The translations under genes and the position numbers were made by a program. From NCBI GenBank assembly GCA_016209605.1, contig JACQVS010000110.1, forward strand, positions 1 through 64,000: a stretch of 64,000 nucleotides of DNA. The letters are read 5' to 3'. Source of the stretch: Planctomycetota bacterium. Its GTDB lineage: Bacteria; Planctomycetota; UBA8108; JACQVS01. Positions 1 to 64,000 of the stretch are shown one piece after another. Within the stretch, counting starts at the first letter, position 1. The number at the start of each line of letters is the position of its first letter. The notes under the pieces were generated by a model. That model had not been told where the DNA came from. It was given only the letters and a program-made list of their open reading frames with translations, and searched no databases.

Positions 1-61
1 AGGAGAGCAGCCCGCGGAAAAGACGTGAAACGGTAGGGCAGAGCCTGCCGTCTTGCCAAAG

Positions 62-93
62 GCCCCAGGCAACATGCTGCCGGGGGCTTTTTT
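62..93 (+). terminator. Intrinsic terminator of an upstream transcript
   Basis: Two arms (62-71 and 78-87) form a GC-rich stem with one internal mismatch, followed by six T residues (88-93). Another 8-bp hairpin with a GCAGAG loop sits just upstream (30-51). The transcript it ends starts outside the window. It could be a structured RNA or a gene tail; the 60 bases present are too few to identify it. Confidence 0.75.
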
Positions 94-95
94 GT

Positions 96-441
96 TTCAA
101 CAAATTGCACCCTTCTCAGCGACGCCGGCGGAAAGGGGTGGAATGAAATTCACTGGGAATGAGATTCAGTGATGCGCTTCGCTCCTGAGGGAATGAGATG
201 GGATAAATGAGAAAATGACCCTGGGTCAATTTGACCGGGAGCATGGGTCAAAAATCACCGGGAATGACAATGACACCCCGTCTGGGATTTGCTCGAGAGG
301 ATCGAAATGGTCAAAACCTTGAAATACCGCTCCTTACAGGGCGAAGGAGGAGAACTTCGGCCGCGAAATCTCAAAAAATTTTAAAATTTTTCCAAGCCGC
401 GATCAATCCTAAAGTTAAAAAGGAGGCATTTCCCGGGCCGG
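96..441. other. Gene-free stretch with IS21-like terminal repeats and an AT palindrome
   Basis: No convincing gene is seen here. Two direct repeats of about 20 bp beginning TGGGTCA and ending ACCGGGA lie at 222-240 and 244-263, and related GGGAATGA words occur at about 152-200. Such multiple terminal repeats resemble the ends of IS21-family elements, but no istA/istB reading frame is present, so this would be a remnant or solo end. At 374-391 there is a perfect 18-bp A/T palindrome. It lies downstream of the minus-strand cytochrome gene and may help end its transcript. Confidence 0.4.
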
Positions 442-2778
442 TTACTTCTGCATCATTTCCACCTGGCGCACCAGCTCCTGGAGGTCGGGGCGGTCAGGGG
501 CGAGCGACAGGAGCCGCCGGGCGTAATTCCGCGCCTCCTCGCGGGCGCCGCGGTCGCGGTGGATGGTCGCGAGGGCGTAGAGCAGCTCCTGGTTGTTGGG
601 GTGGACCTCGAGGGCGCGCTCCAGCACCTGAAGGGCTTTCTCCGCCTGCCCGGTGGAGTTCAAGGAGACGCCGTAGACGTAGGCGAAGCGCGGATCTTCC
701 GGCCGCAGCTCCGCCGCCTTCCCGAGCTCCTCGATCGCCTCCTCCTCGCGGCCCGCTCGGGCGAGGAGGAGCCCCAGGGCCTGGTGTCCATCGGCGAAGT
801 CGGGGGCGAGGTCGATGGCCTTCTTCAAGACCTTCTCCCCCTCGGCCTCCCGGCCTTCGAGGCGGTAGAGGTCGGCGAGGTTGACATAAGCGAGCACGAA
901 GCCGGGCTCGAGGCGCATGGCCTCCAGGTAAGCCGATTCGGCCTCGCGGTTCCGGCCGCGTGAAAGATAGAAGATCCCGAGGCTGAAGTGCGCCGAGGGA
1001 TGGTCGGCGTTCAGCATCTGGGCGTCGATGTACTCCTCGACCGCCTTCTCGAGCCGGGCGGCCTCCTCGGGCGGGAGCTTGTTCTTCTCGATCGGGGCCA
1101 GCGCCCGGCCGGCCTCGATGCGGACGCCGCGCACCGGATCCTCGAGCCGCGCCCGGGCCAGCGCGAAGCGGGCCTCGGGCGGCAGCGCCTCGAGCGCGCT
1201 CAAGGCGGCGGAGCGGAGGAGCGGATCGGCATCCTCCAGCCCCCGCTGCATCGCCCCCGCCGCCGCCGGAGAGGAACATTGGCTCAGCATCGACAGGGCG
1301 GTGGCGCGCGCCATGGCCGGCTGCGCCGGATCGGCGGCGATCCGGACCAGGAGAAGATCCGCCGCGGGCGATCCCGAGCGGGCCTCGTAAAAAGCCTCTC
1401 CGTAAGTGGGGGCCTGGGCCCGCCCGGCGGGGAATCTCCTGGCGATCTCCTCGGCGGCCCATCGAGGCGTCTTGTCGGCGTGGCAGGAGTTGCAGGCGTT
1501 GGGCGCCTTGATCTTGAGCGTCAGGTCCGGCCTCGGGACGCGAAAACCGTGGTCGAAGCGCGGATCGACCACCATGTACGTCCGCCGCGGCATATGACAT
1601 TCAATGCAGCTTGCTCCCGGCGAGTCCAGCTTGTGAAAGTGATGCGCCGGGCCGCCGTACTTCTCCTCCAGGTGGCAGCGGAAGCAGAGCGCGTTGCCGG
1701 CGGCGTGCAGCTTCAGGCTGTGGGGCTCATGGCAGTCGCTGCAGACCACGCCCTTCTGGTGCATCTTGCTTTGCAGGAAAGAGCCGTACTCGTAAACCTC
1801 ATCGAGGATCTGGCCGTCGGCGTAATAAAGGCTTTCCTCGAGGAGCGACGGCCGGTGGGTGTCGAGGAAGGGGCGGCCGTGGACGTAGTTTTCGCTGAGG
1901 ACGGAGCGGCGGGCGTGGCAGCGCGCGCAGACCTCGACTTGAGCGCGGTCAGGGGGAGGCGCGCTCCGCTCGGCGACCGGGGAGCCCTCCTTGAAGACCC
2001 ACTCGGCGAGATAATTCCGCTTGAGGCTGACTTGCAGGCCCAGATTCCCCTCTTTCCCCCGCTTCCCCTCCCGGTAGGCCCGGGCCCAGTCGAGGTGCGC
2101 TGATCCGGGGCCGTGGCAGGCCTCGCAGGAGACATCGATCTCCGACCAGGAGGTCTGGTAGCGGCCGGTCTTGTAGTCGTAGCCCTTCTTCAAGTTGGTG
2201 GAGTGGCACTCGGCGCACATGAAGTTCCAGTTCTGGCTGACCTTGGTCCAGAAGAGGGGGCTGTCGGGGCCGACCCGCTCGTTCGGGTAGATGTGGAACC
2301 AGCGCTGCCCGCCCTGCTCCCGCGGCCGGCTGTCCCAGCATAAGCCCGGGACCTGATAGCGGCCGCCGGAGAACTCCACCAGGTACTGCTGCAAGGGATA
2401 AACGCCGAAGGTGTACTGGATCTGGTAGTCGCTCAGCTTGCCATCGGCCCCCTCGGTGCGGGCGAAGAATTTGCCGCCGCGCTTGAAGAAGGTCGAGGTG
2501 ACGCCGAAACAGGTCAAGCTCGCGCCGTTGAAGTCTCCGAGCACCGCCTCCTCGCTCGCCTCCTGCATGGCGAGGTCGTGGTGGGAGCCCTGGTAAAGCT
2601 CCATTTCGCGCCGGTGGCATTCGGCGCAGGCCTGGCGGCCGAGGTAAACCGCCGCGGGGGAGCCGGCCTCCCCGCCGGGCTTCTCGCCGCCGCCGCGCCG
2701 GCGGGCCGCCCAGGCGGCCAGGAGAGCCGCCGTGGCGAGGGCCAGCAAGCAGAGGATCGGCATTCTCCGGCGATTCAT
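442..2778 (-). CDS. Octahaem cytochrome c with HEAT-like and TPR repeats
   Basis: Secreted or membrane-anchored multihaem c-type cytochrome, probably an electron carrier in the periplasm or cell envelope. Eight CXXCH haem-binding motifs are visible (CAECH twice, CEACH, CARCH, CSDCH, CFRCH, CIECH, CNSCH). They are followed by a HEAT-like helical stretch and then about four tetratricopeptide repeats at the C-terminus, ending near the stop. The start is taken at MNRRRMP because a hydrophobic segment (LLALATAALLAAW) follows at once; an in-frame upstream Met would give an arginine-rich extension overlapping the preceding gene. It lies 10 bp downstream of the NPCBM/glycosidase-like gene, so the two are probably co-transcribed. 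Haem number and TPRs are read directly; the electron partner is unknown. Confidence 0.85.
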   Translation of the reverse strand: MNRRRMPILCLLALATAALLAAWAARRRGGGEKPGGEAGSPAAVYLGRQACAECHRREMELYQGSHHDLAMQEASEEAVLGDFNGASLTCFGVTSTFFKRGGKFFARTEGADGKLSDYQIQYTFGVYPLQQYLVEFSGGRYQVPGLCWDSRPREQGGQRWFHIYPNERVGPDSPLFWTKVSQNWNFMCAECHSTNLKKGYDYKTGRYQTSWSEIDVSCEACHGPGSAHLDWARAYREGKRGKEGNLGLQVSLKRNYLAEWVFKEGSPVAERSAPPPDRAQVEVCARCHARRSVLSENYVHGRPFLDTHRPSLLEESLYYADGQILDEVYEYGSFLQSKMHQKGVVCSDCHEPHSLKLHAAGNALCFRCHLEEKYGGPAHHFHKLDSPGASCIECHMPRRTYMVVDPRFDHGFRVPRPDLTLKIKAPNACNSCHADKTPRWAAEEIARRFPAGRAQAPTYGEAFYEARSGSPAADLLLVRIAADPAQPAMARATALSMLSQCSSPAAAGAMQRGLEDADPLLRSAALSALEALPPEARFALARARLEDPVRGVRIEAGRALAPIEKNKLPPEEAARLEKAVEEYIDAQMLNADHPSAHFSLGIFYLSRGRNREAESAYLEAMRLEPGFVLAYVNLADLYRLEGREAEGEKVLKKAIDLAPDFADGHQALGLLLARAGREEEAIEELGKAAELRPEDPRFAYVYGVSLNSTGQAEKALQVLERALEVHPNNQELLYALATIHRDRGAREEARNYARRLLSLAPDRPDLQELVRQVEMMQK

Positions 2779-2788
2779 GGATTTAATT

Positions 2789-5700
2789 TTATTCGCCCGC
2801 CAGGACCTCGGCGCGCAAGGCGATTTTTCCCCGGGGCGAGGGGATGGTGATCGATTCCCTGGCCGCATCGAAATCCTCGTGGCTCCGTCCGTTCACGGCG
2901 ACGGCGCGGAGATGCCGTCCTTCGGGGATGCGCAGGCGCAGCACCACGGCCCTCGGGGCGCTGCGAGCCGGCGGGTCGATCTCGGCGTCGATGCGGCCCT
3001 CGGAGAGATGCGACCGGATGCGGTAACTCACCTTGCCGAAGCGCGTCGGGGCTCCGGCGACCGCCACGGTCCGCCCATTCTTCAACCAGTCGCTGGGGAG
3101 GAGCGGGGCGAGCCACAGCTCCTCGCCGTGCTCCATCACCAGCATGAAGCGCGTTTGCTGGAGGAAGTAGCCGGTTTCGTGGGTCTTGTCCCAGGCGCCG
3201 CTGGCAGAGAAGTGCTCCCAGAAGGTCAGCACCTCGGGGTTGAGCATGGCGGCGAGGGTGTTGAAGTAGGAGCGCAGGAAGGGCTTGGGATCGTTCTGCA
3301 GGGCGTAGATCTCGCCGTTCCGGGTGTAGTAGGGCTGGACCTTGGAGAAACCGCCGAGGTTGAACCAGTCCTTCCGGTTCTCGGCGGCGGGATAGTCGAA
3401 CCAGCCTTCGGCGAGGAACTGGACATCTTCCATGTGCTCGAGCATGCGAGTCGCATCGGGGCCATCGGCGTCGAGGACGCCGGCGGGGATGAGCTGGTGC
3501 GCCCCGAGCTCGACGTCGTAGCACCAGCTCCGGCCGGCGTCCTGTCCGGGGAAGAAGTCGGCGAGCTTTCCGGGGCTGTGCACCTGCGAGGGGTAGGCCG
3601 GGATCCAGGCGCCGCTCTCGAGCGGCAGGACCGGCGAGCGCGCCTGCGTCCAGCGGTAGGCGCGCAGGATATTTTCCTTCAGCTCCAGCGCTTTTTGTGA
3701 AAGGGCCGCCCCGCGGGCATCGCCGACCTCCGCGAGCATCGCGCCCGCCTCGCGCAGCGCCGCGAAATAGTAGCCGTTCATGCAGAAGTGGTATGCGAAG
3801 GCGTTCCAGTCGGCCAGGACGCCGGGCGGCATGAGGCCGTATTCCGGCGCCGGCTGGCCGCGCGGATCGAGCCGCTTCGTCTTCTCGAGCTGCCGCGCGA
3901 TCCATTCCCCGGCGCGCGTGAACTCTGGGACCGAGCGCTCGAGCCACGCCTTGTCGCGGTGCAGCCGCCAGTGCTCGCCCGCGGTCCAGAGATGCCACCC
4001 CGTCCCGAAGGTGGTGTAGCCGGTGGTGAGGAAACCGCTCGGATTGTAGCGGCGGATGAAGAAGTCGAGGCCGCGCCGCGCGAACTCCTCGTGGCCGAGG
4101 AGGTCCATGCCGCGGATCACCGAGTGGGCCTCGCTCTCGAGGGGCCCGTAGGACATGGCGGCGGCCCACGGCGCGATGCGCTCGCCGTTTTCCTCGCCGC
4201 GGGCGGCGATCCAGCAGCGCGCCTGGGAGGAGCGGATCAAGTCGTTGAGGAACGGATCGGGCGTCTCCGCCTGCATGGCGGGAGCGAGGACCGCCTTCCA
4301 GGTGGCCTCCAGCTCGGCGCGCAGCCGCTCGGGGCCGGGGAGGGACGACAGATCTTCGGCCTTCACGCCCGCCCCCGGCAGGTAGATCACGCAGCGGGCC
4401 GATTCGTGGGCGGCCAGCTCGCCGGAGAGGACGAGCTGGCTCCCCTCGGCCAGGATTTTCAGCGGGCCGGCACCGCTCGCGTCGGCAAAGGCGAATGGGC
4501 CGCTTGGCCCCGAAACCAGGAATCCCCGCGGGCAGGGGGAGATCCGCGCCGGATGTTTTTGCCGGGCGCTGGCATGGAAGGCGATAGCCAGGGAGGCAGA
4601 AGCCGTGTTCGCCCGTGCGTTTCTCACCATGAATTCCACAACGCAGGCGGAATTACGATTGAGCCGCGCCGGCCGCTCGCCGCCATCATCGATGGGGGCG
4701 GCAAAGGCGCGCTGGGTGTAGACCATGCCCTCTTCCTCCACGCTGATGACCGGCGCCGGCAGCCAGCCGCCGTCGAGATGGCGCGAGAGCTGGAGATTCT
4801 TGCCGCTGCCGAGGCGCGGGCGCAGCTCGGCCGCGGAGGCGAACCAGTCGCCGCCGGCGCTGGGAGCGGGCTGGAACTGCACCGCCCCGGTCCGCTCGAC
4901 CACGAACTTGGCGCTGCCGGCGGCGAGGGAGAGAAGCACCGGGCCCTCGCGCTGCGCCTCGTGGTGCGTCCTGGCCATGGCTTGCTCGAGGGTCTGGTCG
5001 GGCAGCTCGCGGACGCGCTCGAGGATGGTTTTCTGGCCGGCGATCTTCTTCTTGTAATCATCGAGGGTCACGGGCGGCGGATCGCAAGCGGCGAAGAGGC
5101 CGTGGCCCGCAACGTAGACGCCGTCGCTCTTGAGAATATCCTCGACCGCCACGCCGAAGGCGCCGCTCGGCAGGCGCAATCGCAGCACGGTGGCATCGGA
5201 CTTGAAAAAGGAGGGCCGGCTGCGGCGCACCGTGAGGCGAAGGGGCCGCGCCAGGTTCCACGAGGGCTCCGCGGGGCTCAAGAGCTCGCCGTTATAAATT
5301 TCGATCCCCCCGCGCGCGCCGGCGGCGGGATTTTCCACCTGGATGAAGAGCTTCGCCGCCTCCCAGCGCGAGCGGGTGAAGGCTGAGAGCCCGCGCACTT
5401 TCAGCGGCAGGGCGGCCGGTGGAATGATCCAGCGGCATTTCTGCGTCTGGAGGAGGCCGCCATCCGCCGTCTTTGGAGCGATGCGGAAGACCCACTGATC
5501 TCCGGCCGCGCTCAAGCTTCCCGCGAGCGCCTTCCAGCCCCCCTGCCAGGCCGACTCGCCGAACCAGCCTTCCACCTTGACGCCGGCCGCGGGCGGCGCG
5601 GACTTTTCATCGGCGAAGCGGATGCGCAGCTCCTTGAAGGCTCGCCGGCCGAGCCACTGGAGGCCGATGCCGCCGGGCCCGCCCGCCGCACCGGGCACGT

Positions 5701-6445
5701 CGTAAAGGCCGCTCGCATCGGGGAGGATTTCGGTTTCGAGAAACAGGTCTTCGGCGCGAAACTCCTCGATGCGGCTCGCTCGGCTACCATCGGCGCGATC
5801 CGGATCCCAGGTGACCACGCGGGCGAACCTGGCCGCGTCCACCGCCTCCCGGGCCGCCTCGCCCCGCGCCGCCAATGAGGGCACGAGGCGCGCCTCGGCC
5901 CAGTCGGCCATGTCACAGGTGATGCCGTCGCCGGCATCCCGGGCCACGAGGAGCAGCTCCTGGGCTCCCTCGACGGAGACTTTCACCGCCCGGGCTCCGT
6001 CGGCCTGGCGGAGGACGCCGCTTTCAAAGCGCGGCTCGCCATCGACGAGGACTCGGAAGACGGCGCTCCCTTCCTGGGAGGCCTGCTTCTGGATGCCAAC
6101 CTCGGCCTCGAAGCTCGAGAACTCGCCGTCGAGGAGGATGAGGATGGATCCGCCGGCATGGTGGCCCAGCCCCTTGGGATACTTTTTTCCGCCGATCTCG
6201 AGCGGCAAGCCGGCAATGCCCGGCTGATGGGCCGCCGCGTCAAGGCCCAGCTTGCCCCAGCCCTGGCGGACGAGAAGGAGCCGCTCGGGCGCCTCGCTCA
6301 AGTAAATCGGCTCCGGAGGAGCGGCCGTGGCGGTAGAGGCGATCAGGACCATCCAGATCCACGGGAGATTTATCACGAAGGACCAGTAAAACCGCTTTAC
6401 GGGTCCAGTGCAAGGCGATTGTGGCCGGGGTGGCGCCAGAGGCAT
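2789..6445 (-). CDS. Large secreted NPCBM-domain, glycosidase-like protein
   Basis: A 1218-residue protein with an N-terminal hydrophobic export signal ending near STATAAPP. Residues about 50-190 look like an NPCBM (NEW2) carbohydrate-binding module (GGKKYPKGLGHHAG, then CDMADW). The middle is beta-rich. The last ~500 residues (HSVIRGMDLLGHEEFARRG, MNGYYFAALREAG, WCYDVELGAHQLIPAG) read like an (alpha/alpha)6 six-hairpin glycosidase or amylo-glucosidase catalytic module. I cannot assign substrate or GH family. It is divergent from the response-regulator kinase gene across a 56-bp gap and probably forms an operon with the downstream cytochrome. The start at 6445 gives a sensible signal peptide. 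Confidence 0.75.
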   Translation of the reverse strand: MPLAPPRPQSPCTGPVKRFYWSFVINLPWIWMVLIASTATAAPPEPIYLSEAPERLLLVRQGWGKLGLDAAAHQPGIAGLPLEIGGKKYPKGLGHHAGGSILILLDGEFSSFEAEVGIQKQASQEGSAVFRVLVDGEPRFESGVLRQADGARAVKVSVEGAQELLLVARDAGDGITCDMADWAEARLVPSLAARGEAAREAVDAARFARVVTWDPDRADGSRASRIEEFRAEDLFLETEILPDASGLYDVPGAAGGPGGIGLQWLGRRAFKELRIRFADEKSAPPAAGVKVEGWFGESAWQGGWKALAGSLSAAGDQWVFRIAPKTADGGLLQTQKCRWIIPPAALPLKVRGLSAFTRSRWEAAKLFIQVENPAAGARGGIEIYNGELLSPAEPSWNLARPLRLTVRRSRPSFFKSDATVLRLRLPSGAFGVAVEDILKSDGVYVAGHGLFAACDPPPVTLDDYKKKIAGQKTILERVRELPDQTLEQAMARTHHEAQREGPVLLSLAAGSAKFVVERTGAVQFQPAPSAGGDWFASAAELRPRLGSGKNLQLSRHLDGGWLPAPVISVEEEGMVYTQRAFAAPIDDGGERPARLNRNSACVVEFMVRNARANTASASLAIAFHASARQKHPARISPCPRGFLVSGPSGPFAFADASGAGPLKILAEGSQLVLSGELAAHESARCVIYLPGAGVKAEDLSSLPGPERLRAELEATWKAVLAPAMQAETPDPFLNDLIRSSQARCWIAARGEENGERIAPWAAAMSYGPLESEAHSVIRGMDLLGHEEFARRGLDFFIRRYNPSGFLTTGYTTFGTGWHLWTAGEHWRLHRDKAWLERSVPEFTRAGEWIARQLEKTKRLDPRGQPAPEYGLMPPGVLADWNAFAYHFCMNGYYFAALREAGAMLAEVGDARGAALSQKALELKENILRAYRWTQARSPVLPLESGAWIPAYPSQVHSPGKLADFFPGQDAGRSWCYDVELGAHQLIPAGVLDADGPDATRMLEHMEDVQFLAEGWFDYPAAENRKDWFNLGGFSKVQPYYTRNGEIYALQNDPKPFLRSYFNTLAAMLNPEVLTFWEHFSASGAWDKTHETGYFLQQTRFMLVMEHGEELWLAPLLPSDWLKNGRTVAVAGAPTRFGKVSYRIRSHLSEGRIDAEIDPPARSAPRAVVLRLRIPEGRHLRAVAVNGRSHEDFDAARESITIPSPRGKIALRAEVLAGE

Positions 6446-6501
6446 GGAATCCCGCTCCAGTTATTTATATATCTAGCCGATAACCGAACCGCCGGTTGAA
6501 T

Positions 6502-7959
6502 ATGAAAAATAAAACCACTGTTCTAGTCGTCGATGACCAGGAAATCGGGCGCCAGGCGCTGGAGGGGCTGCTTTTCCCCATGGGCTTCGAACTGGCCTTT
6601 GCTGAAAACGGGCCGCAGACTCTGGATAAAGCCAAGGAGCTGCATCCGGATCTTATTCTTCTCGACGTGATGATGCCGGGAATGAATGGGATCGAAGTGT
6701 GCCGGAAACTGCGCGCGGATCCACTCTCTGCCGATGTCCCCATTATCATGGTGACGGCTCTGGATGACCGCGATTCCCGCCTGCAGGCCATCGAAGCCGG
6801 GGCCGACGATTTCATCACCAAACCCTTCGATCGCACGGAGCTGCGGGCGCGGGTGCGGACCATCACCCGCCTCAACCGCTATCGCCGGCTGCTCCTGGAG
6901 CGGGTCAAATTCGAGTGGGCCGTGGAACGGTCTGGAGATGGCTACCTGGTGTTGAAGGATGACGGCAAAATACTCTATGCCAACATTCGAGCGCGTCTGT
7001 ACCTCGGCCTCCCCGAAAATAAAAAAGAGGACTTTTCGGAAACTTTTCTGGAGCTGGCCCGGAATCAGTATCATCTCGAGCCGCAGCAGGCGTGGGAAAG
7101 CTGGCCGAAGCAATCTCCCGCTCCCTTGCAGCCGCCGCGCTACCTGGTGCGGCCGGAATCTCCCTCCCGGAATGCGCTCTGGCTGCAGATCGAAATGCTC
7201 GATTTTTCCTCGGAGTTGAACGGGGAGTTCATCGTCCGCCTCCATGATGTCACCACCCAGATGGCCATGCATCGGGACATATGGAAATTTCACTCCATGA
7301 TTTCCCACAAGCTCCGCACGCCCTTGACGGCGATCATCGCGGGGCTGGAAATCCTGTCTCAGCAAGCGGAGAATTATCCCAGCGCCGAAATTGCCGAGTT
7401 TGCAGGAATCGCGCTCAAAAACGCGCAAGATCTGCAGGGAGAAATTGATCGGATCCTGCAATACCTGAACGCGCCCAAGCTCCCCGACCCCGGCGAGGGA
7501 CTCGATCTCGCCTTGCTTCCGAAGATCATCAACACCATGTGCGCCAGCCTGGATATCAAGCCGGCATCGATTTCCGGCTTGGAGGCCCTGGATGGGGCCC
7601 ATCTTTCTCTCTCCCGGGAAGCCGTCGAGTCGGCGCTCTGGGAGATCCTGGAGAATGCCAAGAAATTCCACCCCCGGCGTTCCCCTCAAGTGGAGATCTT
7701 CGCGGCGCGTCAAGACAAGGAACTGGCCATCGAAATCCTCGATGATGGAGTCACCGTACCTCCGGAGCAGCTGATGCTGGTCTGGGTGCCTTATTATCAA
7801 GGCGAGAAGCACCACAGCGGTTGCGTGGCGGGTATGGGACTGGGCCTTCCCTTTGTCGCGTCGTTGGTCTGGAGCAGGGGCGGGAGATGTCGCATTTACA
7901 ATCGGGATAAGGTCCCGGGGATCGGGGTAGAGCTTGTATTACCCCTGGCCGCCCGTTGA
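6502..7959 (+). CDS. Response regulator-histidine kinase (REC-PAS-HK)
   Basis: Cytoplasmic two-component protein with an N-terminal receiver. The acidic pair is at VVDDQ, phosphoacceptor D55 in LILLDVMMPG, and the conserved Thr and Lys in MVTALDD and FITKPF. A PAS-like region (about 135-250) is followed by a HisKA segment with H269 in SHKLRTPL (Lys where Glu is usual) and an ATPase domain with N-box ENAKKF and G-boxes ILDDG and GMGLGLPF. The receiver-first order suggests that phosphorylation from another kinase controls this kinase. I chose the ATG at 6502 over a TTG two codons upstream. No Shine-Dalgarno is obvious, and no cognate output regulator is adjacent. Confidence 0.88.
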   Translation: MKNKTTVLVVDDQEIGRQALEGLLFPMGFELAFAENGPQTLDKAKELHPDLILLDVMMPGMNGIEVCRKLRADPLSADVPIIMVTALDDRDSRLQAIEAGADDFITKPFDRTELRARVRTITRLNRYRRLLLERVKFEWAVERSGDGYLVLKDDGKILYANIRARLYLGLPENKKEDFSETFLELARNQYHLEPQQAWESWPKQSPAPLQPPRYLVRPESPSRNALWLQIEMLDFSSELNGEFIVRLHDVTTQMAMHRDIWKFHSMISHKLRTPLTAIIAGLEILSQQAENYPSAEIAEFAGIALKNAQDLQGEIDRILQYLNAPKLPDPGEGLDLALLPKIINTMCASLDIKPASISGLEALDGAHLSLSREAVESALWEILENAKKFHPRRSPQVEIFAARQDKELAIEILDDGVTVPPEQLMLVWVPYYQGEKHHSGCVAGMGLGLPFVASLVWSRGGRCRIYNRDKVPGIGVELVLPLAAR

Positions 7960-8106
7960 AAAAAAGGCGTGAGAGGGTCCTTCCACGGCGCCGGCGCGAT
8001 GCCATCCAACCCTGGCCGGCTTTACTTTTAGTCGGCGATGTTATATATTTCCTGAAATTTCATAGCCGCAGTAGCGCTTGAAAAATTTCTGTCTTGGAGG
8101 TGCCCC

Positions 8107-9195
8107 TTGAATCGCGGCCGCCGAATATCCAGGCCTATATACAGACATATTTTGAGGATTTCAAAGCTGCTTTTCATCCTCCTTCCCCTCGGAATGATGC
8201 CGCCGGCGGCCGCCCAGCCAGCGCCGAAAGAAGGGGAATGCCCCGCCGACCATCTTCCCCCGCACCTCAAGAGATTGACGTGGTTCGGCGAGCGGCCCGA
8301 CTGGTCGCAGGATGGCCGGAGGATCCTGTTCGTCGAAAAGACCTTCGGCGATGTCTACGAAGTGGAGCTCGGCACCGGCATCATCCGCCCGATGACCCAC
8401 CACTACCAGCATCAGGGCTACACCCGGGCGCTTTATCTTCCAAACGGCGACCTCCTCCTCTCCGGCCCGGAGGCGTTCGACCCCAAGGACATCCACAAAA
8501 GCCGCGTCCAGTGCTGGCTCTCCGTTCTCGACCAGAGCCTCGCCCGGCCGCCGGTCCCCCTCGGGACCAAGTGCAGCGAAGGTCCGGCGATATCGCGCCG
8601 GCGCATGCACATCGCCTGGACGCACGTGAGCGAGCAGTATCCGGACGAGCTGCCCCGGGGAAGCTCCCGCATGTACGAGGCCGACTTCGTTTACGAGAAC
8701 GGCGCGCCCAAGCTGGCCAATCAAAAGCTCATCATCGACAGCCGCGACCTGCCCTTCAAGTGCACCCTGGAGACGCAGAATTTCCGCCCGCCGGAGGAGC
8801 GGGAGCTGATTTTCAGCGCCTACGGCCATCAAGGAACCGAGGTCTGCGGCATCGATCTGAGCACCAGGAAGGTCGCGAACTACTCCAACTCTCCCGGCCA
8901 GTACGATGAGCCCGAAGGCGTCTTTCCCGACGGGAAATACACGCTGGTGGAGTGCGACAAGCAGAACCTGAAGGGCGCGGGCCACATTGACATCTGGAAG
9001 CTGGCCCTGGACGGCACCGGCGCCTGCGAGCGCCTGACCTTCTTCAGCGATTTTCCCGGCTACAAGTCGTCGAATCCGGTGGTCAGCGATGATGGACTCT
9101 TCATGGCCTTCCAGATGGCCAGGTCCAGAGATCCGGCCGGCGTCGGCTACGGAATCTTCGTTTACAAATTCGCGAAAACGGGAAAAGGCAATTGA
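8107..9195 (+). CDS. Secreted TolB/PD40-type beta-propeller protein
   Basis: A 362-residue protein with an N-terminal export signal (LLFILLPLGMMPPAAAQ). Repeated blades of the WSQDGRRILFVE, YLPNGDLLLSG, VFPDGKYTLVE and VSDDGLFMAF type are characteristic of PD40/TolB-like propellers. A TTG start is chosen because a good GGAGG lies just upstream (8096-8100). The next Met is inside the predicted signal segment. Its TGA stop overlaps the reverse-transcriptase ATG by one base (TGATG), so the two are translationally coupled, an unexpected pairing of an exported propeller with an RT. Role unknown. Confidence 0.75.
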   Translation: MNRGRRISRPIYRHILRISKLLFILLPLGMMPPAAAQPAPKEGECPADHLPPHLKRLTWFGERPDWSQDGRRILFVEKTFGDVYEVELGTGIIRPMTHHYQHQGYTRALYLPNGDLLLSGPEAFDPKDIHKSRVQCWLSVLDQSLARPPVPLGTKCSEGPAISRRRMHIAWTHVSEQYPDELPRGSSRMYEADFVYENGAPKLANQKLIIDSRDLPFKCTLETQNFRPPEERELIFSAYGHQGTEVCGIDLSTRKVANYSNSPGQYDEPEGVFPDGKYTLVECDKQNLKGAGHIDIWKLALDGTGACERLTFFSDFPGYKSSNPVVSDDGLFMAFQMARSRDPAGVGYGIFVYKFAKTGKGN

Positions 9196-10655
9196 TGGCG
9201 CGGTTGTTGGCAACGGATTTTTCCCTCCCGCCTCGTGCGAAAAAGGTCACCTTCCGGGCGCTTTACCGCGAGCTGGACCTCGAGCGGGCGGTCCTCAGGA
9301 CCTACACCAAGTCGCTCTTCTTCCCCCGCAAGTCGCTTTCGGCCTCCCTCGACCGCCGCACCCTTTACGACTTCGCGCGGCGGACCCCCCAGAACGTCGA
9401 GCGGATCCATCAGGCGCTGGTGAAGCGCGCCTTCCACTTTCGCGAGGGCCTGGAGCTGCACTACAACTTCAACGGCAAGCAGCGCAAGGTTTACCTCTTT
9501 CCGTGGGAGGAGCGCATCGTCGATCTCCTTCTCTACCGCCTTCTGAACGCCCACTTTCACGGCGCCTTCTCGAGCTCGAGCTACGCCTACCGCCACCGCG
9601 GCCGCGGCGTCGATCTCTGCCAGCGCCGCATTGCCCGGAAGCTTCAGGAGCTGCCCCGGCCGCTTTACTTCCTCAAGCGCGACATCGCCGACTGCTTTCT
9701 GTCGATCGACCATGCGATCCTGCTCGAGCTGCTGGCCGAGTGGGTCGAGCCGGAAGATTACCTCTTCGACCTGCTCCGGGAGCGGGTCGAGTTTCGCTTC
9801 AAAAGCGAAGGGGAGGAAGCCATCAAGACGGCGTCGCGAGGCGTGCCTTTCGGCGCGGCCATCGCGTGCTTCTTCGCCAACCTCTACTTGACGCCCCTCG
9901 ATCGGGAGCTGGCCTCGATTCCCGGATTCCATTTTTTCCGCTACGCCGATGACATGCTGGGATTCTCCACAAGCCGGGAGTCCGCCCTGGAAGGCAGCCG
10001 GCGGCTCGAGGAAGCCATGAAGGCCTTGAAGCTGCTCAGCAAACCGAGCCACCACCGGGACTTCGCCTTCTCCGGGGGGGATGAGGCCGACGAGGTCTTT
10101 CAAAAAATCGCCAGGTTCCGCCATCTCGGGCTCGAGTTCCGCGCCGCGGGCGGCATCGGCCTGTCGCGCGACAAGGTCCGCAAGGTCTGCAACCAGTTCC
10201 GCTACGCCTTCCGGAGGGGGCGGCGGAAGCTCGAGGCCCTGGCCGATCCCGAAGACCGCGCCCGGCTCGCGGTCGACCTTGCGAGAGGCGTGCTTGAAAA
10301 AAGGTTCCGGCCAGTGGCCATCATCGATTACTATCTGAAGCACGTCGACGATGAAGAGCAGCTCCGTTGGATCGATCGCTGGCTGGCGGAGGAGGTCCTG
10401 GCGGTGGCTTTTCGAAACGGCCACAAGAAGGGGAACTTCCGGAGGATGTCCTTCGAGAAGCTCCGGGCCATGGGCTTGCCGTCGCTCCGCCATCGGCGCC
10501 GGCTGCTCCACCATGGCCATCTGGAATCGTCCTTTTTCGTTTTTCGGACCCGATGGCTGGTTGAAAAAAAGAGGAGGCGGCTGCCAGGCCGGAGAGGCGG
10601 GGAGAACCCCTCTTCTCAGGCCTTTTCTCCAGGTCTAGAAGCAGCGGCTGAATAA
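9195..10655 (+). CDS. Stand-alone reverse transcriptase, unclassified clade
   Basis: RNA-directed DNA polymerase of 486 residues. Visible RT motifs are LKRDIADCFLSIDH (motif A, first catalytic Asp), RGVPFGAAIACFFANLYL (the region equivalent to the group II PQG or DGR PIG motif) and FFRYADDMLGF (YADD, catalytic Asp pair). All three acidic residues are present, so it should be active. There is no maturase X, HNH or Cas1 domain. Motif B reads VPFGAAIA rather than the TPQGG of group II introns or the PIGNLTSQ of diversity-generating retroelements. The C-terminal ~40 residues are Arg/Lys-rich. It is coupled to the upstream propeller gene by TGATG and followed by a hairpin and a zinc-ribbon gene. 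Confidence 0.88.
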   Translation: MARLLATDFSLPPRAKKVTFRALYRELDLERAVLRTYTKSLFFPRKSLSASLDRRTLYDFARRTPQNVERIHQALVKRAFHFREGLELHYNFNGKQRKVYLFPWEERIVDLLLYRLLNAHFHGAFSSSSYAYRHRGRGVDLCQRRIARKLQELPRPLYFLKRDIADCFLSIDHAILLELLAEWVEPEDYLFDLLRERVEFRFKSEGEEAIKTASRGVPFGAAIACFFANLYLTPLDRELASIPGFHFFRYADDMLGFSTSRESALEGSRRLEEAMKALKLLSKPSHHRDFAFSGGDEADEVFQKIARFRHLGLEFRAAGGIGLSRDKVRKVCNQFRYAFRRGRRKLEALADPEDRARLAVDLARGVLEKRFRPVAIIDYYLKHVDDEEQLRWIDRWLAEEVLAVAFRNGHKKGNFRRMSFEKLRAMGLPSLRHRRRLLHHGHLESSFFVFRTRWLVEKKRRRLPGRRGGENPSSQAFSPGLEAAAE

Positions 10656-10698
10656 AACTCGTGAGAAAGAGGGCCGCCTGTCGATAGATGTCATTGAA

Positions 10699-10724
10699 GA
10701 CCTTTCCACCACGGTGTAAAGGTC
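10699..10724 (+). other. 26-nt near-perfect stem-loop between RT and zinc-ribbon genes
   Basis: Arms GACCTTT (10699-10705) and AAAGGTC (10718-10724) enclose a second stem, CACC/GGTG, with one mismatch and a two-base centre. No T-run follows, so it is not a simple terminator. It could be an operator, an RNA processing site or a structured RNA connected with the RT. Confidence 0.5.
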
Positions 10725-10771
10725 GTTGTTCAAGCCGCCTCCTCGATTTATTTCAAGAAGGAACTGAAGCC

Positions 10772-11194
10772 ATGGGACTTTTCGCCAAACTTTTCGGTTT
10801 CAAGGTCCCGTGCCCCTGGTGCGGCGCTCCCGGGGCGAGGGAGACTTTCATCGGCGTTTACTGCGTCAATCCCCGCTGCTCGTGCTTCGATGAGGACTAC
10901 GCCAGGCGGTCTGCCGGGGAGATGCCCTTTTCGCGGGAATCCCGAGCGCGGCCCGGCGGCGTGCTGTTTCCAGCCGCGCCGGAGCCCTCCGCTCCCCCCG
11001 CCAGCCCCATCGAGATCCAGTACGTCAACTTCCGGGGCGAGCACAAAACTTTTGTCGGCGACAAATCGTCAGCGCGGAAAAAAGGGGCGCACCTGAGCAT
11101 CGAGGTGGCGCCGAAGTACAAGCGCATCGCCCTCAAGCTCGAGAAGATCGCCAACCGGGACCAGGTGCTGCGGCAGATTGGCTCGGGAAGGTAA
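10772..11194 (+). CDS. Small zinc-ribbon protein, hypothetical
   Basis: A 140-residue protein starting MGLFAKLFGFK, with an AAGGA-type ribosome site upstream. A four-cysteine zinc ribbon is visible near the start (CPWC, then CVNPRC, plus a further Cys in CSCFD). A proline-rich linker follows, then a C-terminal basic/beta segment (EIQYVNFRGEHKTF, SIEVAPKYKRIALKLEKI). The longer in-frame start at 10688 would run through the upstream hairpin and is not favoured. It lies downstream of the RT gene in the same direction. No known family recognised. Confidence 0.6.
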   Translation: MGLFAKLFGFKVPCPWCGAPGARETFIGVYCVNPRCSCFDEDYARRSAGEMPFSRESRARPGGVLFPAAPEPSAPPASPIEIQYVNFRGEHKTFVGDKSSARKKGAHLSIEVAPKYKRIALKLEKIANRDQVLRQIGSGR

Positions 11195-11220
11195 GATTTC
11201 TGTTTTCCCTGACCCTTTTT

Positions 11221-12851
11221 TTATCGCTTCAACTGCCGGTCGAGCCAGGCGAAGGCGGCCTCTTGCATTTCCAGGGTGAAGGCGTGTCCCACCGGCCAGA
11301 GCCGGGTCTCGAGCCGGCTCCCCGCCTTCTGCGACTCCCACACTCGCCTCATCTTGGCATACGCTTCCTCGACCGCCGGCACCGGGAAGAGCGGATCCTT
11401 CTCGCCGTTGTAGAAGAGCATCGGCTTCGGGCAGGCGAGGCTGGCGACGTCGGGGTAATCGAGATGGTTGAACAGCCCCGGATGGGTCATGGTGAAAGCG
11501 GACTGCCCGGCGGTTTGATTGTTTCCCGGCACCATCAGCCCCTTCACCGTCGCCATCCAGCAGATGGCGGCCCCCGCGGCGATGCGATCGGAAAGTGCCG
11601 CCACTTGCCAGGTGCGGAAGCAGCCCATCGACAGCCCCATGGCGGCGATGCGTTTCGGATCCACCTCCGGCCGCGCCGCCAGGAACTCGGCGGCGCGGAG
11701 GTCCTCGTGGGTGATCAAGCCGGCGAAGGACATCCCCAGGTGGAGCAGATTGCTCGCCAGGGCCTGCTGGCCGTCGAAGCCGGCGCCGCCGCGGCCAGAC
11801 CAGTTGAGGGCGTCCGTCGCCAAGCAGGCGTAGCCTCGCTTCGCCAGCTCATCGCCGAGGTAGCGGCCGCCGTAGTAGCGCTCCACCCACTCCGTGGAAG
11901 ACTTCAGCCGATTTTCATCGCCCCAGGTGCGGATGACCTTCTCCTTGCCGATGTCGAAGCGGGCGCCGTGGTCGTGGAGGAGGAGCACGGCGGGGAAGGG
12001 GGACTTCCCCTTGGGGACGAGCAGGAAGCCCAGGACGCGGCTGTCGGCGGTGAGGTTGAAGGCGACCTTCCTGGCGGTGTATGAGCCGCGGTCCTCCTCG
12101 CCGAGGATCCGCGGGTCGAAAGGGGCCGCCGGCGGCGCGGCGAGGAGGCACTCGATGACCCTGGCGCGGGCGGTCGTTTTCCAGGCGGAAAAATCCTGAT
12201 ATTTTCCCGAGAGCCAGGAGAGCGGGAAGGAGAGCCGCTCCTTGGCGCGGCTGCTGAAGACCGGAAGGCGGTCCTGGATGCCGGCGGTCTGGAAGGCGTT
12301 CAGCGCCCGGCTTCGCGCCCTTTGATCCACGATGCCGGGAAAATCCCGGGCGGCGCGCTCGATGAGCACCTCCGGATCGTTCTCCATGGCGTAGATCTTG
12401 AGCCGCCAGACCTGCTTCTCCGGCGGGGCATCGGCCGGCAGCCAGGAAGGGAAAAGTGGATCTCCTCCCCGTCGATCCGGAAAATCGCCGGCAGCGCTGC
12501 GGCAGGTTGGGCCGATGGAGAAGCGGCCTTGAAAGTGAAGGCACAGGGTGTTTTGTTGTCCGGGAAAGTCCAGGGAAAGGTCGCCAGCGCTCGGCGCGCC
12601 GAGCGTGGCGCATCTCCATTGCCGCCGTGCCAGGTCAACACCCGCACCCCCGCTTCGACCTCGCGCCCGCCGCCGGAAAACACCAGCGCCTGCCCTTCCG
12701 GGAGCGAGCCCGGAGGAAGAGGGAGCGCCAGGCGCACCAGCTGCCGCCCGGGAGCGGCGGGCGCGACCGTCACCGCCAGCTCGCCGGGGCCGGCGAGTCC
12801 GGCCGTTGCGAGGATTGAACTGAGCATCAGGGCGGTCCAAATCGGCTTCAT
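11221..12851 (-). pseudogene. Alpha/beta-hydrolase (acetyl-esterase/dienelactone-hydrolase type), frameshifted
   Basis: Exported alpha/beta hydrolase split between two frames. The N-terminal part (signal peptide MKPIWTALMLSSILATAG, then a beta domain) runs in one frame from 12851 to about 12453. The remainder continues in the -1 frame from FPSWLPADAPPEK to the stop at 11221. The C-terminal domain shows HDHGARFD, the nucleophile elbow GLSMGC and a late PVGHAF histidine, typical of the Abhydrolase_7/acetyl-xylan-esterase-like group. One missing T in the TTTT run at 12452-12455 (coding strand) would restore a single protein (HFFPSWLP) of about 540 residues. It may be a genuine mutation or a homopolymer sequencing error. 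A GGAG site precedes the start. Confidence 0.75.
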
Positions 12852-12978
12852 GGAGCGATCTCTCCTTTCGTTGGTCGGCGGAGAGACATTGTAGCGCCGA
12901 CGGGGAAAAAATTGAATTTCGCGTCACGCCGGAGCAACGCAAAATTTCCGATCTGGTTGGAGTGTTGAGATAAACATA

Positions 12979-13155
12979 ATGCCTGCCTACAATCCCCGTG
13001 GGCAGCTAGGAATATTGAGTACGGAGGACCATGGCACCCTGGTCGCCCAGCGGGAGCGGGCCAGCATGCTGGAGGAGTTGCGCCGGGCCCAGGCCAGAGG
13101 AGAAGGGCTTGACGCTGTGATCCGCAGACTCTCTCCCCCCGACGCCACGCCATAA
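12979..13155 (+). CDS. Possible 58-residue protein, hypothetical
   Basis: An ATG-to-TAA frame encoding 58 residues that begins MPAYNPRGQLGILS and continues with a charged, probably helical stretch (RERASMLEELRRAQARGE). Third positions are GC-rich as in neighbouring genes, but there is no good ribosome-binding site and no recognised family. It may be a real small protein or the relic of a longer gene. Confidence 0.3.
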   Translation: MPAYNPRGQLGILSTEDHGTLVAQRERASMLEELRRAQARGEGLDAVIRRLSPPDATP

Positions 13156-13231
13156 CTTTTACGACCACATGCTCACTCTGGAATTTTGGGCGTAAGGATC
13201 TTTCGATTTCTCTGCACCCGGCGGGCCGGGG

Positions 13232-13259
13232 TTGACCTTACCTCACTCTTCAGGATAAT
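13232..13259 (+). promoter_or_regulatory. Likely sigma70-type promoter of the ECF sigma gene
   Basis: A -35-like TTGACC (13232-13237), a 16-bp spacer and a -10-like GATAAT (13254-13259) lie 66 bp upstream of the sigma factor start. Confidence 0.45.
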
Positions 13260-13325
13260 TGCAGGGCTATGGCGAGAATGTGCCGACCGGCACTTTCGCC
13301 AGGTTGTCCAGGAGGTTCGGTGCTT

Positions 13326-13970
13326 ATGCAAGGAGACACTCAAGAGGTCAAACTACTCCTGAGCTGCGGCAGCGCGGAGTCCCGGCAGAAAACCTTCGCT
13401 GGACTGTTCCAGCAGCACAGGAATCGGCTCCGGCTCATGCTCGAACTGCGCCTGGACCCCCGGCTCCAACGCCGGATCGATCCGTCCGACGTCATCCAGG
13501 AGGCGTATCTGGAAGCCGCACGTCGCCTGGATGCCTATTTGAAGGATCTTCCCATGCCATTCTACTTATGGCTGCATCGGCTGGCGCGGCAGAGGCTCCT
13601 GGCTCTCCATCGTCACCACTTTCTGGAATGCCGCGACGTCTGCCGTGAGGTGCGAATCTGGGGGGAAGAGACCCTCGAGACGAGCTCCGCGGCGTTGGCA
13701 ACTCATCTGTTGCGGGAAGAGCCCTCGCCGAGTGGGTGTGCCGTCCTTGCCGAGATTCGAGCTCAACTGCGGGAGGCTCTCGAACGGCTGGACCCGGTGG
13801 ACCGTGAGGTCCTTGCCCTGAGGCACTTCGAGCAGCTCTCCTTTGGCGAAGTCGCCAAGGCCCTGGGGATCGAGGCGTCGGCCGCTAGCAAGCGGTACTA
13901 CCGCGCCCTCGGCCGCCTCAAGAAAATCGTTTCCGGGCCTGGAGGGATTCCGAAGAAGGGCCGGGAATGA
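13326..13970 (+). CDS. ECF-family RNA polymerase sigma factor, planctomycete type
   Basis: Sigma-70 family factor of 214 residues. Region 2 is visible as RIDPSDVIQEAYLEAARR with the following FYLWLHRLARQRLL. Region 4 is LDPVDREVLALRHFEQLSF followed by GEVAKALGIEASAASKRYYRAL, a helix-turn-helix for -35 recognition. I chose the ATG at 13326 because AGGAGG (13310-13315) lies 10 bases upstream; earlier in-frame ATGs lack this. Its stop overlaps the start of a Ser/Thr kinase gene (ATGA). Such sigma/kinase pairs are frequent in Planctomycetota, where the kinase is thought to control the sigma factor. Here the kinase is broken, so control is probably lost or altered. Confidence 0.88.
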   Translation: MQGDTQEVKLLLSCGSAESRQKTFAGLFQQHRNRLRLMLELRLDPRLQRRIDPSDVIQEAYLEAARRLDAYLKDLPMPFYLWLHRLARQRLLALHRHHFLECRDVCREVRIWGEETLETSSAALATHLLREEPSPSGCAVLAEIRAQLREALERLDPVDREVLALRHFEQLSFGEVAKALGIEASAASKRYYRALGRLKKIVSGPGGIPKKGRE

Positions 13971-15180
13971 GCGAGGATCAGGGCTTCACGAGCGCCTTCT
14001 TCGGGCCGGAGCTCGAGCCGCTGGTGTTATCTTTTCTCGAGCGCCACCGCCGGGGCGAAAATCCGTCCGTTACGGAGTACATGGAAAGCTGACGCGGTCG
14101 AGCGAGATCCTGGGAACCCTGCGCTACATGGCCCCCGAGCGCTTCCAGGGCCACTCGAGCCCTCAGGGCGACATCTACGGGCTGGGGATGACACTCTACG
14201 AGCTCATCACGCTCCAGGCCGCGTTCTCCGAGACCAACCGCCGGCGACTCCTGCAGGAGATCCTTCGCGGCTCCCCGCCCAGGCCGCGCACGCTCGACCG
14301 CCGCATCCCGTGGGAGATTGAGGCCATCATCCGCAGGGCCACCGAGAGGGAGCCGGAGGAGCGATACGCGAGGGCCCTCCAGCTCGCGGACGACCTGGAC
14401 GGGGACGGCGATCAGGACCTGGCTGTGGCGGGCGGCGAGAGGCACGTCTTCGTGCTCAAGAACACGGGGAAGGGCGGGTTCGAGAGCCCCGAGAAGCTCG
14501 AGACGGGTTCTTACCCGACCTACATCGCGGTTGCCGACCTCGATGGGGACCAGGACCTCGACCTCGCCACGGTCAACAACAACAGATCGCAGCCTCTCTC
14601 GCTTCTCCGGAACGACCGCCAGGGCGAGTTCGCGTCCCCGGTCCATCGTTCGCTGGGCGGCTACGGACAGAGCATCCTGGCCGTGGACCTCGAGGGCGAC
14701 GGCGATCTCGATCTCGCCGGCGTCCTTCGGCCCGACTGCATCTGGCTCCTCAAGAACGCGGGGGAGGGGCGCTTCGGCGAGCCGGAGGTTCTTTCCCTCA
14801 GGGCGAAGGTCCAGGCCGTGGCCGCCGCAAGGTCGCCCGCGAAGGGCGCGCCCGACCTCGTGGCCGTGGGGGGCGAGAACAACGTGTTCCTTCTCCCAAA
14901 CCGGGGGGACGGGACGTTCGTGCCGGGGAAGACGCTCGTCGCTCCGTCTTCCGTGCTCGCCATCGCTTCTGAAGACCTCGATGGCGATGGCCGCATCGAC
15001 CTCGCTACGGTGGGAGGGACGAGTGGCGCCTGGATCTCCTGGAACGAGATCAGGTTCACCGACTGTAACGGGAACGGCGTCCTCGATCCCTGCGACCTCT
15101 CGGCGCGGACGAGCCGGGATGTCAAGCCAGGGGACCCGTCTCCTGAGCGACGTTGGTGTAATGTCGTTTTATCCGGATAA
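13967..15180 (+). pseudogene. Ser/Thr kinase fragments fused to FG-GAP/VCBS repeats
   Basis: The gene starts at the ATGA overlap with the sigma gene. It encodes 41 residues of a kinase N-terminus (FLERHRRGENPSVTEYMES) before a TGA at 14090. In another frame, from about 14086, a kinase C-lobe follows (EILGTLRYMAPERF, GDIYGLGMTLYELITL). The ATP-binding lobe and catalytic HRD loop are missing. At about 14395 the kinase stops at LADDL and runs directly into FG-GAP/VCBS repeats (DGDGDQDLAVAG, ADLDGDQDLDLATVN, DLEGDGDLDLAG, EDLDGDGRIDLATVG). It ends with a Ca-binding-like DCNGNGVLDPCDL that is itself cut short. It looks like three pieces of two genes joined by deletions, and cannot be a functional kinase. 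Confidence 0.75.
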
Positions 15181-15189
15181 AATGACATT
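15160..15189. repeat. 30-bp palindrome, 15-bp arms without spacer
   Basis: Left arm 15160-15174 and right arm 15175-15189 are reverse complements at 14 of 15 positions, centred on ATCCGGAT. It lies between convergent genes, exactly where the FG-GAP reading frame is cut short. It is too symmetrical and lacks the loop of a typical terminator. A recombination or transposon-end relic, or a protein-binding site, is possible. Confidence 0.6.
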
Positions 15190-15205
15190 CAAGGTGATTT
15201 TATCT

Positions 15206-16357
15206 TCACTTCAGCCCGCGCATGGTGAAGAACCGCGCGAACCGCCGGCGGAGCGGGGGGTGGAGGATGAGCCAAAGCAGGGCGCGGCGCAGGAGAGATC
15301 GCCGGTGCTCCCTCCCCAGGAACAGGTTGAACTCGGCGCGGCGGCAGGCTTGCTTTGCCCGGCGGCGGGCGCGGCGCTCGTAATGCCTGAGGGCCTCCTC
15401 CGGCGCAGTGCCCTTCTTCAGGATCCGGGCCAGAGCCGAGGCCAGATCCCAGGCGTCCAGCCAGCCGAGGTTCATGCCCTGGCCGCCGATGGGGCTGACT
15501 ACGTGGGCGGCGTCGCCGGCGAGGGCGACGCGGCCTTTGAAAAAAGCGGCGGCGATGCAGGCCTGGATGCCGAAGGAATTCAAGCGGTAAGGCTTCAGCC
15601 CGGCCAGATCGTGGCCAGTGCGCTCGCGCACCCGCTGGCGGAAATCCTTGAGCGCCGGCTTCTTCTCGAAGCGCTCCGTCTTCATCACCCAGCGCCTCCG
15701 GCCGCCCGGGAGGGGAAAGGACTCCACCAGGCCCGCCGTTCCCAGGAAGATGGCCGCCGCGGCGCCGAAGCCGGTGCGATCGTCGAAGTCCCCCAGGGCG
15801 AAGGCATCCGGATAGGGCTTTTCCACAAACTCGACGCCGGCCAGATCCCGCAGCCGGCTCGATTTGCCATCGCAGCCGATGGCATAGAGCCCCGAAAAGC
15901 GGAGGCGCGCGCCGGTTCCATCCACCGCCTCCGTTTCCACGCCGGCGTCCCGGCCGGCGGCGTTCACGACCTCGAGGCCGCGCCGGAGGCAGCCCGGCGC
16001 CCGCTTCTGGAGATGCTCCTCCAGTATGCCCTCGGTGTCGTGCTGCGGCAGGGAGAGGACGAAGTTGAAAGGCTCGGGGCAGCCGCGAAACGACAGCGTT
16101 CCGAGATAGCGGCCGTTCAGGAACACTTTCCCCGCCTCGACCCTCACCCCCTTCTCGAGGAAGCGCTCCGCCAGCCCCAGCCGCTCGAGCCTCTCCAGGC
16201 TGGGAGGGTGGAGGCCGATCGAGCGCGTGTGCTCCGAGGGCTGTTGATCCTTCTCCAGGATGAGGAAGGGGACCTCCAGCCGCTCGAGGCAGCAGCCGAG
16301 GAAGAGCCCGACCGGCCCGGCCCCGATGATGATGACCTCGGCATGGTTCTCGGCCAT
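15206..16357 (-). CDS. FAD-dependent monooxygenase (UbiH/PHBH-like)
   Basis: Flavoprotein hydroxylase of 383 residues. The N-terminal Rossmann FAD motif is IIGAGPVGLFLG, and the second FAD motif is ALAGDAAHVVSPIGGQGMNLG near residues 275-295. These are characteristic of the p-hydroxybenzoate/ubiquinone-hydroxylase group. The start MAENHAEV (16357) places the FAD motif at the correct distance and begins 8 bp after the methyltransferase stop, so the two genes form an operon. A methyltransferase/FAD-hydroxylase pair fits tailoring of a quinone or a polyketide/alkylresorcinol-type product; the substrate cannot be deduced. Confidence 0.85.
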   Translation of the reverse strand: MAENHAEVIIIGAGPVGLFLGCCLERLEVPFLILEKDQQPSEHTRSIGLHPPSLERLERLGLAERFLEKGVRVEAGKVFLNGRYLGTLSFRGCPEPFNFVLSLPQHDTEGILEEHLQKRAPGCLRRGLEVVNAAGRDAGVETEAVDGTGARLRFSGLYAIGCDGKSSRLRDLAGVEFVEKPYPDAFALGDFDDRTGFGAAAAIFLGTAGLVESFPLPGGRRRWVMKTERFEKKPALKDFRQRVRERTGHDLAGLKPYRLNSFGIQACIAAAFFKGRVALAGDAAHVVSPIGGQGMNLGWLDAWDLASALARILKKGTAPEEALRHYERRARRRAKQACRRAEFNLFLGREHRRSLLRRALLWLILHPPLRRRFARFFTMRGLK

Positions 16358-16365
16358 CGGGGGTA

Positions 16366-17076
16366 TCACGGCTGGAGAGCGTCGCGGCCCGGGAGCCGGC
16401 TCCGGCAGAGGAGCAGCAGCCGGTACGGGAACAGGCGGCGCACCTCCCAGCCGCGCGGGGCCAGCGCTCGCAGCTCCCGCTCGGTGTAGCTCCGCCGGAT
16501 GGAGGCCAGCCCATCGGCCACGATGTAAGAGCGGTGGAAGAAGGGGGCGGTGATCAGCCAGAAAAAGATGCAAGCGATGGCGCTGCGCCGAGCGTCGGCG
16601 AAGAGGACCAGCTCCCGCGCCAGATGCTCCGCGTCCTCGAGCAGGCCGGCGAACTCCGCCTCGGCGAGGTGGTGGAGGAGGTGGTTCGAGATGACGAAGT
16701 CGAACCGCCGTCCCTGCTCGCGCAAGTCGCGCGCCGAGGCCCGCAGGAACTCGATCTCCGGTGGCCAGGAGCGCCGGCGCGCGAAGGCGATGGCCCGAGG
16801 GTCCGGATCGGCGGCGGTGACCTGAATTTGGAGCCCGTCGGCCCGCGCCCACCGGAAGAGAGCGAGGGGGATGTCGCCGCCGCCCGAGCCGAGGTCGAGG
16901 ATGTTGTGAACGCGGCCGCGGCCGGTGAGCCGTGGCCGGAGGTAGCTCTTGTAAACGCGCCGCCACCGGGAGAAGAGGCGGTTGATGCCGGCGAGCTGGC
17001 GGTAGGTGTTGAACAGCAGCCGCTGATCGCAATCGAGATCTTCCATGTGCTCGCGGAGGTGGCGCGCTCGTTTCAT
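16366..17076 (-). CDS. SAM-dependent methyltransferase
   Basis: Class I methyltransferase of about 236 residues. Motif I reads NILDLGSGGGDIPLAL, an acidic residue in TAADPDP follows, and FDFVISNHLLHHL is the usual post-motif. The start at MKRARHLREHMEDLD is preferred to the upstream Met because the extra 48 residues would cover the divergent promoter region. The family context (MT next to FAD hydroxylase) suggests O- or C-methylation in secondary or quinone metabolism. Confidence 0.82.
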   Translation of the reverse strand: MKRARHLREHMEDLDCDQRLLFNTYRQLAGINRLFSRWRRVYKSYLRPRLTGRGRVHNILDLGSGGGDIPLALFRWARADGLQIQVTAADPDPRAIAFARRRSWPPEIEFLRASARDLREQGRRFDFVISNHLLHHLAEAEFAGLLEDAEHLARELVLFADARRSAIACIFFWLITAPFFHRSYIVADGLASIRRSYTERELRALAPRGWEVRRLFPYRLLLLCRSRLPGRDALQP

Positions 17077-17180
17077 GAGGTCTATTTTCCGCGAAAAAAA
17101 TCGTCGAAACGCTAAATTTTCATTTAAAATATAGGGCTGGTTTAAAACGTGTTGCTTTCTTACCGCACAGAGGTCTATCG

Positions 17181-20100
17181 ATGGCTTGCCGCATCCAGGC
17201 GGGCTGCACGCTCGCCGCATTCCTAGCGCTCTTGCCGGCGGCCCCGGCGGCCGACCGGGGCCGGCAGAAGACCGTCGACTACAACTGGGACATCCGGCCC
17301 ATCCTCTCGAAGAACTGCTTCGCCTGCCACGGCTCCGATGAACGACATCGCGAGGCCGGGCTGCGACTCGACCGCCGCGAGTCGGCCATCACGCCGCTCA
17401 AGAGCCAGAAGACCGCCATCGTCCCCGGCGATGCGGCCAGGAGCGAGCTCATCCGCCGCATCACCTGCCCCGATCCCGACGACCGCATGCCGCCCGCCAG
17501 CTCCGGCAACCATCTCGGCAAGGGGCAGATCGAGCTGATCCGGCGCTGGATCGAACAGGGGGCCAATTACGCCGAGCACTGGTCCTACGTCAAGCCGCGG
17601 CGCTGGCCGCTTCCGGAAGTCCATGACCCGGCCTGGCCAATCAATGGGATCGACCACTTCATCCTTGCCCGCCTGGAGGAGGAAGGGCTCAAGCCCTCCC
17701 CGCCCGCCGGCCGCTATGCCCTCCTCCGCCGGTTGAGCTTCGACCTGCGCGGCCTGCCGCCGTCGCCGGAGGAGGTCGATGCATTCGCCGGCGACCCGAG
17801 CGCTGAAGCTTACGAGAAGGCCGTCGACCGCTTCCTCGGCGATCCCGCCTACGGCGAGCGCTGGGCCCGCCTGTGGCTCGACCTCGCCCGCTACGCCGAC
17901 TCGGCCGGCTACGGCTCCGATCCCTTGCGGCTCAACATCTGGCCGTACCGCGACTGGGTGATCGAGGCCTTCAACCGCAACCTCCCCTTCGACCAGTTCA
18001 CCATCGAGCAGCTGGCCGGCGACCTCCTGCCCAACCCGACCCTCGAGCAGCGCATCGCCACCGCCTTCCACCGGAACACCCTCACCAACACCGAGGGGGG
18101 CACCGACGATGAAGAGTTCCGGGTGGCCGCGGTGAGGGACCGCGTCGACTCGACGGTGCAGGCATGGATGGGCCTGACCATGGGCTGCGCCAAGTGCCAC
18201 AGCCACAAGTACGACCCCATCACCAACCAGGAGTACTACCAGTTCTACGCCTTCCTCAACCAGACCGCCGATGCGGACAGGAGCGACGAGGCGCCGCTTC
18301 TCGAGGTGCCGCCTCGGCATCTCGAGAAGCAGATCGAGGAGACCAACGCCCGCATCGCGCAGCTCAAGAAGCAGTTCGAGTCCGCCGAATGGCGCGTGCT
18401 CAAGCCCCTCGAGGCGAAGGCGAAAAGCGGGGTGGAGCCGCGCCTTCTGGAGGACGGGTCGATCCTGGTAACTAACCCCTCAAAGGAGCCGGAGGTTTAC
18501 ACCGTCACGGCGAAGACCGACCTCCAGGGCATCACCGCCTTCCGCCTCGAGGCTATTCCGGACGGCTCCTTGCCCGTCGGCGGCTCCGGCCGGGGCGGCG
18601 ACGGCAACTTCATCCTCTCGCGTTTCTCGGTGGCGGCGGGCGCGCCGGAAGGCTCGGCGCGGAAGCTCTCGGGACGCTTCGTGAGAATCGAGCTGCCGGG
18701 AGAGCGGCGGATCCTCTCGCTCGCCGAGGTGGAAGTCTACAGCGGCGGCGCCGACCTCGCCCGCGCGGGCTCGGCGGATCAATCGAGCACCGACTACGAC
18801 GGCCCGGCGGCTCTCGCCATCGACGGCAACACGGACGGCCGCTACGCCGAGGCGAAGTCGACGACGCACACCAAGAATGAGAAGGATCCCTGGTGGGAGG
18901 TGGATCTCGGGGAGGCGAAGCCCATCGACCAGATCGTCATCTGGAACCGCGCCGACGGCGGCGCGGAGATCACGAAGCGCCTCTCCGGCTTCCGGCTGCT
19001 CGTCCTCGACGGCGCGCGCGCCGCCGTCTGGCAGGAAGAGCGCGCCGGCGCTCCCGATCCGAGCGCCAGCTTTTCCACGAGCGGCCGCCGGAGCGTTCCA
19101 TTCGCCCTCGCCGCCGCCGACTTCTCGCAAGAGGGCTTTCCCGTCCAGAACGCCTTGAAGCAGAAGGACCTCAAGGAGAGCGGGTGGAGCGTGGGGCTGC
19201 GGCAAAAGGAGCCGCACGCGGCGGTGTTCGTGGCGGCTTCGCCGGTGGCCGCGGCGGACGGCGAGAAGGAAACCGCCCTTTCCTTTCAGCTCGAGCATCT
19301 CTTCAAGGACCCGCAGTACAGCCTCGGACGCTTCCGGTTGTCGGCGACCTCCGCTCCGGTGAAGGCGGCGATCGAGGAGATCGCCAAGCTGGAAAGCTCC
19401 CGTCCCAAGCCGGCGATGCTGCCGGTGATGGTGGAGCTGGAGGGGAAGGACCGCCGCCAGACGCGGGTCCAGATCAAGGGGAACTTCCTCAACCCCGGCG
19501 AGGAGGTGGAGCCCGGCGTGCCGGCGGCCTTCCATCCCCTCCTCCCGGATGCCCCCCGGAACCGCCTGAGCCTGGCGCGCTGGCTCGTCGATGAGGAGAA
19601 CCCCTTGACGGCGCGTGTCCTGGTGAACCGCCTGTGGGCGCAGCTCTTCGGCCTGGGCCTGGTCGAGACCCAGGAGGACTTCGGCGCCCAGGGCGAGCCG
19701 CCCAGCCATCCGAAGCTGCTCGACTGGCTGGCGGTGGAGTTCCTGTCGCCGTTGTCCCCCGGAGCCCGCAAGTGGGACGTGAAGGCGATCCTGCGATTGA
19801 TGGTGACCTCGCAGACCTACAGGCAGTCGGCGCGCGTCACCCCTGATCTGCTGCAAAAGGACCCCCGCAACCGCCTGCTCTCGCGCGGGCCGCGCCTCCG
19901 CCTCGAGGCCGAGATGGTGCGTGACCAGGCGCTGGCCTTGAGCGGCCTCCTCAGCCGCAAGTTGTACGGCCCTTCGGTTTATCCGCCGCAGCCGCCGGGG
20001 TTGTGGCAGGCGGCCTTCAACGGCGAGAGGACGTGGCCGACCAGCGCCGGCGAGGACCGCTATCGCCGCGGGCTCTACACCTTCTGGCGGCGCACCGTCC

Positions 20101-20516
20101 CCTACCCGTCGATGGCCACCTTCGACGCTCCCAGCCGCGAGCTGTGCACTTTCCGCCGCATCAACACCAACACGCCACTCCAGGCCTTCGTCACCATGAA
20201 CGACCCGGTCTACGTGGAAGCGTCGCAGGCGCTGGCCCGGCGGATCTTCAAGTCCGGCGGAGCAAGCGTCGAGGACCGGGCGCGCTACGGGCTCAAGCTT
20301 TGCCTGGCGCGGCCGCCGGAGGCGGAGCAGATCGAAAGCCTGGCGGAGCTTTACCGGAGCGAGCTGGAGCACTACTCCAGGGAGCCCGAGGCGGCCGCCA
20401 AGCTGGCGGCCGATCCCCTCGGACCGCTGCCGGAGGGCATGGCGGCGCCGGAGCTGGCCGCCTGGACGGTGGCGGCGAACGTCTTGTTGAACCTGGATGG
20501 CGTTTTGACAAAGTGA
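17181..20516 (+). CDS. PSCyt1/DUF1549/DUF1553 protein with F5/8C-like insert
   Basis: A 1111-residue exported protein of the family expanded in Planctomycetota and Acidobacteriota. After a signal peptide comes a Planctomycete cytochrome C domain with NCFACHGSDERH and DPDDRMPP. DUF1549 follows (NGIDHFILARLEEEGL to the CAKCHSHKYDPIT haem-like motif), then a discoidin/F5-8C-like module (DPWWEVDLGEAKPIDQIVIW). The C-terminal DUF1553 is seen at NPLTARVLVNRLWAQLFG and the closing PLQAFVTMND. It is followed by the DUF1501 gene, the usual partner. The biochemical role of the pair is not established; polysaccharide breakdown or redox roles have been proposed from context. Confidence 0.92.
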   Translation: MACRIQAGCTLAAFLALLPAAPAADRGRQKTVDYNWDIRPILSKNCFACHGSDERHREAGLRLDRRESAITPLKSQKTAIVPGDAARSELIRRITCPDPDDRMPPASSGNHLGKGQIELIRRWIEQGANYAEHWSYVKPRRWPLPEVHDPAWPINGIDHFILARLEEEGLKPSPPAGRYALLRRLSFDLRGLPPSPEEVDAFAGDPSAEAYEKAVDRFLGDPAYGERWARLWLDLARYADSAGYGSDPLRLNIWPYRDWVIEAFNRNLPFDQFTIEQLAGDLLPNPTLEQRIATAFHRNTLTNTEGGTDDEEFRVAAVRDRVDSTVQAWMGLTMGCAKCHSHKYDPITNQEYYQFYAFLNQTADADRSDEAPLLEVPPRHLEKQIEETNARIAQLKKQFESAEWRVLKPLEAKAKSGVEPRLLEDGSILVTNPSKEPEVYTVTAKTDLQGITAFRLEAIPDGSLPVGGSGRGGDGNFILSRFSVAAGAPEGSARKLSGRFVRIELPGERRILSLAEVEVYSGGADLARAGSADQSSTDYDGPAALAIDGNTDGRYAEAKSTTHTKNEKDPWWEVDLGEAKPIDQIVIWNRADGGAEITKRLSGFRLLVLDGARAAVWQEERAGAPDPSASFSTSGRRSVPFALAAADFSQEGFPVQNALKQKDLKESGWSVGLRQKEPHAAVFVAASPVAAADGEKETALSFQLEHLFKDPQYSLGRFRLSATSAPVKAAIEEIAKLESSRPKPAMLPVMVELEGKDRRQTRVQIKGNFLNPGEEVEPGVPAAFHPLLPDAPRNRLSLARWLVDEENPLTARVLVNRLWAQLFGLGLVETQEDFGAQGEPPSHPKLLDWLAVEFLSPLSPGARKWDVKAILRLMVTSQTYRQSARVTPDLLQKDPRNRLLSRGPRLRLEAEMVRDQALALSGLLSRKLYGPSVYPPQPPGLWQAAFNGERTWPTSAGEDRYRRGLYTFWRRTVPYPSMATFDAPSRELCTFRRINTNTPLQAFVTMNDPVYVEASQALARRIFKSGGASVEDRARYGLKLCLARPPEAEQIESLAELYRSELEHYSREPEAAAKLAADPLGPLPEGMAAPELAAWTVAANVLLNLDGVLTK

Positions 20517-20540
20517 GTCCTATTGAGGAAACGACCCGTC

Positions 20541-22052
20541 ATGAAAAGCCGCGATCTACGTTCTAATTTTGATGATGCCCTAGACTTCCGGCATCTTTAC
20601 GCCCGGACCATCACCCGCCGCCATTTCCTCAAGAACTGCCAGGCCGGCCTGGGGGCCCTCGCGCTGGCGGCCTTGCTCGAGCAGGAGCATGCCGTCGCGG
20701 AAACTCCCGCCGGGGCCCGCTCGCCGGGAGACCACCCGCTCGCGCCGAGGAAACCGCCGCTCCCGGCCAGGGCGCGGCGCGTCATTTACCTCCACATGGC
20801 CGGTTCGCCGCCGCAGCACGAGCTGTTCGACTACAAGCCCAAGCTCGTCGAGCTGCACATGAAGCCGTGCCCGGAGGAGTTCCTCAAGAACCAGCGCTTC
20901 CCGTTCATCAAGGGGCATCCCAAGCTCTTAGGAACTCCTTACAAGTTCCAGCAGCACGGCAGATCGGGAGCGTGGGTGAGCGAGCTCTTGCCGCGCTTCA
21001 GCGAGGTGGTGGACGACGTCGCTTTCGTAAAGTCGATGGTCACGGATCAATTCAACCACGCGCCGGCGCAGCTCTTCATCTTCACCGGCTCGCCGCGCTT
21101 CGGAGGCGCCTCCATGGGCTCGTGGGTCACTTACGGCCTGGGCGCGGAGAGCCAGGACCTGCCGGCCTTCGTGGTGATGATCTCGGGCGGCACCGACCCC
21201 GACGGCGGGAAGAGCCTGTGGGGTACGAGCTTCCTGCCGTCGATTTTCCAGGGGGTCCAGTGCCGCACCACCGGCGACCCCATCCTCTACGCCAATAATC
21301 CCGCCGGCATGGACTCCCAGGTGCGCCGGCGCAGCCTCGACGCCCTCAAGCGGCTCAACGGGTTCGAGCTGAAGCAGTTCGGCGATCCCGAGACCTTGAC
21401 CCGCATCAACCAGTACGAGCTGGCATACCGCATGCAGGTGTCGGTGCCGGAGGTGATGGATATCTCGAGGGAGCCGAAGAACATTTTGGAGATGTACGGC
21501 GCTGCCCCGGGCCAGGGCTCCTTCGCCAACAACTGCCTCCTCGCCCGCCGGTTGGTCGAGCGCGGCGTCCGCTTCGTGCAGCTTTTTGACTGGGGCTGGG
21601 ACTGCCACGGCACCGGCCAGGGGGATGACATCATCACCCACCTGCCGAAGAAGTGCAAAGAGGTCGACGGGCCGATCGCCGCGCTCCTCAAAGATCTCAA
21701 GCAGCGCGGCCTGCTCGAGGACACGCTGGTCATCTGGAGCGGCGAGTTCGGCCGCACCTCGATGAACGAGGCCCGCGGCGGCTCGACCTTCCTCGGCCGC
21801 GACCATCACCCGCACTGCTTCACCATCTGGCTCGCCGGCGGCGGCGTGAAGGGAGGCCTCACCTTCGGCGAGACCGACGAGCTGGGCTATTTCATCGCCA
21901 GCGGCCAGATGAGCGTCGGCGACCTCCAGGCCACCATTCTCCATCTCCTGGGCTTCGATCCGCAGAAGCTGACCTACCCCTACCAGGGCCTCGAGCAGCG
22001 CCTTATCGGCCCCACCGGCGAGGCCCGCGTGCAGCGCGAGCTCCTGGCGTGA
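20541..22052 (+). CDS. DUF1501 (sulfatase-like fold) protein, Tat-exported
   Basis: A 503-residue protein with a twin-arginine-type leader (TITRRHFLKNCQAG then a hydrophobic stretch). DUF1501 hallmarks are YLHMAGSPPQHELFDYKP, DWGWDCHG, WSGEFGRTSMNE and GRDHHPHCFT. Family members share the alkaline-phosphatase/sulfatase fold. The ATG at 20541 is chosen over an upstream TTG because it follows GAGG by a workable distance. It begins 24 bp after the DUF1549/1553 gene; the pair is a conserved operon in related phyla. A terminator follows. Confidence 0.92.
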   Translation: MKSRDLRSNFDDALDFRHLYARTITRRHFLKNCQAGLGALALAALLEQEHAVAETPAGARSPGDHPLAPRKPPLPARARRVIYLHMAGSPPQHELFDYKPKLVELHMKPCPEEFLKNQRFPFIKGHPKLLGTPYKFQQHGRSGAWVSELLPRFSEVVDDVAFVKSMVTDQFNHAPAQLFIFTGSPRFGGASMGSWVTYGLGAESQDLPAFVVMISGGTDPDGGKSLWGTSFLPSIFQGVQCRTTGDPILYANNPAGMDSQVRRRSLDALKRLNGFELKQFGDPETLTRINQYELAYRMQVSVPEVMDISREPKNILEMYGAAPGQGSFANNCLLARRLVERGVRFVQLFDWGWDCHGTGQGDDIITHLPKKCKEVDGPIAALLKDLKQRGLLEDTLVIWSGEFGRTSMNEARGGSTFLGRDHHPHCFTIWLAGGGVKGGLTFGETDELGYFIASGQMSVGDLQATILHLLGFDPQKLTYPYQGLEQRLIGPTGEARVQRELLA

Positions 22053-22085
22053 GGACGGGAGCCGGAACCGACAATTTTTCATTCT

Positions 22086-22106
22086 CCCCGTCAAGACGGG
22101 GTTTTT
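22086..22106 (+). terminator. Intrinsic terminator of the DUF1549/DUF1501 operon
   Basis: CCCCGTC and GACGGGG arms (22086-22101) around AA, followed by five T residues, 34 bp after the DUF1501 stop. Confidence 0.85.
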
Positions 22107-22319
22107 GAGGGCGGCCAAGGCAAGGCTGGAGGGGCTCGCGCCGCTCTCCCGAACCAGCGCGCCGCCATCCCATCGGTCGGCGCATGCCGCGTTCCAGATA
22201 GCTAGGTCGTAGCCATGTCGCGGCGGATGGGATCGTTTCAGGACTCGACCTTGCCAATTCTCTGGCATGACGCCCTGAACTGCAACCGGAAAAGGGGCCT
22301 GGGCGGCTTGGGATTGCCT

Positions 22320-22348
22320 TTGACAATCGCATGTTGAAATCTTATTCT
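22320..22348 (+). promoter_or_regulatory. Sigma70-type promoter of the kinase gene
   Basis: Consensus TTGACA (22320-22325), a 17-bp spacer and TATTCT (22343-22348), 66 bp before the kinase ATG. Confidence 0.7.
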
Positions 22349-22413
22349 AGACCTTGTTTAGGTCAAATCTCCCCAGCCTGATGGCCTGGCTTTTCAGGCA
22401 TTGAAATACTCCG

Positions 22414-23295
22414 ATGGCCACAGAAGAAGCCTCCTCCGCCGACTCTCGGGAAGCGCAGATCGATGCGCTGGCCGAATCCTTCATCGCCCGCTGGCGCCGC
22501 GGCGAAAATCCTTCCGTGAGCGAGTTCGCCGAGCGGGCGCCGGCTGTGGCGCGGCGGATCCGCGAGCTTTTCCCGTCGCTCTGTTTCGTCGAGGAAGCGC
22601 GCCGGGCGAGCTTGGCGCTCGAGGAGACCGGCAGCACGGCGGCCGGAGAAAACCGGCAGGACCGGAAGCCCCTCGAGCGGCTCGGCGAGTACCGCATCGT
22701 CCGGGAGATCGGCCGCGGGGGCATGGGGCGAGAAGCGAGCAGTGGCGCAGCTTCGAGCGCCCGGAAGCGCGGGCACCCCGAAGGGGTCGCGCTGAGGGCT
22801 GCCCGTAGGCCGAGCACGAAAGTGCGAGGACCGGAGGGTGGTGTACGAGGCGATGCAGGAGTCGCTGGGGCGGCGCGTCGCCTTGAAGGTGCTCCCCTTC
22901 CACCATCTCCTCGACCAGAAGCGCCTGGAGCGCTTCCGGCGCGAGGCCCGCGCCGCCGCGGCGCTGCAGCATCCCCACATCGTGCCGGTGCACGGCATCG
23001 GCGAGGAGGGGGGCCTCCATTACTACGCCATGCAATTCGTCCCCGGCCATGGGCTCGACCGGGTTCTCCTCGAGCTGAAGCGGCTGCAAAAAGAGGAGGC
23101 CGGGGAAAAGGAGGGGAGCGACTCCTCCTTGACCTCGACGGCGCGCCTCCTCCTCGAGAGCCCGGCTGGCGCTATCCGGCGGCGGCGGAGCTGGCCGGCG
23201 ACTTGCGGCGGTTCCTGGAAGGCGAGGTCGTGCGCGTCCGGCGCCCCTCCTCCCTCGAGCGCGCCTGGCGCTGGTGCCGGCGCAACCGGGCAGAG
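22414..23295 (+). pseudogene. Ser/Thr protein kinase, interrupted and internally deleted
   Basis: The N-terminus is intact (RRGENPSVSEFAERAP, YRIVREIGRGGMG) up to 22728. A 109-bp repeat then separates GGMG from its natural continuation VVYEAMQESLGRRVALKVLP, which resumes at 22838 in another frame. That frame includes the catalytic Lys of VALKVL and the stretch to about 23160. The catalytic HRD and DFG segments are absent. A third frame then gives only the kinase tail (RYPAAAELAGDLRRFLEGE, ERAWRWCRRNR), normally just before a membrane helix, after which FG-GAP sequence begins. There is no sigma factor gene next to it, unlike the first kinase. Not a functional kinase as read. Confidence 0.8.
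22729..22837 (-). repeat. 109-bp structured dispersed repeat, copy A, inside the kinase
   Basis: The insert lies exactly between the kinase codons for GGMG and VVYEA. Its reverse complement aligns along its full length with 33285-33391 at roughly 80% identity by eye. It can fold into several short hairpins, including ACCCC-TTC-GGGGT (22775-22787). Being 109 bp long, it shifts the reading frame. No coding capacity is seen. Confidence 0.75.
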
Positions 23296-23324
23296 GCGGA
23301 CTCTTCAAGCCACAGGGCGGCCGC

Positions 23325-25112
23325 ATGGAGAGCGCCCTCACCGCGTCTCCCCGAGAAATCAAGGCGGAGGATAGCACGGCCGCGGACGTTCCGGCGCTGG
23401 CCTTCAGCTTCGCGCCGGCGGCGACTTACTCGGCCGGGCCCGAGGCCGCCAACCTTTTCGACCTCGCAGCCGGAGATCTGGATGGCGACGGCTCCCCTGA
23501 CCTGGCCACGGCCAACCTCGACTCCGACAACCTCACGGTCTTCAAGAACGATGGGGCCGGCGCTTTCACCGTACTCGCCGCCCTTCCCGCCGGCAAGAAG
23601 CCGAGGGTTATCGCCATTGCCGACTTGAACCAGGACGGCCGCAATGATCTCATCGCCGCCAACTGGCGCTCCAGCGACCTCTCGGTGCTTTTCAATCAAG
23701 GGAGCGGCGCCTTTACCGAGGTTCGGCAGGGGCTCGGTTTTTATCCCTTCGCCTTCGCAGTCGCCGATCTCGATGGCGATAAGGATCTCGACCTCGCCGC
23801 GGCCAACTTCGCGTCCAGCAACGTCTCGGTGCGGCTCGATGACGGCAGCGGCAAGTTCGCCGAACCGGTCCATTTTGAAACCGGCCAGGGCTCGACCTTC
23901 GTCCTGGCCGCCGACCTGGATCAAGACGGCGACGTCGATCTCGCCGCCGCGAACCAGCTCGAGAGCAGCATCTCCGTGCTCCTGAACGATGGGACCGCCC
24001 AATTCGCCCGGACGAACCATACTGTCGGCCCCATGCCCCTCGCCGTGGCCGCCGCCGACCTGGACGGCGACCAGAACCTCGATCTGGCCGCGCCCAATTA
24101 CGACGCCAACAATATCTCGGTGCTGCGCGGGAAGGGGGACGGGACCTTCGCCGCCCAGGTGAAGTTCACGGTGGGGGACAAGCCCAGCTTCGTCCAGCCC
24201 CTGGACGCGGACGGCGACCGGGACCTCGACCTCGCGGTCGCCAACTCGCGCGGCCGCAGCATCTCCATCCTCAAGAATCCGGGGACCGGCGCCATCGCCT
24301 TCAACGCCCCCGTGACGGTCAAGATCGGCGGCAATCCCAACTACCTCGCCGCCGCCGACCTGGATGGGGATGGGGACCCGGATCTCGCCGCGGCCAACTG
24401 GGGGCTCTTCGGCGGGGAGTTGAATGTCCTCCTCCTCTGGAACGACGGTTCCGGATCGTTCAGCACCAGCAATCTGCTCAATGAGGGTTATGACTCGAAC
24501 TGCCTGGCGGTTGCGGACTTGAACGGCGACGGCCGGCCGGACCTGGCCGTGTCGAACTTCTTTCATGAATCGGTCGGGGTCTTTTCGATTCCGGTCGACC
24601 AGAATCCCATCCTGGACATGAATGGTGCCGTCTGCCATGAAGGGCAGTCGGGAAAGGTTTTCTTCCTCTCCGGGGCGGGAACGACCGAGCCGGTGACTCG
24701 AGCCTGCGCCGTCCGTCCGGGCACGCCGCTCTTTTTCCCCCTCATCAACGCCGAGTGCTCGACGGTCGAGCCGCCTCCCTTCTTCGGGGGCAACGCGGCC
24801 GAGCTGAGCGACTGCGCCGGCTCCTTCTTCAGCGCCGGCGATGCGTTAAGCTGCGCCATCGATGGGGTAGCGCTCCAGGGGCTTGAGCGGTTCCGAGCGC
24901 AGTCTCCAGTATTCGAATTCAGCATGCCGGCGGAGAACAACCTCCTCGGCCTCCCCGGCGTGACCTCGGGACTGTCGGTCTCCGACGGCTACTGGCTGCT
25001 GCTCGCGCCGCTCCGCCGGGGTGAGCACACCATCCACTTCACGGCAGCCCTGGCTTCCGGCCCGATGCAGGGCTTCTCTCAAGATGTGACCTACCACCTG
25101 AGGGTGGAGTGA
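23325..25112 (+). CDS. FG-GAP/VCBS repeat protein, N-terminally truncated
   Basis: About 595 residues containing eight or nine FG-GAP/VCBS blades with the calcium-binding DxDGDGxxDL pattern (GDLDGDGSPDLATAN, ADLDGDKDLDLAAAN, ADLDQDGDVDLAAAN, ADLNGDGRPDLAVSN). These probably form an integrin-like beta-propeller in an exported or cell-surface protein. A non-repetitive C-terminal domain with Cys residues follows (GAVCHEGQSGKVFFLSG). The frame is open from 23274, and the first ATG (23325) gives no signal peptide, whereas relatives are secreted. The sequence directly upstream is the kinase tail. The natural 5' end therefore seems to have been lost in the same rearrangement, and whether it is expressed is uncertain. 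Confidence 0.7.
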   Translation: MESALTASPREIKAEDSTAADVPALAFSFAPAATYSAGPEAANLFDLAAGDLDGDGSPDLATANLDSDNLTVFKNDGAGAFTVLAALPAGKKPRVIAIADLNQDGRNDLIAANWRSSDLSVLFNQGSGAFTEVRQGLGFYPFAFAVADLDGDKDLDLAAANFASSNVSVRLDDGSGKFAEPVHFETGQGSTFVLAADLDQDGDVDLAAANQLESSISVLLNDGTAQFARTNHTVGPMPLAVAAADLDGDQNLDLAAPNYDANNISVLRGKGDGTFAAQVKFTVGDKPSFVQPLDADGDRDLDLAVANSRGRSISILKNPGTGAIAFNAPVTVKIGGNPNYLAAADLDGDGDPDLAAANWGLFGGELNVLLLWNDGSGSFSTSNLLNEGYDSNCLAVADLNGDGRPDLAVSNFFHESVGVFSIPVDQNPILDMNGAVCHEGQSGKVFFLSGAGTTEPVTRACAVRPGTPLFFPLINAECSTVEPPPFFGGNAAELSDCAGSFFSAGDALSCAIDGVALQGLERFRAQSPVFEFSMPAENNLLGLPGVTSGLSVSDGYWLLLAPLRRGEHTIHFTAALASGPMQGFSQDVTYHLRVE

Positions 25113-25134
25113 GGCCGGATCAAAGGGCTGCTCC

Positions 25135-25179
25135 TTCCCTTCCTGCCGCCGGCTGCAAAAACCAGCGGCAGGAAGGGAA
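25135..25179 (+). other. 15-bp stem-loop after the FG-GAP gene
   Basis: Perfect arms 25135-25149 and 25165-25179 with a 15-base loop, 22 bp after the stop. No T-run on either strand, so it may stabilise a 3' end rather than terminate by itself. Confidence 0.6.
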
Positions 25180-25258
25180 ATCGACCTCGCGGCGCCGCTG
25201 CCGCTGCTTGCATTTCGATCGGACATCGGTAGCATATTAGCGCTTTACCGGTGCTGAT

Positions 25259-25858
25259 ATGACCAAGATCTTCTGCCCAGGCCCCCTATTGGCCCTCTTA
25301 CTCCTCACCTCCTCTCCTGGCTGCGGCAACTTCCAGTTCCAGGAGGCGCGCCTTCCGGACGGTAAGTATGACCTGAAGAATCTCCTGGCGGCTCTAGATG
25401 CCAAAGAAGGCGAGCCCTTCCTCTTCCAGATGGGTTGGATACCCCTCGTGACCTACCAGGGAGCGCTTTTTTCCCGCGGGGCGCCGGTGAACGATAAAGA
25501 TGGAGCGGCCGGCGGGAAGGCGGTCTCGGTTCCCGGCCCGTATCCGGAAGGATATCGCTTCGCCCGCTCTCGAGCTTTCGGCCCCTTCTTCGCTTATGCC
25601 TCCTACCAGGAGTCCCATCACGCCCCGGGCGGCGAAGGCTATGAAGTGCGGGAGATGCGGCGGATCATCCTCCGGCTCTGGGAGGGAGAGCGAACCTGGG
25701 TGAGGACGGCCCACGGAGTCCGCCTCGAGCATCGCCAGACCCTGCTCCTCGGCCTCCTCCCGGTCTACCGCAGCATCGAGTACTTGCCGGAGGCGGCGCT
25801 CGAGACCGCCGATCCGCTCGCCGCGGGCTCGGCAAGTCACCCGCCTCTGGAGAAGTGA
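25259..25858 (+). CDS. Putative lipoprotein, hypothetical
   Basis: A 199-residue protein with a hydrophobic leader (LLALLLLTSS) and a cysteine at a lipobox-like position (SSPGC), so probably a lipoprotein. The mature part is mixed with no recognised domain; it includes RIILRLWEGERTWVRTA and a hydrophobic LLLGLLPVYRSIEYLP near the end. It is followed directly by an intrinsic terminator, which supports it being a single-gene transcript. Confidence 0.6.
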   Translation: MTKIFCPGPLLALLLLTSSPGCGNFQFQEARLPDGKYDLKNLLAALDAKEGEPFLFQMGWIPLVTYQGALFSRGAPVNDKDGAAGGKAVSVPGPYPEGYRFARSRAFGPFFAYASYQESHHAPGGEGYEVREMRRIILRLWEGERTWVRTAHGVRLEHRQTLLLGLLPVYRSIEYLPEAALETADPLAAGSASHPPLEK

Positions 25859-25880
25859 AGCCGCCAAGCTTCGCTTTTTT
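25857..25880 (+). terminator. Intrinsic terminator of the lipoprotein gene
   Basis: GAAGC/GCTTC arms (25857-25861, 25868-25872) followed by GC and six Ts; the stem overlaps the stop codon region. Confidence 0.7.
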
Positions 25881-26020
25881 GCATCCAACGAGGCGGCGAA
25901 AGGAGTTTTTGATATCCGGTGGATCAATCTTGATCCGCAGGGTCGAAAGCGCTCTTTATTTAGCGGGTCGATCACGTAGAATGGACGCCGGAAATTGAGT
26001 ATTTTGAGAAAGCATGGTTC

Positions 26021-27268
26021 ATGTTCGATTCGAAAGATGAATTGATTCAGAAGATCCGCCTCGGCGAGGACTCGCTCCTCGAGCTCAAGGCCGTGCGCCT
26101 GAGCGGCACGAAGGTCGCCGGTCCGGGGCGCGATGAGCTGGCGGATGAGCTGGCGGCATTCGCCAACAGCAAGGACGGTGTGGTGGTCCTCGGGGTCGAT
26201 GACAAGAAAAGGGAAGTCGAGGGCATCCCCATTGACAAGCTCGATGGAGTCGAAACTTTCATTCGCGACCTTTGCAACGATTCGATCAAACCGCCTTTGC
26301 TGGCGAGCATCATCCGCATGGAGCTTCCCGATGCCGCGGGGACGATGAAAGCGATCCTGAAAATCGATGTTCCGAAAAGTCTTTTCGTCCATAAGAGCCC
26401 AGGAGGATACTTCACGCGACTGGGTAGCTCCAAGAGGGAGTTGGCCCCCGACATGCTGGCTCGCCTCTTCCAGCAGCGCAGCCAGGCGCGGCTCATCCGC
26501 TTTGAGGAACAGGCAGTTCCGGACACTTCGATCAAGGACCTCTCGGAAAAATTGTGGCGCCGCTTCGCCGGCCGTTCCGCGGAGTCCGATGAAATCGTTC
26601 TGGAAAAACGGGGGCTCCTGGTGCGCGAGGAATCGGGCGCCTTGCGCGCTTCGGTAGTTGGCGTTCTCATGGCCTCCGAAAATCCCGAGAAGTTTCTTTT
26701 GGGAGCCACCATCGAGGCGGTTCGCTACCGCGGCGGCGTTCCGGACTCCAACTACCAGCTGGACGCGCAGAGAATCTGCGGGCCGCTGGATGAGCAAATC
26801 CGCCTCGCCATGCTTTTCCTGCGGCGCAACCAGGCGGTTTTTGCCATCAAGGCTCCTTACCGCCTTGAAACTCCACAGTACAGCGAGCGCGCCGTCTTCG
26901 AGGCCATCGTCAACGCCGTGGTGCATCGAGATTATTCCATTTACGGGTCGAAGATCCGTTTTTTCATTTTCGATGACCGGCTGGAGATCAGCTCGCCCGG
27001 CGCGCCCCCCAACACCGTCACCGTTGAAAGCCTTTCGCTCCGTCAGGCGACTCGGAACGAGCTGATCACCCGTCTGCTGTCGGAATGTCCGGTTCCGGAG
27101 ACGGCTGGCGATGTCCGCCGCGCATACTTCATGGAGAAGCGCGGCGAAGGGGTTCCGATCATCTTGAGGGAAAGCGAAGCTTTATCTGGCCGCAAGCCGG
27201 AATACCGGTTGATCGATGACAGCGAGCTCAAGCTCACTATTTTTGCCGCCAAGCCTCAAAAGATCTGA
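26021..27268 (+). CDS. AlbA_2/Schlafen-type ATP-binding regulator
   Basis: A 415-residue protein. The N-terminal AlbA_2 (Schlafen-like, DNA/RNA-binding) domain shows LLELKAVRL, ELADELAAFANSKDGVVVLGVDD and the later GGYFTRLGSSKREL. The C-terminal domain looks like an HATPase_c_4 ATPase with AIVNAVVHRDYS, FIFDDRLEISSPG and EKRGEGVPIILRE. Such proteins are usually annotated as putative transcriptional regulators or ATP-dependent helicase-related proteins and are often in accessory or defence-rich regions. It stands alone. The start is supported by family alignment rather than by a strong ribosome site. Confidence 0.85.
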   Translation: MFDSKDELIQKIRLGEDSLLELKAVRLSGTKVAGPGRDELADELAAFANSKDGVVVLGVDDKKREVEGIPIDKLDGVETFIRDLCNDSIKPPLLASIIRMELPDAAGTMKAILKIDVPKSLFVHKSPGGYFTRLGSSKRELAPDMLARLFQQRSQARLIRFEEQAVPDTSIKDLSEKLWRRFAGRSAESDEIVLEKRGLLVREESGALRASVVGVLMASENPEKFLLGATIEAVRYRGGVPDSNYQLDAQRICGPLDEQIRLAMLFLRRNQAVFAIKAPYRLETPQYSERAVFEAIVNAVVHRDYSIYGSKIRFFIFDDRLEISSPGAPPNTVTVESLSLRQATRNELITRLLSECPVPETAGDVRRAYFMEKRGEGVPIILRESEALSGRKPEYRLIDDSELKLTIFAAKPQKI

Positions 27269-27298
27269 TCTGTCAATTGGTTCTTCAAAAGGAAGGGA

Positions 27299-27481
27299 AA
27301 TCACCATGTCCTCACCTCTGAAAAGAAGCTGAAGAGCGCCGGCGCCATTGCCAAGCTGGTGGTGAAGCCCGGCGCCGAGCACGGCTGGCCGACGATGTTC
27401 CAGGATCTGGTCCAGTTCGCCGACTGGTTTGACGAGCATTTGAAGCCGGCGAAGCCGGCCGAGCCGCCCAAAAAAAACTGA
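27299..27481 (+). pseudogene. C-terminal remnant of an alpha/beta hydrolase
   Basis: About 60 in-frame codons ending in TGA encode a typical hydrolase end: AKLVVKPGAEHGW, in which the histidine is the expected catalytic residue, then FQDLVQFADWFDEHL and a lysine-rich tail. No start codon or upstream catalytic serine part is present; the frame begins just after the Schlafen-like gene. It is the last ~12% of a lost esterase/peptidase gene. A 17-bp palindrome (27480-27496) overlaps its stop; read on the minus strand it is followed by a T-run. Confidence 0.65.
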
Positions 27482-27560
27482 CCCTGGATCAGGGTCCGAT
27501 AATCCGCGAGCCGCCCGCTCCTTCATCAAGTTCACCCTGGGGCGAGCCGATAGGACTGGC

Positions 27561-28709
27561 ATGGCCAGAAGCTCGATGAAGGGGGCCGCGGGCGCCGAAT
27601 TTCTCTCCCGCTTTTCCGAGCGGCACAACGCCGCCGAAATCCTGACTTACCTCGACAATGCCCAGTACCTGAAGGTGCTGGTGGTGGGCGAGACCATCAT
27701 CGACGAGTACCAGTACTGCGAGGCCCTGGGCAAGTCGTCGAAAGAGGCGACCCTGGCGCTCCGCCGCCTCTCAACTGAAAAGTTCGCCGGCGGCATCATC
27801 GCCGTCGCCAACCACGTCGCCAGCCACGCCGGGGAGGTTGGATTGGTGACGATGCTGGGCGAGGTCGATCCGCAGGAGGATTTCATCGCCGGCAAGCTCA
27901 GCGAGAAGATCAAGCCCCGCTTCGTCTATCAAAGCGGTGCTCCGACCATCGTCAAGCGCCGCTTCATCGACAGCTCCAGCTTCCACAAGGTCCTCGAGAT
28001 TTACGAGATCGAAACCGCGCTCGCGCCGGAGGAGAACGACAAGCTGTGCGGCGCCCTGAGCGAAACCCTGCCCGAGTACGACGTGGTCATCGCCGCCGAC
28101 TACGGCCACGGCATGCTGAGAAAGGAGGCCATCCGCCTTCTCTGTAGCCAGGCTCGCTTTCTTGCCGTCAACACCCAGTCGAACGCCGAGAACCACGGCT
28201 TCCACACCATCTCCCGGTACCCGAGGGCGGACCTGGTCTGCCTCACCGAGAGAGAGGTGCGCCTCGAGATGCGCGACCGCCAGAGCAGCTTGCGCGATCT
28301 GGTCATGGAGGTTGCGGCCCGGATCGGCGGCAGCCGCATCGCCGTCACCCGCGGCAGGAAGGGCTGCCTCTGCTACGGCCGGGGCGAGGGCTTCTGGGAG
28401 ATCCCCGCCTTCACAACGCAAGTGGTTGACCGCATCGGCGCGGGCGATGCCTTCCTCTCCCTGGCGGCCCTCTGCGCCGCGCAGCAAGCTCCCATGGAAG
28501 TGGTGGGCTTCGCCGGCAACGCTGCCGGAGCGCACGCCGTGAAGACCGTCGGCCACCGCCAGCCGGCCGAGCGCGGTTTGCTCTTCCGGCGCATCGCCGA
28601 GCTGCTACGGGCGCGAGGTGATGGAGCCGCTTCGGAGGAGGTACAACCTCTCAAAAGTCAAGGCCGGAAGGTCGCCTTGCTGGAGCCAGCCCCGAATTAC
28701 CAGGCTTGA
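27561..28709 (+). CDS. PfkB-family sugar kinase (RfaE/HldE-like)
   Basis: A carbohydrate kinase of 382 residues related to heptose-phosphate kinases. The N-terminal region shows VVGETIIDEYQYCEALGKS, similar to the GDxxxDxY opening of RfaE domain I, then EKFAGGIIAVANHVASH. The PfkB signature and catalytic Asp are in DRIGAGDAFLSLAAL near residue 295. No nucleotidyltransferase domain follows, so it is kinase-only. Heptose or another activated cell-surface sugar is likely, but the substrate is not determinable. It is an isolated gene. Confidence 0.85.
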   Translation: MARSSMKGAAGAEFLSRFSERHNAAEILTYLDNAQYLKVLVVGETIIDEYQYCEALGKSSKEATLALRRLSTEKFAGGIIAVANHVASHAGEVGLVTMLGEVDPQEDFIAGKLSEKIKPRFVYQSGAPTIVKRRFIDSSSFHKVLEIYEIETALAPEENDKLCGALSETLPEYDVVIAADYGHGMLRKEAIRLLCSQARFLAVNTQSNAENHGFHTISRYPRADLVCLTEREVRLEMRDRQSSLRDLVMEVAARIGGSRIAVTRGRKGCLCYGRGEGFWEIPAFTTQVVDRIGAGDAFLSLAALCAAQQAPMEVVGFAGNAAGAHAVKTVGHRQPAERGLLFRRIAELLRARGDGAASEEVQPLKSQGRKVALLEPAPNYQA

Positions 28710-29013
28710 GGAAGAGTCAAGTACACCAGCCAACTTTTAAACTTTACTGTCGACTTCGCATTGAAAATACCTCAATTCGGTGGTAAGCTTTTCTCATCGG
28801 TTTTGTAGAAATCTTGATTTTCAGGAGGTAGGCCATGTCCAAGACAAATAATCTTTCCAACCAACGTCGCCTAGCTCCTTCCATTGGCCGTTAAGAACCG
28901 TTTTCTCTCAGGCCAAAATAGGGGCTGGGCTCCCGTCGAAATGTCGTCTGCAACTCTGCCGCGGTGTTAAGGCAGATACTGTTTGGTCATTTTTTAATCT
29001 CAACGGGAAATCC
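28710..29013 (+). other. AT-richer leader region before the RbfA-RtcB operon
   Basis: About 300 bp distinctly lower in GC than the flanks. The only gene-like element is a short frame with a perfect ribosome site (28835-28894, listed separately). I see no clear terminator in the rest. Confidence 0.5.
28835..28894 (+). CDS. Possible 19-residue leader peptide
   Basis: An ATG frame encoding MSKTNNLSNQRRLAPSIGR, with AGGAGG ending 6 bases before the ATG, the best Shine-Dalgarno in the area. It is 120 bp upstream of the RbfA-like gene. Too short to be an enzyme; it could be a regulatory leader, a small peptide, or the relic of a longer gene. Confidence 0.4.
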   Translation: MSKTNNLSNQRRLAPSIGR

Positions 29014-29430
29014 ATGAATTCAAAAAAGCATTTCAAGAAAGACTTGTCTTCTTTGTGCGCGGAGATTGGGCCGGACGATGGCGTCGATCCGTGCCAGTAT
29101 TTTAAAACCGCCTCTAGAAAGAAAGCCGGTCACAAGGACGATCAGCTTTGCAAGCAAGTGAAAAGGGCGTTATCCCTGGCTCTGCAGGGAGAAGCTCGGC
29201 GAGAGGAGCTGCAGAAATTGGACGTGCTGCGAGTGGAGCCGGCGCCCGATAGCGCCCATCTCCTGGTCGTGGTCACGGCAACGCACTCAGAAATCTCGGC
29301 GCGGAAAGCCCTGGCTCTCCTGGGCCAAGCTTCCGGCTGGCTGCGCTGCCAGGTGGCCTCGGCCATTTGTCGCAAAAAAGTTCCTGAACTCACTTTCCGT
29401 TTTGTGGAAGGCGGGGAGGCGCGCCGATGA
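29014..29430 (+). CDS. RbfA-like ribosome-binding protein
   Basis: A 138-residue protein. Residues about 45-132 resemble ribosome-binding factor A: a KQVKRALSLAL helix, LDVLRVEPAPDSAHLLVVV strand pair, and the diagnostic end LRCQVASAICRKKVPELTF, comparable to the R-x-x-PEL-x-F close of RbfA. The N-terminal 40 residues are extra and basic. Its stop overlaps the RtcB start by four bases (ATGA), so it belongs functionally with RNA ligation. It may be a specialised paralogue rather than the housekeeping rbfA, which usually sits next to infB or truB. Confidence 0.7.
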   Translation: MNSKKHFKKDLSSLCAEIGPDDGVDPCQYFKTASRKKAGHKDDQLCKQVKRALSLALQGEARREELQKLDVLRVEPAPDSAHLLVVVTATHSEISARKALALLGQASGWLRCQVASAICRKKVPELTFRFVEGGEARR

Positions 29431-30572
29431 CCCGCATTCAAACTGGCGCCAAAATCAGGCAATGGCTCGCGGAGCCCCTCAAGCCCGAGGTCGAGGCGGC
29501 CCTTGAGCGCCTGGCCCGCGAGGAGGACATCGCTCATATCGCCATCATGCCCGATGTGCACTTGAGCAGAGACGTCTGTATCGGCGCCGTGGTGGCGAGC
29601 CGAAGCAGGATCTATCCGCAAGCGGTCGGCGGCGACATCGGCTGCGGTATGGCGGCGATCCGCTTTAACTGCGAGGCCGGCATCCTTGGCGCCGAAAGAG
29701 CCGCCGCCCGAGTGTTGGCCGGCCTTTACGAGCGAGTGCCGGCCAACCGCCACGGCCGCAGGACTCTCAGAGAAGCTTTGCCGGAGCCCTTGCAGAGCTC
29801 CCCCTTGAGCGGCGCCAGGCTGGAAAAGCTTAAAAGCCGTGATGGCCGGGTACAGTTCGCCACCTTGGGGAGCGGCAACCATTTTCTCGAGTTTCAAGTC
29901 GATGCGGAAGGCTGGCTGTGGCTCATGGTCCACAGTGGTTCCCGCGCCCTAGGGCAGGCGATCACCGGGCATCATCTGGAAGCGGCTCACGACGGCGATA
30001 CCGGCTTGAAATTTCTGGATGCGGGCGGTCTCGCAGGCCAGGCTTACCTGCGGGACTGCGCCTGGGCTTGCGAATATGCCGCCCGGAGCCGCCGCGGCAT
30101 GGTGGATGAAGTCCTGGCCCTCTTGGAGCGGATTTTCAGCGTGACCGCCGATCAGGAGTCGTACTTCACCTGCCATCACAACTTCGTGAGCCTGGAGTCG
30201 CACTTTGGCGCCGATTTCTGGGTCCATCGCAAGGGTGCTCTGTCGGCGCGCCAGGGTGAGCCAGGCATCATCCCCGGATCCATGGGATCGGAGAGCTTCC
30301 ACGTCGAGGGCCGTGGCTGCGCGGAGGCCTTGCAGTCGAGCTCCCACGGCGCCGGCCGTTCCTTGAGCCGCGCCGAAGCGCGCCGCCGGATCAAGCTGGG
30401 CTGTTTCCGCCGTCAAATGCAAGGCATCTGGTTCGACCATCGGCTGGAAAATCGCCTGCTCGAGGAATCTCCCTCGGCTTACAAGGACATCCACGCCGTC
30501 CTGGCGGCGCAGAAATCCTTGACCCGAATCGTCCGGCGCGTGCGACCGGTGTTGTGCTACAAGGGGATTTAG
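29427..30572 (+). CDS. rtcB: RtcB tRNA-splicing/RNA-repair ligase
   Basis: GTP- and Mn-dependent 3'-phosphate RNA ligase of 381 residues. Conserved motifs are MPDVHLSRDVCIG (41-53), VGGDIGCGM with metal ligands D70 and C73, LGSGNHFLE, VHSGSRALG, the metal-site CHHNF, VHRKGA, IIPGSMGS and SSSHGAGRSLSR carrying the His that is guanylylated. The length is close to the short bacterial RtcB form. It overlaps the RbfA-like gene by four bases, indicating coupled translation. The likely job is repair of cleaved RNAs, possibly ribosome-linked because of its partner. No rtcA or RtcR-type regulator is adjacent. Confidence 0.93.
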   Translation: MTRIQTGAKIRQWLAEPLKPEVEAALERLAREEDIAHIAIMPDVHLSRDVCIGAVVASRSRIYPQAVGGDIGCGMAAIRFNCEAGILGAERAAARVLAGLYERVPANRHGRRTLREALPEPLQSSPLSGARLEKLKSRDGRVQFATLGSGNHFLEFQVDAEGWLWLMVHSGSRALGQAITGHHLEAAHDGDTGLKFLDAGGLAGQAYLRDCAWACEYAARSRRGMVDEVLALLERIFSVTADQESYFTCHHNFVSLESHFGADFWVHRKGALSARQGEPGIIPGSMGSESFHVEGRGCAEALQSSSHGAGRSLSRAEARRRIKLGCFRRQMQGIWFDHRLENRLLEESPSAYKDIHAVLAAQKSLTRIVRRVRPVLCYKGI

Positions 30573-30662
30573 TTCTTACCCGGATAACCGATCAAAGCGG
30601 TTTGACAAATTTTTTACAAAAAAGTCGTTCAAAAAAATAAATAACGGGATAGTGCAAGCGCG

Positions 30663-31711
30663 GTGAAATCCGTAATCCTACTGATATCCCTTCAAATTCT
30701 CGCGCCCGCCTTCGGGCATCCCGGTTCGGGAATTTTCGTCGACCGCCAGGGAGCGATCACAACCGTCCTGCGCGCCGCAAGTCCATGGTCACCCACGGGC
30801 GTGGCGGTCAGCGGGGATTCGATTTACGTTCTGGAGTTTCTTCACACCGCATCGGGCAACCGGCGGGACTGGATACCGCGCGTCAGGAAAATTCACCCCT
30901 CCCCTCCCCCCCTGAGGGGGGGCGCAATCTCGCCCGGCGGCAGCGCGGTTGTTCTCGCGATCGTTGAAAGGACCGGCTCTGCGGTACTGCGTGACGGGCA
31001 ATCCCAAGCGCGGGCGGATTCATTCCTCGGTTCAAGAGCCGGGTACGAACGCGAAGTCGCCGGGGTGGTGCTTTGCTGGTGTCCCCCAGGGCGGTTTCAA
31101 ATGGGCAGCCCACCCGGCGAACCCGAGCGGCGTCCCGGCGAGACCCAGGTTGAGGTGACGCTTTCCAGGGCCTCTGGATGGGCAAGTACGAGGTGACGCA
31201 GGGTCAGTGGAAACGGGTGATCGGAAAGTTTCCCGGCCAATTCACCGCCGGCGAGGGCGACGACTTCCCCGTTTACACGATTGACTTCTCCAAGGCCGAA
31301 GAATTTTGCCGAAAACTGACCGAGACTGCCCAGGCCTCCGGCGAACTGCCGAAGGAGTGGGAGTTCCGGCTCCCCACTGAAGCGCAGTGGGAGTACGCTT
31401 GCCGCGCTGGGACGACGACCGCCACGTCGTTCGGGAACAAGCTGAGCAGCCGGCAGGCCAACTTTCAGGGAAAGCCGTACAACGGAGCCGAGGAAGGGCC
31501 CTCGCTGAAACGGGCTGCCAGGGTCGGGAGTTATCCGGCCAATCCCTGGGGCTTGCACGACATGCATGGCAACGTCTTCGAGTGGTGCAGGGATTGGTAC
31601 TACCTGAGGTTGCCGGGAGGGGTGGACCCTGACCTGTATTCGGCAAAAAACTCGGCTTCGAAAAGCGAACACGGGGGCATCTCCCGGGTGCGCCGGGGCG
31701 GTTGTGGTTAA
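30663..31711 (+). pseudogene. NHL-like N-terminus fused to a broken formylglycine-generating-enzyme-like gene
   Basis: The first frame (30663-31196) opens with a signal peptide and HPGSGIFVDRQG, then WSPTGVAVSGDSIYVLEFLH, the beginning and end of an NHL/SMP-30-type propeller with the middle missing. After a G/C-rich hairpin (about 30905-30925) it continues as an FGE-sulfatase domain: GVVLCWCPPGRFQMGSPPGE. One missing G near 31165 shifts the frame; the second frame (31178-31711) carries MGKYEVTQGQWKRVIGK, FRLPTEAQWEYACRAGT, NPWGLHDMHGNVFEWCRDW and stops at RVRRGGCG, before the usual end of the domain. An N-terminal deletion fusion, a frameshift and a C-terminal truncation together make function unlikely. 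Confidence 0.7.
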
Positions 31712-31723
31712 AAATCTTCCTAT

Positions 31724-33091
31724 TCAGATCACTTCCGGCGGCTCGTTCCCCGCTTCGCGGATCGCTTTCCTCACATCGGTGGCGGCGAGAAGGACCATCC
31801 CCGCCACAAAAAATAAAATCAAGGACAGCACGGCGACGCGCTGGGTCCCGGTGATCTGCGCCGCCGCGCCGAACACCGCCTTGCCGACCCACGAGGTGCC
31901 GCGGTCGCTGATCTCGTAAAAGCTGAAGTACTCCGCCTCGCGCTCGCGCGGGATCATCTGCGAAAAGAGCGAGCGGCTGAGAGCCTGCGAGCCGCCGAGG
32001 ATGAGCGCCAGGACCGCCCCCAGGATCCAGAACTGCAGGGCGGAGTGGAAGAAAAAGTAAGCGTAAACCACCAGCCCGGTCCAGACCAGCAGGTTGAACA
32101 GCACCGCCTTCTTGGCGCCGATCCGGCCGGCCAGCCAGTTGAAACCGAGGGATCCCGCGAACGCCACGAACTGGATCATCAACACCACCTGGACGCCGGT
32201 GCTCGCCTCGATCTTCAGCTCATCGGTGGCGAACTGGTTGGCGACGACGATGACGGTCTGGATGCCGTCATTGTAAATGAGGAAGGCGACCAGGAACTTG
32301 AGCGTCGCCGGGTATTTCCGGAAAAGCTCCTTGAGAGTGCCGGAGAGCTGCTTGAAGCTGTAGGTGAAGTAGCTCTCTCCCGGCGGCAGCTTTTTTGCCG
32401 GCCGGCGCTCCCTCAGCCGGCGCTGCGGAAAGAGGAGGGTGAAGACCAGCCACCACGCCCCGGCGCTGGCCAGGCTCAGGCGCACCGCCAGGGCCTGGTC
32501 CGAGAGGACGCTGAAGAGGACCAGGTTCAGGAAGAGCAGCAGGCCTCCCCCCACGTACCCGAGGGCGAACCCCTTCGAGCTGACCGCATCGCGCCGGTCC
32601 GGCGAGGCGATTTCCGGCAGGAAAGCATTGTAAAAAACGATCGCCCCCCCGAAGCAGATGTTGGCGGCCATGAAAAGGAGCCCGCCGAAGAGGATGCGCT
32701 CTCCGTCCAGCCAGAAGAGCAGCATGGCGCACAGGGCGCCGGCGTAGGCGAAGGCCATCATCAGGTGCTTTTTGAGACTGGAGAAATCGGCGATTGCCCC
32801 GAGGACCGGCAGCAGGATGACCTGCACGAGCACGGAAAGGGCGAACAGCCAGGGGTAGAAGGCGGCCTTGTGGATGGCGAGGCCGAACACCTCGATCGTC
32901 CCGCCGCGCTGCTCCGCCAGCTTGATGAAATACGGCCCCAGGAAGGTGGTGATCACGGTGGTGTAAAAGGCGGAGTTGGCCCAGTCGTACATCGCCCAGC
33001 CGAAGATCTCCCGCCGGTCGTTGACCGGTGGAGCCAGCCCGGGGGGCCCATTTCCGGAAAAGGGCGGCGTCGCGGTTTCTGTCGAGCTCAT
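31724..33091 (-). CDS. MFS transporter, UMF1/Atg22-like
   Basis: A 455-residue inner-membrane protein with about twelve hydrophobic segments. The opening EIFGWAMYDWANSAFYTTVITTFLGPYF is the family signature of the UMF1/vacuole-effluxer Atg22-like group. PDRRDAVSSKGFALGYVGGGLLL and GGSQALSRSLFSQMIP are also typical. Family members are proposed effluxers of amino acids or nucleosides; the substrate here is unknown. The gene is monocistronic and convergent with the broken FGE gene. Confidence 0.88.
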   Translation of the reverse strand: MSSTETATPPFSGNGPPGLAPPVNDRREIFGWAMYDWANSAFYTTVITTFLGPYFIKLAEQRGGTIEVFGLAIHKAAFYPWLFALSVLVQVILLPVLGAIADFSSLKKHLMMAFAYAGALCAMLLFWLDGERILFGGLLFMAANICFGGAIVFYNAFLPEIASPDRRDAVSSKGFALGYVGGGLLLFLNLVLFSVLSDQALAVRLSLASAGAWWLVFTLLFPQRRLRERRPAKKLPPGESYFTYSFKQLSGTLKELFRKYPATLKFLVAFLIYNDGIQTVIVVANQFATDELKIEASTGVQVVLMIQFVAFAGSLGFNWLAGRIGAKKAVLFNLLVWTGLVVYAYFFFHSALQFWILGAVLALILGGSQALSRSLFSQMIPREREAEYFSFYEISDRGTSWVGKAVFGAAAQITGTQRVAVLSLILFFVAGMVLLAATDVRKAIREAGNEPPEVI

Positions 33092-33568
33092 CGTTTCCTG
33101 TCGGTATTCGGGCTGACGGTCTTCCGGCCCAAGCCGGACCGGCCCACCCGAGCCCTCATGCTAAGAGCCTATCCCAGTAGACCATTCGGCCACTCTGCAA
33201 CAGAACTGGGGCCGGCTGCAAGCGCGCCATTCGGCGTCGGGCCTCCTTGCCTTATTTCTCCGTTAATAAGGCTGCGTCGGCCCCCGCCGGTCTCGCACTC
33301 CGTGCGAGCCTTCGGGCGGCCCTCGGAGGCGACCGCTTCGCGGTACCCGCCTCCTCCGGGCGTTCGAAGCTGCGCAATTGCTCGCTTCTCACCCTTGTCT
33401 GGCGCCTTCGGGCACCGCCCCGCGGAGCGGGGTGGTCGCGGCCTCGGGCCTCGAAGCGACTTTAGGGACAGGCTCTTCCTGCCCGGCCCCAAAAACAACC
33501 TGGACCGCGGCCTGCTCGGAGCCCGGGACGGGCCTCTCGCCCGGACCCGGCGGGCTCGAGGCGATCCC
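33092..33568. other. Intergenic region rich in repeats
   Basis: No gene is seen here. It contains an 8-bp-stem hairpin GCCTTATT/AATAAGGC (33249-33272) and copy B of the structured repeat (33285-33391). A further GC-rich inverted segment (CCCCGC/GCGGGG) lies at about 33417-33431. The stretch reads like a cluster of non-coding repetitive elements in front of the toroid gene. Confidence 0.6.
33285..33391 (+). repeat. 107-bp structured dispersed repeat, copy B
   Basis: Homologous to the reverse complement of 22729-22837. It has a 7-bp stem CTCGCAC/GTGCGAG (33292-33308) and the hairpin ACCGC-TTC-GCGGT (33332-33344). In the second hairpin one base pair is G:C here and C:G in copy A, a compensatory change. 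It ends in CTGCGCAATTGCTCGCTTCT. Confidence 0.75.
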
Positions 33569-35095
33569 ATGGCCCGTTCCCTTCGCTTGCGGGGCTATGG
33601 CTGGGGAATTTCTCTGGCCTTCCACGGAGCCTTGCTGCTCCTCCTCTCCCGCTTCGCCCCCTTGCCGCCGCCCGCGGGCCAACCGTCCAAGGGAGCGACC
33701 TTGACCCTCCGGCTCATCTCTTCCCCCCCGCGCCGGCAGCCGGAAACGGTTAAGGCGGAGGCTGCCCCGCGGCCGGCGCCGCCGCGAAACGCTCCGCCTC
33801 AAATCGCCCCTCAGCCCCTCCCGGACCGCCAGCCGGCCGCCGCCCGGGCTTCCGAGGGGAAGACCTCCAGCCCCGGCCAGGTGGTGGCCTCGAGCGATCT
33901 CCAGCTGCCGCCGCTCCCCTCCAAGACTCCCAAAACCCCGCCAGCCGGCCTGGGGATCGGCCCCAGCCGGCCCACCGGAGCCTCGGGAGCCGGCAAGTGG
34001 GGGCGGTCCTTCTCCTCGCGGGGCGGCGGCCGCGAGGAGGCCTTGAGCCGCCACGGCGGCAATCCCGGCACCGAAGATGCGGTGCAAAAGGGCCTGGCCT
34101 GGCTGGCCGCCCATCAGGATGCCGATGGAAAATGGGACGCGGAAGGCTTCAACCGCCACTGTTCCCATCCCACCCACTGCCCCGGCAAGGGCGACCCCCA
34201 GTTCAATCCCGGCATCACCGCCCTGGCCCTGCTCGCCTTCCTGGGGGCCGGCTTCGACCCGGAAGCGGAATCGCCCTATCAGAAGACGGTCGAGAAGGGC
34301 CTCAACTTTCTGATCTCCTCGCAGGACTCGAGCGGGCTCTTCGGCCCGCCCGGCAGCCAGTACTTTTACAACCACTCTCTGGCCACCTTCGCCCTGGCGG
34401 AAGCCTCGGGGATGAGCCGCCGCCCCAAGTACCTCGAGGCGGCGGCCCGGGCGCTCGCCTTCAGCGCCGCCGGGCAGCAGGCCGGCGGCGGCTGGGACTA
34501 CACCGCCGAGCCGACGGGGCGCAACGACCTCTCGATCACCGGCTGGCAGGTGCTGGCGCTGCGAACGGCGGAGGAGCTGGCCATCCCCTTTCCCACCGCC
34601 ATGACCAACAGGGTGCAGGGCTACCTGGAGCGCTGCGTCTTCGAGGATGGGCGGGCGGAGTATGCCAATATCGGCATCGGGCAAGGCCGCCAGGGATGCA
34701 ACATGGCGGCCGTCGGCATGCTCTGCCGGCTGTACTTCGGAGCGCGGCCGGCGTCGGCGGAAATCCAGGGCGCGGTCAAGATCCTCCTCCGCAACCCTCC
34801 CGACATGCAAAAATCCTTCGACTGGGACAAGACCTACCAGTCGAGCTACTACTGGTACTACGCCACCCTGGCCTTGTTCCATCTTGGCGGCCCGCCCTGG
34901 GAGGCCTGGAACCACTTCATCCAGAAGACCCTCCTGCCGCTCCAGAGCACGCGCGTCCATGAGGCCGGCAGCTGGAACGCGGACGGGAACTGGATCGGCA
35001 CGCTGGGAGGGCGGGTGACCGCGACGGCGCTCCTGGTGCTGACCTTCGAGGTCTATTACCGGTATCCGCCGCTCCACGCTTACCGCGGCAAGTGA
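33569..35095 (+). CDS. TonB-like N-terminus fused to a terpenoid-cyclase-type toroid
   Basis: A 508-residue membrane-anchored protein. The start at MARSLRLRGYG follows from the membrane helix immediately after it, ISLAFHGALLLLLS, whose S-x3-H spacing matches the TonB transmembrane motif. A proline-rich periplasmic linker follows (about 30-130; PRPAPPRNAPPQ). From about 165 the protein consists of alpha/alpha toroid repeats of the prenyltransferase/squalene-oxidase type (GLAWLAAHQDADGKW, GLNFLISSQDSSGLF, GGGWDYTAEPTGRNDLSITGW, SYYWYYATLALFHLGG). The DxDD cyclase motif is not seen, so catalysis is doubtful. Similar toroid proteins are found near ExbB/ExbD genes in planctomycetes. No ExbBD is present here. 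Confidence 0.8.
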   Translation: MARSLRLRGYGWGISLAFHGALLLLLSRFAPLPPPAGQPSKGATLTLRLISSPPRRQPETVKAEAAPRPAPPRNAPPQIAPQPLPDRQPAAARASEGKTSSPGQVVASSDLQLPPLPSKTPKTPPAGLGIGPSRPTGASGAGKWGRSFSSRGGGREEALSRHGGNPGTEDAVQKGLAWLAAHQDADGKWDAEGFNRHCSHPTHCPGKGDPQFNPGITALALLAFLGAGFDPEAESPYQKTVEKGLNFLISSQDSSGLFGPPGSQYFYNHSLATFALAEASGMSRRPKYLEAAARALAFSAAGQQAGGGWDYTAEPTGRNDLSITGWQVLALRTAEELAIPFPTAMTNRVQGYLERCVFEDGRAEYANIGIGQGRQGCNMAAVGMLCRLYFGARPASAEIQGAVKILLRNPPDMQKSFDWDKTYQSSYYWYYATLALFHLGGPPWEAWNHFIQKTLLPLQSTRVHEAGSWNADGNWIGTLGGRVTATALLVLTFEVYYRYPPLHAYRGK

Positions 35096-35111
35096 GAGAA
35101 CCAAGACTGCA

Positions 35112-35804
35112 ATGAAATTCCCGAACTACCACTTCCCCCCGCCCCTCTCTCGACCGGAGATCCGCGACCTCGATGCCCGCGCCATCGCCGAGTTTGGCAT
35201 TCCCGGCTTGATCCTCATGGAAAACGCCGCCGAGGGCTGCGTTCGGGTCATCGAGCGCCTCTTTGAACAGCCCTCTCAAGGCCTCCAGCCGCCTTTCCAG
35301 ATCATCGCCGGCTTCGGCAATAACGGCGGCGACGGCCTGGCGATCGCCCGGCATCTCTTCAACCGCGGGCTGCCGGCGCGCGTCTACCTCACCGCCCCGG
35401 CGGAGAAGTTCCAGGCGGGCTCCGACGCCGCCCTCAACCTGGAAATCGCCCGCCGCCTGGGGGTGCCGATTTTTGAAGGGGAGAAACACCTCGGACCGGC
35501 GACGGCGGAGGGGACGATCGTCGATGCCATCTTCGGCTCCGGCCTGTCGCGGCCGGTGGCCGCTCCGGAACAGGACTGGATCGAGGCCATCAACCGCTCC
35601 GGCCTGCCGGTCCTGTCCATCGACATTCCCAGCGGGCTCGACGCCGACAGCGGCGAGATCCTGGGGGCCGCTGTGCGGGCGCGGCACACCCTCACCATCG
35701 TCGCCCCCAAGCGGGGTTTTTACCGGGCCAGCGGCCCGGAGTGTACAGGAACGGTACACTTGATCGGCATCAGCATCCCGCGGCCGCTGCTCGAGAAAAA
35801 ATAG
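35112..35804 (+). CDS. nnrE: NAD(P)H-hydrate epimerase (YjeF_N domain)
   Basis: Metabolite-repair enzyme that epimerises damaged R-NAD(P)HX so that it can be repaired by the dehydratase. The YjeF_N fold is clear: GIPGLILMENAAEGC near residue 30, GFGNNGGDGLAIARHLF, VDAIFGSGLSRPV, SIDIPSGLDADSGEILG and LTIVAPKRGFY. At 230 residues it contains only the epimerase domain; the ADP/ATP-dependent dehydratase (NnrD) that is often fused is absent. It begins 16 bp after the toroid gene and may be co-transcribed with it and the PDZ gene. Confidence 0.9.
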   Translation: MKFPNYHFPPPLSRPEIRDLDARAIAEFGIPGLILMENAAEGCVRVIERLFEQPSQGLQPPFQIIAGFGNNGGDGLAIARHLFNRGLPARVYLTAPAEKFQAGSDAALNLEIARRLGVPIFEGEKHLGPATAEGTIVDAIFGSGLSRPVAAPEQDWIEAINRSGLPVLSIDIPSGLDADSGEILGAAVRARHTLTIVAPKRGFYRASGPECTGTVHLIGISIPRPLLEKK

Positions 35805-35844
35805 TCGCAGCGAAGATTTTTTCGCAGTAGTATTATTTGCAGCC

Positions 35845-36477
35845 ATGTTAGGAATCCTCGAAAAAATCCAGTACATCGCCTGCGGCCTCATCCTTTTTCT
35901 GGTGCTCCTCCGCTATGTGATCTTGGGCGCTCCGGAGATCCGCTCGAAGGATATTCTTCCGCCGATCAAGGTGATCACACCGCCCGCGGGGGTTGTCGCC
36001 ACCCCGCCGGGCCAGCCCGCTCCCCCTTCCACTCTCTCGCCGGAGGAGGCGGCGGAGAACCGGCGCCTCTTGAACCTGCTGGTGGAAAAGCAAGGGGTGG
36101 CGCTCAAGGACGCCAAGGTACTCGAGCATGAGCTGCGCCAGGTGCCCACGGAAACGTACGACTACCTGAAAAAGCCGGACAACTGGATCCCCGAGCTCCA
36201 GAAGGCCTCCAGCAACTTGAAGCCGGGGCGGGAGGGGAAGAACACCCTGCTCGAGATCCCGCAGTTCGAGCAGGACTCGCTGCTCAACGACCTGGGGGTG
36301 AAGCCAGGGGACGTCTTGGCGGCCTTCAACGGCCAGATCGTCGAGTTCGATCCCAACCAGTCCTACAAGTACGTGCAGATGTTCAAGGATGCCTTGAAGG
36401 AGATCGAGGCGGGGAAGAAGGTCTCGGTGACGGTCATCCGCGGGGGCAAGCCGGTCAACCTGGAATTCAAGCTTTAG
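35845..36477 (+). CDS. Membrane-anchored PDZ-domain protein (GspC-like)
   Basis: A 210-residue protein with one N-terminal membrane helix (IACGLILFLVLLRYVIL), a proline-rich linker (about 40-70) and a C-terminal PDZ-like domain seen at LLNDLGVKPGDVLAAFNGQIVEF and GKKVSVTVIRGGKPVNLEF. This architecture resembles type II secretion protein GspC or other scaffold PDZ proteins, but no other secretion genes are present. It is convergent with the sigma54-activator gene, overlapping by four bases. Confidence 0.7.
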   Translation: MLGILEKIQYIACGLILFLVLLRYVILGAPEIRSKDILPPIKVITPPAGVVATPPGQPAPPSTLSPEEAAENRRLLNLLVEKQGVALKDAKVLEHELRQVPTETYDYLKKPDNWIPELQKASSNLKPGREGKNTLLEIPQFEQDSLLNDLGVKPGDVLAAFNGQIVEFDPNQSYKYVQMFKDALKEIEAGKKVSVTVIRGGKPVNLEFKL

Positions 36478-37958
36478 ACCTGAATTCCCAGGCGATCGAT
36501 CAGGTTGTAGAGCGTCTTGACGTTGATCCCCAGCACCCTCGCCGTCTTCATCTTGTTGCCGGCGTTTTCCCGGAGGACGTTGGAGATGTGGATCTTCTTC
36601 ACCTCGTCGAGGGCCATGGTCGGCACGAAGGGGCTGTCAATGGTGGCGCTCGAGACCGGGTTGTGCTCCTTCAAGTCGGCCGGGCCGATTTCCACGCTCG
36701 GGCTCAGAAGCACCAGGCGCTCCACCACGTTTTCCAGCTCGCGGACGTTGCCCACCCAGCGGATCTGCTGGAGCTGCTTGAGGGCGTCGGGATGGAAGCG
36801 CTTTCTCGGCAGTTCCTTCTCGCGGTGCAGCCGCTCGCAGAAATACTCCACCAGCTCGGGGATGTCCTCCAGGCGGTCGCGCAGCGGCGGCAGGCTGACG
36901 GAGATGACGTTCAAGCGGTAAAAGAGGTCGGCGCGGAAGCGGTCCTGCTCGACCTCGCAGTCCAGGTCACGGTTGGTGGCGGCAATGACCCGGACGTCCA
37001 CCTGCAGGCTCTGGCTTCCGCCGATGCGGCGGAAGCTCCGTTCCTGGAGCACCCGCAGCAGCTTCACTTGCATGTCCAGGCTCATCTCGGCGATCTCGTC
37101 GAGGAAGATGGTCCCTTGGTTGGCGATTTCGAACAGCCCGACCTGGCGGTGGACGGCGCCGGTGAACGATCCTTTTTCATGGCCGAAGAGCTGACTCTCA
37201 AGCAGGTTGGCGGGGATGGCGCCGCAGTTGACCTCGACGAAAGGCCCGTTGGCTCGCTTGCCGAGAGAGTGGATCCGCTTGGCAATGATTTCCTTGCCGG
37301 TGCCGCTTTCTCCCTGAATCAGCACGGTGGCGTCGGTGGGCCCGACGCGGTCAAGGATCTCCAGGATTCTCAGCATCTTGGGATTCTTGGTAATGATGAT
37401 GGTGCCGCCGCCGGAACTGGCTCGCTTCTTGCGCGCCTCCGGCTGGCTCCGCTCCCCGGGCGCGGCCGGGCGGACTTCTTGCGGCTCCCTGCCGCTCGCC
37501 GCCTCTCCGTTCTGCCCCGGCTTGGGAATGGCCTTGATGACCCCCTCGGCGATGCTCCGCCGGTCAAAGGGGTTGGTGAGGAAATCTCGTACCCCTCGAA
37601 CCATGGCATCGCGAACCAGCTCCGGCGAGGGCTTGGGAGTCACCGCAATCACCGGCAGCGGGGCGAGATTCTTGCAGAACCGGTTTAGTTGCGCGGCGGA
37701 ATCATCCGGCAGCGGATCGTCCAGTTCCACCAGCACGGCTTGAAACGGCGATTCGCTTTCCAGCAATTGGCCGGCTTCCTCCAGGGAGGTGACCGTATAA
37801 GAGTCCAGGTTGCCGTGCGCCAGGCCTTTTTGAATGTAAATCCTCAGCTCCGGGGACCGGCAGACCACCAGAACCCGAACTGGGCTTTCCAGAACGGGCC
37901 TTTCTTCCAGACAATCCGGTTCGCTCAATTCATGCTTGACAGGGTTGGCATTGCTCAT
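36474..37958 (-). CDS. Sigma54-dependent activator with a pseudo-receiver domain
   Basis: An NtrC-type enhancer-binding protein of 494 residues. The N-terminal receiver-like domain (about 25-145) lacks the acidic pair (VLVVCRSPE), has Glu in place of the phosphoacceptor Asp (AVLVELDDPLP) and Asn instead of the conserved Lys (FLTNPFD), so it should not be phosphorylated normally. The AAA+ domain is complete: GESGTGKE Walker A, GSFTGA sigma54-contact loop, IFLDEI Walker B, RADLFYRL arginine-finger region. The Fis-type HTH is KMKTARVLGINVKTLYNLIDR. It lies 101 bp downstream of the degenerate activator gene in the same direction. Confidence 0.9.
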   Translation of the reverse strand: MSNANPVKHELSEPDCLEERPVLESPVRVLVVCRSPELRIYIQKGLAHGNLDSYTVTSLEEAGQLLESESPFQAVLVELDDPLPDDSAAQLNRFCKNLAPLPVIAVTPKPSPELVRDAMVRGVRDFLTNPFDRRSIAEGVIKAIPKPGQNGEAASGREPQEVRPAAPGERSQPEARKKRASSGGGTIIITKNPKMLRILEILDRVGPTDATVLIQGESGTGKEIIAKRIHSLGKRANGPFVEVNCGAIPANLLESQLFGHEKGSFTGAVHRQVGLFEIANQGTIFLDEIAEMSLDMQVKLLRVLQERSFRRIGGSQSLQVDVRVIAATNRDLDCEVEQDRFRADLFYRLNVISVSLPPLRDRLEDIPELVEYFCERLHREKELPRKRFHPDALKQLQQIRWVGNVRELENVVERLVLLSPSVEIGPADLKEHNPVSSATIDSPFVPTMALDEVKKIHISNVLRENAGNKMKTARVLGINVKTLYNLIDRLGIQV

Positions 37959-38059
37959 TTATTCCTCATCAACCCATTGAAAGATTACAACACCCTGTAA
38001 AAACCGGCAAAAAACCGGAAACGTTTACCGCGGCTGGTTTTGAGGACCTGCCGAGCCCT

Positions 38060-39055
38060 TCATGGCTGCCGGTCGAACGACTCCAGCTCAAATTCCCATT
38101 TTTCATGGTCCAGGAGTACATCGCCGTACTCGGCATCGAGCCGGACCATGAGGCGGAATTCCCGGATGTAGCTTTCCAGCTCTTCAATGACGCGGCGGAC
38201 TTGCGGCTCCCGGCTGCAGCCTAGCCAGTAATGGGCGATGTCCGGGTGGAGATTTTCGGGAAGCACCTGATCCAGGCCCGATCGGAAAACGCGCAGCAGC
38301 TCGTTTTTCAGCTCATCGAAGTTCCCTGGCCATGGATAGGCGTAAAACGCCTTCAAGGCCTCGCTGGAGAACTGAACGCGGGCCGGCTTCTTCCCTTTTT
38401 CCGAGTTGAATTGCCCGGAGAAGTGCTCGATGAAAGAAGCGATGTCTTCAGGGTGCTTGCGGAGCGGCGAAATATCCAGGAGGAGTCCATGGAAGCAGCC
38501 GAAAAGCTTCGGGGAGAACAGCCCGCCATCCACGAAGGCGCGCAGGTCCTTGGTGCTGGAAAAGATCAGGCGCACCCGCGAGGAAATGGGCTTGTCGGAT
38601 CCGACCCGTTGCAGGTAGCCGGTCTCCAGGTAATTGAACAGCCGCTCCTGGGTCAGCGGAGACAGCTCTTCAGCATTGGCGATGTAGCAAGTGCCGCGGG
38701 AGGAAAATTCCAGCAAACCCTTGTTGATTTTTTCCTTGGAATCGCCGTCGGCGACGCCGAACAGCTCCCGCTCCAGCTCGCGCTCATAGTAAAGCGAGCA
38801 GTCCACTACCAGGAAGGGATGGTTCCTCCGGCCGGAAGAGAGATGGATGAACCGGGCGGTCGCCTCCTTCCCGCAGCCGGTTTCTCCCATCAGGAGGACA
38901 GGAGCCGAACTCCGCGACGACAGCTTGATGAACTCCATTTGCGATTTGAATTCCGGCCCCTCACCCACCAGTTTGGTGGAACTGGACTGTAGCATGCCTT
39001 CCCCTCTCGGCTGGGTCGTGTTCGAACAATCTTCCTCAAGACCGGTGAATATCAA
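38060..39055 (-). CDS. Degenerate sigma54-activator-type AAA+ protein
   Basis: A 331-residue AAA+ protein derived from sigma54 activators. Walker A is kept (LLMGETGCGKE), as are FLVVDC and the ELFG segment. The GAFTGA loop is replaced by DGDSKEKIN, the Walker B acidic pair is lost (GTCYIANAEEL), and the arginine-finger region reads FSPKLFGCFHG. There is no Fis-type HTH; a helical C-terminal tail of about 70 residues takes its place. It may bind nucleotide but should not remodel sigma54 holoenzyme, so a regulatory or scaffold role is inferred. It starts 12 bp after the pentapeptide-repeat gene. Confidence 0.8.
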   Translation of the reverse strand: MIFTGLEEDCSNTTQPRGEGMLQSSSTKLVGEGPEFKSQMEFIKLSSRSSAPVLLMGETGCGKEATARFIHLSSGRRNHPFLVVDCSLYYERELERELFGVADGDSKEKINKGLLEFSSRGTCYIANAEELSPLTQERLFNYLETGYLQRVGSDKPISSRVRLIFSSTKDLRAFVDGGLFSPKLFGCFHGLLLDISPLRKHPEDIASFIEHFSGQFNSEKGKKPARVQFSSEALKAFYAYPWPGNFDELKNELLRVFRSGLDQVLPENLHPDIAHYWLGCSREPQVRRVIEELESYIREFRLMVRLDAEYGDVLLDHEKWEFELESFDRQP

Positions 39056-39067
39056 TTGGCATTCTGT

Positions 39068-41359
39068 TTACTGGACCCCCACTCCCCAAACGTTCCTCCG
39101 GTGAAACGTTTGCGCGGGTATTTGCATGAGCAGGGAGACGAGCTCTCGGGCTTCCTCTTCTTCAATCCACGGGAACAAATCGACGACGCGCCCATGACAT
39201 GTCCGGTCGAGCTGCTCCATCTCTTTTTTGTAGATCTGGAAGGTCTGGCCCTGGGGCTCCAGGCTGGCAATACCGCCGCCCAGGGCGACCGTTTTTTCGG
39301 AGTCATCCGGCGGCCCCGCGGCTGGGTTTTCGCGGGTTTTCTGGAACTGCTTTCCCAGGGCTTCGATCTGGTCGAGAACCGATCGGTCCAGCAGCTTCTT
39401 GACGATGTCCAGCACGCCACGCTCCTCGTCCTCCAGCCAGACCACGCCGCCCCTGAACGTGACGGCGGCGGGATTGTCCAGGCTGCACTGGACGATCCGC
39501 AGCTGCTTTTCCATGGAGGTGGAGTCCTGGTCGCTATGAGCGCAGATGGTTTGCAGGACGCGCTTGTATATGCGCTCGAAGGTCAAAAGCAGGGAAACGA
39601 ACTCTTCCGCCAGCAAGAAGTAGTAGCTGAAGGTCAAGGTGGCTTCGGAATATGAGATGTCGGAGCTCATCATCGACTGGATCGAAGATTGAGGCAGGGC
39701 GACGGTCTTGGAAATCTCCTCCTGCGCTTCTTCGATGGTACCGCTGCGAAGAACTTTGGCCGGCTCCGGTTCCAGGGGAGCAGGGCCGGCAGGGACGGTC
39801 TCGCGCTCCTCCTTGGAACCGGCACCGGAGGCGTGCAGAGGAACATTGACCAATCCGCTGCAGCTCGCCAAATCCTCCGGATCGACGCCTTCGAAGTTGC
39901 AGCTCGAGAAGGTGGCCTCGGTGAACTCCGAATTCTTGATCAGCGATCCCTGGAAATTGACGTTCTTGAAGGTGGCTCCCTTGAAGCGGACGCCGACGAG
40001 CTGCGCATCCCGAAGGTTGACATGGCTCAAGATGGCCCTCTTCAGGTCCGCGGAGTCGAAGATCGCCGACTTCAAGCTGACGTTTTCAAACTGAATTTGC
40101 GTCAAGCTGGCGCGGTTCAAATCGGCGTGGTCGAAGTTTTGATGCTCGACGGCCATCTCCTGGAAAATGGCGCGGCGGAAGGTCACGCTCTTGAAGATAC
40201 AGCTGTTGAACTGGGTGCCCTGCATGGTGGAGCGGTCGAGGCATGCGCCTTCAAAATCAACGTGGTCGAAGCGCGCCTTGGAGAGGTCCGAGCAGGACAG
40301 GTTGCTGCCGTTGAAGGCGGACTCTTTGATTTCCGCGGAGTGGAGGTTGAGGTTCTCCAGGTTCGCCCCGACGAAGGAGGAGCGGTGGACTTTTGCCTGG
40401 AAGAAGTTGCACTGGTTGAAGTTGGTTTTCGAGGCGTCGATTTCCTTGAAAGCGGCCCCCTTGAAAGTGGCGCCGAAGCCGCGGGAGCCGCGCAAATTGG
40501 CTCTGGTCAAGTTGGCGTGGGTGAAGTTGGTGCTGTCGATCAAGGCCCCCTCCAGATTGGCGCCGGTGAGATCCGCCTCGCTCAGCACCGCCCTTTCGAA
40601 GTTGACGTTGCGGAAATTCATGCCGGCCAGGCTCATCCCCGCCAGGGTCACGCGCGAGAGGTTGGCTCCCTCGAAGTCCACGCCGAGAATGGAGCTTTTC
40701 GAAAAATGCGCCCCTTCCAGATTGGCGCCGGATAAGTTGACGTCCTTCAGCTCGATATTGGTGAAATCGAACTCGACGAAGCGGGCGCCGCGGAAGGAGA
40801 TCCCCTTGATGGGGGTGGCCTCGAACTTGGTGTCCCGCAGCACGGCGCCGGAGAAATCGGCGTTCTCCAGCTCGACCCGGCGGAACGAGGTGTTGATGAG
40901 CTGCGAACCGGAGAAATCGACGCCGCTGGCGTTGCAGTTGTTGAAGATGGCGCCATCCAGCTTGGCCCGGCGGAAGCTGGCGCCGCGGAGGTCCTGCTCG
41001 ACGAACTTGGTGCGGAAAAGATTGGCCTCGTAGAAATACGCCTTGGCCAGGCGCGTGGAGACGAACTGCACCCGGCGGAGGTCGGCGCCCTGAAAGTTCC
41101 CCTCCTCCAGATTGGCCCACTCCAGAACGGCTTCGCACAAGTTGGCGTTGATCGCCTTGGCTCCCTTGAGATTGGCGCCGTAAAGGACGGCGCCGGTCAA
41201 GTTCGCGCTCGAAAGGTTGGCCCCCTCCAGATCGGCGCTTTCGAGATCCACCCCTTGCAGGTTGGCGTTGCTGAGATCGATGCCGCGCAGATTGAAACCC
41301 CTCAGGGAACGTTTTTGAATGTGGGAGTGTAAAACTTCGTTTCTGGTCGCTACTGCCAT
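39068..41359 (-). CDS. Very long pentapeptide-repeat protein with novel C-terminal domain
   Basis: A 763-residue protein. Residues about 15-500 are an almost unbroken series of pentapeptide repeats A(D/N)LxX (LSNANLQGVDLESADLEGAN, FTHANLTRANLRGS), roughly 95 units. They predict a right-handed quadrilateral beta-helix of some two dozen coils. A linker rich in Glu/Pro follows, then a ~220-residue helical domain that I do not recognise (YSEATLTFSYYFLLAEEFVSL, FPWIEEEEARELVSLLMQI). There is no signal peptide, so it is likely cytoplasmic. Some such proteins mimic DNA or act as scaffolds. It is the first gene of an operon with the two sigma54-type AAA+ proteins. Confidence 0.9.
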   Translation of the reverse strand: MAVATRNEVLHSHIQKRSLRGFNLRGIDLSNANLQGVDLESADLEGANLSSANLTGAVLYGANLKGAKAINANLCEAVLEWANLEEGNFQGADLRRVQFVSTRLAKAYFYEANLFRTKFVEQDLRGASFRRAKLDGAIFNNCNASGVDFSGSQLINTSFRRVELENADFSGAVLRDTKFEATPIKGISFRGARFVEFDFTNIELKDVNLSGANLEGAHFSKSSILGVDFEGANLSRVTLAGMSLAGMNFRNVNFERAVLSEADLTGANLEGALIDSTNFTHANLTRANLRGSRGFGATFKGAAFKEIDASKTNFNQCNFFQAKVHRSSFVGANLENLNLHSAEIKESAFNGSNLSCSDLSKARFDHVDFEGACLDRSTMQGTQFNSCIFKSVTFRRAIFQEMAVEHQNFDHADLNRASLTQIQFENVSLKSAIFDSADLKRAILSHVNLRDAQLVGVRFKGATFKNVNFQGSLIKNSEFTEATFSSCNFEGVDPEDLASCSGLVNVPLHASGAGSKEERETVPAGPAPLEPEPAKVLRSGTIEEAQEEISKTVALPQSSIQSMMSSDISYSEATLTFSYYFLLAEEFVSLLLTFERIYKRVLQTICAHSDQDSTSMEKQLRIVQCSLDNPAAVTFRGGVVWLEDEERGVLDIVKKLLDRSVLDQIEALGKQFQKTRENPAAGPPDDSEKTVALGGGIASLEPQGQTFQIYKKEMEQLDRTCHGRVVDLFPWIEEEEARELVSLLMQIPAQTFHRRNVWGVGVQ

Positions 41360-41626
41360 GCTTGGACTCCAACTTGGGAACCTGGCTGAAGGGCGTGCGC
41401 GGAGCGTGGAAGGCCGGAACGGGAGGTTCGGGCTTCAACGATCCTTGGCCCGGAAGCGAGGATCCTGACCACCATTCTTGCCCCGGAGCGAAAACTCCGC
41501 GGCTGTTATGGCACCCAAACCCGTTCCAGATAGAATGGCCGCAAAAAATCTTCTGACGAAGTATAGGCCGGCTGGAGACGGCTTGTCAAACCGAGGACAG
41601 GTTAACGGAACAACGGCAAAGCCCCT
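41360..41626 (-). other. Intergenic/leader region of the pentapeptide operon
   Basis: Holds the promoter listed below and about 190 bp of predicted 5' leader. No further gene or clear structured element is recognised. Confidence 0.5.
41560..41589 (-). promoter_or_regulatory. Sigma70-type promoter of the pentapeptide-repeat operon
   Basis: On the minus strand, TTGACA (41584-41589), an 18-bp spacer and TATACT (41560-41565). Nearly consensus; transcription would start near 41553. Confidence 0.7.
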
Positions 41627-44600
41627 TTAGCCACCGGGCGGCTCCACCGCCGCTTCAACCACCGGAGCCTCATCGATATCGGCCGTCGACAGGGAGGCGT
41701 GGGGGTTCTCCGGGTCGTACTTCTCGAGCTCCACCGCCACCCGCTTCGACACCCCCTTCTCCTGCATGGTCACGCCGTAAAGTCGGTCGGTGGTCGCCAT
41801 GGTGATCTTGTTGTGAGTGATGAGGATGAACTGCGAGGTCTCCTTGAAGCTCTCGAGGAGGACCACGAATCGACTCACGTTGGTTTCATCGAGAGCGGCA
41901 TCCACCTCGTCGAGAAGGCAGAAGGGGCTAGGGCGGGACTTGAAGATGGCGAAGAGCAAGGCGATGGTGGTCATGGTCTTCTCGCCGCCGGACATGAGCG
42001 AGAGGGAGGTGAGCTTCTTGCCGGGCGGCCGGGCGACGATTTCGATGCCGGCTTCGAGGATGTCGGCAGAGTCCTCGAGCATCAGCTCCGCCTTGCCGCC
42101 GCCGAAACATTTTTCGAAAAGCTCGCCAAAGTTCTTCTGCACCTGCTCGAAGGTGGCGGTGAAAAGCTCACGGCTGGTCTTGTTGATTTCGGCGATGATC
42201 TGCCGCAGGTCCCTTTCCGCCCTCTGGAGGTCATCGCGCTGCGACACCTGGAAGGTCAACCGTTTTTCGATCTCCTCCAGCTCATCGAGGGCATCGAGAT
42301 TGACGTTGCCGAGGCGGCGGATCTTCTCCTGCAGGCCCTGGATCTCCTCCGCGGCCGCCTGGCGGTCCCAGCTCGGTTCAGCCTTCAAGAGCTGCGCCCA
42401 GTCGTGGCCGGGGCTCGCTGGCGCCGGCGCCGGCGCCGGCCCGATCTCGCCACTGGCGGCTTGAGGAGCGCCGGTTTGAGGACCGCTGGCCTGAAGAGCC
42501 AGGGCAGGACCGGGAGGATTTTCCACGAGCGCGAGCAGGTCGAGGCCGTATTCGTCGCGGATCTTTTCCAGAGTCGCGTTCCGCTTGAGGACCCCCTCCT
42601 GCTCTTTGAGGTTGGCCTTTTCGCGCCCGGTGATCTTTTCTCCGATCAAGGTGCGGACGCGGTCGATTTCCTGCCGGAAAGCGTCTTCGATCTCGGCGAA
42701 TCTCCTGTCCTCCTCTTCGGCGCGCCCGGTTTCCCGCTCCTCGGCTGCCTGCTCGACGTCGAGCGACGCCAGCGATTCCTGCGCCTGGTAGAGGTCCCCG
42801 GAAGTTTCCTGGATGCGCCCCTGAATCCCCCCAATTTCTTCGGCCAGGGCGCGATGGCGGCTCTCCCATTCGCTCAACGACCGCTCCAGCTGCTGGATGG
42901 CCCGGCGCAGCCCCTCCTCCCGCTTTTCGACCGCCGCCACCTGCACTTTGGTCTCGTTGGCGGCTTCGCTCAAGCGCTGGGCCTCGTCGCTTTTTTGCGC
43001 GCTCCTCTCTTCGCTCTTCCGCAGCTCCTCCTCGATCGCCTTCTTCTCCGCCTCCAGCCCGAGGATCTTCGCCTCCACCCGGCCTTTTTCGGCCGCTCTC
43101 GCGGCCAGATCCAGGGCGACCTCGTCCAGCTCGGAAGCGGTGATGCGCGCTGTCCGATCGAACCGCTCCTTGTCCTTGTCCAGCTGCTGGATCTGGCTTT
43201 CCAGGGCAGCCAGCTGGAGCATCTTCAGTTCCCTCTGCCGGCCGAGGTCCTGCAAGCAAGCGGTTTTGTCGAGGCGCGCCCGCTCCAGCTCCTGGACCGC
43301 CGTCTGGAAGGAGCGAGCCTCCTCTTCCAGCCGGGACAGCTCCCTCTCAAGATCGCGCATCTCGCTCCGCCGCGAGATCAAGCCCGTGGTCTTTTCGCCG
43401 GAAACGGCCAGGGCCCCCCACGGCTCCACCACCTCCCCCGCCAGGGTGACCAGGCGGTAGAAGCGCGGCCCGTTGCGGGAAAGGGCGAGAGCGGTGTCGA
43501 GGTCCTTCACCAGGACCACTCGGGCGAGCAGGCAGTCGAGGAGCGCTTGACAGCCCGCGCCGGCGGACACCTTCTCCCGCAGCAGGCCGATCACTCCTTC
43601 TTCCGGGAGGAAGGCCTCCAGCTCGGGGATGGCCACGCGGTCGAGGGGCAGGACCTCCAGCGCGCCGATCCTGGTCTCGCGGGCGTGCTGCAGGAGCTGC
43701 AAGGCCCCCTCCTGCGACTGCACCACCAGGGACTGCGCGTGGGCGCCAAGAGCCCCTTCCACGGCCAGGGCATACTCGCTCTCCACCTGGATCAAGCGCG
43801 CCAGGAGGTCGCGCACCCCGAATTGCTCCCTGCGATCGCGCAGGATCCGGGCCACCCCTTGCGCCACCCCCTCGTAGTTCTCCTCGAACTTGTGGAGCAC
43901 CTCGAGGCGCGATCGATCCCCTTGGATCCGGCCGTTCAGCCGCTCGAGGCGATCCCCGGCCGTGGCGATCTCCTGCTCGAGCCGCGCCACCTCATCCTGG
44001 GCCTCGAGGCGCAGCCCTTCCAGGCCCTCCGCCCCCAGCTTGACGGCCTCGAGGTCTTTTTGAACCGCCGCAGCCTTTGCCAGGTTCTCGCACAGCTCGG
44101 CCTGCGCCTGCTGGATCTGGCTGTCCAGCCGCGCCTTGCGGCCGTTCAAGCCGGTGATTTCGGAGTCGATCTGCACCAGGTCGTTGCCCAGGCGCGACCG
44201 CTCCTCCAAGCGGGAGACCAGCCGGCCCTTCAAGCCTTCCACCTCGTCGCGCCGCTCCTCACACTCCCGGCGGCTATCTTCCAGCTGGCTGCTCACGGCG
44301 CTCAGGATCCTGCGCCTCTCCTCGAGTTCCAGGGCCACGCGCTGGACCTCCTGGCCTTCACGCTCCAGCTCGGCCCGGGCATTGGCGACCGCTGGAACCG
44401 CCTCGCGCTGGGCCTCTTCCTTGCGGAACAGCTCGACCTGAAGCTCCTCCAGGCGGCGGCGGTTGAGCACCAGGCGCTCTTCGGTGCGCTCCCGTTTCAT
44501 CCGCGTCTCGGCCAGCCGGTCCCGGAGATCCTGAAGACTGGCGCCGCGGGCGTGGCGCTCCTGGACCGAGCTTTCCAGCCCTTGGCGCAGTCGCCTTGAC

Positions 44601-45382
44601 AGGTCCTCCAGGCGGGCGATCTGGAAGTCGAGATAGCAGCGGTGGAAGGAAATCTCCTGGCGCTCGAGCACCGAGGTCGAGAAATCTTGCCAGGCCAGTC
44701 GGATCCGCAGCTCGCGCAGCCGGTCGGCATGCTCCCGGTATTTTTTTGCCTTGCCGGCCTGCGCCTTGACCCGGTGGAGCTGCTTCTCCAGCTCGGCAAT
44801 GAGATCGCCAGCCCGCGCCAGGTTCTCCTCGACGCGCTGGAGCGCACGCAGCGTCTCGCTCTTACGCACCCGGTACTTGGAGATGCCGGCCGCCTCCTCG
44901 AAAATGATGCGCCGGTCCAGGGTGTTGGCCTGAAGGAGGACATCGATCTTCCCCTGCTCCAGGATCGAGTAAGAGGTCGTGCCGATGCCGGTGTCCATCA
45001 CCAGCTCCTTGATGTCCTTCAAGCGGCAGCGCTGGCGGTTGATGAGGTACTCGCTCTCGCCGGAGCGGAAGAGCCTCCGGGTGAGGGCAACTTCGCTGAA
45101 TTCGATGTTGAAGAAGCGGTCGGTGTTGTCAAAAACGACGGTGACCTCGGCAAATCCGGAAGGCTTGCGCGACTGGGTGCCGTTGAAGATCACGTCCTTC
45201 ATTTCGAGGCCGCGCAGGCTCTTGGCTGACTGGTCGCCGAAGATCCATTTGAATGCGTCGACGACGTTGGACTTGCCGCAGCCGTTGGGGCCGACAATGC
45301 CGGTCACTCCCGGACCGAACTGGAACTCCGCCTTATCGGGGAAAGACTTGAAGCCGTTGAGCTCGAGCTTTTTCAAGTACAT
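41627..45382 (-). CDS. smc: Chromosome segregation SMC ATPase
   Basis: Structural-maintenance-of-chromosomes protein, 1251 residues, acting with ScpA/ScpB in chromosome compaction and segregation. The N-terminal head shows Walker A VGPNGCGKSNVVDAFKWIFG. Long coiled coils (about 170-500 and 670-990) flank a hinge (about 505-650, FGVRDLLARLIQVESEYALAVEGALG). The C-terminal head has the ABC signature LMSGGEKTMTTIALLFAIF and Walker B PFCLLDEVDAALD. Length and order are normal. A Pro/Ala/Gln-rich insert (about 970-1000) precedes the C-terminal head. It lies downstream of the NrdD-like gene (82-bp gap) on the same strand. Confidence 0.96.
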   Translation of the reverse strand: MYLKKLELNGFKSFPDKAEFQFGPGVTGIVGPNGCGKSNVVDAFKWIFGDQSAKSLRGLEMKDVIFNGTQSRKPSGFAEVTVVFDNTDRFFNIEFSEVALTRRLFRSGESEYLINRQRCRLKDIKELVMDTGIGTTSYSILEQGKIDVLLQANTLDRRIIFEEAAGISKYRVRKSETLRALQRVEENLARAGDLIAELEKQLHRVKAQAGKAKKYREHADRLRELRIRLAWQDFSTSVLERQEISFHRCYLDFQIARLEDLSRRLRQGLESSVQERHARGASLQDLRDRLAETRMKRERTEERLVLNRRRLEELQVELFRKEEAQREAVPAVANARAELEREGQEVQRVALELEERRRILSAVSSQLEDSRRECEERRDEVEGLKGRLVSRLEERSRLGNDLVQIDSEITGLNGRKARLDSQIQQAQAELCENLAKAAAVQKDLEAVKLGAEGLEGLRLEAQDEVARLEQEIATAGDRLERLNGRIQGDRSRLEVLHKFEENYEGVAQGVARILRDRREQFGVRDLLARLIQVESEYALAVEGALGAHAQSLVVQSQEGALQLLQHARETRIGALEVLPLDRVAIPELEAFLPEEGVIGLLREKVSAGAGCQALLDCLLARVVLVKDLDTALALSRNGPRFYRLVTLAGEVVEPWGALAVSGEKTTGLISRRSEMRDLERELSRLEEEARSFQTAVQELERARLDKTACLQDLGRQRELKMLQLAALESQIQQLDKDKERFDRTARITASELDEVALDLAARAAEKGRVEAKILGLEAEKKAIEEELRKSEERSAQKSDEAQRLSEAANETKVQVAAVEKREEGLRRAIQQLERSLSEWESRHRALAEEIGGIQGRIQETSGDLYQAQESLASLDVEQAAEERETGRAEEEDRRFAEIEDAFRQEIDRVRTLIGEKITGREKANLKEQEGVLKRNATLEKIRDEYGLDLLALVENPPGPALALQASGPQTGAPQAASGEIGPAPAPAPASPGHDWAQLLKAEPSWDRQAAAEEIQGLQEKIRRLGNVNLDALDELEEIEKRLTFQVSQRDDLQRAERDLRQIIAEINKTSRELFTATFEQVQKNFGELFEKCFGGGKAELMLEDSADILEAGIEIVARPPGKKLTSLSLMSGGEKTMTTIALLFAIFKSRPSPFCLLDEVDAALDETNVSRFVVLLESFKETSQFILITHNKITMATTDRLYGVTMQEKGVSKRVAVELEKYDPENPHASLSTADIDEAPVVEAAVEPPGG

Positions 45383-45464
45383 GACTGGACATCCATTTTC
45401 TCTTCACGGTTCCGGTCAGGACCTCCGGCCCATCTTCCCGCCAGAGGAGCGGCCGGAGGTCCCT

Positions 45465-47858
45465 TCACATTCTCTTTCTCAACCCGCCCAGTTCCGCCGC
45501 CTGGGCTGCCGGCGGCCTCCTCTCCCCACTTCCTGGGAACGTCCTTTCCTGGAACGTCCTTTCCTGAAACGCCCCTCCTTTGAACGAGGGGGCCGCCTCC
45601 TCGATCAGGCAAAGGAGCAGATCGCCGCCGGCCTGGCGCAACTCCGGAGAGTCCTCCAGGAAGCCGCGGGGCAAAACCCTGGAAAGGAATCCCGCCAGGT
45701 GCTCGAGCCGGCGGAGTGGATCCACCGGCGCCCCCAGGTACAAGCGCACGCCGGGGCTGTAGGCGGCCCCTTCCTGCGGCGGCCGGCCGCGATCGATCTC
45801 CTCCAGCTGCGGAAATTTCTTCCGGTCCGAAGCCTCCAGCCGCCGCGTCGCCGCCGAAACGGGGGTTTCCTCAAGCGCCAGTTCGAGGCCCAGGCCGCGC
45901 TCCTCGCGGCGGATCTTGCGATGCAGCCACTCGACAATCTCGAAAGCCTTGGCAACGGCCCGGGAGTCTTGATGCATTTCGCAGCCGGTGAGGAACTTGG
46001 CGCACTCGTTGAGACCGCAGATCCCGATGCGGCCCTGGATTTCGCTCACCGAAAAGAGCGGCGTCCGGACCGCTCCCCCCGGCGCAGCCCAGGACCGCGG
46101 CCGGCCGAGCAGGTCCCAGAGGGGATTCTCTTGATTGGCGGCCAGACGGACCAGGAACTGGCGGCGCTCGAGGAGCCCCTTGATCGCCAGGTCCACGACT
46201 TCTTCCAGGTCTGCTTCGATATCCCCGGCCCGCCGCTTGCTCGAGCGATAGGCCACCTGGGGAAGGTTGAGGGTGACCTTGGAGGCCAGCGCCTTGAGGC
46301 TGGGGCGCCCCCCCCCGATCGGGAAGGATCCGGCCTGAAAAGGCCCGGCCGCCGGGGAGGCCGCCCCGGTCACGGCTCGGGGCGGGCTCGATGAGGCCTC
46401 CTGGAACGGCTTGAGCTTCGGCAGAAACTCCACCAGGGCGCCGCGGCAGTAAAGCCCGGCCAGGACCTCCAGGCTCTGGCGCAGGCGCGGATCGACCAGG
46501 TCCTCCGGCGCCACCAGCACGTAAAACCGCGACAGCTGATCCCGGCTGGATTCCCCCCTCAGCTCCAGCAGGGCGTGGATCTCCTCAATCCAGGCGGGCT
46601 GGGTCTCGCTCAATTCCAGCTCCAGGGCCAGCCGGCAGCCCGGCAGGCCCTTTTGCACCTCCGCGAGGCGCCGGAGGAAGGCGTGGATCCGCTGGTTTTG
46701 TCCTGGCTCGCTGGGGCCGGGGCCGAAAGCATGAAGCGAGCTCAACCGGATCTCGCCATGGACGAAGTGGCCGACATGAAACAGCTGCCAGAAGAAGTCG
46801 CTGGGAAACTCCGCGTCCGTCCCGGCTCTCTCATCGCGGGGCCGCCGCCCCGCCGGCAGGAGGCCCTCCGCTTCCTCGCCAGCAGTGAAGCGCTGGGGCA
46901 TGCCGCCGGCGCTGGGGATGCTCCTGGCCCTTCCTTCCCACCTCCCGGGCCCCCTCTCTCCTCCAGCCGCCGCGAGCGACCGCAAGTCCCAGTCCACCGC
47001 CGCGAAGCGGATGGGATCCTCCAGCTGGTGGAGGTGGAGGCGGCCCAGCTGATGCGCGTCCGCCACCGCCGGCGAGTAGACCTCCTGCAAGGCGTACTGG
47101 CGGAGAATGTGATTGGCGATGAAGTTGTGCACTTCCAGTGGAGTCTTGGGGAAAGAGTACCCTTCCTTGGAGTCCCAGCCGAAGATGATCTGCTCGAGGT
47201 TGTACTTGGGCAGGCCGAGAGGCAGCTGGCGCTTCAGCTTGGCGCCTAGCCCGCGTTCGAAGAGCTCGTTGTCCACCAGCTCCCGGATCAACGCGGTCGA
47301 CAGCCTCTGAATTCCCGCATTGAAAACCTTCTTCTCCACCGCCGAAGCGATGCTCTCCGCCATGGCGGGATCCATATCCGCCTCGCGGATCAAGGCGGCG
47401 GTGATCTTCGACTTCGACCAGCGCGACACCCCTTCGCGTTGCTCCTCGACCCAGGGCCCCTTGGCGGCAAGGCCGGACTCGGCGGCCTCGGCCCCACCGG
47501 CGGGGCGGCCGCGCGGGCCTTCGTCCCCCTCCCCTTCCGGAGCCACCTTGCAGACTTGCAAGGTCTCGCGCAGCACGGCGCGCTTGTTGCGGTAGAGGAT
47601 ATAGGATTTGGCCACCTCTACATGGCCGGTTTCCATGAGCACCGTCTCGACCAGGTCCTGGATGTCTTCGATGCCGGGGATGGAGCTGGTGAACTTGTCC
47701 TCCAGAAAGTGGCAGACGGCCGCGCTCAGCTCTTCGGCCAGGGTTCGGTCTCCTTTGCCGACCGAGCGGATGGCCTTGTAAATCGCCTCGGTGATCTTCG
47801 CCGCATCAAAGGGGACGACCCGGCCGTCGCGCTTTCGAACTTCACGAATCATGGCCAT
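45465..47858 (-). CDS. ATP-cone, NrdD-like protein without visible glycyl-radical site
   Basis: A 797-residue protein. The N-terminal ATP-cone reads REVRKRDGRVVPFDAAKITEA. A second ATP-cone-like segment occurs at about 140-215 (RWSKSKITAALIREA). The later region resembles class III ribonucleotide reductases (ASKVTLNLPQVAYRSSKRRAG, and GRIGICGLNECAKFLTGCEMH). However, the C-terminal RVxGYL-type glycyl-radical motif and the CxxC pairs are missing; the last 60 residues are low-complexity. It overlaps the nrdR stop by 17 bases (11 if the second ATG at 47852 is used), tying it to nucleotide metabolism. It could be an inactive paralogue with an allosteric role, or a divergent radical enzyme. Confidence 0.7.
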   Translation of the reverse strand: MAMIREVRKRDGRVVPFDAAKITEAIYKAIRSVGKGDRTLAEELSAAVCHFLEDKFTSSIPGIEDIQDLVETVLMETGHVEVAKSYILYRNKRAVLRETLQVCKVAPEGEGDEGPRGRPAGGAEAAESGLAAKGPWVEEQREGVSRWSKSKITAALIREADMDPAMAESIASAVEKKVFNAGIQRLSTALIRELVDNELFERGLGAKLKRQLPLGLPKYNLEQIIFGWDSKEGYSFPKTPLEVHNFIANHILRQYALQEVYSPAVADAHQLGRLHLHQLEDPIRFAAVDWDLRSLAAAGGERGPGRWEGRARSIPSAGGMPQRFTAGEEAEGLLPAGRRPRDERAGTDAEFPSDFFWQLFHVGHFVHGEIRLSSLHAFGPGPSEPGQNQRIHAFLRRLAEVQKGLPGCRLALELELSETQPAWIEEIHALLELRGESSRDQLSRFYVLVAPEDLVDPRLRQSLEVLAGLYCRGALVEFLPKLKPFQEASSSPPRAVTGAASPAAGPFQAGSFPIGGGRPSLKALASKVTLNLPQVAYRSSKRRAGDIEADLEEVVDLAIKGLLERRQFLVRLAANQENPLWDLLGRPRSWAAPGGAVRTPLFSVSEIQGRIGICGLNECAKFLTGCEMHQDSRAVAKAFEIVEWLHRKIRREERGLGLELALEETPVSAATRRLEASDRKKFPQLEEIDRGRPPQEGAAYSPGVRLYLGAPVDPLRRLEHLAGFLSRVLPRGFLEDSPELRQAGGDLLLCLIEEAAPSFKGGAFQERTFQERTFPGSGERRPPAAQAAELGGLRKRM
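45536..45580. repeat. 15-bp tandem repeat near the end of the NrdD-like gene
   Basis: GGAACGTCCTTTCCT occurs twice in perfect tandem (45536-45550, 45551-45565), followed by a diverged third unit. In the gene it encodes FQERT repeats. Confidence 0.75.
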
Positions 47859-48363
47859 CGCGGCTCTCTCTGCTGTCTCTGCAGTCTCTGCTTTCTCTGC
47901 CTTCTTTGGCGTCTTTGTTGAGGAGGGGCTTCAAGGCGTCAACGAACTCGTGGATGTCGGCAAACTCGCGGTAGACCGAGGTGAAGCGCACGTACGCCAC
48001 CTGGTCCAGCTCCTTGAGCGCCTGGCTGACGCGCTCGCCGATCTTGGAGGTGTGGATTTCCTTCTCCAGGCCATCGAAAAGTTCGACCTCGATTCGATCC
48101 ACCACCCGATTGAGCTGCTCGAGGGTGATTTGCCGCTTCTCGCACGCCGTCATCATGCCGCGGAGGACCTTCTCGCGGGAGTAGCACTCCCGCGAGCCGT
48201 TCTTCTTCACCACCATGCGCGGCGCGATTTCCGGGCGTTCGTAAGTGGTGAACCGCTGCCCGCAAGCGAGGCAAACCCGCCGCCGGCGGATGGCCATTTC
48301 TGCCCCGACGGTCCGGGAATCCAAAACCCGGCCTCTGCTGGCCCTACAAAATGGACACTGCAT
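47842..48363 (-). CDS. nrdR: Transcriptional repressor NrdR with aberrant C-terminal tail
   Basis: Zinc-finger/ATP-cone repressor of ribonucleotide reductase genes. The N-terminal zinc ribbon is MQCPFCRASRGRVLDSRTV with CLACGQRFTTYER. The ATP-cone follows (MVVKKNGSRECYSREKVLRG to VYREFADIHEFVDAL). The normal family length is about 150 residues; this one is 173, with an extra tail of KEGRESRDCRDSRESRDGHDS. That tail is encoded by a CAGAGA-rich dispersed repeat rather than by ordinary gene sequence. It overlaps the NrdD-like gene and is presumably co-transcribed with it. Confidence 0.93.
   Translation of the reverse strand: MQCPFCRASRGRVLDSRTVGAEMAIRRRRVCLACGQRFTTYERPEIAPRMVVKKNGSRECYSREKVLRGMMTACEKRQITLEQLNRVVDRIEVELFDGLEKEIHTSKIGERVSQALKELDQVAYVRFTSVYREFADIHEFVDALKPLLNKDAKEGRESRDCRDSRESRDGHDS
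47862..47920 (-). repeat. CAGAGA-type dispersed repeat inside the nrdR 3' end
   Basis: On the minus strand an irregular string of AAAGxAGGCAGAGAAAGCAG-type units. It is similar to the CACGAAGACGCAAAGG-type sequence at 54391-54444. The repeat has extended the nrdR reading frame. Confidence 0.55.
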
Positions 48364-48640
48364 GTCGATACCAAATAATCGGCGACCGCCGCCGAATGAA
48401 AAGAAACGCGCTCAAGTCCCGCAATCTCTTGGAGAGGTTTTCCCTTCTCTCTCACTTCCAGTTCCGGTAATTCCTGGGGGTGGCCTCAGGCGCCGGCATC
48501 GCCCTCCATGGCCAACCTGCAATCCTAGAATGACGTAAATCCTAACACGGATAGGGGAAGGGGGTCAAGGATGGTGTACAAAGTTTCACCAGAACCATTT
48601 CGCCTGGCCAGATTGAAACGGCATCCTTATAATTTCCCCC

Positions 48641-49990
48641 TCAGCGCAAGTACTCCTGGATGCCGCGGACCAGCCCCCGCGCCTCCTCCTCGGTGCGCGC
48701 TTCCGCGGTCAGGCGCAGGATCGGCTCGGTGTTCGAGCCGCGGACGTGCAGCCAGCGGTCGGGCCAGAGGACCTTCACCCCATCGGTCAAGTCGATCTTC
48801 TCCTGGCGGTAGAGATACCGTAGCAGGCGCAGCGCCGGGGCGACGTCCCGCGGCCGGCAGGAGATCTTTTCCCTCACCATGACGTAGGCGGGCAGGCGGC
48901 GGCGCAGCTCGCCAATGGCGCAGCCCTCTCGAGCCATGGACTCGAGGATGAAGGCCATGCCGACGAAGCTGTCCCGGCAGGGATTTACGGCCGGCGCGAT
49001 GACGCCGCCGGTCCCCTCGCCGCCGATCGGCGCGCCGCACTCGAGCATCTTCTCCACCACGTGGACCTCTCCCACCCGGGTGCGGTGGACCGGACAGCCG
49101 AACTCCGCCGCGATATCATCGATCATGCGGCTCGTCGAGGCATTGACCACCACCGGGCCGGGGCGGCGGCCGAGGACGTGGCGCACCGCCAGGGCGAGCG
49201 TGCATTCCTCCCCCAGCGGCTCCCCCCGCTCGCTCACCAGCGCCAGGCGGTCGGCATCGGCGTCGAGGGCCAAGCCGAGATCGGCTCCGGCCTCCCGTAC
49301 CCGGCGGCACAGCTCCGCAAGGCTCTCGGCGGTCGGCTCGGGGTGGCGCGGGAAGCCGGCTTCGGGGTCGCAGTGCAGCTCCGCGACCTCGCAGCCGAGG
49401 GCGCGGAGGAAGTCGGGAGCGACCAGGGAGGCGGCGCCGTTGCAGCAGTCGACCGCCGCCTTGAACCGCCGGGCTCGGATGGCATCCCCGTCGACGGCGC
49501 GAAGGACCGCCTCGCGGTGCTCGAGCAGGGCGGCCTGGTCGGCCCGCACCTCGGCGATCGCCTGGGCCTCGACGCGCGGGTAAGTCCCCTGGTGGTAGAG
49601 GTCCAGCAGCTCCTCGAACTGGTTGGGCCGGAGCACGACGCCGTCGGCGCCGAAAAACTTGAGGGCGTTCCACTCCATGGGATTGTGGCTGGCGGTGATG
49701 CAGATGCCGCCGGCGGCCTTACGCTCGCGGATGGCCAGCGGCAGGATGGGAACCGGCACGATTCCCAGGTCCACGGGGGAGCAGCCGACGCTCAAGAGCC
49801 CCGCCACGGCCGCGAGAGAGGCCATGCGGCGCGAGGGCCGCGTGTCGGTGCCGATGAGCACGGCGCCGCCGCCGCAGTAAGTTCCGAACGCCGCCGCGAA
49901 GGAGGTGATGAGCTGCGGCGTCAAGGACTCGCCGACGATCCCACGCACTCCGGAAATGCCGATTTTCAAGGACAGCGGTTGGCGGGCCAT
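48641..49990 (-). CDS. Phosphohexomutase (GlmM/phosphomannomutase family)
   Basis: Alpha-D-phosphohexomutase of 449 residues. The phosphoserine loop is ITASHNPMEWN (family TASHNP), the metal loop DADADRLAL, the sugar-binding loop GGEGTGGV, and the phosphate-binding loop RGSNTEPILR near the end. All active-site elements are present, so it should interconvert hexose (or hexosamine) 6- and 1-phosphates. It starts 6 bp after the paralogous mutase and 1.4 kb after the sugar-kinase gene, as third gene of an operon. Glucosamine or mannose specificity cannot be decided from motifs alone. Confidence 0.9.
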   Translation of the reverse strand: MARQPLSLKIGISGVRGIVGESLTPQLITSFAAAFGTYCGGGAVLIGTDTRPSRRMASLAAVAGLLSVGCSPVDLGIVPVPILPLAIRERKAAGGICITASHNPMEWNALKFFGADGVVLRPNQFEELLDLYHQGTYPRVEAQAIAEVRADQAALLEHREAVLRAVDGDAIRARRFKAAVDCCNGAASLVAPDFLRALGCEVAELHCDPEAGFPRHPEPTAESLAELCRRVREAGADLGLALDADADRLALVSERGEPLGEECTLALAVRHVLGRRPGPVVVNASTSRMIDDIAAEFGCPVHRTRVGEVHVVEKMLECGAPIGGEGTGGVIAPAVNPCRDSFVGMAFILESMAREGCAIGELRRRLPAYVMVREKISCRPRDVAPALRLLRYLYRQEKIDLTDGVKVLWPDRWLHVRGSNTEPILRLTAEARTEEEARGLVRGIQEYLR

Positions 49991-49996
49991 GGACTC

Positions 49997-51367
49997 TCAC
50001 GCCTCCCGTTGGCGATGGAGGGCTTGCCGGCCGCGCGCCATGGCATCCTCAAAAAGGGCCTCGGCGCGCGCCTCCGTCTCCGCTTCGATGATGATGCGGA
50101 GGAGCGGCTCGGTGTTGGAGGCGCGGACGTGCGCCCAGCCATCGTCCCACTCGACGCGCACGCCGTCGGTGAGGTCGGGCTCGCGGCCGGCGAAGGCGGC
50201 CCGGAACTCCTCGAGCACCCGGTAAACCTGGTCCGGCGAGCACGGCAGCTCCCCCTTGCGCATGTGGTACCGCGGCAGCTGCTGGACGATTTCGGCGGGG
50301 CTCGAGCCGGTGAGGGCCATCGACTCGAGCACCAGCCCGAGGGTGAGCATGGCGTCGAAGGTCATGGCGGCCGGGAGGGGGCCCACCCCCCCGTTCCCCT
50401 CGCCGGCGAGGACGGCCCCTTCCTCGAGGCCCCGGTCCATGACGTAGCCCTCCCCCACCATGGTGCGGACGACGGTCTGGCCGAAGCGCTCCGCCAGCGC
50501 CTCGATCATCCTGGAGGTGGATAGGTTGGTGACCACCGGACCGGGCCGGCGCGACAGGCGGCTGTGGGCCGCCAGCGGCAGGGTGTACTCCTCGGAGAGC
50601 GGCGGGCCATCGGCGGGGGCGAAGGCGATGCGGTCTCCATCGATGTTGATGGCGGCTCCAAGGTCGGCCTTGAGGTAGCCCATGAGCCCGGCCAGCTCGC
50701 GCATGTTGGCCGCCGACGGCGAGGGAGCGTGGGCGAACTGGCTGGAGGGCTTTTCGTTCACCGGGATGAGGGTGCAGCCCAGCTCTCCCAGGAGCCTCGA
50801 GAGGATGGGATAGCAGGAGCCGTTGCAGAAGTCGGCGGCCACCCGGAAGCCGCGCGCGCGGATGGCCTCGGCATCGAGCGCCGCCAGCACGTGCTCGAGG
50901 TAGCGGTCCACCACCTCCTGAGCCTCGACGATGCGGCTCGAGCGGTGGAGGGGGCGGGCGAGGAAGGCCGAGGCGTGGTAAATGTCGAGGAGCTCCTCGC
51001 TCTTCACCGCATTGAGCAACGCCCCGTCCGGACCGATGAACTTGAGAGCGTTCCAGCGGGCGTCGTTGTGGCTGCCGGTGATCGCCAGCCCGCCGGCGGC
51101 AGCCAGCTCGCGGACCGCGAAGGAGATCACCGGCGTCGGGCACACCCCCAGATCGATGACCTCGCAGCCCGCCGACAGCAGGCCGGAAATCACAGCGGCG
51201 CGGATCATGGGCGATGACCGCCGGGTGTCCCGGCCGATGGCGATGGCCCCGCCGTTCCCCCAGGTGCCGAAGGCGCAGGCGAAGTTGACGGCCAGCTCGG
51301 GTGTGAAAGCGTCGCCGACCACCCCCCGAACCCAGGAAGTGCCGATTTTCAGCTCTTTCATCGCCAT
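49997..51367 (-). CDS. Phosphohexomutase paralogue with altered active-site motifs
   Basis: A 456-residue relative of its downstream neighbour. The serine loop reads ITGSHNDARWN (Gly for Thr and Asp for Pro around the phosphoserine). The metal loop is NIDGDRIAF, so the first Asp ligand of DxDxDR is Asn. The sugar loop is AGEGNGGV, and RASNTEPLLR is retained. The serine itself is present, but changed metal binding suggests reduced or altered activity, or a subunit role. It begins 12 bp after the kinase gene. The pair may have arisen by tandem duplication. Confidence 0.85.
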   Translation of the reverse strand: MAMKELKIGTSWVRGVVGDAFTPELAVNFACAFGTWGNGGAIAIGRDTRRSSPMIRAAVISGLLSAGCEVIDLGVCPTPVISFAVRELAAAGGLAITGSHNDARWNALKFIGPDGALLNAVKSEELLDIYHASAFLARPLHRSSRIVEAQEVVDRYLEHVLAALDAEAIRARGFRVAADFCNGSCYPILSRLLGELGCTLIPVNEKPSSQFAHAPSPSAANMRELAGLMGYLKADLGAAINIDGDRIAFAPADGPPLSEEYTLPLAAHSRLSRRPGPVVTNLSTSRMIEALAERFGQTVVRTMVGEGYVMDRGLEEGAVLAGEGNGGVGPLPAAMTFDAMLTLGLVLESMALTGSSPAEIVQQLPRYHMRKGELPCSPDQVYRVLEEFRAAFAGREPDLTDGVRVEWDDGWAHVRASNTEPLLRIIIEAETEARAEALFEDAMARGRQALHRQREA

Positions 51368-51379
51368 GTCCTTGTCACC

Positions 51380-52714
51380 TCATTTCATCGCGCTAGGGAG
51401 AAGCACCTCGATGCGGCGCCTCGCCGTACCGGCGTTCTGGCGGAGGTTCTCGAAGAGGGTGAGCTGCACCAGGGCGCGAGTCCGGTTCAAGTCGGGCGGA
51501 TCGGCCGGGCTGAGCGTGAAATAGCTGTCGCCGCGGAGGTAGTCGGTGAGGAAGCGCACCCCCAGCTCGAGGGCGATGATCTCCACCGCCTCGACCATGA
51601 GCGCGACCTCCGCCGGAGTCACCGCCCGAGCTGTGCTCAGGAAGCCGCGGGCGACGGCCTCGTAAATTTCCATGTCGACCTGCACCCTGGAGAGGTCCGC
51701 CTCCTTCTCGCCGGCGACGTTGCTGAGCGAGCGGACCATGTCCCCCCAGTCGGCGAGCCACGTGTGCGGCATGATGGTGTCGAGGTCGACGAGGGAGATG
51801 GCCTGGCCGGTGCGGGCGCTGAAGAGGAAGTTCTCGAGCTTGGTGTCGCCGTGGATGGCGACGGTGCGGATGCGGCCTGAGGCCATGGCGCGGAGAAGCC
51901 TCATGCCGAACTCCTCCTCCTCGCGGGCGAGGCGGATGAGGCGCTCGAGCCGCGGGTCCTCCTTGCGCCGGCGGTAATTTTCCGCGGAGAGCTGGACGAC
52001 GAAGTGCTGCTTGGTGCTCTCCCGCACGATCTCATCCTTGGGGAGATGCGGCCGGGCCTCCTCGATGGTGCGGTTCCCATTCAAGATGGAGGCGAACTGG
52101 TCATAGTAGACCCGGGTGTCGCGGTATCCGGGGAGCGGGCTCACGAGGCCTTTGATATCCATGCCGGCGGTGAGGTCGCCGTACATGGCCAGCCCCCGTC
52201 CCGCCTCCTCGGCCAGCTCGAGCTGCCGGCGCCGGTCGGCGACTTCACTCAAACTCTTGAAGGTGCGGCAGCCCTGGATCTTCGCCATCAGGCGCCAGCA
52301 AGTTTCGCCGCGGCGACTCCGGCACTCCAGATATGGAGCGCCGGCGCGGGTGGGGATCAAGGTGATCGCCTCCCACTGCCGGCCCTCCGGCAGCGGTCGC
52401 TCCGACAGCGCTTGCCGCTGCGCCTCGAGCGACGCCACCATGGCGGCCATCACCGACTTGGGCCGGGTGAAGACCTGTTGGTTGATGCGCTGGAGGAGGT
52501 ACTCCTTCGCCCGGGCCGGCGCGCCTCCGGCGATGAGGAAGGTGTCCCTGTTGATGTTCCCCTTCTCGGGGAAGTCGAAGGCCTCGAGGGGGGCCGGCAC
52601 CTGGAAGCGCGACCCGAGGCGGGCCGCCAGGGCCAGAGGATACTCCTCGCCGGCGCCCGGATCGAGGAGTCCCTCTCCGGCGGGAGCGGAAGCGGCGTCG
52701 GCCGTGCTGGTCAT
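51380..52714 (-). CDS. Sugar kinase of the aminoglycoside-phosphotransferase fold (NahK-like)
   Basis: A 444-residue phosphotransferase. Brenner-type catalytic motif IHGDTKLENFLF, with VDLDTIMP as the Mg-binding DxD-like site. The N-terminal EAFDFPEKGNINRDTFLIAGG and LLQRINQQVF match N-acetylhexosamine 1-kinase and so-called mucin-desulfatase proteins. The start at MTSTADAAS is chosen because AAGGA lies upstream and the longer form adds an unconserved hydrophobic stretch. It is the first of three closely spaced genes with two phosphohexomutases. Together they fit salvage of a free (amino)sugar: kinase to sugar-1-phosphate, mutase to sugar-6-phosphate. Confidence 0.8.
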   Translation of the reverse strand: MTSTADAASAPAGEGLLDPGAGEEYPLALAARLGSRFQVPAPLEAFDFPEKGNINRDTFLIAGGAPARAKEYLLQRINQQVFTRPKSVMAAMVASLEAQRQALSERPLPEGRQWEAITLIPTRAGAPYLECRSRRGETCWRLMAKIQGCRTFKSLSEVADRRRQLELAEEAGRGLAMYGDLTAGMDIKGLVSPLPGYRDTRVYYDQFASILNGNRTIEEARPHLPKDEIVRESTKQHFVVQLSAENYRRRKEDPRLERLIRLAREEEEFGMRLLRAMASGRIRTVAIHGDTKLENFLFSARTGQAISLVDLDTIMPHTWLADWGDMVRSLSNVAGEKEADLSRVQVDMEIYEAVARGFLSTARAVTPAEVALMVEAVEIIALELGVRFLTDYLRGDSYFTLSPADPPDLNRTRALVQLTLFENLRQNAGTARRRIEVLLPSAMK

Positions 52715-52893
52715 GTCGTGCCGTCCTTCGGGAACTTCAAGCTTCAGAAACTTCAAGATCGTCAACGGTGCAAGGAATCCGGCCAATTATCCTCGGGCAT
52801 GCAGGAGATTGTCAACCGCTTAAAGGTTTGCAGGATCTTCCTGGGCGTGGAGATAGCTTTCTGTAAAAAGCTATTTTTCCATAAAGGCATCGA

Positions 52894-54384
52894 TTACTTG
52901 CCGATGCAAAACCTTCCGAAGATCTCCCCCAGCACCTTTTCGGAGAGTTCCCGGCCGGTGAGGGGGGCGAGGCGCTGCAGGGCGTCGCGCAGGTCGACGG
53001 CGGCCAGCTCGTGGCCGCTCCCCTCGCGGAGGCGGCTTTCGACGCGGTCGAGGATATCCCGGCATTCCACCAGGCGGGCGTGCTCGGCCGGGGAGACCAG
53101 GAAGGCGCTCTCCAGCGGGGGGGCGCTCCCGGCGGCTCCGGGCGAAGCCTCCCGCCGGCGCGCCCCCTCGATAATACGGTCCAGCAGCTCCTCGAGCCCC
53201 TCGCCGGTGCGCGCCGAGGTCAAGGCCGGCCGCTCGGGGAGCGCCGCCCACTCCTCCTTCTCCGCGGCGCTCAGGAGATCCGCCTTGGCGGCGATGAGGA
53301 CCTTCACCAGATCCTGAAACGCGGCGGCCTGGCAAAGCTCGGAAAAGCCCTGGCGAGCCGCCTCGCGGCCGGCCGCGTCCGCGCCGTCCACCACCCACAG
53401 GGCCGCATCGGCCGTGGCCAGCTCGCGCTCGGAGATCCGCTGCAAGGCGGCGGAACCGGCCGGCTCGCCGCCCTGAAGCAGCCGCTCCAGGCTCCAGGAC
53501 GACTCCTCGAGGCCGGCGAGATCAACCCACTCGAGCTGGCGGTCTCCGTGCCGCGTCACCGCCCGCACCGGATCTCGCGTCGTCCCAGCCCACTCTGAAA
53601 CCAGGGCCACCGGCCGGCCGGCGAGAGCGTTCACCAGGCTCGACTTGCCGGCGTTGGGCTTTCCGAGCAGGGCGATGCGCCAGTGGCCGCGCTCGGGGAG
53701 GCGCAGGGCGGCGCTCCGGAGCAGCTCCTCGAGGGCGGAGCGGGCGGAGCGAGCCTGGCCGGACAGGACCGCGGGTGCGATGGCGGGGAGGTCCTCATCG
53801 GCGAAGTCAATGCCGGCCTCGACGAGGGCGAGGAGCTCGGTGAGCGCTCGCTCGGCGGCCTCGAGCCTCCGGGTGAAATCGCCGCCCAGCTGCCGGTAGG
53901 CGGCCCGCGCCTCGGCGGCTCCGCTCGCGTGGATCAAGCGGCCCACCGCCTCGGCCTGGGAAAGCTGCAGGCGGCCGTTCAAGAAGGCCCGCAAGGTGAA
54001 CTCGCCGGGGCGGGCCAGCCGGATCGACCCAGCGGCCGGGCTTGCTGCCGCCGGCGCGGCGGTCAAAAACTGCCTGACCAGCCCGTCCAGGATCGGCAGT
54101 GATCCCGGCACGGTGGCCTCCACCAGATCCTCGCCGGTGAAGGAGCGCGGCCGGCGGAACACCGCCACCCGCGCCGGCACCGGGACTCCTTCCCAGTCGA
54201 TGGCCCCCGTTTCCTGATGAAATCCCGGCAACTCCTGAAGCGTGATGCCGGAGTCCAGCCGGGTGATTGCGGCAACCCTTTCGATGACGTGCGGGCCGCT
54301 GAGCCGAATCACCGCCTGAGCGGATGTGCCCAAGGGGGAAGAAATGGCAATGATCGTATCCTCAAACACGGTCTTCATTGCCAA
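52894..54384 (-). CDS. mnmE: tRNA modification GTPase MnmE
   Basis: GTPase that with MnmG installs the C5 group on wobble uridine of certain tRNAs. The N-terminal folate-binding region shows DTIIAISSPLGTSAQAVIRLSG and RPGEFTLRAFLNGRLQLSQAEAV. The G domain has GKPNAGKSSLVNAL (G1), AGTTRD (G2) and DLAGLEE (G3). G4 reads AKAD where NKxD is usual. The C-terminus ends FCIGK, the catalytic-cysteine motif of the family. Either the first or third Met may be the start. It follows yidC, the conserved neighbour in many bacteria. Confidence 0.95.
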   Translation of the reverse strand: MAMKTVFEDTIIAISSPLGTSAQAVIRLSGPHVIERVAAITRLDSGITLQELPGFHQETGAIDWEGVPVPARVAVFRRPRSFTGEDLVEATVPGSLPILDGLVRQFLTAAPAAASPAAGSIRLARPGEFTLRAFLNGRLQLSQAEAVGRLIHASGAAEARAAYRQLGGDFTRRLEAAERALTELLALVEAGIDFADEDLPAIAPAVLSGQARSARSALEELLRSAALRLPERGHWRIALLGKPNAGKSSLVNALAGRPVALVSEWAGTTRDPVRAVTRHGDRQLEWVDLAGLEESSWSLERLLQGGEPAGSAALQRISERELATADAALWVVDGADAAGREAARQGFSELCQAAAFQDLVKVLIAAKADLLSAAEKEEWAALPERPALTSARTGEGLEELLDRIIEGARRREASPGAAGSAPPLESAFLVSPAEHARLVECRDILDRVESRLREGSGHELAAVDLRDALQRLAPLTGRELSEKVLGEIFGRFCIGK

Positions 54385-54390
54385 ATTAAA

Positions 54391-54444
54391 ACCTCTTTTC
54401 TTCTATCTTCTTTCTTCTCTGCGTCCTTTGCGTCTTCGTGGTTA
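54391..54444 (-). repeat. CACGAAGACGCAAAGG-type dispersed repeat between yidC and mnmE
   Basis: On the minus strand the spacer contains CCACGAAGACGCAAAGGACG followed by CAGAGAAGAAAG-type units. This kind of low-complexity repeat is known to be scattered through intergenic regions of several environmental phyla. A related string is in the nrdR tail. Confidence 0.55.
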
Positions 54445-54458
54445 GTCCCTCTTCCCCC

Positions 54459-56444
54459 TTACCGCCACGGCGACTTTTCCTTGGGCGGCTTCTTGGGCTT
54501 GATCACGCCCTTGGAAGGCGGATACAGCGACGCGCTGGGAGCGCCCGCCGCCGCCAGCGCCGGCCCGCCGTTCCTTTCCTCCTGGCGCTTGATGATGCGC
54601 TTGATGACCTTGGTTTCGATGAGGCCGAAGATGGCGCTCGCCAGGAAGTAAACCAGCAGGCCCGAGGCGAAGCCATAGAAGATGAAGCCGAAAGCGATCA
54701 TCATGATCGACATCATCTTCTGCGTCTGCTGGGCTTGCGGATCGGTGGGCTTGGGCTGCATCTTCTGCTGCACCATCATCAAGGCGACGTAGAGGACGGG
54801 GAGGATGTTCAAGTCGGTCGGCAGGAAGCCGATGGAATGATCGAAGACGAAGAGGCGGTCCGGCTGGGAGAGGTCCTTGATCCACAGGAAGGGGGCCTGG
54901 CGCAGGTCGAGGGAGACGCCCAAGGTGTTGATGAGGCCGATCCACACCGGCAGCTGCAGGAAGACCATCAAGCAGCCCCCCATCATCTGCGCCGGGTTGA
55001 TATTGTTCTCCTTGAAGAGCTTCTGCATCTCCTGGTTGAGCTTCAAGCGGTCGCCGCCGTAGCGCTCCTTCAGCTCCTGGAGCTGCGGCTGTATCTTCGA
55101 GATCTTCTTCTGGTACAGCATCATGCCGACCTGCTGGCGGCGGTTGATGGGATGGAGCGCCAGGCGCACCAGTATGGTCAAGCAGACGATCGCCAGCCCC
55201 CAGCTGCGCGTCACCCAGTGGAGGCCCGGCAGGATCCACAGGAACAGGTTGACCAGCCAGGTGGTCCAGCCCTGGCTGTTGATGGCGTCGAAGTTGAAGG
55301 CGGCGTAAGGCGCCAGGTAATCCGAGTGGCGCGGCCCCAGATAGAGGAGGTAGCGGTCGGTGCGGCTCTGGCCGGGCTCGATCTCAATCAGCTTGCTCCG
55401 CACCCCGCAGCGTGCCGTCCTCACCGCGTTCTCCTCGAGCTTGGTCTTCTCCTCGGCGGTCAGGTCGGCGAGGGCGCGGCCGGGGTAGTCCTGCTTGAGA
55501 TGCTCCTCCCGCGACGCCGGATCGACGAAGGTCTCGGCGAAGCACTTGTCCAGGAGGTCCGCCGGAGCTTCTTTCGGCGCGCCGGCCTCCCCCACCGGCG
55601 CCAGGATGCCGGCGAAATAGTTGTTCTGATAGCCCACCCACGCCGGGCGGCTGGGGTTCTCCCAGCTTCCAGTCTTGGCCATGGCGGAGACGAAGTTTTG
55701 GGTCACCGCCGGCGGCCCGTTGGGCGAGAAGGAGCCGCTGACAATGGCGAGATCGCTCCCCGGTCCGCGGAGGGACTCCGAGCGGAGGCCCACCGGCCCC
55801 CACAAGGAGTACTGGAAGGAGACCTTGGCGGCGCTCCGGTTTTCAAAGGCTAGAGTCACCAGCAGGTGGTGCTGGCCGGTGACGGTGCTGATCTTCTTCG
55901 AGATGGCGAGGGCCGGGCCAGCTCCCGCCTCGCCGACTTGATTCCTGAACTCCACCTCGCCCTTCTGCGGCTCGGCCTGGGTCTCCCAGTCCTCCTGGTC
56001 CAGGGGCGGAAACGGCGGATCGTTGGGGCTGGGCGGATCGAGGCGGAGAGCCCCGGTTCGGGGGCCGTCTTCGAGTTCGGGGAGGAAGACCAGCTCTCGC
56101 TTGGGATCGAAGTAGTTCTTGAATTGAGGCAGCGCCACTTGCGCCAGAGCGGCCGACTGCGAGGTGACGTCGATCGCCAGGTTCCTGTCCGCGCTGAGGG
56201 CGGTTTTGACCCGTGGATAGGCCGGCCGCGGCGGCTGGGGGGCCTTCGCCTCCACCGCAGGCTTCTCTCCGGCCGCCTTCGCCGGGGCTTGCCCCTGAGG
56301 AGTCGATTCCTTCTGCGCCTGCTGCTGAGCTTGCTCTTCGGCCCTTTGCTGCGCGAGCTGCTGCTCTTTTCTGGTGCTGAAGATAAACCACATCAGGTAA
56401 AGAACGATGCAAAGGGTGACGGCGAGAACGGGACGGGGCTTCAT
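54459..56444 (-). CDS. yidC: Membrane protein insertase YidC
   Basis: Inner-membrane insertase of the Oxa1/YidC/Alb3 family, 661 residues. First membrane helix at about 5-22 (VLAVTLCIVLYLMWFIF), a Gln-rich linker, then the large periplasmic beta-domain typical of Gram-negative YidC (about 75-385). The five-helix core includes LTILVRLALHPI with the groove arginine, GGCLMVFLQLPVWIGLINTLG and GFASGLLVYFLASAIFGLIE. The C-terminal tail is basic. It begins 12 bp after the metallophosphoesterase gene and precedes mnmE; rnpA, rpmH and jag are not in this cluster. Confidence 0.95.
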   Translation of the reverse strand: MKPRPVLAVTLCIVLYLMWFIFSTRKEQQLAQQRAEEQAQQQAQKESTPQGQAPAKAAGEKPAVEAKAPQPPRPAYPRVKTALSADRNLAIDVTSQSAALAQVALPQFKNYFDPKRELVFLPELEDGPRTGALRLDPPSPNDPPFPPLDQEDWETQAEPQKGEVEFRNQVGEAGAGPALAISKKISTVTGQHHLLVTLAFENRSAAKVSFQYSLWGPVGLRSESLRGPGSDLAIVSGSFSPNGPPAVTQNFVSAMAKTGSWENPSRPAWVGYQNNYFAGILAPVGEAGAPKEAPADLLDKCFAETFVDPASREEHLKQDYPGRALADLTAEEKTKLEENAVRTARCGVRSKLIEIEPGQSRTDRYLLYLGPRHSDYLAPYAAFNFDAINSQGWTTWLVNLFLWILPGLHWVTRSWGLAIVCLTILVRLALHPINRRQQVGMMLYQKKISKIQPQLQELKERYGGDRLKLNQEMQKLFKENNINPAQMMGGCLMVFLQLPVWIGLINTLGVSLDLRQAPFLWIKDLSQPDRLFVFDHSIGFLPTDLNILPVLYVALMMVQQKMQPKPTDPQAQQTQKMMSIMMIAFGFIFYGFASGLLVYFLASAIFGLIETKVIKRIIKRQEERNGGPALAAAGAPSASLYPPSKGVIKPKKPPKEKSPWR

Positions 56445-56456
56445 GCGGCGTTTCTT

Positions 56457-57230
56457 CTATTTCCCTTCTTCCAGCCGGCGGGCCAGATATTCCGGCAGCT
56501 CGGGACAGGCCCGGAAGCGGGCGATGGTCCTCTGGACATCGTAGTCGATGCGCTTGAACTGGACGTTGCGGCCGTTCAGGACCACGTAAGAGGCGCGGTA
56601 ATCTCCATCCCGGGGCTGCCCTACCGAGCCGACGTTGACAATGACGCGATAGGGAAGATTTTCGTGGTTGAATTGAAGGTTGAATGCCTTGGGCTCGTAA
56701 AAGCGGTAGGTATTTTCTTGGGTGAAGATGCCGGGGAAGTGCGTGTGACCGGTGAAGCAGATCTTCCAGCGGACCCCCTCGGGTGAGGCGAAGATTTCAT
56801 CCATTTTTTTGCGGTCCTGCCAGTCCTGGTGGAAGATGTACTCGCGGGTCGGGTCGCGCGGCGAGCCGTGCACGAAAAGCTTCTCGCCATCGAGGTGCCG
56901 GCGCTTCAAGCTGCCCAGAAAGTTCCAGAGCTGGCGGTTCTTCTCCACCGGCTGGCTGTCGAGGTTCAGCTGGTCGCGCGTCCAGTCAATGGCGGCCTTG
57001 GCCTTCGGGTTGAAGCCGATGGCCCCCATGAGCACCGCTTCCTCGTGGTTGCCTAACAGGTTGATCGGAAATCGATGGGCCAGCTCCAGGCAGGCGCGCG
57101 GATCGGGGCCGTAGCCAATGATGTCCCCCAGGCAATAGATCTCATCGACCTTTTCCTTGGAGATATCGTCCAGCACGGCTTCAAAGGCCGCTAGATTGCC
57201 GTGGATATCGCTGATGATGGCTTGTTTCAC
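56457..57230 (-). CDS. Calcineurin-like metallophosphoesterase
   Basis: A phosphoesterase of 257 residues with a two-metal site: SDIHGN (D-x-H), LGDIIGYG (GD), LLGNHEE (GNH), FVHGSPRD and FTGHTHFP (GH-x-H). Length and order match the bacterial YfcE/ApaH-related group that hydrolyses small phosphodiesters or nucleotides; the exact substrate is unknown. It lies 12 bp upstream of yidC in the same operon. Confidence 0.9.
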   Translation of the reverse strand: MKQAIISDIHGNLAAFEAVLDDISKEKVDEIYCLGDIIGYGPDPRACLELAHRFPINLLGNHEEAVLMGAIGFNPKAKAAIDWTRDQLNLDSQPVEKNRQLWNFLGSLKRRHLDGEKLFVHGSPRDPTREYIFHQDWQDRKKMDEIFASPEGVRWKICFTGHTHFPGIFTQENTYRFYEPKAFNLQFNHENLPYRVIVNVGSVGQPRDGDYRASYVVLNGRNVQFKRIDYDVQRTIARFRACPELPEYLARRLEEGK

Positions 57231-57300
57231 AACTCAATCAGGGTCAGAACATGGCACCGGTACACAAAAAACAAATGCTACCACCGTGTTGAAAAGAGTG

Positions 57301-57345
57301 TCAATAAAATTGCTGTGTCAATAAGATTGCTGTGTCCATAAAATT
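57301..57345. repeat. 17-bp tandem repeat, about 2.6 units
   Basis: TCAATAAAATTGCTGTG (57301-57317), TCAATAAGATTGCTGTG (57318-57334) and a partial third unit. It lies between the small membrane-protein gene and the phosphoesterase. Confidence 0.8.
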
Positions 57346-57396
57346 TCAGGGGGGATTTCCCTCGGCCGTCCAGCTCGCCATTCATGCCAGGCCCAA

Positions 57397-57771
57397 TCAC
57401 ATCAAGCAGAGCCCCACCAGCGTCAAGAGGCTCAAAAATCCGGCCCCCGCGATGGCGACATAAGGAAGGAAGCGGTCGCGCTCCCGAAGCGCCGATCGGA
57501 GGCCGGCATAAAAGGCCACCAGGGGGGCGCAGACGAGGAAGCTCTGGAGGAACGCCTCCGCCAGGACGTCGCGGGAAAAGAGATGGCCTTCCGCATCCGG
57601 CCCGGAAAGAGCCACTTTCAAGTGGAGGATCAGGACCCCGAGGAGGAGGAGGACGCCGGTGTGCCCCCCCGCGAGCGGCAGGACTTCCCGGGCGCAAAGG
57701 GCTCGGATTTTACCAACCGCTGAAAGGGGCATGGGGGCGTGTTCCCGCCGGCGCCGGGAGGAGAATTTCAC
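57397..57771 (-). CDS. Small membrane protein, hypothetical
   Basis: 124 residues, GTG start inside a GTGA overlap with the stop of the giant surface-protein gene, so translation is probably coupled. Three hydrophobic stretches (GVLLLLGVLILHL, SFLVCAPLVAFYAGL, AIAGAGFLSLLTLVGLCLM) suggest an integral membrane protein with a short basic N-terminus. No family recognised. It may help export or anchor the large upstream protein. Confidence 0.5.
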   Translation of the reverse strand: MKFSSRRRREHAPMPLSAVGKIRALCAREVLPLAGGHTGVLLLLGVLILHLKVALSGPDAEGHLFSRDVLAEAFLQSFLVCAPLVAFYAGLRSALRERDRFLPYVAIAGAGFLSLLTLVGLCLM

Positions 57772-60700
57772 CGGCAGCCGGTCAAACCGTCCGGCGTCGG
57801 ATCCATGCCGGCTTGAGGGTAGGGCGGCGGGATGGAGCCCTTCCCCTGGTACAGGAAGCCGGTGAGCACCACGAAGTCGCCGGTGTTGATCAGCCCATCG
57901 TCGTTGACATCGATCGCGTCGATGTTCGGAATGCCCGCGCTGGCCGCGGTCAAGTACTCGCCCAGCGCTACGGCGTCGGAGATGTCAACGGCGCCGTTCT
58001 GGCTGACATCGCCGCGCACGAAAGCGGGGCGCCCATCCTGGTACTGGAACTTCTGGCCCCACTCGACGAACGGCCCGCCGTCAACGCTGATGGCGATAGC
58101 CGCCTCGCGGGTTCCCTCGGGAACCGCAGGGGTGTCCATCTCGATGCGGCCGGCGTCAATGTACTGGAAGGCGATGGCGGTCCCGTTGAAGCGCAGCTCG
58201 AGCTCCGGCTTGAATCCGGAGCCTTGAATCACCAGGCGCGTGCCGCCGCAGATCGAGCCGAATTTCGGATTGACATCGGTGATGGCCCCGATTTGCGGCA
58301 CCAGATAGGTGAAGAGCCCCGCGCCGAAGGCCTGCGCCGTGCCGGCCTGGACGGTCACGTCCACCGGCCCCGCCGCCGGCGATGCCGGGGTGATGGCGCG
58401 CAGGACGTTGGCGCTCTGGAGCGCCACCCCGGTGGCGCTGGCGCTTCCGAACATCACCTTGAGCGTCCTGCCGGTCAGGTCGCCGAACCCTTGAACGGCG
58501 ATCTCCACCGCCGTGCCGCCGCCTTGGAAGCCCTGGTTGGGGGCGATGGAGACGATCCGCGGCACGTCGCTCGCCTCGATGCGGAAGGGGAACGGCAGCC
58601 CGTCGCTCCCCAGCTGGGGCACCGCCACCTGCACGGTGGCGAGCTTTCCGGCAAAGCCGTTCATGGGCGGCGTGCGGATGGTCAGGCGCCGGCCGTTCGC
58701 GGCCGCCTCGACGACCTCCGCCTGGAGCCCCGGATCGCCCGCCTCGCCCGCTTCCCCTTGAATGCGGAAGCGCACCTCATTTCCTTCGAGCCTGGCCGGG
58801 AAGCCGAAGCCGGAGATCACCATGCGCTCGCCGCCCTGCTCGGAGCCGCTGGCGAGGTCGGCGGCCACGAGATCCAGGTTCTCGTAGGCGTAAGCTCCGG
58901 TCAGGATCGACCGGCCGTTGGGCGTCTCCAGCTCGAGGTCCATGGGCACCGAGGCGAAGCCGGGCTTGTAGAAGTAAGCTCCCGCTTCCGGGATGGTGAA
59001 GCGGATGAGGTTCTGGCCCGGTTCGAGAATCTGGGTCACCGCGGCCCGCCTTTCCTCGGGGCGGTAGACCAGCGACAGCTTCAAGTCCTTGGGGTCGATC
59101 ACGCCCTTGAGGAGGTTGAAGCCGAAGGCCATGGCCTCGCCGCCGCCGACCAGGGAACCGCGCGCCGGATCCATGCCGATCAAGGTCGGCACGTCGCTGC
59201 GCGGCAGGATGTCGATGGCGCCGTCGAAGTAGGCTTCGAGCGAGCCGCCGCGGGCCACTTTTTCCGGCTCGAAGATGGTCGGCCGCGGCTCCGGCGGCCG
59301 CACCAGGTGGAGGAGGGCGAGGTCGCCCGCCGGGTTGGCCGGCACCTTGGGAAGGAACTTGACCACCAGGAGCGGCATGTTATAGCCGGGGTAAATGTAG
59401 GTGATCGGATTGCTTCCCAGGAGGTCAATCCACAGCCAGGGAATTTCCAGGTCGCCGGTCTGGCGCGCCTCGTCGAACTTGGCGCCGGTGGGGAAGAGGA
59501 AACCGCCGCCGGTCCCGACCACCGTCTCGAGCTGGTCGGTCTTCGTGATCGGCTGGAGGTCGAGCAAGGTGGGGTCGAATTTCAAGTGGATGGAGAAAGC
59601 GAGCAGGCGATAGTTGGGGTCCTCCTTCGGCTTGTCGAAGGTGCCGAGGACGCGGATCACCACCGGCCTGGTGCTCCCCGCGACGGCGGAGGCCCACTCC
59701 ACCACCACGAAACGCTTGCGAACGAGCAGCTGGGCATCCTGGTCTTTAGCCTGCACCGCCACCGGGCTGGCCCCTTCATAAGTGTGGAAGGCCTGGCCGA
59801 GGAAGCGCAGGGAGTAGGCGCCGGCCAGCTCGAAGTTCTTGTCGACCTCGCCGATGATCCACGCCAGCACCTTGTTCTCGCCCGGCTGGAACTCGCCGCC
59901 GCTCGCCGAGAACGTGATCTGGCGGGTTCCCGGGGCGTCTCCCGCGGCCGGCGGCAAGACCTCGACCTTGGCATCCTTCGAGTTCAAGCGTACCAGCTTC
60001 TCCGGATGGGCCGGATCGTAGTCGAGGCGCAGCACCTCGGGGACCTCCACGGTGCAGGAAAAGCCGGTCAGCTTGCCCAGGACATCCGCTTGAATGGGCA
60101 GGAGCACGTTGCGCAGCCCGACGCCCGTCTCCACCGTGCCCAAGCGCATGGCCGGCTGGAACTCGAGGGTGCAGCTCCTCACCAGGGAGGGGGGCGGCGG
60201 CAGCAGGGAGGCCGGCAAGCCGCTCTCGTGAAGCGCCTTGACCGTGAAGGTGTACTCCCCTCCCGGCGGCAGCTTCTCGAAGGTGTATTCCGTGCTGCTC
60301 GTCGACACGAAAACGGTGGTGACGTTCCCGGCGGTGACGCTCCCGGACGGGGGATCGGCGAGCTTCTGGGAGGCTTGCGCCTCAATGGAAGTGTAGCCTT
60401 GCCACGGCCGGGTCCAGCTCAAGCGCACCGAGTCGCCCAGGACCCGGGTGCAGCTCAAGGCCGCTCCAAGGGGCGGCAGCGGCACCGGGAGAGCCGCCGA
60501 CTTGACCTCGGCGCTGCGGTACTCCTCCTTGGTGCGGGGGTCGATGCGGACCGCTTGCAGGCTGAAGCGGTAGATCTGCGGCGCCACGCCGCCGCGCTGC
60601 GGGTCGCCCGCGGCAGCGTGCTCCGAGACCGAGCCGCTCAACGTCTCGGAGACCACCGGCTGCGCCTGGCCCTCGATGAAGAGCTTGAAGAGGATCTGGT

Positions 60701-63700
60701 CGTAGCCTTCGCTGTTGGTCCAGCGGAACTTGAGGACGTTGGGAGAATCGACGGCGGTGCGGTTCTGAAGCTCGATCGCCAGCGACTGGGGCGGATCGGT
60801 CCGGGTCGGCGTCGGGTCGCCCACCGGCCCATCCTGGCACTGCCCCTTGGGGCCGAGGCGGATGCCGACCATGCCCGCCACCTCATAGGAGTCGCCTCCC
60901 GTGCCGGTGGGATTGCGGTCGATGGCGCTGAAGACGTTCCCCGGAAGCGTCGCCAGCGCCTGCGAAGAGCCGTTCTTGTACACCCGGAACCAGTCGACCT
61001 GGCCCAGGATCGACCAGGAGAGCAGGTTCCGCTTGCCGACGCTGTCGTGCTCGCAGGTGACGATGGGCTTGTAGATGCCGGGAAGGAGCTGGCACTCGGC
61101 CGAGGCTATGACCTCGAGGGTGTCGGCCCGGCCGATCACCTTGACGTTCTGCGCCCCCGTCCCCGTCCAGGAGAACTCGTGGCGCCGCGCCGCGCCGGCG
61201 AGGGTGGCCAGGTGGTTGCCGGCGATCTCGATGACAAAGCTGGCGTACTGCTTGCCGGCCGGGGACTCCCAGCCCACCGCCGCCTGGAAGTCGACATCGC
61301 GCATCTCCAGGACCTGGCACTCGGTGATGACCAGGTTGGCGGGAGGAGGAGGCGGCGGCGGCGACACCGTCACCGGAAACGCTTCCTTTTCGATATCGGC
61401 GCGCAGGCTGAGCTGCGCATCGCCTTCGGGAACGGTCAGGAAGTTGCCGATCTCGTTCCCCATGTTATCCTTGAAGCCTTCGGCTAGAGAAATGCCGGTC
61501 TGCACCTGGCTCTGCACCGCGCGGCGCAGGAAGATGAACGTCCCCAGTTCCTGGCCGTCGCCTTTCGAGCCCAGGCTGTTCTTGAGGCTCATGCTGGCGC
61601 TGGCGAAGCCGGCGCAGCCCTTCTTCTGGGCATCGGGGCATGCCGTGAAGGCGCCGACGCCGCGGAAATCCGGCGGCTCCTGGAAGCGGCTGAACTCCAG
61701 CCAGCGCTCGTCGAAGTCGAGCGTCACCTGATAGCCCTTGAAATCGGCCCCCATGTTCCCCTTGACCACCACCGCCACCTCGGCCTTGTTTTCCAGGGAG
61801 TTGGTGCGGCCGCGGCTCTCGTCCACGTCGATGTAAAAGCGATGGGGATTTTCCAGGCTCGGGCCCACGACGCCGGCGGCCCGCAGGATTTCCAGGTTGG
61901 CGGCATCGCCCGGCGTGCGGGCGAGGATGACCAGGTCGAGGCCGGTGTCGCCGTCGGCATCGACGACCAGGCGGTCGGCGAGGTCCCCGGACACGGACGC
62001 CGCCAGCGGCGGCAGGCCGCTGCCGGCCGGCGGGTAAGCCTCGAACTCGAGCGCCTTCCCGGCCTTGCCGGTGAAGAGGTGCAGCCCCCCCGAGGGCTCG
62101 ACCAGGAGCAGGTCCAGGGCCTGGTCGCCGTTCATATCGCCGAACCACGGGGCGATCGGGGCGCGGACGGGGGCCGGGAGGGGGAGATGCTGGGGGGGGA
62201 TCTCCTCGAAGAGGAACCCCCGCGGCCGCGAGGCGGCCGGGTCCGCGGCCCGCGCCGGCTTGGGAAAGACCTTGTTCGTGAAGAGCCAGGCCCCCCGCTC
62301 GTCAAAGGCCAGGAGGTCGACATCCTTGTCGCCGTCGAGGTCGGCCAGGCCCCAGCTCGGCGGCGTGAAGGGCTGGCGGTTCGCGTCCTTGAGCTGCCGC
62401 GCGAAGACGAAGACGATGCGGTTCGTCCGCGTGCCGGCGTTGCGGTAAAGGATCAAGCCTTCATCCGCCTCCACCACCAGGTCGGGCTTGCCATCTCCGT
62501 CCAGGTCTCCGGCGGCAATGCGGCCGGGATGCTTCAGCTCCGGAATCGGGTTCTCCACCCGATGGAAGGCGGGATTTCCCAGGAGCGCCCCGAGGTTGCT
62601 GGGGTCGATTTGCGTGGGATCGATGGCACCGGTGCTTTTTTCGAAGACGGTGATGGTACCGGTTTCCTTCGGCGCCGAGCTGGCCTCCCCCTGCGCCGGA
62701 GTGGGCGTGTACGTGGTGTTTTCGTGCTGGATGAGGAGGTCGAGGAACCCGTTCGAGTCGAGGTCCGCGAGGAAGAAACCCTGCAACCGGGTGGCTGGAA
62801 AATTGAGCTCCTCTTTTTCAATCAAGGCGCCGGTGCTGCCGACCGTGTTCAGGGTGACCTTGCTCGAGTCGGGCCCCTCGAGGAGGAGGGCCACTTCGGC
62901 GGCGCCGTCGCGGTCCATGTCCCCGACGGCGACATCCACCGGATGGAAGCCGGCGTCGAAATGGTCGAGGCGGAACGAGTTCCACTGGCCGGGACTCTCC
63001 TGGTAAAAGATCTCCAGGCGATCCTTGTCCTTTTCCTTGGCCCTGTCCTTGTCAATGGATAGCGCCACGAACTCGATGCCGTCGTCGGCCGGCCGGAGGT
63101 TGCCGGCGGCGAGGCGGCGGGCTTCGGGTCCCGCCTTGACCGGCCCCTGCGAAAGCCAGCCCTGGGTCACTTTCCCGGCGACCACCTGGAAGCTGAAGGA
63201 GTAAGGGGAAAGGCGCACCGTGCCCGCGCCGGCGGCAGCGCCCCCGGTCGTGGCGGCGTCCGCCCCCAGGATCTCATCGCTCAAGGTGGCCGTCACCTGT
63301 TCGCCCGGCTGGAAGGCGTCGTCCTCCAGCAGCCGGGCGGCGATCTCGAGGATCTTGCCTTCCGCCTGCTTCTTGGTGTAGAGCACCTCTCCCACGGCAT
63401 GCACACCGGAGTGCTCGCCGCGGAGGGTGAGGTTTTCCGCGAGCCGGTCGGGTTTCACCGCCTTCGAGAAGCGGGCGGTGATGACCGGGCGGGGGTCGGC
63501 CCCCAGGCGGTACGAGGCCGGCGAGGTCGACTCTACCCGCAAATCGCCTCCCGCCGCTTGCGAGGGATCGGTGAGGCGCACGCGGAAGGAGAACTGGAAG
63601 GGATCGATGCGGTTGCCGCGCACCTTGAGATCCTTCGAGACCCGCACGGTGATGCGCTCGCCGATCTTGAACTCCGTCCCCTGGGCCAGGGTGAAGACCA

Positions 63701-64000
63701 GGGTGTCCTCCCCGGTGTCAAAGAGGTTGGCGGTCGAGCTGGTGGACCGCGCCCCGCCCAGGCCGGTCGTATTGGCCTGCCCCGCCGTATTGCTGGTGCC
63801 GGCGCCGCTCGACTCCGTCGTGCCGGTCGTGGAAGAGGAGGTCGATCCGGTGGTGCTCGAAGCGCCGCGCAGGGTGTCTGTCAGGGCGCCGGAGGATGCC
63901 GGCTTCGATCCGGAAGCCGCGGCCGAGCCGCTTGCCGACGGAAACACCTCGGAAAACTTCTTCACCGCCACCGTGCCGGCATACGGCGCCGCGGTGCGGT
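57768..64000 (-). CDS. Giant FG-GAP/cohesin-like/IPT/dockerin surface protein, 5' end outside window
   Basis: More than 2070 residues, open to the window edge, so N-terminally partial; the GTG at 63971 is not necessarily its start. In order: a Ser/Thr/Gly-rich linker (about 10-80), Ig-like blocks (85-270, VSKDLKVRGNRIDPFQFSF), FG-GAP repeats (about 290-700, GDMDRDGAAEVALLLEG, GDLDGDGKPDLVVEA), and a cohesin-like domain (about 735-860, FKGYQVTLDFDERWLEFSRF). Fibronectin-III-like modules, further cohesin-like domains and IPT/TIG repeats follow (IVSIAPNQGFQGGGTAVEI). A type I dockerin ends the protein (RGDVSQNGAVDISDAVALGE, DVNDDGLINTGDFVVL). It is presumably secreted and calcium-dependent, for adhesion or complex assembly. 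Confidence 0.85.
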   Translation of the reverse strand, partial: RTAAPYAGTVAVKKFSEVFPSASGSAAASGSKPASSGALTDTLRGASSTTGSTSSSTTGTTESSGAGTSNTAGQANTTGLGGARSTSSTANLFDTGEDTLVFTLAQGTEFKIGERITVRVSKDLKVRGNRIDPFQFSFRVRLTDPSQAAGGDLRVESTSPASYRLGADPRPVITARFSKAVKPDRLAENLTLRGEHSGVHAVGEVLYTKKQAEGKILEIAARLLEDDAFQPGEQVTATLSDEILGADAATTGGAAAGAGTVRLSPYSFSFQVVAGKVTQGWLSQGPVKAGPEARRLAAGNLRPADDGIEFVALSIDKDRAKEKDKDRLEIFYQESPGQWNSFRLDHFDAGFHPVDVAVGDMDRDGAAEVALLLEGPDSSKVTLNTVGSTGALIEKEELNFPATRLQGFFLADLDSNGFLDLLIQHENTTYTPTPAQGEASSAPKETGTITVFEKSTGAIDPTQIDPSNLGALLGNPAFHRVENPIPELKHPGRIAAGDLDGDGKPDLVVEADEGLILYRNAGTRTNRIVFVFARQLKDANRQPFTPPSWGLADLDGDKDVDLLAFDERGAWLFTNKVFPKPARAADPAASRPRGFLFEEIPPQHLPLPAPVRAPIAPWFGDMNGDQALDLLLVEPSGGLHLFTGKAGKALEFEAYPPAGSGLPPLAASVSGDLADRLVVDADGDTGLDLVILARTPGDAANLEILRAAGVVGPSLENPHRFYIDVDESRGRTNSLENKAEVAVVVKGNMGADFKGYQVTLDFDERWLEFSRFQEPPDFRGVGAFTACPDAQKKGCAGFASASMSLKNSLGSKGDGQELGTFIFLRRAVQSQVQTGISLAEGFKDNMGNEIGNFLTVPEGDAQLSLRADIEKEAFPVTVSPPPPPPPANLVITECQVLEMRDVDFQAAVGWESPAGKQYASFVIEIAGNHLATLAGAARRHEFSWTGTGAQNVKVIGRADTLEVIASAECQLLPGIYKPIVTCEHDSVGKRNLLSWSILGQVDWFRVYKNGSSQALATLPGNVFSAIDRNPTGTGGDSYEVAGMVGIRLGPKGQCQDGPVGDPTPTRTDPPQSLAIELQNRTAVDSPNVLKFRWTNSEGYDQILFKLFIEGQAQPVVSETLSGSVSEHAAAGDPQRGGVAPQIYRFSLQAVRIDPRTKEEYRSAEVKSAALPVPLPPLGAALSCTRVLGDSVRLSWTRPWQGYTSIEAQASQKLADPPSGSVTAGNVTTVFVSTSSTEYTFEKLPPGGEYTFTVKALHESGLPASLLPPPPSLVRSCTLEFQPAMRLGTVETGVGLRNVLLPIQADVLGKLTGFSCTVEVPEVLRLDYDPAHPEKLVRLNSKDAKVEVLPPAAGDAPGTRQITFSASGGEFQPGENKVLAWIIGEVDKNFELAGAYSLRFLGQAFHTYEGASPVAVQAKDQDAQLLVRKRFVVVEWASAVAGSTRPVVIRVLGTFDKPKEDPNYRLLAFSIHLKFDPTLLDLQPITKTDQLETVVGTGGGFLFPTGAKFDEARQTGDLEIPWLWIDLLGSNPITYIYPGYNMPLLVVKFLPKVPANPAGDLALLHLVRPPEPRPTIFEPEKVARGGSLEAYFDGAIDILPRSDVPTLIGMDPARGSLVGGGEAMAFGFNLLKGVIDPKDLKLSLVYRPEERRAAVTQILEPGQNLIRFTIPEAGAYFYKPGFASVPMDLELETPNGRSILTGAYAYENLDLVAADLASGSEQGGERMVISGFGFPARLEGNEVRFRIQGEAGEAGDPGLQAEVVEAAANGRRLTIRTPPMNGFAGKLATVQVAVPQLGSDGLPFPFRIEASDVPRIVSIAPNQGFQGGGTAVEIAVQGFGDLTGRTLKVMFGSASATGVALQSANVLRAITPASPAAGPVDVTVQAGTAQAFGAGLFTYLVPQIGAITDVNPKFGSICGGTRLVIQGSGFKPELELRFNGTAIAFQYIDAGRIEMDTPAVPEGTREAAIAISVDGGPFVEWGQKFQYQDGRPAFVRGDVSQNGAVDISDAVALGEYLTAASAGIPNIDAIDVNDDGLINTGDFVVLTGFLYQGKGSIPPPYPQAGMDPTPDGLTGCR

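Follow-up and report, generated by a model that had tools for sequence, protein, structure and literature searches.

A reverse transcriptase outside the known classes tested and the structured RNA overlapping its gene: a probable RT-ncRNA system

In a contig of a Planctomycetota bacterium, a gene for a reverse transcriptase (RT) is found between genes for a propeller protein and a zinc-ribbon protein. To which class does this RT belong, and which of the elements around it belong with it? We analysed the window, the whole stretch of 64,000 nucleotides (contig JACQVS010000110.1, positions 1 to 64,000), together with related loci in other genomes. A preliminary description had read the three genes as one operon, and all three open reading frames were recovered where it had placed them, the RT with two possible starts (9192/9195). 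The genes and their parts are as follows.

Positions 8021 to 8049, forward strand: sigma-70-like promoter match ahead of the run of genes; single and weak, with 0.3 expected by chance.
Positions 8107 to 9195, forward strand: propeller gene, weakly PD40/TolB-like, with a TGATG overlap at the start of the RT; a local neighbour only.
Positions 9195 to 10655, forward strand: RT gene, with ATG at 9195, an alternative TTG start at 9192, and a match to RVT_1.
Positions 9681 to 9683, forward strand: Asp164 of RT motif A.
Positions ~9840 to 9890, forward strand: RT motif B.
Positions 9942 to 9953, forward strand: YADD of the RT.
Positions 10317 to 10511, forward strand: strongly conserved region C-terminal to the RT core, in the alignments AIIDYYLKHVDDEEQL...NGHKKGNF...LRAMGLPSLxHRRRL.
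Positions 10772 to 11194, forward strand: zinc-ribbon gene, 140 aa, with an N-terminal CPxC...C...C ribbon.
Positions 11009 to 11167, forward strand: domain X, an SH3/WYL-like barrel of ~53 aa, which recurs in genes downstream of the RT in relatives.

The proposed TGATG coupling of the RT to the propeller gene was located at 9193-9197. The zinc-ribbon gene was present too, but it starts at the ATG at 10772 and not at 10688, as judged from its orthologue in a Planctomycetaceae bin (L015), which begins MGWFDFIF and has the start MGxF and four cysteines in common with it. Upstream of the propeller gene, at 6496-7959, we observed a response regulator-PAS-histidine kinase fusion.

The RT matched Pfam RVT_1 with 71 bits. 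The claimed catalytic residues (Asp164 of motif A and YADD at residues 251-254) and motif B, GVPFGAAIACFFANLYL, were all present and are conserved in the relatives; every relative spanning the catalytic motifs keeps them, with a YSDD variant once (L010). Pfam found no extra domain in the protein, including no maturase or HNH match, as had been proposed. Values of dN/dS between close RT relatives were 0.06-0.11, which indicates that the protein is kept functional. Judged from its sequence, the RT is thus catalytically intact, and it is under purifying selection in its relatives. An AlphaFold2 model of the RT (pLDDT 81) was most similar among solved structures to DRT9, over its whole length (E 7e-18), followed by the GsI-IIC and G2L4 RTs, and DRT9 was also the best PDB profile match. 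In L016 the RT is split by a frameshift at ~8620-8700, with two overlapping matches in different frames in an otherwise complete locus; this may be real or a sequencing error. The window's own genome contains a second, partial RVT_1 match in a short partial frame (L002, G000 contig C46, 39196-39474), and RT-PrimPol fusion proteins were seen in the window's phylum (L023, L024).

None of the known RT classes that we tested claims this RT, so the earlier designation as unclassified stands, as judged from profiles and a tree lacking retrons and most DRTs. In this maximum-likelihood tree of 43 RTs, the family formed a clade with 100/100 support on a long stem and had no supported sister. Since the reference set lacked retrons and most DRTs, the tree indicates separateness and not position. 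The retron profile retron_St85 of NCBIfam gave 33 bits against a cut-off of 235; of the retron signatures, VTG occurred in none of 14 rows, and NAxxH was found in the window copy only and is not conserved. The group II intron score was 92 bits against a cut-off of 300, Rfam gave no group II intron match, and the overlap with the propeller gene and the close divergent genes upstream leave no room for intron domains upstream of the RT. The tree set the RT apart from DGR-like RTs, and the RNA element described below is single-copy in its own genome. No cas genes were found among the RT neighbours scanned and no Cas domain is fused to the RT, which separates it from CRISPR RTs. For the named DRTs, the Drt9 profile gave 61-90 bits, compared with 632 bits for a true DRT9, and the Drt2 and Drt3a scores were under the NCBIfam cut-offs.

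The nearest named group is UG26. Its PADLOC profile was the best of the named-group profiles in all five family members scanned (112-124 bits), and in four of these the alignment reached the C-terminal region, as would be expected if the RT were a member of UG26, or of another named defence-RT group, with an RNA specific to its lineage. However, a true UG26 sequence found in this work scored 327 bits in our calibration, about three times as much, and unrelated RTs reached up to 113 bits on the same profile. The generic RT profile gave 100-113 bits in the same five members and in the window RT slightly exceeded the UG26 score. The tree showed no supported union with UG26, and the UG26 loci L018 and L019 have no comparable downstream element. 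We therefore regard this explanation as improbable, the least likely of those weighed here.

Scanning one genome per GTDB species, we identified 14 loci of the RT family, with 42-58% identity, in Verrucomicrobiota, Lentisphaerota, Planctomycetota and Acidobacteriota. By profile search the family is rare. The class of L003 yielded it in 5 of 384 genomes, that of L012 in 5 of 198, and the phylum of L014 in 1 of 342. Of 148 genomes from the phylum of the window itself, the window's genome alone had it. In the Verrucomicrobiota family of L010, 13 of 20 genomes had the RT, with one copy each, whole or in fragments. The Verrucomicrobiota locus is chromosomal and lies among housekeeping genes, with nadA on one side and aquaporin, glycerol kinase and peroxiredoxin on the other; it is single-copy, syntenic and vertically kept. 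No member of the family was found in phage, plasmid or viral-contig sets, in which the best matches had 25-32% identity over part of the protein, and a PADLOC search of the RT neighbours gave only weak or ankyrin-type matches. This context favours a function that is inherited stably over a transient defence island, though immunity is still compatible with it.

Which of the neighbours, then, go with the RT? The operon reading was borne out in part by the gene-neighbourhood check: the RT and the C-terminal domain of the zinc-ribbon partner are conserved as neighbours, but the propeller is not. The exported propeller had been taken as a partner of the RT; it is missing beside every other RT relative, and a 63%-identical orthologue in a genome of the same order (G005) has neither an RT nor a zinc-ribbon gene nearby. 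Its identification as a PD40 propeller was likewise weakened to a sub-threshold similarity, with 15.4 bits for Pfam PD40 against a cut-off of 20.9, and its TolB-propeller score was far under the NCBIfam cut-off. The propeller is a local neighbour without a conserved link to the RT and lies outside the conserved unit. An abhydrolase is found near the RT in both the window and Verrucomicrobiota, but the two are only 23% alike and of a common kind, so it was not taken as linked.

The zinc-ribbon partner fared differently, in that its C-terminal domain proved to be a conserved RT neighbour. Domain X comprises the C-terminal 53 residues of this protein. Genes with domain X, often as repeats, lie directly behind the RT and the RNA in Verrucomicrobiota and Planctomycetota, where the domain is often fused to transmembrane-like segments, zinc ribbons, domains like the C-terminal domain of ribosomal L7/L12, or ankyrin repeats. 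Such genes occur in most lineages, and the zinc-ribbon gene is the simplest of them. At five loci (L003, L004, L005, L010 and L016), tandem paralogous genes behind the RT combine L7/L12 C-terminal-like domains with zinc ribbons, transmembrane-like segments, domain X and ankyrin repeats. Among the 20 genomes of the L010 family, RT and domain X occurred together in ten, the RT alone in three, domain X alone in one and neither in six; in the three RT-only genomes the RT matches were fragmentary or at contig ends. The predicted fold of domain X is a small SH3-like barrel, nearest to Tudor domains and the WYL protein BrxR with E-values that are not significant, and its sequence had no match in the PDB. 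Domain X was not found at the Lentisphaeria loci examined, which makes RT plus RNA the minimal unit.

The hairpin reported after the RT gene is real, and it belongs to an RNA supported by covariation; it is, however, merely part of a ~184-nt element that starts within the RT gene. The parts of this element in the window are given below.

Positions 10566 to 10749, forward strand: whole structured RNA, ~184 nt, inferred from folding and inverted repeats; it starts within the RT coding region and has the same layout in relatives.
Positions 10566 to 10582, forward strand: 5' arm of the closing stem (a1-like), in the 3' coding end of the RT; pairs with 10733-10749, 88% over 17 nt.
Positions 10587 to 10622, forward strand: 5' hairpin, variable in sequence among relatives.
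Positions 10621 to 10701, forward strand: RNA core (covariance model R1, 85 bits), including the RT stop codon at 10653-10655.
Positions 10624 to 10629, forward strand: 5' strand of the pseudoknot, TTTCTC, which covaries with 10663-10668; compensatory change in 4 of 6 pairs.
Positions 10633 to 10637, forward strand: 5' strand of helix P2, which pairs with 10685-10689; compensatory change in all 5 pairs, over 20 distinct sequences.
Positions 10641 to 10681, forward strand: helix P1, in which 10641-10647 and on pairs with 10673-10681, with P0 as its cap (10658-10660 with 10669-10671).
Positions 10663 to 10668, forward strand: 3' strand of the pseudoknot, GAGAAA, in the conserved GTGAGAAA loop.
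Positions 10699 to 10724, forward strand: 3' variable hairpin, short here and ~18-23 bp in Verrucomicrobiota.
Positions 10733 to 10749, forward strand: 3' arm of the closing stem (a2-like).

By folding, the 5' arm of the closing stem lies within the RT gene and is followed by the 5' hairpin and the core; then come one or two 3' hairpins and, last, the 3' arm of the stem. Equivalents of the closing stem, 12-28 nt long, were found in L015, L003, L004, L010 and L013. The variable hairpin of the window copy has 7+3 bp. The arms of the 3' hairpins are themselves partly self-complementary in L003 (9540-9587), L004 (5286-5338) and L010 (9244-9288), so that a single long hairpin and two short ones could be alternative states of the RNA.

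The alignment showed a block of DNA behind the RT that is conserved in all relatives while the protein ends there in varying frames and lengths. Because the RT stop codon falls at varying points within the core across lineages, this conservation is that of an RNA and not of a protein. We proposed a pseudoknot between TYYCTC and a GTRAGRRA loop and then counted pairs. The first count, over 13 distinct sequences, gave compensatory changes in 12 of 22 core pairs; the second, over 21 copies (20 distinct sequences), gave 16 of 22, the pseudoknot included. Pairing held in 91% of cells, compared with 40-54% in controls with partners slid by 1-3 columns, and there were 64 compensatory cells compared with 21 in shuffles. 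The nested part of the model guided the second alignment, which is therefore biased towards it; the pseudoknot, though absent from the model, was paired in 96% of cells. Between the hairpins of L003 and L007, five of six changed pairs were compensated, pairing being kept as the sequence changes.

A covariance model built from 14 copies found the core in two Lentisphaeria loci outside the model (L065 and L066), 240-250 nt behind the RT. The same model gave no match at any of the loci of other RT types scanned, and among 146 genomes of the window's own phylum, under strict filters, the window was the sole match. A second 37-nt match to the element in its own genome (C140) lies within a Lon-like coding gene and was rejected as chance. 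Rfam contains no family related to this RNA. Since the next gene is on the opposite strand in Lentisphaeria, the RNA is associated with the RT and does not serve as leader to the gene downstream. A further RNA-like element of ~210-240 nt, with a 23-32-nt closing stem and perfect hairpins, was observed in Lentisphaeria directly behind the RT and before the conserved core (L012 4860-5095; L013 7571-7799; L066 1337-1547).

The conserved unit thus comprises the RT, a structured RNA that overlaps the RT stop codon and extends to the next gene, and also, in most lineages, domain-X genes downstream. The overlap with the stop codon, and the position in the window between two co-directional genes, would also fit an RNA that serves as a regulatory element of the RT message, in autoregulation or processing, and not as a template. 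Standalone copies of the RNA away from the RT, and the further closed element between RT and core in Lentisphaeria, argue against this, as do the long variable hairpins, which are unusual in simple regulators. We consider a purely regulatory RNA unlikely, although it comes first among the alternatives.

The standalone copies were found in one Verrucomicrobiota family, at L091 (G149), L092 (G1082), L093 (G1079) and L090 (G151), and they retain the full architecture including the closing stem. Genome G149 has an RT-linked copy besides L091; hairpin 2 of the two is identical over ~57 nt, and the remainder is ~70% alike. In L090 (1-3250), when compared with L091 and L004 of G149, a 5' flank like that of L091 is joined to the 3' flank of the RT locus with its domain-X genes; either recombination between copies of the RNA or a chimera of the assembly at common hairpins may explain this junction. 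The differing sites of the copies suggest dispersal, for which retrotransposition would be a putative means. A bacterial retroelement of the LINE/SINE type could account for full copies at several distinct sites within one family (L090 with the caveat above) and for the identical hairpin: the RT would recognise its own message by the structured 3' end and, by way of cDNA, spread the RNA both in cis and in trans, and the standalone copies would be its non-autonomous offspring. Against this, at most two copies were found per genome, with one in the window's genome; the RT has no endonuclease domain, and its locus is single-copy and syntenic. A search for the empty site of a standalone copy in 1.47 of the 2.9 Mb of G150 did not find the flank. 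Such a retroelement is therefore doubtful and ranks second to the regulatory reading. A related and still less probable idea is that structured RNA genes are reverse-transcribed and dispersed, or else homogenised, in trans by one chromosomal RT, hairpins passing between the copies; this would be a LINE/SINE-like pair in a prokaryote or a family of RNA genes that edits itself.

We favour, with a probability of roughly 0.58, a new RT-ncRNA system: a ribonucleoprotein that makes RNA-templated cDNA in the manner of retrons or class 2 DRTs, while being a member of neither as tested. The earlier suggestion of an undescribed RT system is supported by the unclaimed RT class, the conserved domain-X neighbour and the covariation-supported RNA. 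An RT with an adjacent structured RNA and a small partner protein, together with the DRT9-like fold, makes RNA-templated cDNA synthesis the most likely activity. In such a system the RT would bind the pseudoknotted core as its cognate RNA and copy a part next to it, for which the variable 3' hairpin located between the core and the a2 strand is the likeliest candidate. The product would be a cDNA like msDNA or those of DRTs, single-stranded or hairpin, and the domain-X protein may sense or carry it, or act as the output. Cell defence or stress signalling would be the most likely role, which is the weaker half of the claim; a defence role is not supported by the context, given the housekeeping neighbours, vertical inheritance and absence from phage, plasmid and viral sets.

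The literature search returned no paper describing a system of this kind from Verrucomicrobiota, or one with a pseudoknotted RNA downstream; prior mention is possible in a UG/Abi survey (10.1093/nar/gkac467) and an RNA-motif paper (10.1093/nar/gkx699). The RT family comes mostly from phyla with few RT studies. It contributes a lineage of RTs that lies outside those named groups that were tested, an RNA with a fold not in Rfam that overlaps the 3' end of the RT gene, copies of this RNA at sites away from the RT, and a small partner domain that is new. RT-ncRNA pairs have repeatedly given unexpected mechanisms, such as msDNA, rolling-circle gene synthesis, and homopolymer and telomere-like repeat synthesis. 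The present system is compact (RT ~1.5 kb, RNA ~0.2-0.35 kb) and so directly testable in a laboratory strain.

Compared with known systems, the RT resembles group II intron and G2L4 RTs in overall fold and in an N-terminal extension before the RT core, but has no maturase or HNH match. UG26 RTs are nearest by profile among the named groups, yet no comparable RNA was seen at the UG26 loci L018 and L019. R2/LINE-type retroelements, which are eukaryotic, are alike in that the RT message carries a structured RNA at its 3' end and that RT-less copies exist, but here there is no endonuclease and the RT locus is single-copy. Retrons are similar in the long terminal inverted pairing around hairpins, the variable hairpin before the 3' arm, and the adjoining RT and accessory gene; they differ in that the RNA here is downstream of the RT and has a different fold with a core pseudoknot, and the RT is not retron-like by profile. 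Class 2 DRTs (DRT2, DRT9 and DRT10/UG17) likewise pair an RT with a dedicated structured ncRNA, as indicated here by covariation and co-occurrence, and include the closest solved fold, DRT9. DRT10 also encodes a partner protein, upstream of whose gene its ncRNA lies (PMC12632851), and the ncRNAs of DRT2 and DRT9 are upstream of the RT (PMC12489045). In the present family, by contrast, the ncRNA is downstream and overlaps the RT gene, the context is chromosomal and housekeeping, and standalone RNA copies occur.
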